NCBI GenBank assembly: GCA_945874765.1
Contig: CAMCHQ010000014.1
Location: forward strand, 1 to 50,487
Length of the DNA: 50,487 nt
Reading direction: 5' to 3'
DNA from: an uncultured Clostridia bacterium
GTDB taxonomy: Bacteria > Bacillota > Clostridia > Oscillospirales > Acutalibacteraceae
The notes below the pieces were generated by a model. The model made no database searches and had not been told where the DNA came from. It was given only the letters and a program-made list of their open reading frames with translations. The translations under genes were made by a program, and so were the position numbers. Positions 1 to 50,487 of the stretch are shown in pieces; within the stretch, counting starts at the first letter, position 1, and every line of letters begins with the position of its first letter.

Positions 1-19
1 AAAATTGAGATACTTTCAT
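1..19 (-). CDS. Start of a minus-strand gene cut by the window edge
   Basis: An ATG on the minus strand at 19-17 is followed by codons for MKVSQF before the sequence ends. A GAGGTG ribosome binding site lies five bases upstream of it, which is why I think this is a real start. The upstream DNA is very AT-rich and contains TTGACA, but I see no -10 box at ideal spacing. Six residues are too few to name a product. Confidence 0.35.
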
Positions 20-232
20 TAATACACCTCATATAATTATTAGTTATCCTTTATTTATTATTTTATTTATTTATTTTCAATTATCATATTTTCGCTATTT
101 TGTCAATAGAAAATGCCTAAATGCAGAAAAATACGGCACAATTGCAAAAAAATTGATTAAACGAATCAAAATTTATCGACTTTTGGCTTATGAACAATCA
201 TAATAAAATCAGATAATTTTGGAGGTTTTATT

Positions 233-1138
233 ATGATAGAGATAGAAAAAGAAGCAAGGAATTACATTGAGGTTTGCAGTGACTTAAAAGGACTGAGTTC
301 CTTAACAATAAAAGCGTATAAAATTGATTTAAAACAGTTTTGCTCTTATATGCAAGATAAGGATTGCTTTAGCAAGAATGAGCTAAACAAATATATAAAC
401 TCACTTCATCAGCGTTACAAACCTAAAACTGCCAAACGAAAAATTGCCTGCGTGAAAGCATTTTACAGGTATATGGAAATTGAGGATATTATTGAAATCA
501 ATCCGTTTCACAAAATTACACTAAAATACAAAGAACCGATTACTTTGCCTAAAACTATTCCGATTGAGAACATAAAAAGTATTTTAAGATTTGCATATTT
601 ACTTCTTAATAATGCTAAAAGCAACTACCAGTACAAAGTAGCATTAAGAAATACTATAATTATTGAATTACTTTTTTCTACCGGAATGAGGGTATCGGAA
701 ATCAGCAATCTAAAAAGAAAAAGTCTTGACCTCAACAGCAACACAATATACATTTACGGCAAAGGCTCAAAAGAACGCATAATGTGTATTGCTAATGTTA
801 AAGTATCAAGACTTTTAAGTGAATATATAAAAATTTGTGATGGCAAGAATGAATATGTTTTCATCAACAAATTAGGTAACAGGTATTCGGAGCAATCTAT
901 AAGAAATATGATAAGCGATTATGCAAAAAGGAACGGAATTGATTTACATATTACGCCGCATATGTTCAGGCATACTTTTGCTACTGCACTTATGGATGAA
1001 AATGTAAACATAAGATATATTCAGCAGCTTCTCGGTCACAGTTCGATTACGACTACTCAAATTTATACCCACATCAGCACAAATAAAATTCGTCATATTC
1101 TTGAGGAAAATCATCCGAGAAACAAGATGAATTTGTAA
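233..1138 (+). CDS. Tyrosine recombinase (XerC/XerD-like integrase family)
   Basis: A 301-residue site-specific recombinase that would cut and rejoin DNA through a 3'-phosphotyrosine link. The N-terminal 95 residues form a SAM-like core-binding domain. The catalytic domain shows the full active-site set: Arg153 in STGMRVSEI, Lys177 in YGKGSKERI, His243 and Arg246 in HMFRHTFAT, His269 in LLGHSS and the nucleophile Tyr278 in TQIYTHIS. Length fits XerC/XerD and small integrases. The ATG follows a TTGGAGG site seven bases upstream. It stands alone on the plus strand, beside a cluster of TTTACGCAA repeats just past its 3' end. It could be a chromosome-dimer resolvase paralogue or the integrase of a lost element; the spacer between the two domains (about residues 120-140) is slightly longer than in housekeeping XerC. 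No dif-like site was recognised. Confidence 0.88.
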   Translation: MIEIEKEARNYIEVCSDLKGLSSLTIKAYKIDLKQFCSYMQDKDCFSKNELNKYINSLHQRYKPKTAKRKIACVKAFYRYMEIEDIIEINPFHKITLKYKEPITLPKTIPIENIKSILRFAYLLLNNAKSNYQYKVALRNTIIIELLFSTGMRVSEISNLKRKSLDLNSNTIYIYGKGSKERIMCIANVKVSRLLSEYIKICDGKNEYVFINKLGNRYSEQSIRNMISDYAKRNGIDLHITPHMFRHTFATALMDENVNIRYIQQLLGHSSITTTQIYTHISTNKIRHILEENHPRNKMNL

Positions 1139-1203
1139 CACTCCACTATCGCCTGTTTAACGGCATTTTTGCTTGACGCAAAAAATACTTCGCAGAAGGT
1201 AAA

Positions 1204-1245
1204 TTTGCGTAAATTTACGCAAATCTTTACGCAACTTTTACGCAA
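1204..1245. repeat. Cluster of TTTACGCAA iteron-like repeats
   Basis: TTTACGCAA occurs three times in direct orientation at 1214-1222, 1226-1234 and 1237-1245, spaced 11-12 bases apart, roughly one helical turn. An inverted copy precedes the first, making a 20-base perfect palindrome at 1204-1223. This arrangement suggests a protein-binding array. It lies between the recombinase stop codon and the tsf terminator, so it may be the recombinase's own binding site, but that is inference. Confidence 0.6.
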
Positions 1246-1311
1246 AACGGGCTGAAAAGTTATGATATTTTGCGATAAAATACGGCAAGTGAGAAATTCC
1301 ATAAAAATAGC

Positions 1312-1345
1312 AAAAACCCGCTAAAACAGTGCGTTTTAACGGGTT
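1312..1345 (-). terminator. Intrinsic terminator of rpsB-tsf
   Basis: Read on the minus strand, a stem of AACCCG(T)TAAAAC pairs with GTTTTAGCGGGTT around a short loop and runs into a T-tract. It lies 35 bases past the tsf stop codon and closes the rpsB-tsf operon. Confidence 0.85.
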
Positions 1346-1379
1346 CAAATAGGTTATGAAATTTTATTTTAAATTTCGA

Positions 1380-2318
1380 TTAGCCGTTGATTTGCTTTGC
1401 GATTTCTTCTGCAAAGTTTTCTTCTCTCTTTTCAAGGCCGTCGCCCTTCATCATTCTGATGAAGCCGTTGAGCTTGATTTCAGTGCCGAGTTCCTTAGCA
1501 ACTGAAGCAACATAGCCCTTAACGTCGCCCTGGAAGAGGTCGCTTCTTACGAATTCCTGGTCAACAAGGCAGTTTTCTTTATAATACTTGCCCATCTTAC
1601 CTGCTGCAATCTTTGCAAGAACTGCTTCAGGCTTAGAAGCCATCTTAGGGTCTTCCTTCATCTGAGCTGCAAGGATAGTCTTTTCGTGCTCAACAACCTC
1701 AGGAGGAACTGAAGCCTCGTCGAGATATGCAGGGCTCATAGCGGCAATCTGCATAGCAACGTTCTTACCCATAGCCTCAAATTCAGGAGTAGCAGCCTTT
1801 GATTCATCGGCAACGTCGAAGCCAACCATAACGCCGACTGAACCGCCGCCGTGGATATATGTTGAAACAATGCCGTCCATTCTCTCAAAACGACGAACTT
1901 TCATATTCTCGCCGATTGAAAGAACAAGGTCATTAAGAGTTTCTGTAACTGTTCTGTCTGTGCCGTCGAACTTCTCTTCCTTAAGAGCTTCAACGTCAGC
2001 AGGATTTGTTTCAAGGATAGTCTTTGCTACGCCTTCAACGAAGTTCATAAACTTCTCGTTCTTAGCAACGAAGTCTGTCTCTGAGTTTACTTCTACTACA
2101 ACACCCTTCTTAGACTGTGCGTCATAATAAGGAAGAACTACACCCTCAGCAGCAATTCTTGTTGCCTTCTTTGCAGCAGCTGCAAGACCTCTTTCACGAA
2201 GAAAGTCAACAGCCTTATCCATATCGCCGTCAGCCTCAACAAGAGCCTTCTTACATTCCATCATACCAACGCCGGTCTTCTCACGAAGAGCCTTTACGTC
2301 CTGAGCTGTAAATGCCAT
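1380..2318 (-). CDS. tsf: Elongation factor Ts
   Basis: Nucleotide exchange factor that releases GDP from EF-Tu in the cytoplasm. The 312-residue protein begins with the UBA-like N-terminal domain (AFTAQDVKALREKTGVGMM), followed by the TDFVAKNEKF motif around residue 80 that contacts the EF-Tu G domain, then the two dimerisation subdomains. Length is slightly above the usual 280-300. The start follows TAGGAGG, seven bases upstream. It lies 39 bases after rpsB, the classic bacterial order, and ends at a strong terminator. Confidence 0.98.
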   Translation of the reverse strand: MAFTAQDVKALREKTGVGMMECKKALVEADGDMDKAVDFLRERGLAAAAKKATRIAAEGVVLPYYDAQSKKGVVVEVNSETDFVAKNEKFMNFVEGVAKTILETNPADVEALKEEKFDGTDRTVTETLNDLVLSIGENMKVRRFERMDGIVSTYIHGGGSVGVMVGFDVADESKAATPEFEAMGKNVAMQIAAMSPAYLDEASVPPEVVEHEKTILAAQMKEDPKMASKPEAVLAKIAAGKMGKYYKENCLVDQEFVRSDLFQGDVKGYVASVAKELGTEIKLNGFIRMMKGDGLEKREENFAEEIAKQING

Positions 2319-2357
2319 TATATTATCCTCCTAAAAATAGTTATATGTTATATTAAA

Positions 2358-3098
2358 TTATTCAGCAGCTTCTTCGCTTGCTTCTTCTGTAGCAGCATCT
2401 TCTGCTGTATCGTTACCGTCTCTACCCTCGATAACTGCATTTGCAATAGCGCCTGCGATAAGCTTTACTGCACGGATAGCGTCATCATTACCGGGGATAA
2501 CGTAATCGATTTCATCAGGGTCACAGTTTGTATCAACGATAGCTACGATTGGTAAACCGAGCTTAATAGCCTCTGATACAGCGATTCTTTCCTTGCGTGG
2601 GTCAACGATGAACATTGCGTCAGGAATCTTCTTCATCTCTGTGATACCGCCAAGGTACTTCTCAAGCTTCTCGATTTCAAGCTCAAGACCAACAACTTCC
2701 TTCTTAGGAAGAAGGTCAAATGTGCCGTCCTCTCTCATAGCCTTAAGCTGAGCAAGACGTGCAACTCTGCCACGGATAGTCTTGAAGTTTGTGAGCATAC
2801 CGCCAAGCCATCTTGCATTAACATATGGCATTGCGCAACGTTCAGCCTCTTCCTTAACTGACTCCTGAGCCTGCTTCTTTGTACCTACGAAAATGATTGA
2901 GCCGCCTTCTGCAGCGAGGTCACGAACGAACATATAAGCCTCATCAAGCTTCTTAACTGTCTTCTGAAGGTCGATGATGTAAATGCCGTTACGCTCTGTG
3001 AAGATGTATTCAGCCATTTTAGGGTTCCATCTTCTTGTCTGGTGTCCGAAGTGAACACCTGCTTCTAAAAGCTGTTTCATTGAAACTACGTTTGCCAT
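2358..3098 (-). CDS. rpsB: 30S ribosomal protein S2
   Basis: Small-subunit ribosomal protein, 246 residues from the ATG at 3098. The N-terminus [28 protein letters not shown] is the S2 signature, and the second signature ([19 protein letters not shown]) lies near residue 165. The C-terminus is an Ala/Glu-rich tail, common in Clostridia. An upstream in-frame GTG at 3131 was rejected as start because the ATG at 3098 has a perfect AAAGGAGG seven bases before it and the GTG lies inside a leader hairpin. It is the first gene of rpsB-tsf. Confidence 0.98.
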
Positions 3099-3128
3099 TA
3101 TTATTTCCTCCTTTAAGGTTAATTCCTC

Positions 3129-3183
3129 CACACCGAGTATGGCAAAAGCCCATAAAAATCACCTAAGGCTTAACTCGGGTGTG
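3129..3183 (-). promoter_or_regulatory. Structured leader hairpin upstream of rpsB
   Basis: Between the rpsB promoter and its ribosome binding site the transcript can form a long hairpin: CACACCCGAGT (3183-3173) pairs with ACTCGGTGTG (3138-3129) with one bulged C, and an inner AAGCC/GGCTT stem extends it. Ribosomal-protein mRNA leaders often bind the encoded protein for feedback control; that role here is inferred, not shown. Confidence 0.5.
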
Positions 3184-3218
3184 TGCGTATTCGCTTGTAT
3201 TTCTACGAATGCTGAAGT

Positions 3219-3247
3219 ATTATAACAAAAAAGGCTTGAAAAATCAA
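3219..3247 (-). promoter_or_regulatory. rpsB promoter
   Basis: TTGATT (3247-3242) and TATAAT (3224-3219) are separated by exactly 17 bases and point at rpsB. The -35 box lies within the right arm of the upstream terminator hairpin. Confidence 0.75.
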
Positions 3248-3256
3248 GCCTTTTTT
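3227..3256 (-). terminator. Terminator overlapping the rpsB promoter
   Basis: AAGGCTTGA (3231-3239) pairs with TCAAGCCTT (3244-3252) around an AAAA loop, with A/T runs on both sides, so it can work in either direction. On the minus strand it would end murT-gatD transcripts just before rpsB starts. Confidence 0.75.
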
Positions 3257-3261
3257 CAATA

Positions 3262-3417
3262 TTATTTGGTTTTTACACTCTTAACCTTTGACCATTTTCC
3301 ATAGTAGGTTTTATTTCTCCCGTTAATCTTTGCAGTTTTATATTTTCTCACTTTAACATAATATTTCTTTTTTGATTTAAGCGATTTAACCGTTTTAGAT
3401 GAAGACGACGAAGAAGC
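3262..3417 (-). pseudogene. C-terminal remnant of an Fn3-type secreted protein
   Basis: The minus strand encodes about 50 residues ending SKVKSVKTK, preceded by LKSKKKYYVKVRKYKT and a Ser run. This is the same Fn3-like tail that ends the secreted proteins at 6969-9302 and 33420-34229. A stop (3420-3418) lies directly upstream and there is no start codon or signal peptide, so only the last domain survives. Its 5' end abuts the LOR-family remnant in another frame, which points to a deletion that joined two genes near 3412. Confidence 0.7.
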
Positions 3418-3520
3418 TTAAAATTTCCCCTTCAACAAAATATCTGTCATTGCCCGCCTCGTCCTTAACCGAAAACTCAGCGCTGAGGGAAAACACCTTT
3501 TGCTTAATATAAAGCTTCAT
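3395..3520 (-). pseudogene. N-terminal remnant of a LOR/YxjI-family protein
   Basis: A 41-codon reading frame starts at an ATG with a GGAG site and reads MKLYIKQKVFSLSAEFSVKD, then DRYFVEGEILSF. This matches the start of LURP-one-related (YxjI/DUF567) proteins, which are normally about 160 residues. After residue 36 the family pattern ends and the frame runs into Fn3-remnant sequence (3262-3417) out of frame, stopping at 3397-3395. It retains a translation start but is surely truncated. It begins only nine bases after the gatD stop codon. Confidence 0.65.
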
Positions 3521-3529
3521 ATTTTTCTC

Positions 3530-4252
3530 CTATTTTATATACAGTTTCATAACCTGTGCTCTCGCCTTATCCTCTAAATCATCATCAAGAGGAGCAAGAG
3601 TGCAGGAGCCGTATTTATTTTCGACTGCCAAGGAAATGAGCAAATCCGCAAGCTGAGGATTCTTAGGCAAAACGGGACCGTGGGAATAAGTGCCGAAAGT
3701 ATTTTTATACCTGACGCCCTCTGTACCGTCCTCGCCGTTATTGCCGTAGCCTTTAATCATTTTGCCGAGAGGCTCGACACCCTTGCCGAGATACGTTCTG
3801 CCGCTGTGGTTTTCAAAGCCGACAACTTCGATTCCCTCTTTTGTTTTATAAGCAAAATTGCCTATCATACGTTCCTCTTTGCCCTCGGTATAAAAATCAA
3901 GAGCGCCGATATATTCAAGCATTTTGCCGTCGTAAGTCTTATAATATTTGCCGAGCATTTGGTAACCGCCGCAGATAGCGAGCATAACCTTTCCCGAATC
4001 TATGGCACGTTTAATTTCCTTATCCTTGCCCTTTTTCAAATCCTCGAGCAAAACGTCCTGCTCAAAGTCCTGACCGCCGCCGATAAAGAGAATATCGTAA
4101 TCGTCTGCATTAAAGGATTTACCCATAGTAATCCTGTCAACCTGAGTGGAAATACCACGAAGTTCCATTCTTTTAGTAAGTGCAATAATATTACCTCTGT
4201 CGCCGTAAAGATTGAGCATATCGGGATAAAGGTGTGCAATTTTAATCATCAT
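3530..4252 (-). CDS. gatD: Lipid II isoglutaminyl synthase, glutaminase subunit GatD
   Basis: Class I glutamine amidotransferase that releases ammonia from glutamine for amidation of D-Glu in the lipid II stem peptide, in complex with MurT at the inner membrane face. From the ATG at 4252 the protein has 240 residues. The nucleophile is Cys94 in MLAICGGYQMLG and the partner His191 lies in YSHGPVLPKNP, the spacing known for staphylococcal GatD. A TTG two codons upstream is also open, but the ATG overlaps the murT stop as ATGA, the usual translational-coupling arrangement. It is the second gene of murT-gatD. Confidence 0.93.
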   Translation of the reverse strand: MMIKIAHLYPDMLNLYGDRGNIIALTKRMELRGISTQVDRITMGKSFNADDYDILFIGGGQDFEQDVLLEDLKKGKDKEIKRAIDSGKVMLAICGGYQMLGKYYKTYDGKMLEYIGALDFYTEGKEERMIGNFAYKTKEGIEVVGFENHSGRTYLGKGVEPLGKMIKGYGNNGEDGTEGVRYKNTFGTYSHGPVLPKNPQLADLLISLAVENKYGSCTLAPLDDDLEDKARAQVMKLYIK

Positions 4253-5619
4253 TCCCAAAAGTCTTTACCTCCAAGTCTTTTAGCAATTACAGGGCGCATA
4301 GTCATCATTGAGGTATAAGTCGGAACGATATAAACGTCCCTGCCCTGACTTGTTGCGATATCAACAAGTTTATTATAATCCTCATTTTCAATAATCTTGA
4401 TTTCCCTGTTACCGACGCCCTCGTACTTAACACGAACCGCCATATCGTAACAGCGTTTACCGGTAACGTAAAGTTCCTTAACATTAGCCTTATCGAATAT
4501 TCCGGCAAAATCGACGTCCCAAATCCAGCTTATATCTCTGCCGTCTGCGGCATTATCGTTAAGAGAAAGAATAAGGGTAAAATCATCGTCGATATTTTTA
4601 AGGAAATTCATAGTTTGGCTGAAGCCTGCCGGATTTTTAACAAGGATAAGATTGACTGTATTATCGCCTGCTTTGAAATGCTCCATTCTGCCGAAAGCGC
4701 CGTTGAAATGCTCAATAGCGTCAATAACGGTTTTTTCATCGATACCGAAAGCGGTAAGAGCGGCGGCACAGCCGATAGCGTTATAAATATTATAAGCACC
4801 GCCGATATTAACCCTGATTATATTTCTGTCGCCGTTTAGATTTGCAACAACAATTGAGTGGTCGTTTTTCATTTCCTCTATACTTTCAACGGCAAAATCG
4901 GGCTGAGGTCTTTTATATCCGCAATTAGGGCAAACAAAGCCGCCGAGGTGGCCGTAAGTATGATAAGTATATTCATACTCGTGCTTACAAAAGATACAAT
5001 ACTTAGCGTCGCTGATTTCAGGCGCTTTCGCATTCTTATCAAAAGGAACATTGACGCCGAAAGTGATAATTTTATTCGGGATTTCCTTAGACATTGAATA
5101 GGTAAGCGAACAGTCGGCGTCAAGGCAAACCGTAGCATTGGGAAGATTTTTAACCGATTCCTTAATTGCATTTAAAGTATGCGTAACCTCGCCGTAACGG
5201 TCAAGCTGGTCACGGAAAACGTTTGTCACAAGGATAACGTCGCAGTGAATATATCTTGAAACCTCTTTAAAAGCGTTTTCGTCACATTCGATAATCGCAT
5301 AATCCTTTTTGCATTTACCCGTGATTGTTGAATTCATAATAAACGAAGCGGTAACGCCTGTAATAAGATTAGCGCCCGATTTATTGATAAAGTAAGACTT
5401 GCCCGCCTTTTTCAGTCCCTCTTCAAGAATACGGCAGGACGTGGTTTTACCGTTAGTGCCGGTGACAACAATAACATTGGTATTTTTAGATAAATCCTTT
5501 AAAACATTTCTTTTAACTTTGAGTGCAACCTTGCCGGGCATAGAAGTAGCGCCTCTGCCGAGCTTATGCAAAACAAAGGTAACAATTCTGCAAACAAGAC
5601 AGCTTAAAAAAACTCTCAT
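4249..5619 (-). CDS. murT: Lipid II isoglutaminyl synthase, Mur-ligase-like subunit MurT
   Basis: ATP-dependent partner of GatD that activates the D-Glu carboxylate of lipid II and uses GatD-made ammonia to form D-isoglutamine. The 456 residues show the Mur-ligase P-loop VTGTNGKTTS (52-61), a Cys4 zinc ribbon inserted in the central domain (Cys208, Cys211, Cys230, Cys233) that is typical of MurT, and a DUF1727 C-terminal domain with Asp355 in LSLNDN, the position of the catalytic aspartate. It overlaps gatD by four bases. A good promoter lies 33-61 bases upstream. Confidence 0.95.
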   Translation of the reverse strand: MRVFLSCLVCRIVTFVLHKLGRGATSMPGKVALKVKRNVLKDLSKNTNVIVVTGTNGKTTSCRILEEGLKKAGKSYFINKSGANLITGVTASFIMNSTITGKCKKDYAIIECDENAFKEVSRYIHCDVILVTNVFRDQLDRYGEVTHTLNAIKESVKNLPNATVCLDADCSLTYSMSKEIPNKIITFGVNVPFDKNAKAPEISDAKYCIFCKHEYEYTYHTYGHLGGFVCPNCGYKRPQPDFAVESIEEMKNDHSIVVANLNGDRNIIRVNIGGAYNIYNAIGCAAALTAFGIDEKTVIDAIEHFNGAFGRMEHFKAGDNTVNLILVKNPAGFSQTMNFLKNIDDDFTLILSLNDNAADGRDISWIWDVDFAGIFDKANVKELYVTGKRCYDMAVRVKYEGVGNREIKIIENEDYNKLVDIATSQGRDVYIVPTYTSMMTMRPVIAKRLGGKDFWE

Positions 5620-5652
5620 TTCTCTCTTCCTTTTCTGTTTGATATCAAATCA

Positions 5653-5681
5653 ATTTTAAACTAAAGGCGATATCAAGTCAA
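5653..5681 (-). promoter_or_regulatory. murT promoter
   Basis: TTGACT (5681-5676) and TAAAAT (5658-5653), 17 bases apart, point at murT. The region is divergent with the radical SAM gene, for which a TATACT box is present near 5711 but without a good -35. Confidence 0.65.
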
Positions 5682-5745
5682 TAACTATATCGATTTTTAT
5701 TTTAATTTATGATATACTTTATTTATATTATTATGAGGTATGGCT

Positions 5746-6627
5746 ATGGAATATTTAAGCTTTAACAAATATTTAAAGGATAAATTCAGTCAAAAGGTAT
5801 ATAAAATCAGTTTAGACGGCGGTTTCACCTGCCCGAACCGTGACGGAAAGATAGACACAAGAGGCTGTATTTTTTGTTCCAAAGGCGGAAGCGGAGATTT
5901 TGCCGAAAGCAGAGAAATGAGTATAACGAGTCAGATTGAAAACGGCAAAAAAAGGGTGAAAAAGAAAATAAAAGACGGAAAATACATTGCATATTTTCAA
6001 GCCTTTACAAACACTTATGCACCTGTTAAAATACTAAGGCAAAAATATGAAGAAGCGATAAATCACCCTGACATTGTTGCGCTGTCAATTGCGACAAGAC
6101 CCGACTGCTTGGGTGACAAGGTTTTAAAACTTCTTGATGAGATGAACAAAATAAAGCCTGTTTTCGTTGAATTAGGGCTTCAGACAATTCACCCAAAAAG
6201 CGCAAAATACATAAGGCGTGGATATGATTTAGACGTTTATGACAAAGCGGTAAAAGATTTAAAGAAAATCGGGGTAAATATCGTTGTTCACGTAATATTG
6301 GGACTTCCGAATGAGAGCGGGGAGGATATGCTTGAAACGGTAAAATATGTTTGCGAAAGCGGAGCGAACGGAATAAAACTACAGCTTTTGCACGTAATCG
6401 ACGGCACCGACCTTGCAAAAGATTATGAAAAAGGGCTTTTCAAAACGCTTGAATTTGACGAATACGTAAATTTGATTGTAAAGTGCGTTGAAATTATACC
6501 GAAAGATATTGTTATTCACAGGCTGACGGGCGACGGAGCAAAAAAGGATTTGATTGCGCCTCTTTGGTCAGCAGACAAAAAGAGAGTTTTAAATGCGATT
6601 AATAAGGCGTTGAGGGAAGCTGATTAA
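5746..6627 (+). CDS. Radical SAM protein, TIGR01212/YtqA-like family
   Basis: A 293-residue radical SAM enzyme of unknown substrate. From the ATG at 5746 the cluster-binding cysteines are Cys29, Cys41 and Cys44 in a CX11CX2C pattern, typical of the YhcC/YtqA group rather than the usual CX3CX2C. NGKIDTRGCIFC-like and ARPD-like (TRPDCL) motifs and a TIM-barrel length fit the family. The start at 5746 was preferred to the ATG at 5740 because GAGGT lies seven bases upstream of it. It is a single gene on the plus strand; a histidine kinase remnant follows at once. Confidence 0.88.
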   Translation: MEYLSFNKYLKDKFSQKVYKISLDGGFTCPNRDGKIDTRGCIFCSKGGSGDFAESREMSITSQIENGKKRVKKKIKDGKYIAYFQAFTNTYAPVKILRQKYEEAINHPDIVALSIATRPDCLGDKVLKLLDEMNKIKPVFVELGLQTIHPKSAKYIRRGYDLDVYDKAVKDLKKIGVNIVVHVILGLPNESGEDMLETVKYVCESGANGIKLQLLHVIDGTDLAKDYEKGLFKTLEFDEYVNLIVKCVEIIPKDIVIHRLTGDGAKKDLIAPLWSADKKRVLNAINKALREAD

Positions 6628-6880
6628 TGCTGGCGAAAACGGCACAATAAGGGTTACGTTTTATAAAAAGAAATTTGCGGTTTATAATGACGGCAAAAGG
6701 ATAAGCGACGAGGACAAATGCAGGATTTGGGAAGTATTTTCAAGAAATGCCGACAACGATATAATCCGCTCGCACGGAATGGGGCTTGCCATTTGCAAAA
6801 AAATTTTGGAGCTTCACTCTTTTAAATACGGCTTTGTCAATAAACTTGCCGGTGTGGAATTTTATTTTGAGGTAAAATAG
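6626..6880 (+). pseudogene. 3' remnant of a VanS-type sensor histidine kinase
   Basis: In a frame that begins in the stop codon of the radical SAM gene, the plus strand encodes about 85 residues of a HATPase_c domain: FAVYNDGKRISDED, KCRIWEVFSR, the G2 box SHGMGLAICKKILELH and the end FYFEVK before TAG at 6878. The order matches the C-terminus of Clostridial VanS-like kinases. The sensor, membrane segments, phosphoacceptor His and N-box are missing, and no start codon with a binding site precedes it. It is a 5'-deleted pseudogene. Confidence 0.75.
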
Positions 6881-6897
6881 AAAAGAATATAAGAAAA

Positions 6898-6927
6898 GAC
6901 AGCCTAAAAAATCAGGCTGTCTTTTTT
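6898..6927. terminator. Bidirectional terminator
   Basis: GACAGCCT (6898-6905) pairs with AGGCTGTC (6914-6921), followed by TTTTTT on the plus strand and preceded by an A-rich stretch. It lies between the kinase remnant and the convergent secreted-protein gene and can end both. A near copy with the same downstream TTTTTTGTTG...CAAAGGC sequence occurs at 9692-9720. Confidence 0.8.
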
Positions 6928-6968
6928 GTTGCAAAGGCGAACAATTTTAACCTTTAAGAAATTAAAAT

Positions 6969-9302
6969 TTATTTTGTTTTGATTGATTTAACCTTTGACC
7001 AGGAAGAATAAACTTTTTTGCCGTTTACTGTTTTATAAGTGCGAACACGAACAAAATACGTTTTCTTAGACTTAAGCTTTTTAACTGTAGTCTTTGTTGT
7101 CTTTTGCTTATTTACGGTAACGCTCTTATTATTGTTTTTGAACTTTTTATCGGTAGAATACTGAATTTGGTATCCCTTAACACCGCTTACCTTTGCCCAA
7201 GTAACGGTAAATGACTTTTTGCCGTTTGCAAGTTTCTTAATTGAAGTTGACTTAGGCTTAGACACCTTATTTGCATTTGTTGTGCTCGGCTTAGTTGCAG
7301 GCTGAGTTGTTGAAGGTGCGGTTGTAGGTTCGCTTGGTTTTGTTGCAGGAACGCTAGGCTTAACCTCATCAGGCTTTGTGCCCTTAACCAAAACGTTTAC
7401 GCTTCTGTAAGCGGCATTATCACCCAAAGGACCCGGGTCAAAGAAGAAGTCGGTTTCCTCAACAAATGAAGCTGAATAATATGTCTTAACGGTAAGTTTA
7501 ACCATAGTATCCTTTTCGGGTCTTGTTACCTTACCTGTCTTTGCGTCGATAATTTCAGGGTGGTCGGATTCCCAGCTTGAACAGATTGAATAGTAGCTGT
7601 AATCATCTGTATTTGCGGTATTGATTAAATCAAGATTACCCGTTACATCTGCGGCACTCTTGTTTTCGCCCTTGATATTTGCAAAGTTAGCGGCATAAAG
7701 TGCTGCGCTGTCAAGTCTTTGAAGTCTTGTATATGTATGATAAGGAACTACTACTCTTAATTCGCTTTCCTTAGTTCTGTCACCGCAAGTCAAAGTAAGT
7801 GAAAGGTCATAAACAGCGCCGTAGAAATCCTCGTCATAATTTGAAGAATCAACGCCTTTATAATAGATATTGCCGTTTTTGAAAATTACGGTATTATCAA
7901 CGTCGCCGTCGATATTTTTAACCTCGTTTAATTTAACGGTAATTTTATCGTCTGACTTAACATTCTCATTTATCTTTTCTTCAACTGTATTGATAACGTT
8001 TGTATCCTGATAATCTGAGTCAACGTCTGAAACATAGCCGAAGTCGCCGTCGGTATGAACGCCTGAAAATTCAGTCATCATCATTCCGTCACCCGACTGG
8101 TTGAAAAGATAATCGTCTGCTTTTTTAAGAAGAGAGTCATAAAGTGAGTCAAGTTTAACGGTGATTACATAGTTATTATTTTTAAGAGCGGTATCGGTAG
8201 CGTTAAAAGTCTTGCTTACGCTAATGTAACCCTCAGCCTCAACAGTGTAGCGATACTGACCGAAAATTACTGTATAATATCCGTTTTCATCAGGTAAAAT
8301 TTCGTCACCGAATGCGCCGCTTGAACCGTTCTTTTTAAGAGTGATTTTTGCATTTTCAGGTGTAACGTCAAACTTAACCTTATATTCGGTATATTTAAGA
8401 TTTACTGTTACATCAAGTGACTTATCGCCCTCATTAACGGTAAATGTACCCTCTGCGCTCTGACTTCCGCTTTGATAAGTTGCATAGTATTTATATTCAC
8501 CGACAGGAAGTTCAAACTGCGAAGTTTCATAGCCGTATTCGTCCTCCAAAGGAGAATATGTTTTACTGCCGTCTGATGAAGTTACTTTCAAAGTTGCGTA
8601 ATCTGTTTTAGCGCCTGTTGCAAGATTAACGGTAAAATCAACCGTTGCACCCTCTTTTAACACAACGTCGAGTTTAGTATTTTCGGTTAAAGTGATTTTT
8701 CTTGTGTCACGAATATATCCCAAAGCCGAAACGGTAAGAGTATATTCCGTATTGCCTTTAAGTGACGAAAGATTTTGAGAAATATTGCGGCTGTCAAAAA
8801 CGCTTACATTTGCGTCATTGATAACTTCGCCTTTTTCGTTTTTAGCGGTTACGTCAAGAGAATAAGTAGGAAGCTCGGCTTCGATATAAAGAGCATAATC
8901 TCTTGTACCCAAAACAGTTTTGCCGTCATTCTTATCTAAAATTGTAAGAGTAAGAGTAACTACCTTAGCGCCCTGCTCATATTTAGGGTGAGTAATTTTT
9001 GCCGAAACGGAATAACTGCCTGACACCTTAGCATAAGTATCGTCGCTTGAACTCCAAGAGGCGGTATAAAGCTTTGATGAGGTGTCCTTTTTAAGTGAAA
9101 CGCTTGTTTTTGAAAGAGGGATAATATATCTGCCATCATCGTCTTTTTTAAGACTGCCGTACGGGTCTATTGCCTTAGCGTAAGTGCTGTTAAGGTATGC
9201 TTCGACCTCGCTTGAATTTTCAGCCATAGCAGGAATCGCACTCATAAGCACAAGCATAAGCGACATAAACACTGCCAAAACCTTAGTGATTGTTTTTTTC
9301 AT
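6969..9302 (-). CDS. Large secreted multidomain (Ig/PEGA/Fn3-like) surface protein
   Basis: A 777-residue exported protein of unknown function. From the ATG at 9302, chosen for its AAAGGAG site, a signal peptide MKKTITKVLAVFMSLMLVLM...AMA opens it. Then come an Ig-like region (about 30-150), PEGA-like segments with the pattern YTLTVSALGYIRDTRKITL (about 150-400), a middle region with SGDGMMMTEFSG, a degenerate bacterial Ig domain (ASWESDHPEIIDAKTGKVTRP-like, about 590-650), a Pro/Thr/Ser linker and a C-terminal Fn3-like domain ending SKVKSIKTK. No LPXTG anchor or enzyme motif was seen. It is a single transcription unit controlled by a cobalamin riboswitch and terminator upstream, which suggests repression when B12 is plentiful. 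No corrinoid-binding motif is recognisable. Confidence 0.85.
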   Translation of the reverse strand: MKKTITKVLAVFMSLMLVLMSAIPAMAENSSEVEAYLNSTYAKAIDPYGSLKKDDDGRYIIPLSKTSVSLKKDTSSKLYTASWSSSDDTYAKVSGSYSVSAKITHPKYEQGAKVVTLTLTILDKNDGKTVLGTRDYALYIEAELPTYSLDVTAKNEKGEVINDANVSVFDSRNISQNLSSLKGNTEYTLTVSALGYIRDTRKITLTENTKLDVVLKEGATVDFTVNLATGAKTDYATLKVTSSDGSKTYSPLEDEYGYETSQFELPVGEYKYYATYQSGSQSAEGTFTVNEGDKSLDVTVNLKYTEYKVKFDVTPENAKITLKKNGSSGAFGDEILPDENGYYTVIFGQYRYTVEAEGYISVSKTFNATDTALKNNNYVITVKLDSLYDSLLKKADDYLFNQSGDGMMMTEFSGVHTDGDFGYVSDVDSDYQDTNVINTVEEKINENVKSDDKITVKLNEVKNIDGDVDNTVIFKNGNIYYKGVDSSNYDEDFYGAVYDLSLTLTCGDRTKESELRVVVPYHTYTRLQRLDSAALYAANFANIKGENKSAADVTGNLDLINTANTDDYSYYSICSSWESDHPEIIDAKTGKVTRPEKDTMVKLTVKTYYSASFVEETDFFFDPGPLGDNAAYRSVNVLVKGTKPDEVKPSVPATKPSEPTTAPSTTQPATKPSTTNANKVSKPKSTSIKKLANGKKSFTVTWAKVSGVKGYQIQYSTDKKFKNNNKSVTVNKQKTTKTTVKKLKSKKTYFVRVRTYKTVNGKKVYSSWSKVKSIKTK

Positions 9303-9326
9303 CTTTTCTCCTTTCAATTTCGGGCA

Positions 9327-9356
9327 TAAAAAAATGCACCGTTTAAAACAGTGCAT
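9327..9356 (-). terminator. Riboswitch-controlled terminator in the leader
   Basis: On the minus strand ATGCACTGTTTT pairs with AAACGGTGCAT and is followed by seven T residues, 25 bases before the start codon of the secreted protein. A GCAGTGC segment just after the aptamer (9436-9430) is complementary to its 5' arm and could act as antiterminator. Confidence 0.8.
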
Positions 9357-9443
9357 AAAATTGTATAGCAAAAAAAGCATATGGGCATAGTAATCCCATA
9401 CGTTAAATACTGCCGACTTCCAACCTAAAGCACTGCAAAAACC

Positions 9444-9630
9444 ATATACACGGCAGGTCTCCCGACTTAAGCTTCAACCTTGAAATAAACCTTCTCACTC
9501 AAAAGAGCAATGGCCGCCTTTAGCGAATATTTCTCGTCAGCAAATACGGTAGAGGTTCGGACTGCTCCGGATTCACACCGGATTCCCTTTTAATTTTATA
9601 TTCAAAACAAATATAAAAACCTATGTATAT
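9444..9630 (-). ncRNA. Cobalamin riboswitch
   Basis: The minus strand carries the cobalamin aptamer hallmarks in order: AAAAGGGAATCCGGTG, GAATCCGGAGCAGTCC, a GCCATTG element (consensus GCCACTG), a GAGAAGG-type segment and the B12 box AAGTCGGGAGACCTGCC. ATATACA at the 5' end (9630-9624) and TGTATAT at the 3' end (9450-9444) close the P1 stem. The stretch CCGCAACTGT after CAGTCC is replaced, so it is a divergent member. A consensus promoter precedes it and a terminator follows, so binding should end transcription of the secreted protein at 6969-9302. Confidence 0.92.
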
Positions 9631-9642
9631 CAGATTTGCTTT

Positions 9643-9671
9643 ATTATATCTTGCGCTGCGGTATTTGTCAA
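9643..9671 (-). promoter_or_regulatory. Promoter of the riboswitch-controlled unit
   Basis: A fully consensus promoter, TTGACA (9671-9666) and TATAAT (9648-9643) with a 17-base spacer, starts transcription just before the aptamer. Confidence 0.9.
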
Positions 9672-9691
9672 TATTTGTAAACGTAATAAAA

Positions 9692-9720
9692 GACAGCCCG
9701 AAAATCAGACTGTCTTTTTT
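9692..9720. terminator. Terminator after the CmpB-family gene
   Basis: GACAGCC (9692-9698) pairs with GACTGTC (9708-9714) with one mismatch, flanked by A- and T-runs. It follows the stop codon of the gene at 9741-10436 and closely resembles the terminator at 6898-6927. Confidence 0.75.
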
Positions 9721-9740
9721 GTTGTGCAAAGGCTACGGTA

Positions 9741-10436
9741 TTACTTATTTACTTTTTGGGAATTTGCATATATCTCTTTCATTCTCTCATCGGGGAAATG
9801 GTTATCAAGATACTGCTCATAAACATTATTAGGTGCCTGACCTGCGTCACGCTTATCCATTCTAAGTCCTGCCGTGGCGGAAACGAATGAATCGAAAATA
9901 AAGAACACAATGAAAGCCCACATAATAACGCTGCCGAGTTTGACGGGGATTTTTTCAATAACTTTTGACATTATAGGATAAATTGCCTTAATCCAAAGCA
10001 CACCCAAAGCGCCCCAAAAGCAAGAATAAAGAAAGCACACTCTGCCGTTGATATTAAGCGGCATATTGCTGTAATTCCACGCAACAGAGCCGAAAACTAT
10101 TTCCTGACCCAAAGAGCAGATATATTCCGTCACCGTGCCGACAATGAACGATACGATAAACACTTTCCAAATAGGTGCGTCTTTAACCTTATAAAGAGCA
10201 AGGGTTAAAACAACGGCGCCTATACCGTAAGCAACGGAGAACGGACCCCAAACAAGCGATTGACGTGATTCGATATAGCCGTGTTTAATGAGGCACCAAA
10301 GAGTTTCAACAAGAAAGCCTACAATACAGCTAATCATAAAAATCCAAACAATTTTGTCAAAGCACAAGCCTTCGGCGTATTCGCCATTTTCCTGCACTTT
10401 TTCCTGAGTATCATTCTTTTTTAAAGTATCAGTCAT
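9741..10436 (-). CDS. CmpB-family integral membrane protein (putative ABC transporter permease)
   Basis: A 231-residue membrane protein matching the family Pfam calls ABC_trans_CmpB, whose function is not established. After a charged N-terminus it has about five hydrophobic segments, starting with IVWIFMISCIVGFLVETLW; the family motif ESRQSLVWGPFSVAYGIGA follows, then a second TEYICS and CFLYSCFWGALGVLWIKAIYPI. No ATPase lies next to it. It is transcribed alone from an extended -10 promoter with a GGGAGG ribosome binding site. Confidence 0.8.
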   Translation of the reverse strand: MTDTLKKNDTQEKVQENGEYAEGLCFDKIVWIFMISCIVGFLVETLWCLIKHGYIESRQSLVWGPFSVAYGIGAVVLTLALYKVKDAPIWKVFIVSFIVGTVTEYICSLGQEIVFGSVAWNYSNMPLNINGRVCFLYSCFWGALGVLWIKAIYPIMSKVIEKIPVKLGSVIMWAFIVFFIFDSFVSATAGLRMDKRDAGQAPNNVYEQYLDNHFPDERMKEIYANSQKVNK

Positions 10437-10467
10437 AATTAAAGCCTCCCTTATTTATCACGTCTTA

Positions 10468-10476
10468 ATTATAGCA
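10468..10476 (-). promoter_or_regulatory. Extended -10 promoter of the CmpB-family gene
   Basis: TGCTATAAT on the minus strand is an extended -10 element 32-40 bases before the start codon. No good -35 box was seen. Confidence 0.5.
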
Positions 10477-10569
10477 CGCAAAAAATAAAAGAGGCTAAAC
10501 TAATTATAAATTTTAACGGTTTTAATTATACAAAGTTATATAGGTGTATAATTATGTTTTGAATAATGA

Positions 10570-10593
10570 GGCGAACACAGTTCGCCCCTACAA
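10570..10593 (-). repeat. GTAG-headed palindromic repeat, class 1
   Basis: The plus strand reads GGCGAAC-ACA-GTTCGCC-CCTAC; on the minus strand this is GTAG followed by a 7-bp stem. The same element recurs at 15248, 35817, 44420 and 50411. It lies downstream of the GH29 gene. Confidence 0.8.
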
Positions 10594-10617
10594 TTGTATT
10601 AATATACAAAAATCCAA

Positions 10618-12000
10618 TTATTCATATATACCGATTGATTTAATAACAGGGTTTGAACGGCTTTGGCGGATAACGAAGCGGATACCCTTTGCCTTTTTGC
10701 CTTTAAGATTAATAATCTTTTCAGCGCCGATAACAGTGCCCTTATAAACACGCTTATATTTGCCGTTTGCCTTTTTGATATAGAGGTCGAAAACCTCAAC
10801 TCTCTGGCTTTTTGTGATATCCTCTTTCAAAACGACGAAATTAACCTTACGTGTATCGTTAAAATCGAAATCGAGAACGCCGTTATCCTTTGTAAGCTCA
10901 CCGAGTTCGTGATAAGCGATAGGATTTGCGGTGATATTCTTAATCATTTTACCGAGTTTTTTAAGGTTTTTGACGTCTTTTTTATGAATTTCACCTTGTG
11001 CATTAGGCGGAATATTAAGTAAAAGAGTGCAGTTATTGCCTACGGAATTAAGATAAATTTTGAAAAGTTTTTTAGCGCTTTTTGAATTTCTGTTATCCTT
11101 TTCGTGGAAGAACCAACCCTTACGGATTGACACGTCGACCTCGGCAGGGAACCAGCAGATATAAGCGTTCTTTTCAAGAATTTTTCTTGAGCCTAAATCC
11201 TCGTCCGTTTGGTTATATTTTTGAAGAGAGGAAGCCTGACTTTCGTCCTGCTGGCTCAAAGCCATAATTCTGTCAGCCTCTCTCAAAGCGCAAGGTACAA
11301 CGCTGTATTCGCTCTTTCTCGACTTACCGCCCTCGTTACCTACCCAGCGGATATCAGGACCGCAGATAGCAATATTTGCCTTAGGCTGAAGTTTACGGAT
11401 AAGGTCATAATATCTTTGCCAATCGTATTCAAATTTCTTAGCGTTTGAACCCTTAGCGCCGTCGAACCACACCTCGAAAATCTCGCCGTAATTTGTGAGA
11501 AGTTCGGTAAGCTGATTGCAAAAATAATCGTTATAAGCGTCAGTTCCGTAACGTTCATCGTGCATATCCCAAGGGGAAAGATAAACGCCGAAATCCATAC
11601 CCTGCTTATGACATTCGTCGGACACTTCTTTGACGATATCGCCCTTATACGATGAATTTTTCACGCAGAAGTCTGTGTATTCACTCGGCCAAAGGCAGAA
11701 ACCGTCGTGGTGCTTACAAGTCAAAATAACACCTGTTGCACCTGAAGATTTGGCAACTTCAACCCACTGCTTAGCGTTTATCGACTTGATTGTGAAATCC
11801 GTTGCCTTTTCAACACCTGCGCCCCACTCTCTGTCGGTAGCGGTATTCATACCGAAGTGCATAAAGGTATAAAACGGTTTGTCGGCAAGTCTAAGCTGAT
11901 TAGAGCTTGGTTTAACGGAGATATATCTTTCAACCTCATCACTGTTAAGCGGGCGGTTATTATTGGTAGTTGTCCAGTTTTTATTAAAATTCGAAGCCAT
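10618..12000 (-). CDS. Alpha-L-fucosidase, GH29 family
   Basis: Glycoside hydrolase that releases L-fucose from glycans by a retaining mechanism. The 460 residues show YTFMHFGMNT (44-53), KHHDGFCLW (96-104) and the nucleophile Asp180 in FEVWFDGAKG, all GH29 landmarks; a galactose-binding-like C-terminal region follows from about 370. There is no signal peptide or membrane segment, so it should act in the cytoplasm on imported oligosaccharides. It is the second gene after the GH38 gene, 13 bases apart, so the pair probably degrades fucosylated, mannose-containing glycans. The acid/base residue could not be placed with confidence. Confidence 0.92.
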   Translation of the reverse strand: MASNFNKNWTTTNNNRPLNSDEVERYISVKPSSNQLRLADKPFYTFMHFGMNTATDREWGAGVEKATDFTIKSINAKQWVEVAKSSGATGVILTCKHHDGFCLWPSEYTDFCVKNSSYKGDIVKEVSDECHKQGMDFGVYLSPWDMHDERYGTDAYNDYFCNQLTELLTNYGEIFEVWFDGAKGSNAKKFEYDWQRYYDLIRKLQPKANIAICGPDIRWVGNEGGKSRKSEYSVVPCALREADRIMALSQQDESQASSLQKYNQTDEDLGSRKILEKNAYICWFPAEVDVSIRKGWFFHEKDNRNSKSAKKLFKIYLNSVGNNCTLLLNIPPNAQGEIHKKDVKNLKKLGKMIKNITANPIAYHELGELTKDNGVLDFDFNDTRKVNFVVLKEDITKSQRVEVFDLYIKKANGKYKRVYKGTVIGAEKIINLKGKKAKGIRFVIRQSRSNPVIKSIGIYE

Positions 12001-12013
12001 ATTTTTCTCCTCT

Positions 12014-15000
12014 TTAATAATCCTTGCCCTTATTGTTATCCTTAATAAAATTATCCTTATCGTTCAAGCGCCATACGCATTTGTTATATACATATTGAAG
12101 CTTTTGAGCAAAATTAAGTTTGAATGTAAACGGTCTTTTCTCAACCTCGTCATAAGTCGGAGTTACAAGTTTTGACAAAGGCGCATTTGTCTGGCTTGCC
12201 GAAAGGACTACGATATCCTTATCGTCGGGCAATGTAATTTCCTTTTCGCCGTTTAAATCGAACTCGACAAGGTAAAAATACATTATCTTTGCATATTGAA
12301 CCTCACCGTCTTTGAGGCAATGGGTAAATTCATAGCCGATTTTGCCCTTTTTCATATAAGCCGTTTCGCCGAAATCGTACAAATCCCAGCCGGCAAAACG
12401 TTCAAATGACGAAAGAACGGTTTTATTTACTTTCTTATCCCCAAGGATAAATTCAGCGGTCTTATCCCCTGTAAGGCAAGCGCAGAGAAGGACAAGTCTG
12501 TTTTTATTTTCATCGAGTTTAATCTTTTGAGATGAGCAGGTAAGCGCATTTTTATCCGACTTATCAATATCGAATTTTACGCCGTTTGCCGTAATTTCAT
12601 CAGGTACAAGAGTATCAGGGATTGTATATTCAAAATCGCCCTTTTCACCTTTTTTGGTGATAATATTTTTATCAAGCGGTAATGAAACAGGCGTACTCTC
12701 GACCTTTTGAGTATCAAGTGAGTTCTTTTTAAGTTTAAGTGCAAAACTCTTTATCTCATAAGGCTTAAAGCTTGTGACAAGTTTGCCGTCTTTAACGGTT
12801 GCCTCACCCTTGTTTTCCTCGCTTGCATAAATTTCTCTGGCGCTTTCGATACCCTCACCCAAGGTAAGAGTAAAGTTTTCGACCTCTTTGTTCGCACCCT
12901 CGTTAAGTCTTACAACAATTTCGTCGCTGTTTTCCGCTTTCTTTATTGCACGGATAATGACGTCGTTAGTTGAGACCTCGCCGAAAGAATACTGAGTTTT
13001 AAGAGGACCTTGGTGCTTAGTAGAAATATACGCAGTCATAGGGGTAACAAATTTTCTCGCTTCAAGCTGAGTAGCCGATTGAGCCTTGCCCTTATGGCTG
13101 AAAATCGCATATGAATATCTGTTAAGACCCAAATCCATAAACGACTGCATAGAGTCGATACGGTAATTTTTCTTAGGGGTATGAAGCACTGTAAGGCGGA
13201 GAGTATTATCCTTATATTTATCCCAGCCGTACTTACATTCACTCAAAACAGACACGCCGAAATCACCGCTTTTATCGGTCAAATCAACCCACTTTTGTGC
13301 AGGGACTTCAAAAAGCTGTTCGCTCATATTGCCACGTTCGATAGCGCCCAAGCCCAAATCAAACGTTGCCTTTTCATTCTCACAGGTAAATGAGAATTTA
13401 TTTTTAGCAAGAGTTCTGAGGCTTTCCCACTCAATCTCGGAATAAACCTCAACTATATCACAGCCGTCCGTAAGGGCAACGATACTTGTAAACGTGCTCT
13501 TTTTATCTTGCTGGATAACCTTAAACGATACTCTCGCAGGGCCTTGCTCCAAAACAGTTACGGTAACAACGTTAGGAATACGGTCGGCGTCCTTATTTGC
13601 CTCTTTATAATTCATTTCCCAAGCAGGCCATTCCTTAGAACCCGTATAGTTAAACAGACCGAGAGTAATAGGCTCTTTTAAAATTTCCTTTTCGTCAAGT
13701 TCCTTATCAAGAATTGATGAAATATTACCCTTACGGTTAAGAGTTACGATATACTTTTGATTTTCCATCATATTATCGTGGTTAATGGAAATTTCACTCT
13801 TAACGCAACAAGGCTTATCACTCGGGCGAACATCATAAACTCTTGTGCCGAGGCTTTTAACGTCGGCAACAAAAACAAGTTCAAGCGTACCGTCGGAAAG
13901 TGTGGAAGTTTGGCTTTTAACCTCTCTTCCCTTTTCGTCATAAACACGGACATAAGCGCTTTGCAAATCCTCAAGTCTGACAGTTACTGCGCCACGTCTT
14001 TGTGCTTCAACGGGGTTATAAACCATAACGGGAATACCGGAGCAAAAATCAGTTTTCATAAGGCTTGAAACGGGTGAAACCGACGCTTCAAGTTCATTTG
14101 TAAACTGATTCATTGAAACGGCATAATCGTTCCAAGAACGTTTATATACTCTTTGACAGCTTGTGCCCGGGATATCGTCGTGGAATTGATGAGCAATAAA
14201 GCGCTTCCACGAACGGTTAAGTGATTTTTGGTTATAATCGGTCAAGCCCAAATAAGAGGACATAACACCGCCACGTTCGCTCAAATCGGCAAGTTCCTCA
14301 CATCTTCGATTCCAGCGCTTACCGATTGCACGTGAAGTATATCCGCCCACGCCGTGGTTTGTCATAACAAGTTCCGTTTTCCAAACAGGAAGTTTTTCCT
14401 TTTGCTCGGGCGTATATTTATCCTCGATATCGTGATAAATTTCATCGGCAGATGCGGCAACAACCTCAATATCGCTTTTATCATTTTTCTTGATTTCCTC
14501 TTCTACAAAGGCAACGCTCTTTTCATCCGGAGCACCGCCCCTGTCGCCTATACCGTGGAAAATATATGTATCGTTGAGGTCATATTTTTCATTTTCCTTA
14601 AACTTATCGAGAACGAAATCCCAGTCACGCAGTTTGGTAAGCGTATAGTAATAAGAATGAGGATTGATGGAAGCGTAAACCTCACTGCCGTCGACACCCT
14701 GCCACTTGCCGATATCAAACGGAGTGCCGTAAGCACCGCCCCACGCAAGTTTTTGAGTAGTAAAGCCTATTAAATTTGCGTGACGTTCGATAGTGGGAAG
14801 CGCCCAGCCGAATCCGAAACAGTCGGGAAGATAGATATCAACGCTTCTTTTGCCGAATTTCTCGTCAAAATAGGAATTTCCGAAAAGAATATTTCTGAAA
14901 AGCGCCTCGGGTGACGGAATGTTGACGTCGCCGTTTTCAAAAGCGGAACCGCAGACATTCCACCTGCCCTGCTTTATGTATTCTTTCATTTTCTCGAAAA

Positions 15001-15199
15001 GCTCAGGGTAATATTCCTCCATAAGCTCATAGCGGTACGAGCCCTCAAACGAGAATTTATATGTAGGATATTTTTCAAAAAGTTTGAAATTATCAACCAA
15101 GGTGTTATAGATATATTTACTTACGGTTGTTTCAAAATCCCAGCTCCACACGGTATCAAGGTGTGAAGTTGCGACTGTATAAATTTTTTTCTTAGGCAT
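12014..15199 (-). CDS. Alpha-mannosidase, GH38 family
   Basis: Metal-dependent retaining alpha-mannosidase of 1061 residues. The N-terminal catalytic domain has the zinc-binding HLD at His13-Asp15 (TSHLDTVWSW) and the nucleophile Asp126 in YLPDCFGFGWALP; the conserved GSAFENGDVNIPSPEAL lies at 84-100. A middle three-helix bundle (around 280-380, with AHQFHDDIPGTS) and long beta-rich C-terminal domains follow, as usual for GH38. No signal peptide is present, so it is probably cytoplasmic. The start has an AAGAGG site. It is followed 13 bases later by the GH29 fucosidase and preceded by leuS across a repeat-filled gap of about 250 bases. Confidence 0.93.
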   Translation of the reverse strand: MPKKKIYTVATSHLDTVWSWDFETTVSKYIYNTLVDNFKLFEKYPTYKFSFEGSYRYELMEEYYPELFEKMKEYIKQGRWNVCGSAFENGDVNIPSPEALFRNILFGNSYFDEKFGKRSVDIYLPDCFGFGWALPTIERHANLIGFTTQKLAWGGAYGTPFDIGKWQGVDGSEVYASINPHSYYYTLTKLRDWDFVLDKFKENEKYDLNDTYIFHGIGDRGGAPDEKSVAFVEEEIKKNDKSDIEVVAASADEIYHDIEDKYTPEQKEKLPVWKTELVMTNHGVGGYTSRAIGKRWNRRCEELADLSERGGVMSSYLGLTDYNQKSLNRSWKRFIAHQFHDDIPGTSCQRVYKRSWNDYAVSMNQFTNELEASVSPVSSLMKTDFCSGIPVMVYNPVEAQRRGAVTVRLEDLQSAYVRVYDEKGREVKSQTSTLSDGTLELVFVADVKSLGTRVYDVRPSDKPCCVKSEISINHDNMMENQKYIVTLNRKGNISSILDKELDEKEILKEPITLGLFNYTGSKEWPAWEMNYKEANKDADRIPNVVTVTVLEQGPARVSFKVIQQDKKSTFTSIVALTDGCDIVEVYSEIEWESLRTLAKNKFSFTCENEKATFDLGLGAIERGNMSEQLFEVPAQKWVDLTDKSGDFGVSVLSECKYGWDKYKDNTLRLTVLHTPKKNYRIDSMQSFMDLGLNRYSYAIFSHKGKAQSATQLEARKFVTPMTAYISTKHQGPLKTQYSFGEVSTNDVIIRAIKKAENSDEIVVRLNEGANKEVENFTLTLGEGIESAREIYASEENKGEATVKDGKLVTSFKPYEIKSFALKLKKNSLDTQKVESTPVSLPLDKNIITKKGEKGDFEYTIPDTLVPDEITANGVKFDIDKSDKNALTCSSQKIKLDENKNRLVLLCACLTGDKTAEFILGDKKVNKTVLSSFERFAGWDLYDFGETAYMKKGKIGYEFTHCLKDGEVQYAKIMYFYLVEFDLNGEKEITLPDDKDIVVLSASQTNAPLSKLVTPTYDEVEKRPFTFKLNFAQKLQYVYNKCVWRLNDKDNFIKDNNKGKDY

Positions 15200-15247
15200 A
15201 ATTGTTACCTCTTATTTTGGGTAAATTAAAAATTAACGTATCATTGA

Positions 15248-15271
15248 GGCGAACACAGTTCGCCCCTACGG
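15248..15271 (-). repeat. GTAG-headed palindromic repeat, class 1
   Basis: A copy of the GGCGAAC-ACA-GTTCGCC element with the CTACGG tail, between leuS and the GH38 gene. Confidence 0.8.
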
Positions 15272-15280
15272 CGTCGAAAG

Positions 15281-15344
15281 AAATTACGTGTTTGAATAAA
15301 TTTCTGCGAAATTTATAATAAACACTCCATTCCTTTCTCCTTTT
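15281..15344. repeat. 64-bp direct repeat, copy 1
   Basis: This copy, beginning AAATTACGTGTTTG and ending CTTTCTCCTTTT, is identical to 15383-15446. The copies flank a 38-base segment (15345-15382) that contains an imperfect CCCCACCAAATC/GATTCGTCGGGG hairpin. Confidence 0.9.
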
Positions 15345-15382
15345 CCCCACCAAATCTTCGATTCGTCGGGGACCCCGATTGG

Positions 15383-15446
15383 AAATTACGTGTTTGAATA
15401 AATTTCTGCGAAATTTATAATAAACACTCCATTCCTTTCTCCTTTT
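15383..15446. repeat. 64-bp direct repeat, copy 2
   Basis: Second identical copy, ending at the leuS stop codon. On the minus strand each copy begins AAAAGGAGAAAGGAATGG, which resembles a ribosome binding site with an ATG, but it opens no long frame. Confidence 0.9.
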
Positions 15447-15447
15447 G

Positions 15448-17856
15448 TCAAATTGCAACGATATTAACAAGTTTGCCGGGAACGTAGATTTCCTTTTTGA
15501 TTTCCTTACCTGCGATTTCTGCGGCAATCTTTTCATCCTTTTTTGCAAGTGCAATAGCGTCTTCCTTGCTGATATCAACAGGGACAACGATTCTTGAACG
15601 AACCTTACCTTTAACCTGAAGTGCGATTTCGACATCGTTTTCCTTAGTCTTTTCCTCGTCATATTCAGGCCACTTAGCCTCGTGAACAGCACCGCCGTAG
15701 TTCATAACCTGCCACATTTCCTCTGTTACGTGAGGGGCAAACGGGTTAAGAATGATAGTCAAATCACGAAGTTCAGCCTTATTAACGCCCTTTGCATACA
15801 TTTCATTAACCAAAGTCATCATTGAAGCAATGGCGGTGTTACATTTAAGGTTATCGATATCCTCTGTAACCTTTTTGATTGTTTTATGCATAAGCGCCTC
15901 AAGCTCAGGAGAATACTCGTCGCCGTCTTTAACGATTTCCTGCAAGTTCCAAAAACGCTCAACAAATCTCTTACAGCCCTTGATTGAATCACTGTTCCAA
16001 GGAGCAGCCTTTTCAAAGTCGCCGATGAACATTTCATAAAGACGCATTGTATCGGCACCGTATTGGTCAACGATTTCGTCAGGATTAACAACGTTGCCTC
16101 TTGACTTAGACATCTTTTCACCGTTTTGACCGAGAATCATACCGTGAGAGGTACGTTTTTGATACGGCTCTTTAGTAGGAACAACGCCGATATCATAAAG
16201 GAATTTATGCCAAAAACGTGAATAGAGAAGGTGGAGAGTAGTATGCTCCATACCGCCGTTATACCAATCAACAGGGCTCCAATATTTTGCGGCTTCCTTA
16301 GATACAAGTTCCTTATCGTTATGAGGGTCCATATATCTCAAGAAGTACCAAGACGAGCCTGCCCACTGAGGCATTGTATCTGTTTCTCTCTTAGCAGGTT
16401 TTCCGCAGCAAGGGCAAGTTGTATTAACCCAATCGGTCATTTTAGCAAGAGGAGATTCGCCTGTATCTGTCGGCTCATATGAATCAACCATAGGAAGTCT
16501 TAACGGAAGTTCGCTTTCGGGGATAGGAACGTAACCGCAATCGTCACACTTAACGATAGGGATAGGTTCGCCCCAATATCTTTGACGGGAGAATACCCAG
16601 TCACGAAGTTTGAAGTTGACCTTTTGATGACCTTTGCCCTCTTTTGTGAGCCACTCGGTAATAGCCTTTTTAGCCTCTTCAACGCTCATACCGGTAAGGA
16701 ATGAAGAATTAACAAGTTTGCCTGTTGCGCAATCGGTAAACGCTTCGTTTTCAACGCCTACCTTTGAGCCTGCAACAACCTCGATAATAGGTAAATCAAA
16801 TTTCTTTGCAAATTCCCAGTCACGTGTATCGTGAGCAGGAACAGCCATAATTGCGCCTGTACCGTAAGAAGTAAGTACATAGTCGGAAATAAAGATAGGA
16901 ATTTCTGTATCGTTTACAGGATTGATACCCATTACGCCGTCAAGCTTAACGCCTGTCTTATCCTTGTTAAGCTCTGTACGTTCAAAGTCGGATTTATGCG
17001 CAGCCTCTGCCTGATAAGCACGGATTTCATCAATATTTTTAAGTTTATCAGCCCACTTTTCAATAAGAGGGTGCTCAGGTGAAATAACCATATATGTTGC
17101 GCCGAAAAGAGTGTCGGGACGTGTTGTATAAACGGTTAATGTATCGCCTAAAGTAGTGCCGAAATCGACCTCTGCACCTGTTGACCTGCCAATCCAGTTT
17201 CTCTGCTGAACTTTAACTCTGTCGATATAATCAACGTCGTCAAGGTCATCAACAAGTCTTTGAGCATAATCGGTGATTTTAAGCATCCACTGGCTCTGAT
17301 TTTTCCTGATAACTTCACTGCCGCAACGCTCGCAAACGCCGTTTACAACCTCTTCGTTTGCAAGAACGCACTTACATGAGGTACACCAGTTTACAGCCAT
17401 TTCCTTTTTATAAGCAAGACCTTTTTTGAAAAGCTGTAAGAAAATCCACTGCGTCCATTTATAATAACTCGGGTCGGTTGTGTTAATCTCTCTTGTCCAG
17501 TCGAAAGAGAAACCGAGTGACTGAAGCTGCTGTTTAAATCTTGCAACATTCTTCTTGGTTACTTCTTCGGGGTGGATATGATTTTTAATAGCGAAGTTTT
17601 CAGTCGGGAGACCGAAAGCGTCCCAACCCATAGGATAAAGAACGTTATAGCCCTGAAGTCTTTTCTTACGTGCAACGATATCAAGCGCTGTATAAGACCT
17701 CGGGTGACCTACGTGAAGTCCCTGACCCGACGGATAAGGAAATTCAACAAGGCAGTAATACTTAGGAAGTGAAAAATCCTGTTTTGCCGCAAATGTGTTT
17801 TGAGTGTACCAAACGTTTTGCCATTTGGCTTCAATCTCTTTAAAATTGTACTCCAT
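15448..17856 (-). CDS. leuS: Leucyl-tRNA synthetase
   Basis: Class I aminoacyl-tRNA synthetase charging tRNA-Leu. The 802 residues contain the HIGH-type motif [16 protein letters not shown] near residue 40, a zinc ribbon with CTSCKCV and CERCGS (about 158-178), the CP1 editing domain with [20 protein letters not shown], a second Cys cluster (KCDDCGYVP and CPCCGK) and the KMSKS loop [10 protein letters not shown]. The C-terminus is the anticodon-binding domain and a short terminal domain. It starts three bases after rsfS and is the last housekeeping gene of the long operon. No T-box precedes it. Confidence 0.98.
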
Positions 17857-17859
17857 ATT

Positions 17860-18213
17860 TTAATCCTCCAATAATTTTGCTGTATCTAAGATTTCGCCGT
17901 CCTCCCACAAACGTTCAAGCGAATAAAATTCACGCTGCTGCTTATGGAAAATATGAATAACGACTGAATTATAATCAAGGCAAACCCACGAAGTGTTTCT
18001 GCCCTCAATATGATGAGCTTCTGCCCCGAGCAAGTCAAGCTTATATTCAACCTCGTCGGAAATAGCCTTAACCTGAGTTGAGCTTGTTGCCGTAGCGATT
18101 ACGAAATAATCGGTGAGAACGGTTAAATCGGTAATGCCGATAACCTCGATATCCTCGCCTTTTTTACTGTCTATAGCCTTAACGGCTGTTTTTACTATAT
18201 CAAGTGACTGCAT
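17860..18213 (-). CDS. rsfS: Ribosomal silencing factor RsfS
   Basis: Binds ribosomal protein uL14 and prevents subunit joining when nutrients fall. The protein has 117 residues from the ATG at 18213, chosen because GGAAGGGTG lies just upstream; a longer frame opening at 18267 would overlap yqeK. The core motifs TDYFVIATATSSTQVKAI, GRNTSWVCLDYNSVVIHIF and the final FYSLERLWEDGE are the DUF143/Oligomerisation signature. It sits between yqeK and leuS as in most Firmicutes. Confidence 0.95.
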   Translation of the reverse strand: MQSLDIVKTAVKAIDSKKGEDIEVIGITDLTVLTDYFVIATATSSTQVKAISDEVEYKLDLLGAEAHHIEGRNTSWVCLDYNSVVIHIFHKQQREFYSLERLWEDGEILDTAKLLED

Positions 18214-18226
18214 ATATTCACCCTTC

Positions 18227-18796
18227 CTAATTAAAATATTCGTCAATAATCCAATTGTACGCCTCAACCGTCATAGGATGAAGCAATATCCGCCTTGAAG
18301 CAACCGATTTGATTGTGTAGGCAGTGCCGTAAAGAAGCCCGTATTCGATACCTCTTTGCGTTTCTTTTCTTATTATATCTATATCCTTATAATCTCTGTC
18401 GGCAGAAATAAAATCGGCAAGATAGATAATCTGTTCAAGCATAGTCATTTTGGCTCTGCCCGTGGTGTGATATCTGATTGCATTTAAGATATCTTTATCT
18501 TTCACACCGAGAATTTTAGCCATAGCCGAGCCGGAAGCCTGATGCAGGAACTTATCTCCCCTTTTGTCAAACGGGTGAAGTTCAATACCTGCATATTTAA
18601 TAATTTCAAGCTGAGAGGATTTACTTGTTTCCTTAGTGATATCGTGCAAAAGACCTGCAACCTCCGCCTTTTCGACATCCTCGCCGTATCTTTCGGCAAG
18701 TTTTTTAGCGCTTTGGGAGACGCAAAGGGAATGATAAAATCTCCTGCTTGAAAGTGTATTTCTTAAAATTTTCATATAAGCTTCGGTATCATACAT
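18227..18796 (-). CDS. yqeK: HD-domain diadenosine tetraphosphatase YqeK
   Basis: Symmetrical Ap4A hydrolase family that splits Ap4A to two ADP. The 189 residues carry an HD phosphohydrolase domain: His22 in RFYHSLCVSQSA, His51-Asp52 in GLLHDITKE, and later HTTGRAKM and YLADFISADRDY. It overlaps nadD by eight bases and is followed by rsfS 13 bases later, the conserved nadD-yqeK-rsfS order. Confidence 0.93.
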   Translation of the reverse strand: MYDTEAYMKILRNTLSSRRFYHSLCVSQSAKKLAERYGEDVEKAEVAGLLHDITKETSKSSQLEIIKYAGIELHPFDKRGDKFLHQASGSAMAKILGVKDKDILNAIRYHTTGRAKMTMLEQIIYLADFISADRDYKDIDIIRKETQRGIEYGLLYGTAYTIKSVASRRILLHPMTVEAYNWIIDEYFN

Positions 18797-19406
18797 TATA
18801 AATTCTCCTCTTAATTATGTAATCATAAACCTTTTTCGGTACAAGAGAGGAAAAATCCTCGCCGTTTTTTATCTTTTGCCTTATCTCGCTTGAGCTGACT
18901 TTTAAAACAGGAGAGGTCAAAAGCTTAAATTTATTCATATCAAGACCGTCGAGCCTTGAAGCAAAGCTTAAAATCTCCGCCTTTTCATTCTCATCTTCTC
19001 TTGCCGAAGTGCAAAGAGTGACAAGGGATAAAATTTCTTTATACTTATACCACTTATCAAAATGAAGTATTTGGTCAGCGCCGATTATAAGGTAAAATTC
19101 TGCGTTAGTATATATTTTTTCAAGCTGTAAAAGAGTTAAATACGTATAACTTTTGCCACTCAGTTTAAACTCTATATCGCTTATTTCAAATTTATCAAAC
19201 GGTGAAATTGCAAGCTCGAGCATATTAAATCTATCCTCTTTAGGTGCAAAATTATCGCTTGATTTATGAGGCGGACAAGCAGTCGGGATAAAAAGAATTT
19301 TATCAAGTTTGAGTTCATTGAGGTAATGAAGCGCAAGATTGATATGCCCGTTATGAACAGGGTTGAATGCTCCGCCGAAAATTCCTATTTTCTGCTTATC
19401 TGCCAT
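18789..19406 (-). CDS. nadD: Nicotinate-nucleotide adenylyltransferase
   Basis: Joins nicotinate mononucleotide and ATP to make deamido-NAD in NAD synthesis. The 205-residue protein opens with the nucleotidyltransferase motif IGIFGGAFNPVHNGH and ends with the second motif VSSSEIRQKI near residue 170, the usual NadD layout. It overlaps yhbY by 11 bases at its start. Confidence 0.96.
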   Translation of the reverse strand: MADKQKIGIFGGAFNPVHNGHINLALHYLNELKLDKILFIPTACPPHKSSDNFAPKEDRFNMLELAISPFDKFEISDIEFKLSGKSYTYLTLLQLEKIYTNAEFYLIIGADQILHFDKWYKYKEILSLVTLCTSAREDENEKAEILSFASRLDGLDMNKFKLLTSPVLKVSSSEIRQKIKNGEDFSSLVPKKVYDYIIKRRIYNV

Positions 19407-19821
19407 AATATTTAGGTCTGTCGTATTTAGCGTAAGGGTTTTTAGCCTCTTTTTCTCTTTGACGCTGTCTTTTGCCCTTAATCTTTACTTTCTTTTTGGC
19501 TGTTGCCTTAGCGGTGCCCGAGCCTCTTTTTTTCTTTTTCTCTGCGATACGCTCCTCGTCCGCCTCACGGTAAAGCACGATAATACCGCCGATTACCTGA
19601 ATAACCTCTGCGCCGAGAGGTTCGGCAAGTTTTTGTGCAAGTTCCTTAGGGGATTCGGGTGCCGATTCAAGGTGAACTCTGATTTTAATAAGCTCACGGT
19701 TATCAAGAGTATCGTCAATTTGAGTAAGTAAATTTTCGCTTATACCCTCCTTGCCGATTTGAATAATAGGTTCGAGAGGATTAGCTTTTGCTCTTAAAGC
19801 CGCTCTTTGCTTAGAAGTCAT
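19396..19821 (-). CDS. yhbY: YhbY-family RNA-binding protein
   Basis: A CRM-domain protein linked in other bacteria to 50S ribosome assembly. Of its 141 residues the first 95 form the CRM fold, with LRAKANPLEPIIQIGKEG and the GGxxVLYR-type end IGGIIVLYREA. The last 45 residues are a very basic Lys/Arg tail (KKKRGSGTAKATAKKKVKIKG), longer than in YhbY of Proteobacteria and probably extra RNA contact. It overlaps rdgB by four bases. Confidence 0.92.
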   Translation of the reverse strand: MTSKQRAALRAKANPLEPIIQIGKEGISENLLTQIDDTLDNRELIKIRVHLESAPESPKELAQKLAEPLGAEVIQVIGGIIVLYREADEERIAEKKKKRGSGTAKATAKKKVKIKGKRQRQREKEAKNPYAKYDRPKYYGR

Positions 19822-20405
19822 ATAATTTTCTCCAATTCTTTAGTTAATAAACGAAGTGCGTTGCCACGGTGACTGATTTTATCCTTTTCCTCGGCTGTAT
19901 ATCTGCCGAAAGCCTTGCCGTCAACAAGAAAAAGCGGGTCATAGCCGAATCCCTCGTGACCGTCACGTTCAAAACCGATAACACCCGGACATTCGCCTCT
20001 TACAACGATTTCACGTCCGTCGGGAAAAGTACAGCAAATAGCGCAAACATAATGAGCCGTTCTCTTTTCAAGCGGTACGCCGTCAAGTTTTTCGAGAAGC
20101 AAGTCGTTATTTTTTTCGTCATTGCCGTGCTCGCCTGCAAAACGTGCCGAAAAGATACCCGGTGCGCCGTCAAGATAATCAACGCACAAGCCCGAATCGT
20201 CAGCAATTGCCGGCATATTCATCTCTTTACAAGCCGCTCTTGCTTTAAGTTTTGCGTTATCCTCAAAAGTTTCGCCGTCCTCCACAACGTCATCAAGCTG
20301 TTTGCCGAGCATTTTTGCGGTTACGACATTAATACCGAGAGGGGACAAAATACGCTGCATTTCCGCAAGTTTTTTCATATTATTTGTTGCTAAAATGAAA
20401 TCCAT
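19818..20405 (-). CDS. rdgB: XTP/dITP diphosphatase
   Basis: Removes non-canonical purine nucleotides (XTP, dITP, ITP) by hydrolysis to monophosphates. The 195 residues begin ATNNMKKLAEM, the family's substrate loop, and contain DDSGLCVDYLDGAPGIFSARFAG and GFGYDPLFLVDG with SHRGNALR at the end, all HAM1/RdgB signatures. It starts nine bases after ftsY and overlaps yhbY by four bases. Confidence 0.96.
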   Translation of the reverse strand: MDFILATNNMKKLAEMQRILSPLGINVVTAKMLGKQLDDVVEDGETFEDNAKLKARAACKEMNMPAIADDSGLCVDYLDGAPGIFSARFAGEHGNDEKNNDLLLEKLDGVPLEKRTAHYVCAICCTFPDGREIVVRGECPGVIGFERDGHEGFGYDPLFLVDGKAFGRYTAEEKDKISHRGNALRLLTKELEKII

Positions 20406-20414
20406 AATTTCCTC

Positions 20415-21401
20415 CTACTGAGCCTTTTTATCCTCAGGCTCATCATCGTGCTGAATGAAATCGGTTATTTCCTTATCGTCGTCGGGGATTTTTGCGTCAA
20501 AAAGACCTGCTGCAAATGCGTCTGCGTCAAACGGCTGTAAATCCTCAATCTTTTCACCCACGCCGACAAATTTAACCGGAACGTCAAGCTCATTATTGAT
20601 TGCAAGAACGACACCGCCCTTAGCTGTTCCGTCAAGTTTTGTAAGAACAATACCGGTAATTCCTGCCGCTTCCTTAAAGTCCTTAGCCTGATTTACGGCA
20701 TTTTGACCTGTTGTAGCGTCAAGCACCAAAAGAATTTCCTTTGATGCGTCGGGAAGTTCCCTGTCGATAACACGGCTGATTTTGTTAAGCTCGTCCATAA
20801 GATTTTTCTTGTTATGAAGTCTGCCGGCAGTATCGATAATGATTACGTCGCTGCCTCTTGCCTTACCTGCCGCAATTGTATCATAAACAACGGAAGCGGG
20901 GTCGGAGCCTTCGCCGTGCTTAATCAAATCAACGTCTGCTCGATCCGCCCAAACCTGAAGTTGCTCGATAGCTGCGGCACGGAAAGTATCGGCAGCGCCC
21001 AAAATAACGCTTCTGCCCTGCTGTTTAAGTCTCATAGCAAGTTTGCCGATAGTGGTTGTTTTGCCGACGCCGTTTACACCGATAACGAGAATTACCGACG
21101 GCTTGGTACGAAGTCTTAAATAACTGCCGCCCCAAACGATACCCGAAACGATATCTTTCATCATTTCACGTACCTGCCTTACGTCATCAACCTTATCATT
21201 TTCGATTTTGCTTTTTAAATCACGGATAATTCTCTCGGCGGTCGGCATTCCGACATCACCCATAATAAGAATTTCCTCAAGGTCATCAAAAAATTCGGGA
21301 GTGATTTTTTCATAAGAATCCATTACCTCGTCAAGCTGAGCGGTAATGCCCTCGTCTCTTGTCTTTTTAAGACCTCTTTTAAATACAGAAAAAATACCCA
21401 T
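20415..21401 (-). CDS. ftsY: Signal recognition particle receptor FtsY
   Basis: SRP-family GTPase that receives ribosome-nascent chain complexes at the membrane. The 328 residues comprise a four-helix N domain and G domain with G1 [10 protein letters not shown] (108-117), [15 protein letters not shown] and the closing [12 protein letters not shown]. The acidic A domain of the E. coli protein is missing, as in most Firmicutes. A short acidic, Asp/Glu-rich tail ends the protein. It follows smc, from which it is separated by 127 bases holding two palindromic repeats. Confidence 0.97.
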
Positions 21402-21445
21402 ATCAGTTCTTCCTTTATATTATTACATTATATATTTATCTTGTC

Positions 21446-21471
21446 GGCAGGAGCAAGCCTCTGCCCTACGG
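21446..21471 (-). repeat. GTAG-headed palindromic repeat, class 2
   Basis: On the minus strand GTAG is followed by GGCAGAGGCTTGCTCCTGCC, a stem with central loop. A near copy lies at 44292-44315. It sits in the smc-ftsY gap. Confidence 0.7.
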
Positions 21472-21490
21472 ATTAACAATTACACCGTTT

Positions 21491-21515
21491 TGCAGAAGCA
21501 AATTCTGCACTACGG
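21491..21515 (-). repeat. GTAG-headed palindromic repeat, class 3
   Basis: On the minus strand GTAG is followed by TGCAGAATTTGCTTCTGCA, another stem with a central loop, 19 bases away from the class 2 element. Confidence 0.65.
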
Positions 21516-21528
21516 TTAAGTTTACAGA

Positions 21529-24500
21529 TTATTCAAGTCCCATCTTTGCGGCAAGTTCGGCTGTTTGAAGTTCAATAAGTTTTGAAACACCCTTTTCCTG
21601 CATTGTGACACCGTAGAGAACGTCTGCCTCTTCCATAGTACCACGTCTGTGAGTGATTGAAATAAACTGTGTTTTATCTGTCATCTTACGCATATATTTT
21701 GCAAAACGTTCAACGTTGACATCGTCAAGCGCCGCCTCAACCTCGTCATAAATACAAAACGGAGCCGGCTGTACTTTAAGAACGCTGAACAAAAGCGCCA
21801 TAGCCGCAAGCGATTTTTCACCGCCGGAGAAAAGGTTGATATTTTGTACCGACTTTCCGGGTGGCTGAATACGAATTTCAATAGGAGATTCAAGGCAATT
21901 GTCAGGCTCTTCCAAAATAAGTTCGCCCTTACCGCCGCCGAAGAAATCGGCAAAGCAAACCTTAAATTCCGCATTAATCTTATTAAATTGGGTAAGGAAT
22001 TTTTCACTCATGGAAGCGGTCAAATCCTCAATTATCTTCATAAGTTCACTCTTTGACTTTTCAACGTCGCCTATCTGCTCTTTAAGGAATGTGTAGCGTT
22101 CGCTGACCTCTTTATACTCCTCAATAGCGCCGACATTGATTGAGCCGAGATTTTTGATTGCAACTTTAATTTCGTGAAGTCTGCGCTTAGCCTCGGTCAT
22201 ATCCTCAATTTGAATATTGAGCGCTTCCGCTTCGTGCTTTGTAAGCTCATACTGCTCAAAAAGCATATCGTTAAGCTCGTCATACTCCTTTTTCATTGCA
22301 TTTTTTCTCTCATCAAGACGAACGATAGAACCAGACAGTTTTTCCCTGTCCTGATTTTTAATCTTTTCCTCGCCTCTGAGTTCGGTAGTACGTTTTTCAA
22401 GCTCGTTTCTTTGATTAATCTGCTCGCTTACGTCTTTATCCGATTGCTCCGCCTTAACCCTGAGGTCATTGGCAGACGCCTTAATTTCATTGATTGAGAT
22501 AAGAAGCGTTTTATTTCTCTCATCAATCGACTTAATCTCTTCCTCAATCGTTTTAACTCTGTCAGACTGAGTATTTTTCCTCAAATTAAGTTCTTCAATC
22601 GAAAGTTTAGCCGCCTCGTTATCCTTTGCAAGAGTAACAAGTTCAAGATTGATTTTCTCACTCTTTTCCCTGTACTCATCACGCTTTGCATTAAGCTCGC
22701 TTGCGTTGCCGGAAGTCTTTTCAAGTTCGTTTTCGGTCTTTGAAATTTCCTCTTCTATAGATTTAATTTCAGCCTCGCAGGATTTCGCTTCGTTTTCAAA
22801 CTCGTCAATTCTCTCTTTGGAGCTGTCCTTTTCATTAACAAGAACAGAAAGCTGAGAGGACAAAAGGTCATATCTTTCAGCCACAAGTTTATGCTCGCCC
22901 TGTGCCCTGATAAGTTCTTCCTTAGCCTGCTGCAAATCAGCCTGAGCACCTTGGAGAGAGGCAAGTGCAAAGTTAGCCTCTTCAAGCGCCGTTTTATATT
23001 CCGCCTTGATTTTTTCAAGTTCTTTTGCAATTTTTTCGGCTTCACTGTTAAGTTCGTCAATCATATTGCCACGGGAGAGAATACCTGCGCCCTTTGACTG
23101 CGAACCGCCCGTCATCGAACCGCCCGGATTGATAACCTGACCGTCAACGGTAACAATTTTAAATCTGTTTGAATATCTTTTTGAAATGCCGATAGCCGAG
23201 TCCATATCCTCAACTATAACAACCCTGCCCAAAAGGTTTGAAATAATATTTTTATATTCCCTCTTACAGTCAACAAGGTCGCTTGCGATTGCAACAAAGC
23301 CCAAATTATCGTCAAGGTCTTTTTCGTCAAGACTTCTCGGTTTGATTGCCGAAATAGGAAGAAATGTCGCCCTGCCGACACGGTTATTTTTAAGATAATA
23401 AATAGCACGCTTAGCGTCCGCCTCATTGCCGACAACGATATTTTGCATTGCCGCACCGAGTGCAACCTCAACTGCCACGCTGTACTCATTATCAACGGTG
23501 ATAAGTTGAGAAAGCGGACCGTGAATACCCGAAAGCGCCTTACTTTGTGCCTGACGCATAACCGCCTTAACAGCACCCGAAAAGCCTTCCATATTTTTTT
23601 CAAGGTCTAAAAGCATTTTCGCCCTTTGCGCCTTTTGGTTATAATCGTTAGTTAATTTTTCAAGCTGTGCCTTAATTTTTTCCGCTTTGGCATTTTTAGT
23701 ATCAAGCTTAATTTTATAGCCTTGCATTGAATTGTTGTTTTCATCAATACGTGCTTGCAGCTTCTCTAAATTGTCATCGCTTTTTTCTTTAAGTTCTTTA
23801 AACTTTTCAAGTTCTTCACGGCTTTTTTCAATCGACGAGTCAACAACGCTCTGCCTCGACTTAATCTCCTGAGAAGAAGTAAGCGCCTGAGAACATTTTA
23901 CACGGCAATCGGAAAGTTTAAGAGTAAGAGAAGTAATTTTTTGATTAAGTTCAACCGTGAGTTTTGAAAATTCCTCATTTGATGAAAGAAGATTATTCAT
24001 CTCGTCGGTAACGCTTTTAAGTTCGGATTTTTTCTCCTCAATTTCCTTTTCGCTTTTTGAGATAAACTGCTCTTTTTCCTCTATCTGCGCATCAATTGAA
24101 AGATTTGTATTATCAACGTCGCCGATATCGTTTTTAAGCCTTTCGATAGTTTCGTTATTATGATTTAAAGTGGTTTCCAAAACGGAAGCCTCGCCGTCTT
24201 TACGAAGCGCCTGCTCCTCATAAGCCTTTGAGCCTGCTCTTATCTGCTCGATTTGAGTATTGATTGAAACAGTCTTTTGCGCTATTTCCTCAATCTCCTG
24301 CTCAATTTCTTTAAGTTCCTTTTCGCAAACGTCATAAGAAGCGTTGGCGGCGTCGATTTTATGCTCCTGCTCTCTCAAATCATTTGTAAAGCGGTTAATC
24401 TTATTAACCCAAACACCGATTTCAAGCGTTTTCTTCTCATCCGAAAGAGTGATAAACTTCTGCGCCTTTTCACTCTGCTTTCTGAGCGGTTCGACACGGC

Positions 24501-25098
24501 TTTCAAGTTCGCCCAAAATATCAAGAAGCCTTACCAAATTTTCCTGCGCCTGGTCAAGCCTGCGTGTTGCGTCTTTTCTTTTATGACGGAAAAGGGAAAT
24601 ACCTGCCGCCTCTTCAAAAAGCTCACGTCTGTCCTCGTTTTTCTGAGAAATGATAGAGTCAATCTTACCCTGACCTACCATCGAATAGCCGTCTGAGCCG
24701 AGACCCGTATCCATAAAGAGTTCCCTTATATCTCTCGCCCTTACCGTTTCGCCGTCGATTTTATATTCGCTTTCGCCAGAACGGTAATATCTTCTTGAAA
24801 CGGTTACAACCTCGCCCTTATCTTTAAGAGTTTGGTCGGTGTTATCAAGAGTAAGCTGAACCTGCGCAAAGCCCAAAGCCTTACGTGCGGAAGTACCGCT
24901 GAAGATAACGTCCTCCATTTTTGAACCACGAAGAGATTTAGAGCTTGTCTCCCCCAAAACCCAACGAACAGCGTCGGAAATATTACTTTTGCCTGAACCG
25001 TTAGGACCTACAACAGCGGTAATACCCTTGCCGAAGTTAAGCGTTGTCCTGTCCGGAAAAGACTTAAAGCCTTGTATTTCAAGTGATTTTAATACCAT
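21529..25098 (-). CDS. smc: Chromosome segregation protein SMC
   Basis: ATPase of the bacterial condensin, which with ScpA and ScpB compacts and resolves sister chromosomes. The 1189 residues show the full layout: Walker A GPNGSGKSN (31-39), QGKIDSII near 143, coiled coil from about 170 to 490, hinge around 500-660 (GFSGAVKAVM...VNPGGSMTGG-like QVINPGGSMTGGS), second coiled coil, then the signature FSGGEKSLAAMALLF, Walker B FCIYDEVEAALDD and D-loop. It begins by a TAATG overlap with the preceding radical SAM gene. Confidence 0.98.
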   Translation of the reverse strand: MVLKSLEIQGFKSFPDRTTLNFGKGITAVVGPNGSGKSNISDAVRWVLGETSSKSLRGSKMEDVIFSGTSARKALGFAQVQLTLDNTDQTLKDKGEVVTVSRRYYRSGESEYKIDGETVRARDIRELFMDTGLGSDGYSMVGQGKIDSIISQKNEDRRELFEEAAGISLFRHKRKDATRRLDQAQENLVRLLDILGELESRVEPLRKQSEKAQKFITLSDEKKTLEIGVWVNKINRFTNDLREQEHKIDAANASYDVCEKELKEIEQEIEEIAQKTVSINTQIEQIRAGSKAYEEQALRKDGEASVLETTLNHNNETIERLKNDIGDVDNTNLSIDAQIEEKEQFISKSEKEIEEKKSELKSVTDEMNNLLSSNEEFSKLTVELNQKITSLTLKLSDCRVKCSQALTSSQEIKSRQSVVDSSIEKSREELEKFKELKEKSDDNLEKLQARIDENNNSMQGYKIKLDTKNAKAEKIKAQLEKLTNDYNQKAQRAKMLLDLEKNMEGFSGAVKAVMRQAQSKALSGIHGPLSQLITVDNEYSVAVEVALGAAMQNIVVGNEADAKRAIYYLKNNRVGRATFLPISAIKPRSLDEKDLDDNLGFVAIASDLVDCKREYKNIISNLLGRVVIVEDMDSAIGISKRYSNRFKIVTVDGQVINPGGSMTGGSQSKGAGILSRGNMIDELNSEAEKIAKELEKIKAEYKTALEEANFALASLQGAQADLQQAKEELIRAQGEHKLVAERYDLLSSQLSVLVNEKDSSKERIDEFENEAKSCEAEIKSIEEEISKTENELEKTSGNASELNAKRDEYREKSEKINLELVTLAKDNEAAKLSIEELNLRKNTQSDRVKTIEEEIKSIDERNKTLLISINEIKASANDLRVKAEQSDKDVSEQINQRNELEKRTTELRGEEKIKNQDREKLSGSIVRLDERKNAMKKEYDELNDMLFEQYELTKHEAEALNIQIEDMTEAKRRLHEIKVAIKNLGSINVGAIEEYKEVSERYTFLKEQIGDVEKSKSELMKIIEDLTASMSEKFLTQFNKINAEFKVCFADFFGGGKGELILEEPDNCLESPIEIRIQPPGKSVQNINLFSGGEKSLAAMALLFSVLKVQPAPFCIYDEVEAALDDVNVERFAKYMRKMTDKTQFISITHRRGTMEEADVLYGVTMQEKGVSKLIELQTAELAAKMGLE

Positions 25099-26069
25099 TA
25101 TTTTATCTCCAATTCATCAACATCAAGACTGTTGTCGATAACAATTTTTATATTATATCCTCTCTCGATAAGAAGATAGATATTTGACTTTTTATTGCCC
25201 TTCAGCTTTGAAAGTGACCTTGAATTGACAGCCACCTCATAATCAGCCGGAGGAAGTGCAAGAATTTTATCAACCATAATTCTCGACTTAACAAGCTCGC
25301 CGAAGCTGTCGTGAAAACCGCCCGCAAGCATATTTTTCTTAATATCCTCGCTTGAATGAAGCCCCAAGCGAATGATTTTTATATTATTTTTTTCAAAAAG
25401 GGGAACAAGTTTTGCACAAAGTTCAGCCGACTCATCGGCATTAAGAGGTTTATATTCACCGCTTAAATAAAGGTCTGCAAGGTATGTACCCTTTAAAACA
25501 ACCGTCGGATAAATTCTGACTGTTTTCGGCTCAAGTTCAATAATTTTTTCAGCCGTTTTTAACGCTTTTTCTTTTGTATCTTTATAAAGCCCCGTCATCA
25601 TCTGAAGTCCGAGTTCAAAGCCGAAAGACTTGATAAGATTTGACGCATTTACCACGTCTTTACTTGTGTGCCCACGTCTGTTAGCCAAAAGTACTTCGTC
25701 GTCCATACTCTGCGCACCGAGTTCGATACTCGTAACACCGTACTCTTTTAGCAAGGTTAAAATTTCTTCATCAATGCAGTCGGGACGGGTGGAAATCCTT
25801 ATCCCCTTTACTTCATTTGACTTTATATATTTATTTGCCGCTTTCAAAAGAGAGAGCATATATTCTCTGTCAATCGCAGTAAACGAACCGCCGAAAAAGG
25901 CAATTTCATATTCAAAACCCTTTGATTTAAGCGCCGTTTGAACAGCTTTATCAACGTCTTGCGGTGTAGGCTGACAGGTGTGACCCGTTATTGTTTTTTG
26001 ATTGCAAAACGAGCACTGACAGGGACAGCCCAAATGAGGAACGAAAATACTGATATTACCCTTTTTCAT
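25098..26069 (-). CDS. Elp3-like radical SAM protein of the rnc-smc locus
   Basis: A 323-residue radical SAM enzyme of unknown reaction that is often encoded between rnc and smc in Clostridia. Cluster cysteines are in HLGCPCQCSFCNQ (CX3CX2C, about 15-22), followed by FFGGSFTAI, STRPDCIDEE, ELGAQSMDDEVL and GLQMMTGL, which are Elp3/MiaB-type barrel motifs. The Elp3 acetyltransferase domain is missing. It overlaps rnc by ATGA and smc by one base, so it is tightly coupled in translation. Confidence 0.87.
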   Translation of the reverse strand: MKKGNISIFVPHLGCPCQCSFCNQKTITGHTCQPTPQDVDKAVQTALKSKGFEYEIAFFGGSFTAIDREYMLSLLKAANKYIKSNEVKGIRISTRPDCIDEEILTLLKEYGVTSIELGAQSMDDEVLLANRRGHTSKDVVNASNLIKSFGFELGLQMMTGLYKDTKEKALKTAEKIIELEPKTVRIYPTVVLKGTYLADLYLSGEYKPLNADESAELCAKLVPLFEKNNIKIIRLGLHSSEDIKKNMLAGGFHDSFGELVKSRIMVDKILALPPADYEVAVNSRSLSKLKGNKKSNIYLLIERGYNIKIVIDNSLDVDELEIK

Positions 26070-26740
26070 ATTACACCCATTAATTTAAGCGCTTCTTTTG
26101 CAGCCGCCTGCTCTGCACTTTTCTTGCTTGAACCTTTGCCCTTACCGATAACGTTGGAATTAAGATGAACCTCAACCTCAAACGTTTTTCTGTGGTCGGG
26201 TCCGCTTTCGCCGACAATAACGTAATTTACATTTTCATCTGGGTTTTGCTGAACCACTTCCTGCAAGGTTGTTTTATAATCCTTAAAATTGATATGGTGA
26301 GTTTCAACGGCAGGGGCAAGAAAATGAAGCACAAATTTCTTCGCATTTTCCATACCGCCGTCAAGATATATAGCGGCAATAAGCGCCTCAAACGCATTCT
26401 CCAAAATTGACGGTCTGTCGGCACCGCCCGTATTCGATTCACCCTTGCCTAAAAAGAGGAAGCTTCCGAGTGATATCTGCCTTGCAAAATCGGAAAGCGA
26501 CTGAGTGCAGACGAGAGATGAACGAAGTTTTGACAAATCGCCCTCCGGCATATCGGGGAAGCGGTGGAAAAGGTAATCAGCCGAAATGATAGAAAGCACG
26601 GCGTCACCTAAAAATTCCATTCTCTCGTTACACTTGATTTTATTATGCCTTTCGTTTGCAAAGGAGGAATGAGTAAGCGCCTCCATAAGATAATCTTTAT
26701 TTTTGAAATTATATCCTATTTTATCTTCAATAGTTGCCAT
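26066..26740 (-). CDS. rnc: Ribonuclease III
   Basis: Double-strand-specific endoribonuclease that processes rRNA and mRNA. The 224 residues have the catalytic signature NERMEFLGDAVLS (39-51), the second acidic patch ENAFEALIAAIYLDGG and a C-terminal dsRBD (KTTLQEVVQQNPDENV... GKGSSKKSAEQAAAKEAL). It lies three bases after plsX. Confidence 0.97.
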   Translation of the reverse strand: MATIEDKIGYNFKNKDYLMEALTHSSFANERHNKIKCNERMEFLGDAVLSIISADYLFHRFPDMPEGDLSKLRSSLVCTQSLSDFARQISLGSFLFLGKGESNTGGADRPSILENAFEALIAAIYLDGGMENAKKFVLHFLAPAVETHHINFKDYKTTLQEVVQQNPDENVNYVIVGESGPDHRKTFEVEVHLNSNVIGKGKGSSKKSAEQAAAKEALKLMGVI

Positions 26741-26743
26741 TTT

Positions 26744-27751
26744 TTATTCCTCGTGTGTATTTTTTGAAAATTCCTTTTCAATCGATTTAATCAAATCGTT
26801 ATCCAAAAACCAAACTGCCTGCTTGATTGCATTTTTAAACGTGCGTGCGTCCGCCGAGCCGTGAGCCTTAACAACCGGCTTTTTAACCCCGAGCATTACC
26901 GCACCGCCGTATTCCTTATAGTCAAACTGCTTTTTCATATCGTCAATACCCGATTTAACGCCGAGATACGAGATTTTTGAAAAAACATTTTTCATAAAAG
27001 CGTCTTTAATACCGTTCATCAAAACCTTGGCAACGCCCTCATAAGTTTTAAGAATGAGATTACCCGTAAAGCCGTCGGCAACAACAACGTCAGCGTCGCC
27101 GAACGGAATTTGCCTGCCCTCGATATTGCCGACAAAATTATACGGCGCTTTTTCCATAAGCTCATAAGCCTCTTTAACCGCAGGGGTGCCCTTTGTGCTC
27201 TCCTCGCCGTTATTTGCAAGCGCAACCTTAGGATTTTCGACTTTCATAATCTTTTGCATATAAAGACTGCCCATTTCGCCGAACTGATATAAAAATTCAG
27301 GTCTGCACTCGGCATTTGCACCGCAGTCCATAAGTAAAAACGGCTTTTTTGCACTCGGCATAACGGAAGCAATGGCAGGTCTTTTAACACCCTTAATTCT
27401 CTTAGTGATAAGCGTTGCGCCGACCGTTACACAACCTGTATTGCCGGCACTTACAAAAGCGTCTCCCTCACCCTCGTTTAAAAGTTTAAAGCCGATACCC
27501 ATTGACGAATCCGCCTTTTCTTTAAGAACCGACTTTGCGTCGTCATGCATAGTGATAACCGAATTTGAATTAACTGTATTTACATTTTCGAGTGCAATAT
27601 TATTGTCCTTAATACACTTTTTTATCTCTTCTTCATTGCCGACAAGTATGGGAGTGATACCGTATTCCTCTTTTGCAAGAGCAGTACCTTTAAGTATCTC
27701 AAGCGGAGCATTGTCCCCGCCCATAGCGTCAATAATTATTCTTTTTGACAT
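26744..27751 (-). CDS. plsX: Phosphate acyltransferase PlsX
   Basis: Makes acyl-phosphate from acyl-ACP for phospholipid synthesis at the membrane. The 335 residues begin IIIDAMGGDNAPLEILKG and include SAGNTGCVTVGATL, KPFLLMDCGANAECRPE and VVVADGFTGNLILKT, the family landmarks. In many Firmicutes acpP lies between plsX and rnc; here rnc follows directly. Confidence 0.96.
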   Translation of the reverse strand: MSKRIIIDAMGGDNAPLEILKGTALAKEEYGITPILVGNEEEIKKCIKDNNIALENVNTVNSNSVITMHDDAKSVLKEKADSSMGIGFKLLNEGEGDAFVSAGNTGCVTVGATLITKRIKGVKRPAIASVMPSAKKPFLLMDCGANAECRPEFLYQFGEMGSLYMQKIMKVENPKVALANNGEESTKGTPAVKEAYELMEKAPYNFVGNIEGRQIPFGDADVVVADGFTGNLILKTYEGVAKVLMNGIKDAFMKNVFSKISYLGVKSGIDDMKKQFDYKEYGGAVMLGVKKPVVKAHGSADARTFKNAIKQAVWFLDNDLIKSIEKEFSKNTHEE

Positions 27752-27778
27752 AGTAACATTACACCCTTTCTTTAATTT

Positions 27779-29077
27779 TTATAAAGTTTTCATACTTTCC
27801 CCGAGGCTTTCGAGTGCTCTATTCGCCAAAGCGGCATAGCGTTCGTTTTTATCCCTGATTTTCGGCTCGATTGCAGGGAGCACACCGAAGTTAGCACCCA
27901 TTGGCTGAAAATTCTTAACGCTTTCGTCACTGATATAATCGCTCAAAGCGCCTATCATAGTAACGTTTGACAAAGTAAACGGCTCTTTACCCTCGGCTTT
28001 TTTTACGGCATTGATACCTGCCATAATTCCGCTTGCCGCACTCTCCATATATCCCTCAACACCGGTGATTTGACCGGCAAAGAAGAGGTTATTTTTATTT
28101 TTGAATGAGAAATCGTTATTAAGAAGTTTCGGAGAATTTAAAAACGAATTTCTATGCATTACGCCGTAGCGCACAAACTGTGCATTTTCAAGACCGGGAA
28201 TCATAGAAAAAACACGCTTTTGCTCGCCGAACTTCAAATTTGTTTGAAAACCTACAAGGTTGAACATAGTGCCCTTTGAATTTTCACGTCTTAACTGAAC
28301 GCAAGCCCAAGGTCTGTGCCCCGTATTCGGATTGATAAGACCGACCGGCTTCATAGGGCCGAAACGTGGAGCGTCAAGTCCTCTTTTGGCAAGCTTTTCA
28401 ATCGGCATACAGCCCTCATAAACGTCAAAATCGTGAACAATTGCACCCTCGGCATTAACAAGCTCATTGATGAAAGCCTCATACTCCGCCTTATTAAAAG
28501 GGCAATTGATATAATCGTCGTCACCGCCACGTTCATAACGGGAAGCGCCGAAAGCCTTGGACATATCGACACTCTCGGCAGTAACGATAGGAGCGGCGGC
28601 GTCATAAAACGAAAGATACCCGCCCGTAATATCGCTGATACTTTTTGCAAGAGCACCGTCGGTTAAAGGGCCTGTCGCAACAATTGTTATTGTATCTTCG
28701 TCAAGTTCCAAATCCTCGACAATTTCGTTAATCACCTCGATATTGGGGTGAGATTTGATTTTTTCAGTCACGCTTTTTGAGAAAATATCCCTGTCAACCG
28801 CCAAAGCACCGCCTGCCGGAACACTCGACTGCCTTGCAATCGGGACTGTGAGAGAGCCTAAACGAGCCATTTCCTCTTTCAAAAGACCTGCCGCACTTTC
28901 GATACGGGAAGCCTTGAGAGAATTGGAGCAGACAAGCTCACAAAACAAGTCGGACTTATGCGCCTCACTCTTTTTAATCGGCTTCATCTCATAAAGCGAA
29001 ACTTTATATCCTTTATTTGCAATCTGCCACGCAGCCTCAACACCTGCAAGACCTGCGCCGATAACTTTAAATTTCAT
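27779..29077 (-). CDS. trmFO: tRNA (m5U54) methyltransferase TrmFO
   Basis: Folate- and FAD-dependent enzyme that makes ribothymidine at tRNA position 54. The 432 residues start with the FAD-binding VIGAGLAGVEAAWQIANKGYKVSLYEM and contain CSNSLKASR, the catalytic-cysteine region, FAGQITGVEGYMESAASGIMAG and the family end. The topA-trmFO pair is conserved across Firmicutes. It begins 12 bases after topA. Confidence 0.96.
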   Translation of the reverse strand: MKFKVIGAGLAGVEAAWQIANKGYKVSLYEMKPIKKSEAHKSDLFCELVCSNSLKASRIESAAGLLKEEMARLGSLTVPIARQSSVPAGGALAVDRDIFSKSVTEKIKSHPNIEVINEIVEDLELDEDTITIVATGPLTDGALAKSISDITGGYLSFYDAAAPIVTAESVDMSKAFGASRYERGGDDDYINCPFNKAEYEAFINELVNAEGAIVHDFDVYEGCMPIEKLAKRGLDAPRFGPMKPVGLINPNTGHRPWACVQLRRENSKGTMFNLVGFQTNLKFGEQKRVFSMIPGLENAQFVRYGVMHRNSFLNSPKLLNNDFSFKNKNNLFFAGQITGVEGYMESAASGIMAGINAVKKAEGKEPFTLSNVTMIGALSDYISDESVKNFQPMGANFGVLPAIEPKIRDKNERYAALANRALESLGESMKTL

Positions 29078-29089
29078 ATAAAATACCGT

Positions 29090-31189
29090 TTATTCTTCTG
29101 TTTTCTTTTTTCTCGGAGCCGGCTTTGTAAAACCGCATCCCTCTGTATCCGGACAATAGAGAACGTTGCCCTTGCGTTTAAACAGCGACTTGCCGCAGCG
29201 TGGGCAAACCTCGTCACTCGGTGCGTCCCAAGTCATAAAGTTACACTTAGGATAATTTGAACAGCCGTAGAAAGACGAACCTCTCTTAGTTTTCTTCTCT
29301 ATTACGTCACCGCCGCACTCAGGGCACTTAGCCTTAGTTCTGAAAATAAGCGGTTTTGTATTTTTACACTCGGGATAGCCGGGGCATGCAAGGAATTTGC
29401 CGAATCTGCCGACTTTAATAACCATTTTTCTGCCGCACTTTTCGCAAACTTCGTCGGTTTCCTCTTCTTTAAGTTTAATCTTAACGCCCTGCATTTCCTC
29501 TTTTGCTTTTTCAAGCGGTTTTTCAAAATCGTCATAATAAAGGCGAATCATATCTTTATAATTCTTTTCGCCCGAGTCGATTTTATCAAGGTCAGCCTCC
29601 ATTTTAGAGGTGTATTTAACATTAACGATATTAGGCATTTTATCTTTGAGAAGATTTGTTACAGCCTCACCGAGTTCTGTCGGTACAAACTGCTTGCCCT
29701 CACGCTTAACATATTCACGGTTGAGAATAGTTGACGTGATAGTAACATAAGTTGACGGTCTGCCCACACCGTTTTCTTCAAGCGCTTTGGTAAGCGAAGC
29801 CTCTGTATATCTTGCCGGAGGCTGAGTGAAGTGCTGATTGCCCAAAATACTTTTAAGTTTAAGCTCGTCGCCCTCTTTAAGCGGTGGGAGAGGAGAAGCG
29901 CTGTCGCTCTTTTCATCGTCAACCTTTTCCTCATAAAGTTTTGTAAAGCCGTCAAACTTAACGGTATAACCTGTAGCGGTGAAGATATATTCCCCTGCTT
30001 CAATCTCGATTTTCATAGTTTCCTGCAAGCAAGATTCCATAAGAGAAGCAATAAATCTTTCCCATACAAGTTTATAAATTTTAAATTGGTCATTTGTCAA
30101 ATAAGGCTTAACCTGCTCGGGTGTAACCTTAGGCATTGACGGTCTGATAGCTTCGTGGCCGTCCTGAATATTGCTCTTTGACTTGAAATATCTCGGCTTT
30201 TTAGGGAGATACTTTTCGCCGTAAGTTTCTGTAATAAACTCGTTACCTGCCGCTCTTGCCTCTTCGGAAATACGAAGCGAGTCGGTTCTCATATAAGTGA
30301 TAAGACCGACTGTGCCGAGCTCTCCTGCCTCAACGCCTTCATAAAGTTCCTGCGCCGCTTTCATCGTTCTTCTTGCCTGGAATGAAAGACGTCTTGAAGC
30401 CTCCTGCTGAAGAGTTGAAGTGATAAACGGAGGAGTAGGATTTTTCTTTCTGCTTCCCTTTTTAACGCTTTTTACAACATAGCTTGCGCCGTCAAGGTCT
30501 GAAAGAACGCTGTCGCTTTGCTCTTTATTTTCAATCTTGATTTTTTCGCCGCCTTTAGTTGAAAGAGAGGCTGAAAATACTTTTCTTTCAGGTGGATTTG
30601 TAAACTTAGCGTCAATTGACCAGTATTCCTCTGCCTTGAAAGCACGTATTTCGTTTTCCCTATCAACAATAAGGCGAAGCGCTACAGACTGAACACGGCC
30701 TGCCGAAAGACCTCTCCTGATTTTTTGAGAAATGAACGGGGAAAGTTTATAACCGATAAGGCGGTCGAGAATACGTCTTGCCTGCTGAGCGTCAACCAAA
30801 TCAATATCGATTTGGCGGGGAGCAGCCATACCGTTTTTAACTCCGTTTTTTGTGATTTCGTTAAATGTAACTCTGTTTTTATCTTTAAGGTCAAGACCCA
30901 AAAGAGTGGCAAGGTGCCATGAAATAGCTTCTCCCTCACGGTCGGGGTCGGTTGCGAGATAAACGTAGTCCGCCTTGTCTGCCTTTTTCTTAAGCTCTTT
31001 AACGAAGTTTTCCTTTCCCTTTATTACCGCATATTTCGGTTCAAAATCATTTTTGATATCAACGCTGAGCCTTGCTGCCGGTAAATCCCTGACGTGACCC
31101 ATTGACGCAACAACGTCGTAGCCCTTGCCGAGATAACCCTTGATATTTTTTGCCTTTGCAGGTGACTCCACAATTACTAATTTAGACAT
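29090..31189 (-). CDS. topA: DNA topoisomerase I
   Basis: Type IA topoisomerase relaxing negative supercoils. The 699 residues have the Toprim domain (KLVIVESPAKAKNIKGYLG, ATDPDREGEAISWHL), the catalytic-tyrosine motif GLITYMRTDSLRIS near residue 300, and three C-terminal Cys4 zinc ribbons (CEKCGRKM, CPECGGDV, CPRCGKSL). It lies between dprA and trmFO, the usual order. Confidence 0.97.
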   Translation of the reverse strand: MSKLVIVESPAKAKNIKGYLGKGYDVVASMGHVRDLPAARLSVDIKNDFEPKYAVIKGKENFVKELKKKADKADYVYLATDPDREGEAISWHLATLLGLDLKDKNRVTFNEITKNGVKNGMAAPRQIDIDLVDAQQARRILDRLIGYKLSPFISQKIRRGLSAGRVQSVALRLIVDRENEIRAFKAEEYWSIDAKFTNPPERKVFSASLSTKGGEKIKIENKEQSDSVLSDLDGASYVVKSVKKGSRKKNPTPPFITSTLQQEASRRLSFQARRTMKAAQELYEGVEAGELGTVGLITYMRTDSLRISEEARAAGNEFITETYGEKYLPKKPRYFKSKSNIQDGHEAIRPSMPKVTPEQVKPYLTNDQFKIYKLVWERFIASLMESCLQETMKIEIEAGEYIFTATGYTVKFDGFTKLYEEKVDDEKSDSASPLPPLKEGDELKLKSILGNQHFTQPPARYTEASLTKALEENGVGRPSTYVTITSTILNREYVKREGKQFVPTELGEAVTNLLKDKMPNIVNVKYTSKMEADLDKIDSGEKNYKDMIRLYYDDFEKPLEKAKEEMQGVKIKLKEEETDEVCEKCGRKMVIKVGRFGKFLACPGYPECKNTKPLIFRTKAKCPECGGDVIEKKTKRGSSFYGCSNYPKCNFMTWDAPSDEVCPRCGKSLFKRKGNVLYCPDTEGCGFTKPAPRKKKTEE

Positions 31190-31202
31190 ATTTTATTTCC
31201 TT

Positions 31203-32465
31203 TCAGGATTTTTTAAACCTCTTACCCGAGGCGCTTATTATCAATTTTTTAATTTCGAGAAATGTCAAAGCTGCCAAAACCTTAGAAGCCGGCAAACCCG
31301 ATTTTGCGATTATTTCATCAACATGAGTGAAGTTTTCGCCGATACAGTCATAAACGGTTTTATATTCTCCCTCAAGCTTTGCTGCATTTTCTTCGATTTT
31401 AATTCTGTTTTTTCTTCCCTCTTCAAGTTTTTCAAAGGAATATTTTTTATCAATTTGATTGTTTTCGGGCGTCGGCTTTGCATTAAGCTCCTTCGCCGTC
31501 TTTTTCTTAACAATGGAAGTGTCAAGCCGAGTTTCGCTGTCATCAAGCGCTATTTCATTTGAACCTCTTATTTTTGATAAATTGAGTGTAGGATAATCCT
31601 CTTCATAAGCCTCAACAACATTAATGGGATTGACTGCGACCTTTGCACCGTCCTCTATAAGTTTATTCGTGCCTGAATATTCGCTTGAAAAAATAGATGA
31701 CGGAATAGCGTAAATATCACGTCCCTGCTCCGTTGCAAGCCTAGCGGTGATAAGACTTCCGCTTTTTATTCCTGCCTCAACCACCAAAACGCCGAGGCTC
31801 AAACCGCTGATAATACGGTTTCTTAAAGGAAAACTTCTCCTGCTTACAGGTTCGTTCGGCTGATATTCGGTTACAAGAGCACCGTTTTGCCTAATCATAT
31901 TTCGCAAATTTTCATTAGATTTCAAATAATTACTTCCAAGACCGCTGCCCAAAACAGCAACAGTTTTGCCGCCGCAGGCAAGAGCGCCCAAATGAGAATA
32001 CGTATCAACCCCCAAAGCGCCGCCGCTTACAACAAGCGCACCTGCCTCGGTAATACCCTTAGCCATAATATGCGCCGCCTTAATAGCGTACTCGCTTGCC
32101 TTTCTCGTGCCTACCATACCGATACACACAAGATTATCAATATCGGGAAGAACACCGTCGATATACAAAACGGCAGGAGGATTAGGTATTTCTTTAAGCC
32201 TTTCGGGATAAGCCACGTCCTCAAAGTCAACAGCCTTATAGCCGTTATTCATACATTCAAAAATGACCTTATCGCTCATTTTGATATCGGTATTAATCAT
32301 TTTTTCAACCTGACGGTATGACAAAACGGGGCTCATTCTCCATTCGTCTTCACCGAGGTCATAAAGAACTTTGGCACTTTTATATTCGCCGATTATTTTA
32401 TTTATTTTTGCGCCGTATCCAAGTGCATTTTGAAGCCAAATCCAATATCTTAAATTCTCACTCAT
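31203..32465 (-). CDS. dprA: DNA processing protein DprA
   Basis: Loads RecA on incoming single-stranded DNA during transformation. The 420 residues from the ATG at 32465 have an N-terminal SAM-like domain, a Rossmann fold with GMVGTRKASEYA, VSGGALGVDTYSH and SGSLITARLATEQGRDIYAIP, and a C-terminal winged helix (VDEIIAKSGLPASKVLAAL). The start was chosen because it overlaps the preceding stop as ATGA with GGGAG upstream; a second ATG 15 bases earlier is possible. Presence of dprA alone does not prove competence. Confidence 0.95.
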   Translation of the reverse strand: MSENLRYWIWLQNALGYGAKINKIIGEYKSAKVLYDLGEDEWRMSPVLSYRQVEKMINTDIKMSDKVIFECMNNGYKAVDFEDVAYPERLKEIPNPPAVLYIDGVLPDIDNLVCIGMVGTRKASEYAIKAAHIMAKGITEAGALVVSGGALGVDTYSHLGALACGGKTVAVLGSGLGSNYLKSNENLRNMIRQNGALVTEYQPNEPVSRRSFPLRNRIISGLSLGVLVVEAGIKSGSLITARLATEQGRDIYAIPSSIFSSEYSGTNKLIEDGAKVAVNPINVVEAYEEDYPTLNLSKIRGSNEIALDDSETRLDTSIVKKKTAKELNAKPTPENNQIDKKYSFEKLEEGRKNRIKIEENAAKLEGEYKTVYDCIGENFTHVDEIIAKSGLPASKVLAALTFLEIKKLIISASGKRFKKS

Positions 32466-33238
32466 CTTTGCATCTCCCACATAGTTATGGCTGCTGCCAC
32501 GTGTGCATTAAGACTTTCAGCACGGCCGGGCATAGGAATTGTTATTTTTTCATCGCACATTGCCATTACCTCATCACTCACGCCGTTAGCCTCATTACCG
32601 ATAACGCAAAGGCAGGAGGGCGGAAAATTGATTTCGTTAATCTTCTTTGCCGAAGCGTCGGGAGAAGTGGCAAAAGATTTAATTTCAAGTTTTTTTGCCT
32701 GCTTTAAAATATCAATAAGGCTCAAACATTCAAAAACGTCAATCCTCAAAACCGAACCCATTGAAGCACGCAAAACTTTAGGATTATAAACATCGCACCC
32801 ACCGCCGACAATTACGCCGTCGATACCGAGTGCCTCCGCCGTTCTGATAACCGTGCCGAGGTTGCCCGGGTCCTGAAGATTATCCGTTGCGATATATTTC
32901 TTACCCTCTTGAAGATTAATATTATCGCTTTTCATTTTGCAAACGGCAAAAACGCCCTGCGCATTTTTCGTCTCACTCAGCTTTTGAGAAAGAGTGTCGC
33001 TTATAAAATATGACGCCTTGCTTTTCTTTTGCATTAAAACGGACTGCTCAAAATACCTTTCGTTTGCGCTTTCCGTTATCAAAAAAGTTTCAACCTCATA
33101 AAAAGAGTTAAGGACGTCAAAAACAAGCCTTGCCCCTTCAAGAACAAACAAGCCCTGCGCCCTGCGCTCCTTGGAAGAGGTAAAGAGTTTTTTAACGCCC
33201 TTTATTATATCGTTATTTTTACCTGTGATTTTTTCCAT
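32462..33238 (-). CDS. TrmH/SpoU-family RNA 2'-O-methyltransferase
   Basis: A 258-residue SPOUT methyltransferase that should methylate a ribose in rRNA or tRNA. An N-terminal substrate-binding domain (about 1-95) is followed by the trefoil-knot motifs DNLQDPGNLGTVIRTAEALG, CLCVIGNEANGVSDEV and IPMPGRAESLNAHVAAAI. It resembles RlmB/TsnR-type enzymes; the exact site is not readable. The ATG at 33238 follows TTGGAG; a TTG at 33250 is less likely. It opens the long minus-strand operon. Confidence 0.93.
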   Translation of the reverse strand: MEKITGKNNDIIKGVKKLFTSSKERRAQGLFVLEGARLVFDVLNSFYEVETFLITESANERYFEQSVLMQKKSKASYFISDTLSQKLSETKNAQGVFAVCKMKSDNINLQEGKKYIATDNLQDPGNLGTVIRTAEALGIDGVIVGGGCDVYNPKVLRASMGSVLRIDVFECLSLIDILKQAKKLEIKSFATSPDASAKKINEINFPPSCLCVIGNEANGVSDEVMAMCDEKITIPMPGRAESLNAHVAAAITMWEMQR

Positions 33239-33333
33239 ACACAACTCCAAGAAAGTGTGCCAATAATTTACATTCGTTTAAAGAAATCACTGACTGCATT
33301 ATTATTATATATTATATTATTTATATATATTAC

Positions 33334-33362
33334 ATTATAAGCAAAAAAATTTCAATACCCAA
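33334..33362 (-). promoter_or_regulatory. Promoter of the long minus-strand operon
   Basis: TTGGGT (33362-33357) and TATAAT (33339-33334) with a 17-base spacer lie about 95 bases before the first gene. The -35 is weak; the leader between is very AT-rich. Confidence 0.5.
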
Positions 33363-33377
33363 AATAAATTTTTTCAA

Positions 33378-33414
33378 TAAAAAAGGCGCAACGCCGAACA
33401 AAGGTGTTACGCCT
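33378..33414 (-). terminator. Terminator of the small secreted-protein gene
   Basis: On the minus strand AGGCGTAAC...GTTGCGCCT forms an imperfect stem followed by a T-tract, six bases after the stop codon. Confidence 0.8.
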
Positions 33415-33419
33415 GAAAG

Positions 33420-34229
33420 TTATTTTGTTTTAATTGATTTTACCTTAGACCAAGAGGAATAAACAGTCTTGCCGTTTTGAGTTTTATATGTTCTTACTTT
33501 GACATAATATTTTTTATTGCTCTTGAGTTTTTTAACGGTCGATTTTGAGGATTTAACCTTGACTGTTTTAGTAGTCTTTTTAGTGAATTTCTTGCTTGTG
33601 GAAAGTTTAATCTGATAGCCGGAAGCGACTTTATTATTAGAATTATTTACGGTAATTTTCTTTTTACCGCCTTTGAGTGAATAGATTTTCGGAGTTTTAA
33701 GTTTCTTTTTTGTATCGCCTGCCGTTTTGTAAGAATAACCGCAAAGAGAGCAGGTATATGTGCTATATCCGTTTTCAAAATAAGTAGGAGCGGTTGTTAC
33801 GACATCAAAATAATGAGTGCAGACATAATTTGAAAGCGAAAACGTATAGTCGCCTATGCTCACTATTTTGAAATAGTAAGTACCCTTTGAAAAATCGAAA
33901 TTTTTAGTCGAAGTCTTTTTCTGCGCCTTATCGCCGAAAACGTAGACGGTATCTAAAATATTTTTATCGTCATTTTGGTAAATTTCAACGGTGGATACGG
34001 AATTTGAAGCAAGCGACAAAGTGAATTTTCCCGCCTGATTTGAGTCAAATTTAAACCAATACGAGCCTGTAATTTCAGTAGCCGGACGGTTATAAACCTT
34101 GCCTGTTTCAAGGCTTTCGGCACTTTGAAAAGTATTTTTACCCATATCGTCGGCAAAAGCGACATTGGCACAAAAAACGCTTGTAAAAAGCATCATAAAT
34201 GCGAGTAAAACGCTTGAAATTTTCTTCAT
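33420..34229 (-). CDS. Secreted PPC/Fn3-like protein
   Basis: A 269-residue exported protein of unknown function. The signal peptide is MKKISSVLLAFMMLFTSVFC...AFA. Residues about 30-135 resemble a bacterial pre-peptidase C-terminal (PPC) domain (GSYWFKFDSNQAGKFTLSL, GTYYFKIVSIGDYTFSL). Then a CTHYFDVV...YTCSLCGYSY segment gives a CxxC ribbon-like motif, and a C-terminal Fn3-like domain ends SKVKSIKTK, nearly identical to the tail of the large protein at 6969-9302. A cysteine at the end of the signal peptide could also suggest a lipoprotein, but the lipobox is poor. It has its own promoter and terminator. Confidence 0.85.
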   Translation of the reverse strand: MKKISSVLLAFMMLFTSVFCANVAFADDMGKNTFQSAESLETGKVYNRPATEITGSYWFKFDSNQAGKFTLSLASNSVSTVEIYQNDDKNILDTVYVFGDKAQKKTSTKNFDFSKGTYYFKIVSIGDYTFSLSNYVCTHYFDVVTTAPTYFENGYSTYTCSLCGYSYKTAGDTKKKLKTPKIYSLKGGKKKITVNNSNNKVASGYQIKLSTSKKFTKKTTKTVKVKSSKSTVKKLKSNKKYYVKVRTYKTQNGKTVYSSWSKVKSIKTK

Positions 34230-34263
34230 AAAACATCACCCTTTCGGTATTTATATCATAATC

Positions 34264-34292
34264 ATAATATCACTTTTTTATACAATTGTCAA
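34264..34292 (-). promoter_or_regulatory. Promoter of the small secreted-protein gene
   Basis: TTGACA (34292-34287) and TATTAT (34269-34264) with a 17-base spacer, 35 bases before the start codon. Confidence 0.85.
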
Positions 34293-34380
34293 AATATTTT
34301 TTCAGTTTAAATGCAGTTTAAATTTATGCTTTACAATTATGGTATGAAGGTTTAAAATATAAACAAATCAAAGAAAAGAG

Positions 34381-34803
34381 ATGGGAAATATGTGGGCAGT
34401 ATTTGCGGTTTTATCGGCGGTTTTTGCGGCTCTTACATCAATTTTGGCAAAGGTCGGTATTGAGGATGTCGACTCAAATCTTGCAACGGCAATCAGGACT
34501 GTTGTAGTTGTTGCAATGTCGTGGCTTATGGTATTTATCACCAATGCGCAATCGGGCATAACAAATATCAGCAAAAAAAGTTGGATATTCCTTATTTTAT
34601 CGGGACTTGCGACGGGTGCTTCGTGGCTTTGCTACTACAAGGCAATACAAATGGGCGAGGTTTCAAAGGTTGTTCCTATTGATAAATTAAGCGTTGTAAT
34701 CACTCTTGTTTTGGCATTTGTATTTCTCCACGAGGAATTTAATACAAAGTCGCTTATCGGCTGTATTTTAATTACCGCCGGCACACTTGTAATGGTGTTA
34801 TAA
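34381..34803 (+). CDS. Half-size EamA-family (DMT) transporter
   Basis: A 140-residue membrane protein with about five hydrophobic segments: MWAVFAVLSAVFAALTSILA, AIRTVVVVAMSWLMVFI, SWIFLILSGLATGASWLCYY, SVVITLVLAFVFLHEEF and LIGCILITAGTLVMVL. It corresponds to one EamA repeat, so it should work as a homodimer like small multidrug/metabolite transporters. The conserved YYKAIQMGEVSKVVPIDKLS is typical of EamA. Two in-frame starts (34381 and 34390) have similar purine-rich upstream sequence. It is the only gene in its unit. The substrate is unknown. Confidence 0.88.
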   Translation: MGNMWAVFAVLSAVFAALTSILAKVGIEDVDSNLATAIRTVVVVAMSWLMVFITNAQSGITNISKKSWIFLILSGLATGASWLCYYKAIQMGEVSKVVPIDKLSVVITLVLAFVFLHEEFNTKSLIGCILITAGTLVMVL

Positions 34804-34899
34804 ATTTTAATAAATCGACAGTTTGAAGCACTTCGGGAAAATGAGATAAATTCGGTGTTTTGAAAGTGATAATGTTTTATTTCCACTTGCTACGAAACA

Positions 34900-34968
34900 G
34901 TACACTGTACCATTTCTCCCAAATTCACTTGTGAATTTGGAGCCACGTGTCTCTTGTGCTTCGCACAA
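34900..34968. repeat. Three consecutive palindromes between EamA gene and sigG
   Basis: GTACA-C-TGTAC (34900-34910), CCAAATTCAC-TT-GTGAATTTGG (34919-34940) and TTGTGC-TTC-GCACAA (34954-34968) lie in a row between convergent genes. None is followed by a clean T-tract, so they look more like repeat-type palindromes than simple terminators, although the middle one could terminate weakly. Confidence 0.6.
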
Positions 34969-34969
34969 T

Positions 34970-35737
34970 TCACTCGCCCTTAATTCGTTTAAGGGCGTTT
35001 TTTTCTAAGCGTGACACCTGTGCCTGCGATATACCGACCTCACGTGCGACCTCCATTTGCGTTTTGCCCTGCATAAAGCGAAGATACATAATATTTCTTT
35101 CTCTGTCATCAAGTTTTTTAATCTCGTCTTTAATGGAGATTTCGTCAACCCAATCCTTATCAGTCGAGTTGTCGCCGACCTGGTCCATAACAAAAATTGT
35201 ATCGCCGCCGTCATTATAAACGGGTTCGTAAAGCGACACCGGGTCAACAATCGCTTCAAGTGCAAGCACAACGTCGCTTTTTTTCATATCAAGTCTTTTT
35301 GCAATTTCCTCAATAGTCGGCTCTTTACCGTTTTCATTGATAAGCTGCTCTTTAACCTGCATAGCCTTATATGCGGTATCCCTCAAAGAACGGCTGACAC
35401 GAACGGGATTATCGTCACGCAGATAACGCCTTATTTCGCCTATACACATCGGCACGGCATAGGTGGAAAAGCGAACATCGAGAGAAGTATTAAAGTTATC
35501 TATAGCCTTTATAAGCCCGATTACGCCGACTTGAAAGAGGTCGTCCATATTTTCCCCTCTGTTTGAAAAACGCTGCACAACGGACAGCACAAGGCGCAAA
35601 TTGCCCTCTATAAGCTCATTTCTCGCATTTTTATCCCCCGCCTGCGCCTTTTTAAGCAATTCCATTTTTTCCTTTTCTTTAAGAACCTTGAGTTGATTTG
35701 TATTAATACCGCATATTTCGACCTTATTATATTGCAC
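34970..35737 (-). CDS. sigG: Sporulation sigma factor SigG
   Basis: RNA polymerase sigma factor of the engulfed forespore. The 255 residues begin NKVEICGINTNQLKVL, the SigG-specific N-terminus, followed by region 2 (DLFQVGVIGLIKAIDNFN, RFSTYAVPMCIGEIRRYLRD), region 3 and region 4 (LDDRERNIMYLRFMQGKTQMEVAREVGISQAQVSRLEK). The start is GTG at 35737 with AAAGGGTG upstream. Its presence indicates an endospore-forming lineage. It stands alone; in many Clostridia it follows spoIIGA-sigE. Confidence 0.95.
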   Translation of the reverse strand: MQYNKVEICGINTNQLKVLKEKEKMELLKKAQAGDKNARNELIEGNLRLVLSVVQRFSNRGENMDDLFQVGVIGLIKAIDNFNTSLDVRFSTYAVPMCIGEIRRYLRDDNPVRVSRSLRDTAYKAMQVKEQLINENGKEPTIEEIAKRLDMKKSDVVLALEAIVDPVSLYEPVYNDGGDTIFVMDQVGDNSTDKDWVDEISIKDEIKKLDDRERNIMYLRFMQGKTQMEVAREVGISQAQVSRLEKNALKRIKGE

Positions 35738-35816
35738 ATAATCACCCTTTTAAATTTATCAACAAAAATATTATTGACAAAAAAGGGTTGTGTTATGTGT
35801 GAAAATAAAAAAATGA

Positions 35817-35840
35817 GGCGAACAAAGTTCGCCCCTACGG
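35817..35840 (-). repeat. GTAG-headed palindromic repeat, class 1
   Basis: GGCGAAC-AAA-GTTCGCC with the CTACGG tail, a copy with one loop change, between sigG and the kinase-like gene. Confidence 0.8.
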
Positions 35841-35850
35841 TATCAATTAA

Positions 35851-36948
35851 CTATTCGGTTATATCTTTAATAATCTGCTCCATTTTATCCATTTTCTTTT
35901 CCATATCGGCAACGAGAGCAAACTGATTTTTTGCACGCACAAGGTTATGCTCGGGATAAGCGGTTTTGAAATAAGTATCGCCGTTGAGATAATCGGTAAG
36001 AAAACGCATACCGCACTCAAAAGTCATAAGTTTAGCGGAAAAAGCAAGATTATCAATCTCGCACTGATTAAGCGCCTCGCCCGCTTCACTCAAAAAGCCC
36101 TTTGCATAAGCCTCGAAATAATCAAGCATAATCTCGATTTTATCGTAATTATCGTCGTCCTCGGCACAGGAATTGGCGCCGAAACGTATAGAGTCGCCGA
36201 AATCGTAAAGAGCAAGACCCGGCATAACCGTATCAAGGTCGATAACGCAAATAGCATCGTCGCTGTCGCTGTCAAAAAGGACATTATTAAGTTTAGTATC
36301 GTTATGAGTTACACGAAGCGGAAGCTCTCCCTTATCGATAAGTTCAACAAGTTTTTTGCAGTCCTCACGTCTGTGCATAACAAACTTAATCTCTTCCCCG
36401 CAATTGACAACTCTGTCAACCTTATCAGCCTGAACGGCAGGGATAAATTCGTTTTCATATCTCCAAATGGTATTATGGAAATTTTTAATAATCTCATTAA
36501 GACTTTCAGCCGGAAAATCGCTTAAATACTTCTGAAATCTGCCGAACGCCTTACCGCTTTTGCCGAAAACTTCTGCGCTGTCAACAGTATCGTAAGCCTT
36601 TGAATTATCAACAAAACGATACGCACGAAAGCATGAGCCGTCCTCATCTCTGTAATACTTTTTTCCGTCATTTGTTCTGATAAAATGAAGCGTCTCCCTA
36701 TGCGGATTACCGCCGTCAGCCTTAATCTTTTCTCTCAAAAAATCGGTAACGGAAAAGATATTGTTCATAAGAGCGTCAATATCGGGAAAAATATTTGTAT
36801 TAACTTTTTGAATTACGTAATGCCTTTTCTTGCCGTTTTCGTCATATGTTGCAAGAAAAGTTGTATTAATATGACCCGAGCCGAATACGTCGCAATTTTC
36901 AAGTTCGCCTTTAAAATCGAACTGTTCAAGAACGTGGTTTATATTCAT
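35851..36948 (-). CDS. APH-fold phosphotransferase, NahK-like sugar kinase
   Basis: A 365-residue kinase of the aminoglycoside phosphotransferase/choline kinase fold. The N-lobe has GSGHINTTFLA (23-33); the catalytic loop is VTHNDTKLNNVLFD and the metal-binding loop is VIDLDTVMPGLALYDFGDSIRFGA. These match bifidobacterial N-acetylhexosamine 1-kinase (NahK), which makes sugar 1-phosphates from GlcNAc/GalNAc in host-glycan use. That substrate is inferred from motif likeness, not proven. It has its own promoter and AAGAGGAG site. Confidence 0.75.
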   Translation of the reverse strand: MNINHVLEQFDFKGELENCDVFGSGHINTTFLATYDENGKKRHYVIQKVNTNIFPDIDALMNNIFSVTDFLREKIKADGGNPHRETLHFIRTNDGKKYYRDEDGSCFRAYRFVDNSKAYDTVDSAEVFGKSGKAFGRFQKYLSDFPAESLNEIIKNFHNTIWRYENEFIPAVQADKVDRVVNCGEEIKFVMHRREDCKKLVELIDKGELPLRVTHNDTKLNNVLFDSDSDDAICVIDLDTVMPGLALYDFGDSIRFGANSCAEDDDNYDKIEIMLDYFEAYAKGFLSEAGEALNQCEIDNLAFSAKLMTFECGMRFLTDYLNGDTYFKTAYPEHNLVRAKNQFALVADMEKKMDKMEQIIKDITE

Positions 36949-36978
36949 AATAATCTCCTCTTATTAGATAATGAGTAC

Positions 36979-37007
36979 ATTTTATCACAAAGCTTTAATA
37001 ATATCAA
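36979..37007 (-). promoter_or_regulatory. Promoter of the NahK-like gene
   Basis: TTGATA (37007-37002) and TAAAAT (36984-36979) with a 17-base spacer, 31 bases before the ATG. Confidence 0.7.
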
Positions 37008-37012
37008 GAGAA

Positions 37013-37041
37013 AAGGGAAACGGAAAATATCCGCTTCCCTT
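37013..37041 (-). terminator. Terminator of the adaptor-permease operon
   Basis: AAGGGAAGCGGA pairs with TCCGTTTCCCTT on the minus strand with one mismatch, followed by a T-rich run. It lies 22 bases after the permease stop codon. Confidence 0.75.
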
Positions 37042-37062
37042 AAATTAAACTATAAAACAGAA

Positions 37063-38316
37063 TCATTCGCTGCGAAGGGCGTCGATTGGGCTCATTTGTG
37101 CCGCTTTTCTTGCAGGGTAGATACCGAAGAAAAGACCTACACCGCTTGAGAAGAGAAGCGCAACGAGGATAAGCCACCAAGTGATATTAGGCTTAATATG
37201 GATAATCGAGCAAGCCGCAAACGCACCCGCTATACCGATAGACACGCCTATAAGACCGCCTATCAGGCACAGGATAACCGACTCGGTCAAAAACTGCATA
37301 GTTATGACTTTCGTCTTAGCACCCAGCGACTTTCGTATACCGATTTCCCTCGTTCGTTCAGTTACGGACACGAGCATAATATTCATAACGCCGATACCGC
37401 CGACAATAAGCGAAATAGCGCCTACACAAGCGATAAATGCGGTAAGAACCGACATAATGATATTAACAATATCTACATAAGTAGCCATATTTTGAGCAGT
37501 ATACATACTGTTTGAATAATTGCCGTGAGCCGATTTAAGATAGTTTACCGTAGCGTTGCCTACAGCGTCATAATCATATCCGTCTTTGGCAATAACGAAC
37601 ACACTGCCAAGCTGAGCGTCTGCTCCCGTGATTTGAGTAAGAGTGGTACACGGCATAAACAAAGCGATAATAGTCTTATCACCGCCGGCGCTTGTAAACA
37701 TATTACTCATAGAGCTTGAACCGCCGAGCGAGTTTGCAAGAGCGTCGACATTGGCAACACCGCAGATTTTAATTTTCATTGATTTACCGCTTGAAGAAAC
37801 GGTAACATATTCATTTGTAACGTCCTCATAGCCGAACGCCTGCTGAGCAGAGTTAGTACCGATAACTGCAATAGGCGCATTGGCATTATACTCCTCATCA
37901 GTGAAAAATCGCCCGTACTCGCACGAATTTGTCAAAGCAAACTGAACGTCACTGTTTACGCCGATAAGCATTGCTGTAGCTTCTGTAGCCGTTTTGTCAA
38001 TAGTGGCACGGCCGAAGCCCATAAGCATAGGAGAGCAACGCTCAACGCCGTTTACTTTATTTTTAATATTTTCTACATCGTCAAGAGTAATATAGTCATT
38101 ATCCGTAGCAGAGGTGGTATCAACGCTTACAAGAACGGCATTTGAACCCATATCCTCAATAAGTCCGACAATATAATCTCTTACACCCGTACCGGCGCCG
38201 ATAATCATAATAACGGAGCTGATACCGATAATTATACCAAGCATTGTAAGAAGACTGCGCATCCAGTTAGACTTAATACACTTGACTGCGATTTTCAGAC
38301 TTTCTGTAATATTCAC
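37063..38316 (-). CDS. MacB-type ABC transporter permease
   Basis: A 417-residue permease of the FtsX/MacB family. A first membrane segment (LLTMLGIIIGISSVIMIIGAG, about 21-43) is followed by a large extracytoplasmic MacB_PCD domain (about 45-280) and three C-terminal segments with GVMNIMLVSVTERTREIGIRKSLGAK between them and LPARKAAQMSPIDALR-like YPARKAAQMSPIDALRSE at the end. It starts 12 bases after the MacA-like adaptor gene. The usual ATPase partner is not next to it, which is unusual for this family. Confidence 0.92.
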   Translation of the reverse strand: MNITESLKIAVKCIKSNWMRSLLTMLGIIIGISSVIMIIGAGTGVRDYIVGLIEDMGSNAVLVSVDTTSATDNDYITLDDVENIKNKVNGVERCSPMLMGFGRATIDKTATEATAMLIGVNSDVQFALTNSCEYGRFFTDEEYNANAPIAVIGTNSAQQAFGYEDVTNEYVTVSSSGKSMKIKICGVANVDALANSLGGSSSMSNMFTSAGGDKTIIALFMPCTTLTQITGADAQLGSVFVIAKDGYDYDAVGNATVNYLKSAHGNYSNSMYTAQNMATYVDIVNIIMSVLTAFIACVGAISLIVGGIGVMNIMLVSVTERTREIGIRKSLGAKTKVITMQFLTESVILCLIGGLIGVSIGIAGAFAACSIIHIKPNITWWLILVALLFSSGVGLFFGIYPARKAAQMSPIDALRSE

Positions 38317-38328
38317 TGCAAAGTCTCC

Positions 38329-40344
38329 TTACTTAGTTGTGCTGTCTACTACCTTAACCTTAAAGGTATCTTCTTTATAATCTGTCTTTGGAGATGAAAC
38401 AATCTTGTCACCCGGTTTAAGACCCGAAATAACTTCATAAGCAGTATCGGAGATAGCGCCTGTCTTAATCTCTGTCTTAGTTACGGTCTTATCCTTTTCA
38501 TTATAAAGATAAACGTAAGAACCTGTCTTTTCAAGTGTGATTGACTCGATAGGAACAACTGTTACACCGAGATATGAACCTGTTTGAATTTCAACGTCGG
38601 CGTCAAAACCTGCAATAATATTTTCATCGGGATTTTTAATTGTGATAGTACACTCAACACCTGCGCCGGAATCCGTAAGAGATGAAAGACCGCTTACGCC
38701 CGCCATTGAACCTACGCTGTCAAGAAGTGAGCTTGAAGAACCGCCTGTTGCTGTAGGAGCAATAGTTGCAACCTCACCCTCGTATTCGCCGTAAGCTGTT
38801 GTAACCTTTGCCGGCATACCTACCTTAACCTTATGAACATCATATTCACTGAGGCTTACGGTAGCAACCAAAACATCGTGATTTTCAAGAGTAATACCCG
38901 ACTGAAGCGCTGTTGTTTGAGAATCCGGATTGATATCAACTGCTGTGATAACGCCGTCGAAATCAGCTGTCCAGCCGTTTTTAAGTTCAGTCTGCTGTTC
39001 TTTCATAGAATCGAGAGCCTTTTTGGAAACATCGACTGCCGATTTTTGAGCGTCAACAACAGTTGCACTGCCCTGAGTTTTATAAACTTCATACTGAGCG
39101 GCAAGGATAGCACGCTGAATTTCACAGCCTGTAAGAACTGCGTTATCGGAATCGGAAACACCCTTTGCAAGTGCTCTGTAATCGATTGAAGAAACTGCCG
39201 ATTTAATCATATCAACCGCAACTCCGCTTTCAATGATAAGCTTTGTCGAGTCAATAATGCCGTCGGTAATTGCCTTTTGAATTTGCTTGCCGACAAGGTT
39301 TGCGATAGCTTCACTGTTGAGCTGACCGGAAGCGATTGCGCCTGAAATTGTTGTGGCAATAATTTGAGAAATAGTAGTTAAAGTTTTAACGTCGTTAGTG
39401 ATTGAAGCAATGTTATTATTAATTTGAACAAGTGCATTTGCGATATCGTTAATAGTTGCATTGCCTGTTGTGCTTGAATTATTATCCTCTGTAAATACGG
39501 CTATGTAGCTTAAATTGCCTGTAACGTGAATAGTCCACGCCGGTGAATTTGAAAGAGGTGCGTCACCTGCAAGATAAGCGGAACGGTTTTCATACCAGCC
39601 GAGGAACTGCCATCCTGCATTAGCTGTAGCAATAGCAGTGATATAGCCGATATCCTGATTATATCTGCCCGAACCTGTTACTGTACCGCAAGCTGCCGAC
39701 GGATATGCCGAAAGAGAAACCGTATATTTAGGCTTGCCGTCATCTGTAGTAGGCTGAGTGGTTGCTTTGCCCGTGGTAGGCTTAGTTGTTGAAGTTGCAA
39801 GCCACTGTGGATATGAGCCTGTTGTGGTGGTTGCAGCCTTGGTTGTTGTGGTTTTCTTTTTCTTGGTAGTGGTTGTGTTAGCCATCTTCTTTTTAAGCTT
39901 TGCAATCTTCTTATCAAGAGCATTGACCTCTTTTTTAAGTGAAGAAGCAGAGTTTGAAGCGCTCTTTTGATTAGCCACGGCTGTATTGTAATTCTTTACA
40001 GCGTCATTATAAGAGCTTTGAAGAGAAGATACCTGAGAGTCGAGAGAAGTGGTGTCAAATGTTGCAAGAACATCACCCTTCTTGACCTGGTCGCCCACTT
40101 TTACATTAACGTTTTTGACTGTTGCAACCGTTCCGACCTTATAATCCTTAGATGTGCCGGCAGTTACGTCGCCCGTTAAAGATACCTTTTCGTAAATATC
40201 GCCTGTAGCAATTGTATTAAGCTTAACCTCTTCCCCGCTTTTTGACTTTGCAACGCCAAAAACAGTTCCGGCTACAATTGCAATAACAAGTATTATACAA
40301 ATAGGTACAATAACTTTCTTTTTGCTTTTCTTAACTGTTGCCAT
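38329..40344 (-). CDS. MacA/HlyD-type adaptor with a large inserted domain
   Basis: A 671-residue membrane-anchored adaptor for the permease at 37063-38316. A membrane anchor at 10-32 is followed by the first half of the lipoyl domain (VATVKNVNVKVGDQVKKGDVLATFD, 72-97) and one arm of a coiled coil to about 155. Then a Lys/Thr-rich linker (156-205), a region like a divergent InlB B-repeat (GTVTGSGRYNQD...GWQFLGWYENRS, 207-285) and a helical stretch (295-455) precede the second lipoyl half (FDGVITAVDINPD, from 462) and the beta-barrel and membrane-proximal domains. Ordinary MacA proteins have about 370-450 residues and lack this insertion. A consensus promoter lies just upstream. Confidence 0.88.
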   Translation of the reverse strand: MATVKKSKKKVIVPICIILVIAIVAGTVFGVAKSKSGEEVKLNTIATGDIYEKVSLTGDVTAGTSKDYKVGTVATVKNVNVKVGDQVKKGDVLATFDTTSLDSQVSSLQSSYNDAVKNYNTAVANQKSASNSASSLKKEVNALDKKIAKLKKKMANTTTTKKKKTTTTKAATTTTGSYPQWLATSTTKPTTGKATTQPTTDDGKPKYTVSLSAYPSAACGTVTGSGRYNQDIGYITAIATANAGWQFLGWYENRSAYLAGDAPLSNSPAWTIHVTGNLSYIAVFTEDNNSSTTGNATINDIANALVQINNNIASITNDVKTLTTISQIIATTISGAIASGQLNSEAIANLVGKQIQKAITDGIIDSTKLIIESGVAVDMIKSAVSSIDYRALAKGVSDSDNAVLTGCEIQRAILAAQYEVYKTQGSATVVDAQKSAVDVSKKALDSMKEQQTELKNGWTADFDGVITAVDINPDSQTTALQSGITLENHDVLVATVSLSEYDVHKVKVGMPAKVTTAYGEYEGEVATIAPTATGGSSSSLLDSVGSMAGVSGLSSLTDSGAGVECTITIKNPDENIIAGFDADVEIQTGSYLGVTVVPIESITLEKTGSYVYLYNEKDKTVTKTEIKTGAISDTAYEVISGLKPGDKIVSSPKTDYKEDTFKVKVVDSTTK

Positions 40345-40390
40345 AACTTAAACCCTCATTTTGTTCAATAGTTTAATAAATTACACGGAT

Positions 40391-40419
40391 AGTATAATTC
40401 CGTTTTGTATAATTGTCAA
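40391..40419 (-). promoter_or_regulatory. Promoter of the adaptor-permease operon
   Basis: TTGACA (40419-40414) and TATACT (40396-40391) with a 17-base spacer, 47 bases before the adaptor start. Confidence 0.85.
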
Positions 40420-40481
40420 TAACTTTTTGTAAAGTTTTAAAAAGTTCACAATTTATTAAATTACAACATATTGTATAAATT

Positions 40482-41759
40482 TTATTTAAATGCTTCTAAA
40501 GCACGCTTGCCTATATCGTGTCTGTAATGAGCGCCGTCAAAATGTATTTTTTCAACAGCTTCATAAGACTTTTTAAGCGCATTTTCAAGAGTATCGCCGA
40601 GTGCCGTAACGCCCAAAACTCTGCCCCCTGCGGTGACAAGTTTGCCGTTTTCGAGTTTAGTTCCTGCGTGGTAAACCGTTACGCCGTCGAGCTGACCGTT
40701 TGTGAGCCCTGTAATTTCAATTCCCTTAGGATAAGATTTAGGATAACCGCCCGAAGCCATAATTACGCAAGCGCAAGCGTCATCACTCCACTCAACGTCA
40801 AGTTCTGAAAGTGTTTCGTTATCGATAGATTCAAAAATATCAACAATATCCGTTTTAAGTCTTGGCAAAACAACCTGAGTTTCAGGGTCGCCGAAACGGC
40901 AGTTATATTCGATTACCTTAGGTCCTTTAGGAGTAATCATCAAGCCGAAATAAAGACAGCCTTTAAACGTTCTGCCCTCTTTATTCATAGCGTCGATTGT
41001 AGGCATAAAGATTTTATCCATACACTCCTTTGCAACCTCATCCGTATAATAAGGATTAGGGGAAACCGTGCCCATACCACCTGTATTAAGCCCTTTATCG
41101 CCGTCGAGTGCACGCTTATGGTCCATAGAAGATACCATAGGTTTAACGCATTTGCCGTCGGTGAAAGCGAGAACGGAAACTTCGGGACCTGTCAAAAATT
41201 CCTCAACAACAATGTTATTGCCCGAAGCGCCGAAGATTTTATCCTCCATAATCTCCTTAACGCCTGCGATTGCGTCGTCGAGATTTTCAGCAATGATTAC
41301 GCCCTTACCGAGTGCAAGACCGTCTGCTTTGATAACGGTAGGAAATTCGTTTCTTTCTTTAATATATTCAATAGCGTTTTCCGCATTGTCAAACACTTTA
41401 TATTCGGCAGTCGGAATATTATATTTTTGCATAAGCTCCTTTGAGAAAACTTTAGAGCCTTCAATAATTGCGGCATTTGCACGTGGACCGAATGTCTTAA
41501 AGCCTGCTTCATTGAGTGCGTCAACCATACCTGCAACAAGCGGGTCATCGGGTGCGACAACAACCAAATCGGCTTTAATTTCCTTTGCCAAATTTACAAC
41601 GCCGTCAATATCGGTTGCCGCAACGTCAAAGCACTTTGCATCATAAGAGATACCGCCGTTACCCGGAGTGCAAAAAATTTCGTCAACTTTTTTTGACTCC
41701 TTGATTTTTCTTACAAGAGCGTGCTCTCTGCCGCCCCCGCCAACAACAAGAACTTTCAT
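40482..41759 (-). CDS. purD: Phosphoribosylamine-glycine ligase
   Basis: ATP-grasp ligase of purine synthesis that joins glycine to phosphoribosylamine. The 425 residues from the ATG at 41759 (TTTGGAGG upstream) begin MKVLVVGGGGREHALV and contain FTPGNGG-like FCTPGNGGI, KADGLALGKGV, SMDHKRALDGDKGLNTGGMGT and the ATP-grasp end FNCRFGDPETQ-like YNCRFGDPETQ. It is the last gene of the pur cluster. Confidence 0.97.
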   Translation of the reverse strand: MKVLVVGGGGREHALVRKIKESKKVDEIFCTPGNGGISYDAKCFDVAATDIDGVVNLAKEIKADLVVVAPDDPLVAGMVDALNEAGFKTFGPRANAAIIEGSKVFSKELMQKYNIPTAEYKVFDNAENAIEYIKERNEFPTVIKADGLALGKGVIIAENLDDAIAGVKEIMEDKIFGASGNNIVVEEFLTGPEVSVLAFTDGKCVKPMVSSMDHKRALDGDKGLNTGGMGTVSPNPYYTDEVAKECMDKIFMPTIDAMNKEGRTFKGCLYFGLMITPKGPKVIEYNCRFGDPETQVVLPRLKTDIVDIFESIDNETLSELDVEWSDDACACVIMASGGYPKSYPKGIEITGLTNGQLDGVTVYHAGTKLENGKLVTAGGRVLGVTALGDTLENALKKSYEAVEKIHFDGAHYRHDIGKRALEAFK

Positions 41760-41822
41760 ATTTTCCTCCAAATTCATAATATATATGTAAATAATATATA
41801 ATTAATAACAGAACAGCAAAGC

Positions 41823-41844
41823 AAGGGTGACGTGCGCCACCCTT
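41823..41844. repeat. Palindrome between the IMP cyclohydrolase gene and purD
   Basis: AAGGGTG (41823-41829) pairs with CACCCTT (41838-41844) around ACGTGCGC. No T-tract follows on the minus strand, so read-through to purD is expected. It may be another repeat class or an mRNA-processing hairpin. Confidence 0.5.
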
Positions 41845-41853
41845 TAAAACAGT

Positions 41854-42558
41854 TTATTTCTCGTTTTTATTGATAATGCGTGTTTCTTCCTCTTTTGTTT
41901 TGAGATTAATGAAGCGAACGAAAAGAGAAACCTTATTATCCTCGTTAAGATTAGTCCAAATCATATGGGTAAACTCGTCGATATCGCCTGAAATTTCAAC
42001 AGGAGTAGGTTCACCCTCAAATGACGGAATAGGATTGCCGTCGCATTTATATGTATGAATAAAATGACCGAGACCTCTTCTTGCCGGATATTCGTAGAAA
42101 AATCTTACGCACGAAGGCTCACCGCAGTTTGATTTAAGGATAGAGAGATTGTAATTACCGTTTTCCTTTAAAATGCCTGAAATTCTCGGTGTATAGTTAG
42201 GTGCGTCAGGCTCAAATTCTCTTGTGATAAGTGCGTCGTGGTAGCAGTCGCCCTTAGAAAACGAATCGTAAATAGTGTCGGTCTGGTCGCCGTTAGTTAC
42301 GATTGTGTCACCCTTGAATTTAAGAACAGGGTTATAGATAATAAGCGACGGGTCCTCCATTTTTGACTCGTCAAAAGCCTTTGTACGTATTCCGCCACGG
42401 TCATTTACCTCAAAAATTCTGTTACGGCTGTTTGTGCTTCTGCCCATAATAAAATAAGCGGCTACAGCGAATTTGCCGTCCTCACTTTGACCGAGAACAA
42501 TGCCTCTGCCCGGATATGAATTGGTACTGAGCTCATTTGCAAGAGATTTGATTTCCAT
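41854..42558 (-). CDS. Archaeal-type IMP cyclohydrolase (PurO family)
   Basis: Closes the ring of FAICAR to IMP, the last step of purine synthesis. The 234 residues match the IMP_cyclohyd (PurO) family of archaea and some Clostridia, with NSYPGRGIVLGQSEDG near the start, AYFIMGRSTNSRNRIF (34-50), PSLIIYNP and NYTPRISGI. It is not related to bacterial PurH, which fuses this activity to a transformylase. Its place between purN and purD supports the role. A separate AICAR transformylase must be encoded elsewhere. Confidence 0.88.
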   Translation of the reverse strand: MEIKSLANELSTNSYPGRGIVLGQSEDGKFAVAAYFIMGRSTNSRNRIFEVNDRGGIRTKAFDESKMEDPSLIIYNPVLKFKGDTIVTNGDQTDTIYDSFSKGDCYHDALITREFEPDAPNYTPRISGILKENGNYNLSILKSNCGEPSCVRFFYEYPARRGLGHFIHTYKCDGNPIPSFEGEPTPVEISGDIDEFTHMIWTNLNEDNKVSLFVRFINLKTKEEETRIINKNEK

Positions 42559-42585
42559 AATTACACCTCAATCGATTTATTCAAA

Positions 42586-43215
42586 TTATTCAATTATTTT
42601 TGTTCTGTTGCCGTAAACCTCAATCTTGTCCTGACAAAAAAGAGAAACGGCACGTGGAAGAATTTTCCACTCGCATTCTTCCATAACACGCTTTTGCAAA
42701 ATTTCGGGAGTATCGTCAAATTTAACCTCACTCGCCTTTTGCAAAATGATAGGACCGCCGTCGCACTCTTCCGTTACGAAATGGACGGTAGCGCCCGTAA
42801 GTTTAACTCCGCTTTCAATAACCTTTTCGTGAACGTGAAGCCCCCAATAGCCCTCACCGCAAAAAGACGGAATCAAAGCAGGGTGAACATTCATCATTTT
42901 ATTCGGAAAAGCCTTTACAATCTGCTCGTCAAGAATAGTCATAAATCCCGCATAAACTACCAAATCAGCCTTTGCCTCAAGAAGAATATCCCTGATTGCC
43001 GCAGTATATTCAGCCCTGTCTTTATAATTTTTCTTTTCGCACACTTTCGTTGCGATATTATTTTTCTCTGCCCTTTTAAGAGCATATGCGTCGGGATTTG
43101 ACGATACAACAAGAGTGATTTTACCGCCGATAATCTCACCCCTGTTTTGCGCATCGATAAGAGCCTGCAAATTAGTTCCGCCGCCCGACACCAAAACAGC
43201 AATATTTTTCATCAT
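42586..43215 (-). CDS. purN: Phosphoribosylglycinamide formyltransferase
   Basis: Folate-dependent formyl transfer to GAR. The 209 residues start with [16 protein letters not shown] and include [19 protein letters not shown] with the catalytic Asn and His, [17 protein letters not shown] with the catalytic Asp, and [15 protein letters not shown]. It overlaps purM by four bases. Confidence 0.96.
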
Positions 43216-44252
43216 ACGAGTTCAACACCCTTTTCGCCCGTCTGAATTTCACCGATTACACGAGCGTTTTCGCCGTTTTCTTTAAGTATTCTTACAGCCT
43301 CGTCAGCCTTATCGTTATCAACTGCGATAACAAGACCCGTACCCATATTGAAAGTATTATACATATCTCTTTCAGGAATATTACCCTCGCTTGCGATAAG
43401 GTCGAAAATAGGCTTTTTAAAGCACTTATCCTTTTCGATAACAGCCTTGAAGCCGTCGTTTAACATTCTCGGAACGTTCTCGTAAAATCCGCCGCCTGTG
43501 ATATGGCTGATTGCGTTTACATTAACTTTATCCATAAGAGCAAGAAGCGGTTTAACATAAATTCTTGTAGGAGTTAAAAGTTCCTCACCGAGAGTTTTAC
43601 CGAGTTCGGCAACGTGAACGCCGAGTCTTTCTTCAGTGATATTGAAAACTTTTCTTACAAGTGAAAAACCGTTTGAATGAACACCCGAAGATGCAACGCC
43701 GATAAGAGCATTACCGCTTGCAAGATTTTCACCAGACACGAGTTTATCCTTTTCGCCGATACCAACGGTAAAGCCTGCAAGGTCGTATTCCTCATTCGGC
43801 ATAAGACCCGGATGCTCGGCAGTTTCACCGCCTACAAGCGCACAGCCTGCCTGAACGCAACCCTCTGCGACACCGCTGACGATTTGTTCGATTTTTTCAG
43901 GATAGTTTTTACCGCAAGCAATATAGTCAAGGAAGAAAAGCGGTTTTGCACCCGAGCAAGCAACGTCATTGACGCACATTGCAACACAGTCGATACCGAT
44001 TGTATCGTGCTTATCAAGAAGAAAAGCAACTTTAAGCTTTGTGCCTACACCGTCAGTGCCCGAAACGAGAACAGGATTTTTATAATCTCCCGCACCCAAA
44101 AGCTCAAACATACCGCCGAAACCGCCGATTGAACCCATAACACCCGGAATTTCGGTTCTTTTTACGTGTGATTTAATAAGCTCAACAGATTCATAACCTG
44201 CTGTAACGTCTACACCTGCAGCGGCGTAGCTTGCGCTGAAACTATCGTTCAT
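43212..44252 (-). CDS. purM: Phosphoribosylformylglycinamidine cyclo-ligase
   Basis: Makes AIR from FGAM with ATP. The 346 residues include [46 protein letters not shown] and [15 protein letters not shown], the AIRS family motifs. It overlaps purN by ATGA and is separated from purE by about 190 bases of repeats. Confidence 0.97.
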
Positions 44253-44291
44253 ATATTTTTCTCCTTATCTTGTTCTGATTGTTTATTAATC

Positions 44292-44315
44292 GGCAAGAGC
44301 AAGCCCTTGCCCTAC
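44292..44315 (-). repeat. GTAG-headed palindromic repeat, class 2
   Basis: On the minus strand GTAG then GGCAAGGGCTTGCTCTTGCC, a near copy of the element at 21446-21471. Confidence 0.7.
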
Positions 44316-44334
44316 TTGCAAAATGTCTAATTCT

Positions 44335-44385
44335 GACTGCTTCTTCGCAATCTTTTTTATTTTTTTGACTGCAACTTCGCAATCT
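44335..44385. repeat. 19-bp direct repeat in the purE-purM gap
   Basis: GACTGC-TT-CTTCGCAATCT (44335-44353) and GACTGC-AA-CTTCGCAATCT (44367-44385) differ by two bases and are 32 bases apart. Each has imperfect dyad symmetry. Confidence 0.75.
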
Positions 44386-44419
44386 GATTTTGTACTTTAT
44401 TATTTTTTATCTTTATTTC

Positions 44420-44441
44420 GTAGGGGCGAACTGTGTTCGCC
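44420..44441 (+). repeat. GTAG-headed palindromic repeat, class 1 (inverted)
   Basis: GTAG at 44420 heads GGGCGAAC-TGT-GTTCGCC on the plus strand, opposite in orientation to the other four class 1 copies. It ends only a few bases from the purE stop codon. Confidence 0.8.
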
Positions 44442-44446
44442 TTTTC

Positions 44447-44944
44447 TTACAATTCCTTAATCTTTTCCTGCAAAGCCGTGTCTTTTTCACGAACCTGCTG
44501 TGCCATATCCTCACGCATTTTGATGAGTTTAGCCATAAGTTCTTCATCGCCGACAGCGAGAATTTCGGCAGCGAGCAAAGCCGCATTTTTAGCCGCATTA
44601 ACACCGACTGTGGCAACAGGAATTCCCGGAGGCATCATAACCGTTGCAAGCATTGCGTCCATTCCGTCGAGCACCTTTGCACTGCACGGAATACCGATAA
44701 CGGGAAGAGTTGTTGACGCTGCAAGCACACCGCCCAAATGAGCCGCCATACCTGCTGCCGCAATAATTACGCCGAAGCCGTTTTCAATCGCATTTTTTGA
44801 AAACTCTTGAGCCTCTTGCGGTGTTCTGTGAGCACTCATTACGTGAGCCTCAACCTCAATTTCCAATTCCTTAAGCTGTTTGATTGCAGGAGCAACAACA
44901 GGCAAATCGCTGTCGGAGCCCATAATAATTGCAACTTTTTTCAT
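44447..44944 (-). CDS. purE: N5-carboxyaminoimidazole ribonucleotide mutase
   Basis: Moves the carboxyl group on N5-CAIR to give CAIR in purine synthesis. The 165 residues begin VAIIMGSDSDLPVVAPA and contain MSAHRTPQEAQEF, AAAGMAAHLGGVLAA and PPGIPVATVGVNAAKNAALLA, the class I PurE motifs. Its GGGAGG ribosome binding site lies directly after the stop codon of the transglutaminase-like gene, with only 21 bases between the genes. Confidence 0.97.
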   Translation of the reverse strand: MKKVAIIMGSDSDLPVVAPAIKQLKELEIEVEAHVMSAHRTPQEAQEFSKNAIENGFGVIIAAAGMAAHLGGVLAASTTLPVIGIPCSAKVLDGMDAMLATVMMPPGIPVATVGVNAAKNAALLAAEILAVGDEELMAKLIKMREDMAQQVREKDTALQEKIKEL

Positions 44945-44965
44945 AATTTGTCCTCCCGGAGTAAT

Positions 44966-46222
44966 TTATTTTATGCTCTCAACGCAGTATTGAAAATACA
45001 CGTTGCTTTCATCAGGATAAAATGTGCCGTAGCCGTATTCATAAATATAGATTGCCTTTGCCCTCTTGGAACCTTTTGCAATTGCAAAATAAGTTGTCGG
45101 GGTGTAGCTTTTTGTATAACCCTGAAGCCTCGGGTCGAAAATATAAGGCTTGCCGGCAATATAGATAACCGCCCATTTGTGGATAGGTCTTGAACCGTCT
45201 TTATTCTTAACCTTGCCTGCTTCAAGAGTGATGAAACTGTCATATCTCTTTTCACTCTTTGAAAAAAGAGCGGCGAGACAATCGTTGAAATTACTGTTAC
45301 AGCCTACACAGTTCCAGCCGTGCTTTTTATAATTTTTAGCGTGCCAAACGTAGATAGCCTTGACTTTGTCATAAGTGGTTTTATACTTAGCGATATTAAC
45401 ACCGCCGTCTGTATATTTTTTAATTTGCTTTGCGCCCGAATTATCCGTCTTAATCGCATTGAGCATTTGCTTAACACTCAAATTTGATTTAACCGTTGTA
45501 CTCTTTGCCTTTGAAAAAGAGCTGATATATCTTGCCCTGCCGACAGTTTTATATGTTGCAATTCTGAAATAATATTTACCCTTTGCAAGACCCGAAATTG
45601 TCTTAGCCGATTTACTCTTGCCGGAAACGAAAACGGTGCACTTACTGCCGTCGTCTTTAAACTTCTTATTTCTCGAATACTCGATAACGTAACCGCTGAC
45701 ATTCTTAGCCTTTTTCCACTTAACGCTGACTTTACCTTTAGAAGTATATTTTGCAGAGGAAAGCGAAGTGCCCGACGGAGAAGTCATAACAGCCACGGGT
45801 GCACTGTAAGCGCCGAAAACATACGTTCCGTTTTGGAAAACGTAGGAGCGAACGCAGATTTTATATCCGGTATTCTTATTAAGCGAGCTTAAAATGCAGT
45901 AAAAATTATTACCCTCAACATAAGCTTTTGGAAAATATGTATTCGTTTTTTCATCATAAAGGGAAACCTCATAGCCGTCAACCGAGCCGTAATAAGAGCA
46001 GTTCCAATAAATTTCAATATCGGTTTTGCTTACACGGGAGACCGAAATATCGCTTATAACACTTTGGTCGGGTACTTCGGGAGTGTTAATGTCATTGTTA
46101 TGTTCATAATTTTCGTTGATATATAAACCGCTTTGCTCATCTGCATATGAAACGGTTGCGCCGAAAGCAAGAGAGCAAAAAGCAATTGAAACAGCGAGTA
46201 AGGTGCTGATAATCTTTTTCAT
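44966..46222 (-). CDS. Secreted Fn3 protein with transglutaminase-like domain
   Basis: A 418-residue exported protein. Signal peptide MKKIISTLLAVSIAFCSLAFG...SYA; then two Fn3-like domains (about 55-150 and 150-245, the second with GYVIEYSRNKKF and KGKYYFRIATYKT); then a transglutaminase-like domain with the probable triad Cys in NDCLAAL (about 310), His in IHKWAVIYI and Asp in YIFDPRL. The activity could be protein cross-linking or peptide-bond cleavage in the envelope; the substrate is unknown. It has a consensus promoter with a tandem repeat upstream. purE follows without room for a terminator. Confidence 0.85.
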   Translation of the reverse strand: MKKIISTLLAVSIAFCSLAFGATVSYADEQSGLYINENYEHNNDINTPEVPDQSVISDISVSRVSKTDIEIYWNCSYYGSVDGYEVSLYDEKTNTYFPKAYVEGNNFYCILSSLNKNTGYKICVRSYVFQNGTYVFGAYSAPVAVMTSPSGTSLSSAKYTSKGKVSVKWKKAKNVSGYVIEYSRNKKFKDDGSKCTVFVSGKSKSAKTISGLAKGKYYFRIATYKTVGRARYISSFSKAKSTTVKSNLSVKQMLNAIKTDNSGAKQIKKYTDGGVNIAKYKTTYDKVKAIYVWHAKNYKKHGWNCVGCNSNFNDCLAALFSKSEKRYDSFITLEAGKVKNKDGSRPIHKWAVIYIAGKPYIFDPRLQGYTKSYTPTTYFAIAKGSKRAKAIYIYEYGYGTFYPDESNVYFQYCVESIK

Positions 46223-46255
46223 ATTTTTTATCCTTAATAAATATATTTTTTAAGT

Positions 46256-46284
46256 ATTATATATTATAAACAACACTTTTTCAA
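46256..46284 (-). promoter_or_regulatory. Promoter of the transglutaminase-like gene
   Basis: TTGAAA (46284-46279) and TATAAT (46261-46256) with a 17-base spacer. A 19-bp tandem repeat begins six bases upstream of the -35 box. Confidence 0.8.
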
Positions 46285-46290
46285 TAAAAA

Positions 46291-46327
46291 ATTTACATTA
46301 TTGCAAAAAATTTACATTATTGCAAAA
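46291..46327. repeat. Tandem repeat upstream of a promoter
   Basis: ATTTACATTATTGCAAAA occurs at 46291-46308 and 46310-46327, period 19. The second copy spans the stop codon of the LRR/dockerin gene. It may be a regulator site for the gene at 44966-46222 or a slippage product. Confidence 0.75.
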
Positions 46328-48239
46328 TTTCACGATATGTATCCTCTCCGAGTTTTGAAAACGTATAAAATTCCTTTGCAAAAGCCCAATCGTCATCGGT
46401 CAAAACACCGTCTTTGTTCGAATCGAGATTTTTCAAAAGCAGATTGTTTGAATCGTTTATATCATAATTTTTCAGGTGGACGAAAATGCCGTAATCCTTT
46501 GCATTGATATATCCGTCGCCTGTCAAATCCCCGCAGATAAGACCGATATTTCCGACATACGCTTCATCTTTCGTGATTTTTATTTTTCTCTCAAGCGTAA
46601 AATCGCTTTTTAAAACAACACAGTCATATGCATATTCGACATAGAAATAGCCGTCTTTATCCGTTTTTGTAAGATATTTGCCGTCTTTATCGTAAACGCT
46701 TACACCCTCAAGCGCCCTGTTTTCATCAATCGTGCCGTCGGCGCCCGACATAAGATACACGTGGCCGTAAATATCCTGACCGAGATAATCGACATAATCG
46801 CCCCTGTACGTATATCCGCAGTAGGTGCACGTATAAACGGTATAGCCGTATTCACTGACTGTAGGCTCAACCACTTCTTTATCAAACGAATGATTGACGG
46901 TTATCGTAAAATCAAGCGTTTTATCCCCGACCGTAATCGAGTCTTTATTTTCACCGCAGGTAACTTTGCCGTTTAAAAGATTGTTATATGTAATTTTCAT
47001 TCCACGGTATGTTGCGCCGTTATTAAAAGGCATTTTGTAAACATATCCGCTTGCATATTCAAAGTCGATTGTCTGAGTTTTGATATATTCCAAAACGGAA
47101 AAATTAACGTCTTTAATCTCCTGCGCCTGATACGTTTTATCCCACGAAATCGAGATACCCACTATCCTCTCGCTTGAAAGAGAAACGGTATAATCGCCCA
47201 AAGAATTGACGCTTGTTACATAAAAATAATAGACTTTATCCGCTTCAAAAGTATATTTAATCGTAAAATTAAGGTCGCTTTCGCTGTTGTCGTCGCTTTC
47301 AATAAGAGTGTTGCCGTCGCCGTCTTTTAAAACGCAGTTTACATCGACGTCACCGCTTGAAGAAAAAGTGTATTGCGTTGCGGTTTTGGGGGTGAATTTA
47401 TATATCATTTCCTGCGTAAGATTATCCGACGTATATGTTCTCAAAGCGCTGTCGCCCTCGTTAATTTCAATCTCGTTTAAAAGGACATAATCGATATAGT
47501 GACCTTTTGCATAATCGTAAGCCTTTGAACCGCTGAAAACGCCGAGAGTAAAGCCGTCGTAAGTGCCGTCAACGCTTGCGCTTTTATAGCCGAAACTGTA
47601 AGGTGAAAGTTTAAAACCCGACGGAATATCAACCCTTTTAAGAGACGGGCATTTGAAAAAAGCACGCTGAGATACCGAGCCTTGAGCGCCCATTGCCTCA
47701 AAAGTCACTTTTGACAAAGAGGTGCAGTTTTCAAAAGCAGAAGTGCCGATTGACAAAACGCTTTTGGGAATGGTTATATCCGTTAATTTATCGCAAAAAT
47801 AAAATGCGTAAGAGGATATATATTTAAGGTTTTTATCAAGTGTGATATTTTTTATTTTAGAGTCGGCAAAAGCGTAACCGCCGATACTTTCAATACTGTC
47901 TGCAAGAGAAATATCGGTGCAGGAGGTGCTGTAAAAAAAGTAGCTTCCTATATACGTTACACCCTGCTCTACAACGATATGCTCAATCGAGCCGTCATCT
48001 CTGTAAAAAAACCACGGCTGAGAAGAGGAGCTTCCGCTTGAATTGGTGAAATCGGGAGTTCTGCCCTGACCTGAAATTTTAAGCGTTTTACTTGCAAAAT
48101 CATATGAATAATATGTATTGGTGTCCCCGAGCCTTGTGGGTGCAATATCGCTTGTTTGGCTTGCAAAAGAAACGTCGCATATGCCCAAAACACTCACAAA
48201 AAGCGAAAGAGACAAAAATATTGAAAGAAGTTTTTTCAT
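46317..48239 (-). CDS. Secreted BspA-type LRR protein with dockerin-like C-terminus
   Basis: A 640-residue exported protein. Signal peptide MKKLLSIFLSLSLFVSVLG. Residues about 90-250 are BspA-like leucine-rich repeats (IESIGGYAFADSKIKNITL, LTDITIPKSVLSIGTSAFENC). A PPC-like domain (about 260-360), a CTYCGYTY ribbon-like motif and a carboxypeptidase-regulatory-like beta segment follow. The end (about 570-625) has two calcium-loop repeats, DLTGDGYINAKDYGIF and NLDSNKDGVLTDDDWAFAKEF, as in type I dockerins. It may attach to a cohesin scaffold or to partner surface proteins; no cohesin is seen here. It has its own promoter. Confidence 0.85.
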   Translation of the reverse strand: MKKLLSIFLSLSLFVSVLGICDVSFASQTSDIAPTRLGDTNTYYSYDFASKTLKISGQGRTPDFTNSSGSSSSQPWFFYRDDGSIEHIVVEQGVTYIGSYFFYSTSCTDISLADSIESIGGYAFADSKIKNITLDKNLKYISSYAFYFCDKLTDITIPKSVLSIGTSAFENCTSLSKVTFEAMGAQGSVSQRAFFKCPSLKRVDIPSGFKLSPYSFGYKSASVDGTYDGFTLGVFSGSKAYDYAKGHYIDYVLLNEIEINEGDSALRTYTSDNLTQEMIYKFTPKTATQYTFSSSGDVDVNCVLKDGDGNTLIESDDNSESDLNFTIKYTFEADKVYYFYVTSVNSLGDYTVSLSSERIVGISISWDKTYQAQEIKDVNFSVLEYIKTQTIDFEYASGYVYKMPFNNGATYRGMKITYNNLLNGKVTCGENKDSITVGDKTLDFTITVNHSFDKEVVEPTVSEYGYTVYTCTYCGYTYRGDYVDYLGQDIYGHVYLMSGADGTIDENRALEGVSVYDKDGKYLTKTDKDGYFYVEYAYDCVVLKSDFTLERKIKITKDEAYVGNIGLICGDLTGDGYINAKDYGIFVHLKNYDINDSNNLLLKNLDSNKDGVLTDDDWAFAKEFYTFSKLGEDTYREILQ

Positions 48240-48272
48240 TAAAATAGCACTCCGAAAAATTGAATATAATAT

Positions 48273-48301
48273 ATTTTAGCATAAAATAATAATTAATACA
48301 A
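48273..48301 (-). promoter_or_regulatory. Promoter of the LRR/dockerin gene
   Basis: TTGTAT (48301-48296) and TAAAAT (48278-48273) with a 17-base spacer and a TGC extended -10. Confidence 0.65.
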
Positions 48302-48326
48302 TCTTATTTAGCCAAGAAAATTATGG

Positions 48327-48355
48327 TTGACTATAAGAGATTTTCGTGATATATT
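48327..48355 (+). promoter_or_regulatory. aspS promoter
   Basis: TTGACT (48327-48332) and TATATT (48350-48355) with a 17-base spacer; transcription would start near 48362, just before the T-box leader. Confidence 0.75.
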
Positions 48356-48361
48356 AGTTAA

Positions 48362-48625
48362 GTAATATTTTAACTGTGATTAGGAGAGTAATTATTTATT
48401 TTTCTTCAGAGAGCCGACGGTCGGTGCAAGTCGGTGTGGGTAAATAATGAAAAACACCTATGAGTTTTCCGAAAGAACGCAGTAATTTATCAGCGTTACT
48501 GTTATTAGACTCGGACGTGTCGGAGCGTTAATCCTTTGAGTGAGTTGCATTTTTATGCGGCTAATTTAGGTGGTACCACGGAAGCAGTCTTTCGTCCTAT
48601 TGGACTTAAGGCTGCTATTTTTATT
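48362..48625 (+). ncRNA. T-box leader of aspS
   Basis: A tRNA-sensing leader. Stem I has a lower stem TAGG/CCTA (48381-48384, 48457-48460), an upper stem ATTATTTA/TAAATAAT (48391-48398, 48441-48448) and the AGAGAG and GGTGCAAG apical motifs. The T-box AGGTGGTACCACGG is at 48568-48581. A terminator with GCAGTCTTTCGTCC and GGAC...AAGGCTGC arms (48584-48615) and a T-rich run follows. The specifier loop side is GAAAAACA (48449-48456); in the usual GAA-N-codon-A frame the codon is AAC (Asn). No Asp codon is present in that loop. Confidence 0.92.
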
Positions 48626-48657
48626 TTACGAAAAATTTAAAAAAAAAGGAGAACAGT

Positions 48658-50409
48658 ATGGAATTTTCAACACTTTACAGAACAAAGCCTATGAACGAAT
48701 TTTCAGAGGCTGACATTAATTCTACAGTTAAGATTGCCGGCTGGGTTGAGAACATTCGTGACCACGGCGGTGTATCTTTCATCGACCTTAGAGATATGTA
48801 CGGCGTAATGCAGGTTGTTATGCGTGACACAACTCTTCTTGACGGAATAAGCAAGGAGGATTGCCTTTCAATCGAGGGTATCGTGGAAAAGAGAGATGAG
48901 GACACAATCAACCCGAAAATCGCAACGGGTACAATCGAGGTTGAGGCTAAAAAAGTTACAACACTCGGCAAGGTAAGGCAGCCGCTTCCTTTTGAAATTC
49001 AGACTTCTAAGGAAATCCGTGAGGACAAGAGGCTTCAGTACCGTTTCCTTGATTTGAGAAACGAAAAGGTTAAGGACAATATCATTTTCAGAAGCAAGGT
49101 TATTGCATATCTTCGTCAGGTTATGACTGAAATGGGATTTTTGGAAATGCAGACCCCTATTCTTTGCGCCTCCTCTCCCGAGGGTGCACGTGACTATGTA
49201 GTTCCGTCCCGTGTTCACAAGGGCAAGTTTTATGCTCTTCCGCAGGCACCTCAGCAGTACAAACAGCTTTTAATGGTATCGGGTATCGACAAGTATTTTC
49301 AGGTTGCTCCTTGTTTCAGAGATGAGGACGCAAGAGCAGACCGTTCACCGGGTGAATTTTATCAGCTTGACTTTGAAATGGCTTTTGCAACACAGGAGGA
49401 CGTTTTCAAGGTAGGCGAGGAAGTTCTCACAAAAACATTTGAGAAGTTTGCACCTAAGGGCTACAGCGTAACGCAGGCGCCTTACCCTGTTATCAGCTAC
49501 AAGGAATCAATGCTCAAATACGGTACAGACAAGCCGGACCTTCGAAATCCGCTTGAAATTGTTGACGTGACTGAATTTTTCCAGCGCTGCACATTCAAGC
49601 CGTTCCACGGACAGACAGTAAGAGCCATCAAGGTTCACGAGGATATTTCAAAGGGCAAGCACGAGAAGCTTCTCAAATTTGCTCAGTCAATCGGTATGGG
49701 CGGTCTCGGCTATCTTCTTGTTTTGGAGGATAAGTCATACAAAGGACCTATTGACAAGTTTATTCCGGACGATATGAAGAGTGAGCTTGCAGACATTGCA
49801 AATCTTGAAGTAGGCGACACAATCTTCTTTATTGCCGACAACGAGGCTAAAGCCGCAGAATATGCAGGTCAAATCAGAACAAAGCTCGGCGAAATGTTTG
49901 ACCTTTTGGAGAAAAACGCTTACCGTTTCTGCTTTATCAACGATTTCCCGATGTTTGAATACAAAGAGGAAGAGAAGAAAATCGGCTTTACTCACAATCC
50001 GTTTTCTATGCCTCAGGGCGGTCTTGAAGCGCTTGAAAACGAGGACCCGCTTACTATTCTCGCATATCAGTACGATATCGTTTGCAACGGCGTTGAGCTT
50101 TCATCGGGTGCAGTTCGTAACCACGATATCGATATTATGAAAAAAGCATTTGAAATTGCGGGATATGACGAGGAAGTGCTCAAAGAGAAGTTCGGCGCTC
50201 TTTACACCGCATTCCAATTCGGCGCACCGCCACACGCAGGTATGGCACCGGGTATTGACAGAATGATTATGCTTCTCAGAAATGAGGACAACATCAGGGA
50301 AATTATCGCATTCCCGATGGACGGCAAGGCTCAGGACCTTATGTGCGGTGCTCCAAACGAAATTACAGAGCAGCAGCTTCGTGAGGTTCATATTAAGCTC
50401 AGGAAATAA
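48658..50409 (+). CDS. aspS: Aspartyl-tRNA synthetase (bacterial type)
   Basis: Class II synthetase charging tRNA-Asp, and possibly tRNA-Asn. The 583 residues comprise the OB-fold anticodon domain (VKIAGWVENIRDHGGVSFIDLRD), motif 2 FRDEDARADRSPGEFYQLDFEM, the bacterial GAD insertion domain (about 290-400) and motif 3 GAPPHAGMAPGIDRMIMLL. The start has AAAAAGGAG eight bases upstream. A T-box leader with an apparent Asn specifier controls it, which would fit a non-discriminating enzyme feeding the GatCAB pathway; this is inference. Confidence 0.97.
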   Translation: MEFSTLYRTKPMNEFSEADINSTVKIAGWVENIRDHGGVSFIDLRDMYGVMQVVMRDTTLLDGISKEDCLSIEGIVEKRDEDTINPKIATGTIEVEAKKVTTLGKVRQPLPFEIQTSKEIREDKRLQYRFLDLRNEKVKDNIIFRSKVIAYLRQVMTEMGFLEMQTPILCASSPEGARDYVVPSRVHKGKFYALPQAPQQYKQLLMVSGIDKYFQVAPCFRDEDARADRSPGEFYQLDFEMAFATQEDVFKVGEEVLTKTFEKFAPKGYSVTQAPYPVISYKESMLKYGTDKPDLRNPLEIVDVTEFFQRCTFKPFHGQTVRAIKVHEDISKGKHEKLLKFAQSIGMGGLGYLLVLEDKSYKGPIDKFIPDDMKSELADIANLEVGDTIFFIADNEAKAAEYAGQIRTKLGEMFDLLEKNAYRFCFINDFPMFEYKEEEKKIGFTHNPFSMPQGGLEALENEDPLTILAYQYDIVCNGVELSSGAVRNHDIDIMKKAFEIAGYDEEVLKEKFGALYTAFQFGAPPHAGMAPGIDRMIMLLRNEDNIREIIAFPMDGKAQDLMCGAPNEITEQQLREVHIKLRK

Positions 50410-50410
50410 A

Positions 50411-50433
50411 GGCGAACACAGTTCGCCCCTACG
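50411..50433 (-). repeat. GTAG-headed palindromic repeat, class 1
   Basis: GGCGAAC-ACA-GTTCGCC with the CTACG tail, one base after the aspS stop codon. Confidence 0.8.
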
Positions 50434-50434
50434 C

Positions 50435-50487
50435 TTCCCCTCAAGGGGAATATATGTAAAAATCACCTCATCAGTCAGCGAAGCTGA
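50435..50487. repeat. Further palindromes at the window edge
   Basis: TTCCCC-TCAA-GGGGAA (50435-50450) is a perfect 6-bp stem with a 4-base loop. Near the edge TCAGTCAGCGAAGCTGA contains a second stem, TCAGC/GCTGA. Together they look like the start of a longer composite repeat cut by the window end. Confidence 0.5.

Follow-up and report, generated by a model that had tools for sequence, protein, structure and literature searches.

The single cobalamin riboswitch in the stretch of uncultured Clostridia DNA analysed here (50,487 nucleotides, the window) precedes a gene for a secreted Ig-like protein, P0001, which may act as a B12-repressed scaffold or accessory of a transcobalamin-like system for capturing corrinoids at the cell surface. 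Judged from sequence comparisons, this reading has in our view an even prospect of being right. It is favoured by the riboswitches found before P0001 and both of its clear homologues, by the leader layout common to the three, by the modules suggestive of B12 capture that lie behind 69 of the 76 cobalamin riboswitches of the genus, and by three informative loci (L264, L224 and L071). It is weakened by the lack in P0001 of the two domains typical of those modules (DUF4430 and an alpha-toroid-like domain, the alpha domain), by the location of the probable partner operon on another contig, by the rarity of homologues, and by two single-domain relatives (L265 and L266) for which no riboswitch was seen in the stretch fetched.

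The original prediction described a consensus promoter, a cobalamin aptamer closed by a P1 stem, a GCAGTGC antiterminator candidate and a T-run terminator before a gene for a signal-peptide protein with Ig/PEGA/Fn3-like domains, and these features were all recovered (Table 1). The RF00174 covariance model, run on the window, matched over its full length (1–189) at a score far above the gathering score of 31.5 bits, and the same aptamer was recovered by a whole-genome RF00174 search; that it is a genuine aptamer of this class is close to certain. It lies in the 5′ leader between promoter and gene and, as judged from the sequence, is joined to an expression platform. In the interval 9250–9750, both strands taken together, there are two promoter-like sites against a mean of 1.4 in shuffled sequence, with all 12 consensus matches at one of them only, and three terminator-like sites where shuffled sequence gave 0.5 on average. 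The first two bases of the GCAGTGC arm (9436–9435) are also part of the aptamer closing stem. A further hairpin followed by a 7-T run, at 9402–9378, is an addition to the features originally described; it was absent from the output of the terminator scan, and could be an earlier terminator or else belong to the antiterminator stem. A strong terminator-like hairpin of 14 pairs (9718–9688, minus strand) lies just before the promoter and would close the preceding gene on the same strand (9741–10436, ABC_trans_CmpB).

Table 1. Positions in the window of the P0001 gene, two of its domains and the elements of its leader
Feature	Position	Strand	Basis
Promoter TTGACA–17 nt–TATAAT	9671–9643	−	12 of 12 consensus matches
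Cobalamin riboswitch aptamer, RF00174	9640–9435	−	cmscan 90.4 bits, E 3.6e-21; closed by GCAAA/TTTGC and a neighbouring stem (predicted fold)
Antiterminator 5′ arm GCAGTGC (candidate)	9436–9430	−	7/7 pairing with 9354–9348; AGTGC × GCACT in predicted fold
TTTAGGTTGGAAGT	9429–9416	−	Identical in all three P0001-type leaders
First hairpin, then C and 7-T run (T at 9376–9370)	9402–9378	−	−10.0 kcal/mol (predicted fold)
Intrinsic terminator hairpin, T6 tail at 9333–9328	9356–9334	−	10 pairs (terminator scan); −11.2 kcal/mol (fold)
Antiterminator 3′ arm GCACTGT (candidate)	9354–9348	−	Within terminator 5′ arm; predicted fold and leader comparison
Ribosome-binding site AGGAG	9312–9308	−	By eye
P0001 gene, 777-aa secreted protein	6969–9302	−	ORF; Pfam; borders outside Pfam matches by eye
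aBig_2 domain, P0001 residues 545–605	7488–7670	−	PF20578, E 3.1e-7, 30.5 bits (cut-off 27)
C-terminal Fn3, P0001 residues 692–761	7020–7229	−	PF00041, E 1.5e-7, 32 bits, over cut-off

P0001 has two clear homologues, making three such proteins in two genera. In a genus sample of 80 genomes, the window's own included, a relative matching outside the Fn3 domain was found in one of the 79 others (G075, locus L064; query positions 1–659 of 680, 55% identity; L139, on a contig of equal length, 28,921, was taken as the same locus and counted once). A family sample of 398 genomes, again including the window's own, contributed one more (G255, locus L262; profile positions 223–671, E = 2e-186), which is without the N-terminal domains and is well conserved in the common part, with 51% identity to the window protein. 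The aBig_2 scores of the two homologues (20.7 and 24.6 bits) are both under the cut-off. In four further family genomes the match was limited to one domain or section, at E values from 7e-5 to 9e-8, and in two of these (L263 and L264) the gene lies behind a cobalamin riboswitch. A search of viral contigs gave no relatives. Given that clear homologues are so few (one in 79 other genomes of the genus and one in 397 others in the family sample), the proposed corrinoid system usually works without P0001.

A cobalamin riboswitch precedes all three genes, scoring 97.9 bits in G075 (contig C9) and 97.5 bits at L262, and the layout of the leaders is the same throughout: TTTAGGTTGGAAGT stands directly after GC(A/G)GTGC, and is followed by the first hairpin region and then by the terminator, whose 5′ arm can pair at 7 of 7 positions with GC(A/G)GTGC. 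The third pair of this helix is A–U in the window and G–C in the other two leaders, a two-sided change. A partner with seven pairs was also obtained by chance in 184, 234 and 413 of 2000 shuffles when the three leaders were treated singly, and a second possible partner lies after the terminator at L262 (7 pairs) and at L064 (6 pairs), so the support that the leaders lend to antiterminator pairing is moderate.

On the switch model that we prefer, transcription would start at about 9636. When B12 is scarce, the GCAGTGC:GCACTGT helix would form and break the terminator, so that the gene is read; when B12 is bound, the aptamer and its closing stem would hold, the terminator would form and the gene would be off. 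The ligand and the OFF direction are those expected of the class, since B12 riboswitches are described in the excerpt of PMC6143338 as binding B12 and repressing downstream expression. The model is weakened by three results. In the minimum-energy fold of the window leader the closing stem and the antiterminator are present together, which makes folding alone insufficient to show a switch; the predicted fold of the L064 leader has the terminator and lacks the antiterminator; and seven-pair partners recur in the shuffles.

The protein itself begins with a stretch that resembles a signal peptide by eye (residues ∼1–27), followed by aBig-like and PEGA/CarboxypepD_reg-like domains (∼28–386), the aBig_2 region, a linker and the C-terminal Fn3; the CarboxypepD_reg match in Pfam is below threshold. 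The target is, as originally proposed, a secreted protein and neither a transporter nor a synthesis gene. At the position of the Fn3, both homologues have an SPxTG-hydrophobic-basic tail (alignment A11), which we take to be a sortase-type anchor, and because this tail stands in its place the Fn3 of P0001 may serve surface retention. There are 16 further matches to P0001 in its own genome, and those listed cover the Fn3 end. We also looked for a hidden corrinoid-binding domain and reject one on the searches made: Pfam gave no DUF4430, NCBIfam no family at E 0.1, and a PDB profile search no relative of note (the best match, at E 0.27, was a fragment of a SusC homologue). With filters off, P0001 scored 0.5 bits against our DUF4430 profile (A7) and −6.9 bits against our alpha-domain profile (A6), results being expressed as bits in these and other searches of two to four sequences, and the hhalign probabilities were 0.4% and 0.1%, respectively.

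The genome that carries the window (G000; 2.27 Mb, 99% complete) has only two cobalamin riboswitches. The other one (G000:C7:62992–63178, minus strand) is followed by a 280-aa lipoprotein-like protein with DUF4430 (E = 4e-21, 75.7 bits, cut-off 23.8), the only DUF4430 match in the whole genome, and then by a 447-aa secreted protein in which an alpha domain is combined with an Fn3-like stretch at the C terminus. Together the two products give the appearance of a transcobalamin encoded as two separate genes. The toroid fold of the alpha domain is assigned indirectly, from the overlap of A6 with Prenyltrans/SQHop matches in L200, L216 and L224; at L193 and L177 A6 matches where Pfam shows no toroid, and among the 30 members of the A6 set the only toroid family in Pfam at E up to 1 was one TED_complement match (0.03). 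We also sought to tie the alpha domain directly to transcobalamins of solved structure and dropped the idea, as a PDB profile search with A6 returned no relative and no transcobalamin; with the DUF4430 profile, transcobalamin-2 appeared at E 1.4, seventh among matches at chance level. The genome encodes a B12-binding protein that reads as MetH (named by eye), and has no match to CobS or FecCD at E 1e-3. With a MetH-like protein present and no CobS match, the cell seems to use B12 and to be unable to make all of it.

We then placed P0001 against the other riboswitches of its genus. Cobalamin riboswitches were found in 72 of the 80 genomes, four of which have two, and the surroundings of all 76 were examined, some of them ending at contig ends. 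Secreted proteins with DUF4430 and/or the alpha domain follow 69 of the 76, scored as A6 or A7 matches in frames within 1.3 kb downstream: 22 riboswitches have both domains, 40 the alpha domain only and 7 DUF4430 only, whilst 2 precede P0001-type genes and 5 are without a match. Beyond 3 kb downstream there were 127 frames of 150 codons or more, and none gave a match. The training sets of A6 (30 proteins) and A7 (19) were drawn from these same loci, which makes the match automatic for 31 of the 76 riboswitches; where the proteins lie outside both training alignments, the figure is 38 of 45. When Pfam was used by itself, with E 0.01 as the limit, 25 of the 69 first genes showed DUF4430, and no family for the import or synthesis of B12 was recognised among the 25 of 32 Pfam families listed or the A6, A7 and A2 matches. 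These first genes form alignment A1 (69 members); L071, at 2,293 aa, was scanned separately for its length, and six riboswitches had no scripted first gene, the ORF calls being made by simple scripts, with the first genes of L063, L070, L075, L094, L110 and L132 recovered as frames. The five riboswitches without a match comprise L100 and L116, where the contig runs out, L120 and L130, which are cut by a contig end and resemble the DUF4430 giants by eye only, and L127 (G032:C1:53349–53524, minus strand), where a match of 45.8 bits has no recognisable gene downstream. The arrangement in the window, which had been taken as unusual, is accordingly the rule in this genus. The same count makes the proposed link to corrinoid capture stronger, because 69 of 76 riboswitches, the genome's other one among them, precede such proteins; that part of the original prediction is now more than a guess.

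In all four genomes with two riboswitches, one of the two heads a DUF4430 and alpha-domain operon. The second precedes P0001 or its homologue in G000 and G075, and a DUF4430 giant in G011; in G079 its protein is cut by a contig end and is giant-like by its start only. With the P0001 profile, L071, a DUF4430 giant that is itself riboswitch-led, is found at 3e-7 in two stretches, and the other giants (L106, L120, L133 and L134) only weakly, at E 0.003–0.19. An ORF of 87–92 aa lies between the riboswitch and a large surface protein at L106, L120, L123, L129, L130, L131, L133 and L134. The one at L106 is an HNH_repeat protein (PF18780, 5e-13), the other seven look alike by eye, and the family also occurs in 4 of 59 first ORFs elsewhere in the order.

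Cobalamin riboswitches outside the genus served as a control. From 134 listed, 125 of them over the cut-off, 60 were taken: every one of the 14 in the same family, and the top match from each of 46 genomes of other families, in table order. As no ORF was present at L232, the set came to 59 first ORFs; these are stop-to-stop frames, and some are probably not genes. Among the 25 of 44 Pfam families listed for these, the counts were DUF4430 18, CbiM 6, SLH 6, CbiD 4 and Peripla_BP_2 3; for the 56 second ORFs (25 of 64 families listed), they were DUF4430 6, CbiN 4 and FecCD 3. On these counts, the order does have the usual targets, DUF4430 proteins are often found in addition to them, and the genus stands at the extreme. 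Two further loci bear more closely on P0001. At L264 three genes stand in a row behind a single riboswitch and on its strand, with a gap of 349 bases between the first and the second. They encode an aBig_2/Glug-like protein (4.6e-5) and a DUF4430-like protein (2.9e-4), both below the cut-off, and a protein with an alpha-toroid (SQHop_cyclase_C, 30.7 bits, above the cut-off). At L224, also riboswitch-led, an alpha-toroid and DUF4430 occur in a single chain.

Taking the row of genes at L264 with the weak similarity of P0001 to the giants, the simplest reading of these sequences places aBig_2/PEGA proteins in one and the same surface system, as a part fused to DUF4430 in the giants and as a protein on its own in P0001. 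After export P0001 would then stay at the cell surface and act there as a scaffold or accessory of Ig/PEGA type, and the parts that bind corrinoids would most likely be the DUF4430 lipoprotein and the alpha-domain protein of the C7 operon. A broader proposal, which we put forward tentatively and rate somewhat below an even prospect, is that this genus of Gram-positive-type bacteria uses its cobalamin riboswitches almost exclusively for a split transcobalamin anchored at the surface. Its parts would be a DUF4430 lipoprotein and an alpha-toroid protein, joined in some lineages by a P0001-type Ig/PEGA scaffold that either organises the other two or itself binds corrinoids, and the whole would feed a B12 permease in cells without FecCD (BtuC-type) or CobS.

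P0001 could instead be an adhesin or envelope protein for which B12 is only a signal, for example one that attaches the cell to corrinoid-making neighbours or to particles when B12 is scarce. The Ig/PEGA/Fn3 domain make-up would suit such a role, as would the recurrence of the C-terminal Fn3 in the genome. We consider this unlikely, in that it leaves aside the modules suggestive of B12 capture behind 69 of the 76 riboswitches and the aBig_2-like protein that stands beside such modules at L264. It is also rather unlikely that P0001 is a corrinoid binder in its own right, with Ig/PEGA-like domains that stand in for DUF4430 and the alpha domain and with no need of partners. A riboswitch of its own in all three cases, good conservation of the part common to L262, and the fact that the second riboswitch of G000 and G075 occupies the place of the DUF4430 giant in G011 all favour self-binding. 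Against it, P0001 matches no known corrinoid-binding family in Pfam, NCBIfam, the PDB profile search or A6/A7, and it is this element of the original prediction, binding by P0001 itself, that found no support.

Two other accounts concern the riboswitch. Were it degenerate or an ON switch, P0001 would be produced under ample B12 and could serve in storage or competition; the coexistence of closing stem and antiterminator in the most stable predicted fold would fit, but the strong aptamer score and the repression that is characteristic of the class in the excerpt of PMC6143338 make this very improbable. A chance fusion of riboswitch and gene after a rearrangement, which the rarity of P0001 in the genus might suggest, is rejected with near certainty, because the clear homologues are riboswitch-led in three cases of three, in two genera, and keep the aptamer, TTTAGGTTGGAAGT and the terminator/antiterminator layout, and because the aptamers of the window and L064 are mutual nearest neighbours among the 76 (76.7% identity). 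The outcome named in the original prediction as pointing to such a fusion, homologues that consistently lack the riboswitch, is thus not what these three genes show.

Elsewhere in the window, adjacent genes of the alpha-L-fucosidase and GH38 alpha-mannosidase families lie at 10618–12000 and 12014–15199 (minus strand), and a BspA-type leucine-rich repeat gene (46317–48239, minus; LRR_5, 1.6e-29) possibly encodes another surface protein. A T-box leader (RF00230, 130.3 bits) at 48367–48602 on the plus strand lies directly before 48658–50409, which reads as an aspartyl-tRNA synthetase (tRNA-synt_2 with a GAD domain).

Corrinoids are shared and contested nutrients in microbial communities. If the riboswitch-led proteins described here bind them, Gram-positive-type anaerobes would have a surface capture of their own, built of domains that also occur in the animal B12 carriers. 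Dozens of unnamed surface proteins would then gain a testable function, and the finding would bear on the origin of the animal B12 carriers. P0001 would be a rare Ig-type member, of a kind that a search for DUF4430 would miss.

The usual targets of cobalamin riboswitches are B12 importers, synthesis genes and isoenzymes, as were also met in the order-wide control. The window shares with the RF00174 class a full aptamer, an upstream promoter and an expression platform of terminator type, whereas the target here is a secreted Ig-like protein. Among the papers listed in searches of the open-access literature of PMC, where six mention DUF4430 at all, we recognised none that describes control of DUF4430 proteins or of Ig-like proteins by a cobalamin riboswitch in bacteria of this kind, and the excerpt of PMC2667541 contains nothing on these riboswitch-led proteins.

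CbrT (of ECF type) and BtuM are listed as B12 permeases (PMC5997447, PMC6072759). Nine of the control loci, all outside the genus, begin with a small ORF, behind which lies the gene for a conserved protein of membrane type (alignment A10). By eye this protein is similar to an ECF S component; as NCBIfam gave no family for the three members scanned, the ECF label is a guess. The A10 profile matches in 23 of the 80 genus genomes at E 1e-3 or better, with no match in the genome that carries the window.

Transcobalamin, intrinsic factor and haptocorrin have in common a fold made up of an alpha-toroid and a C-terminal beta domain. The C7 operon, with its DUF4430 lipoprotein and alpha-domain protein (a putative toroid), and the single chain of L224 recall transcobalamin in their module content; DUF4430 is itself placed in the C-terminal region of TCN proteins in the excerpt of PMC4350170. 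The genus differs in that the modules are two genes, or only one of them is near the riboswitch, and P0001 has neither.

Surface-exposed capture of B12 from riboswitch-controlled loci is described for BtuG of Bacteroides, a seven-bladed beta-propeller lipoprotein adjoining btuB (PMC6143338, in excerpt). P0001 is unlike BtuG, as there is no propeller family among its Pfam matches and no lipobox cysteine by eye. Two PQQ-type beta-propeller proteins, one with aBig_2 and one preceding a DUF4430 gene, are encoded behind cobalamin riboswitches (L263:983–3319 and L184:2165–3757, both minus strand), and are reminiscent of the BtuG propeller. BtuG is the nearest characterised case of riboswitch-controlled capture of B12 at the cell surface.
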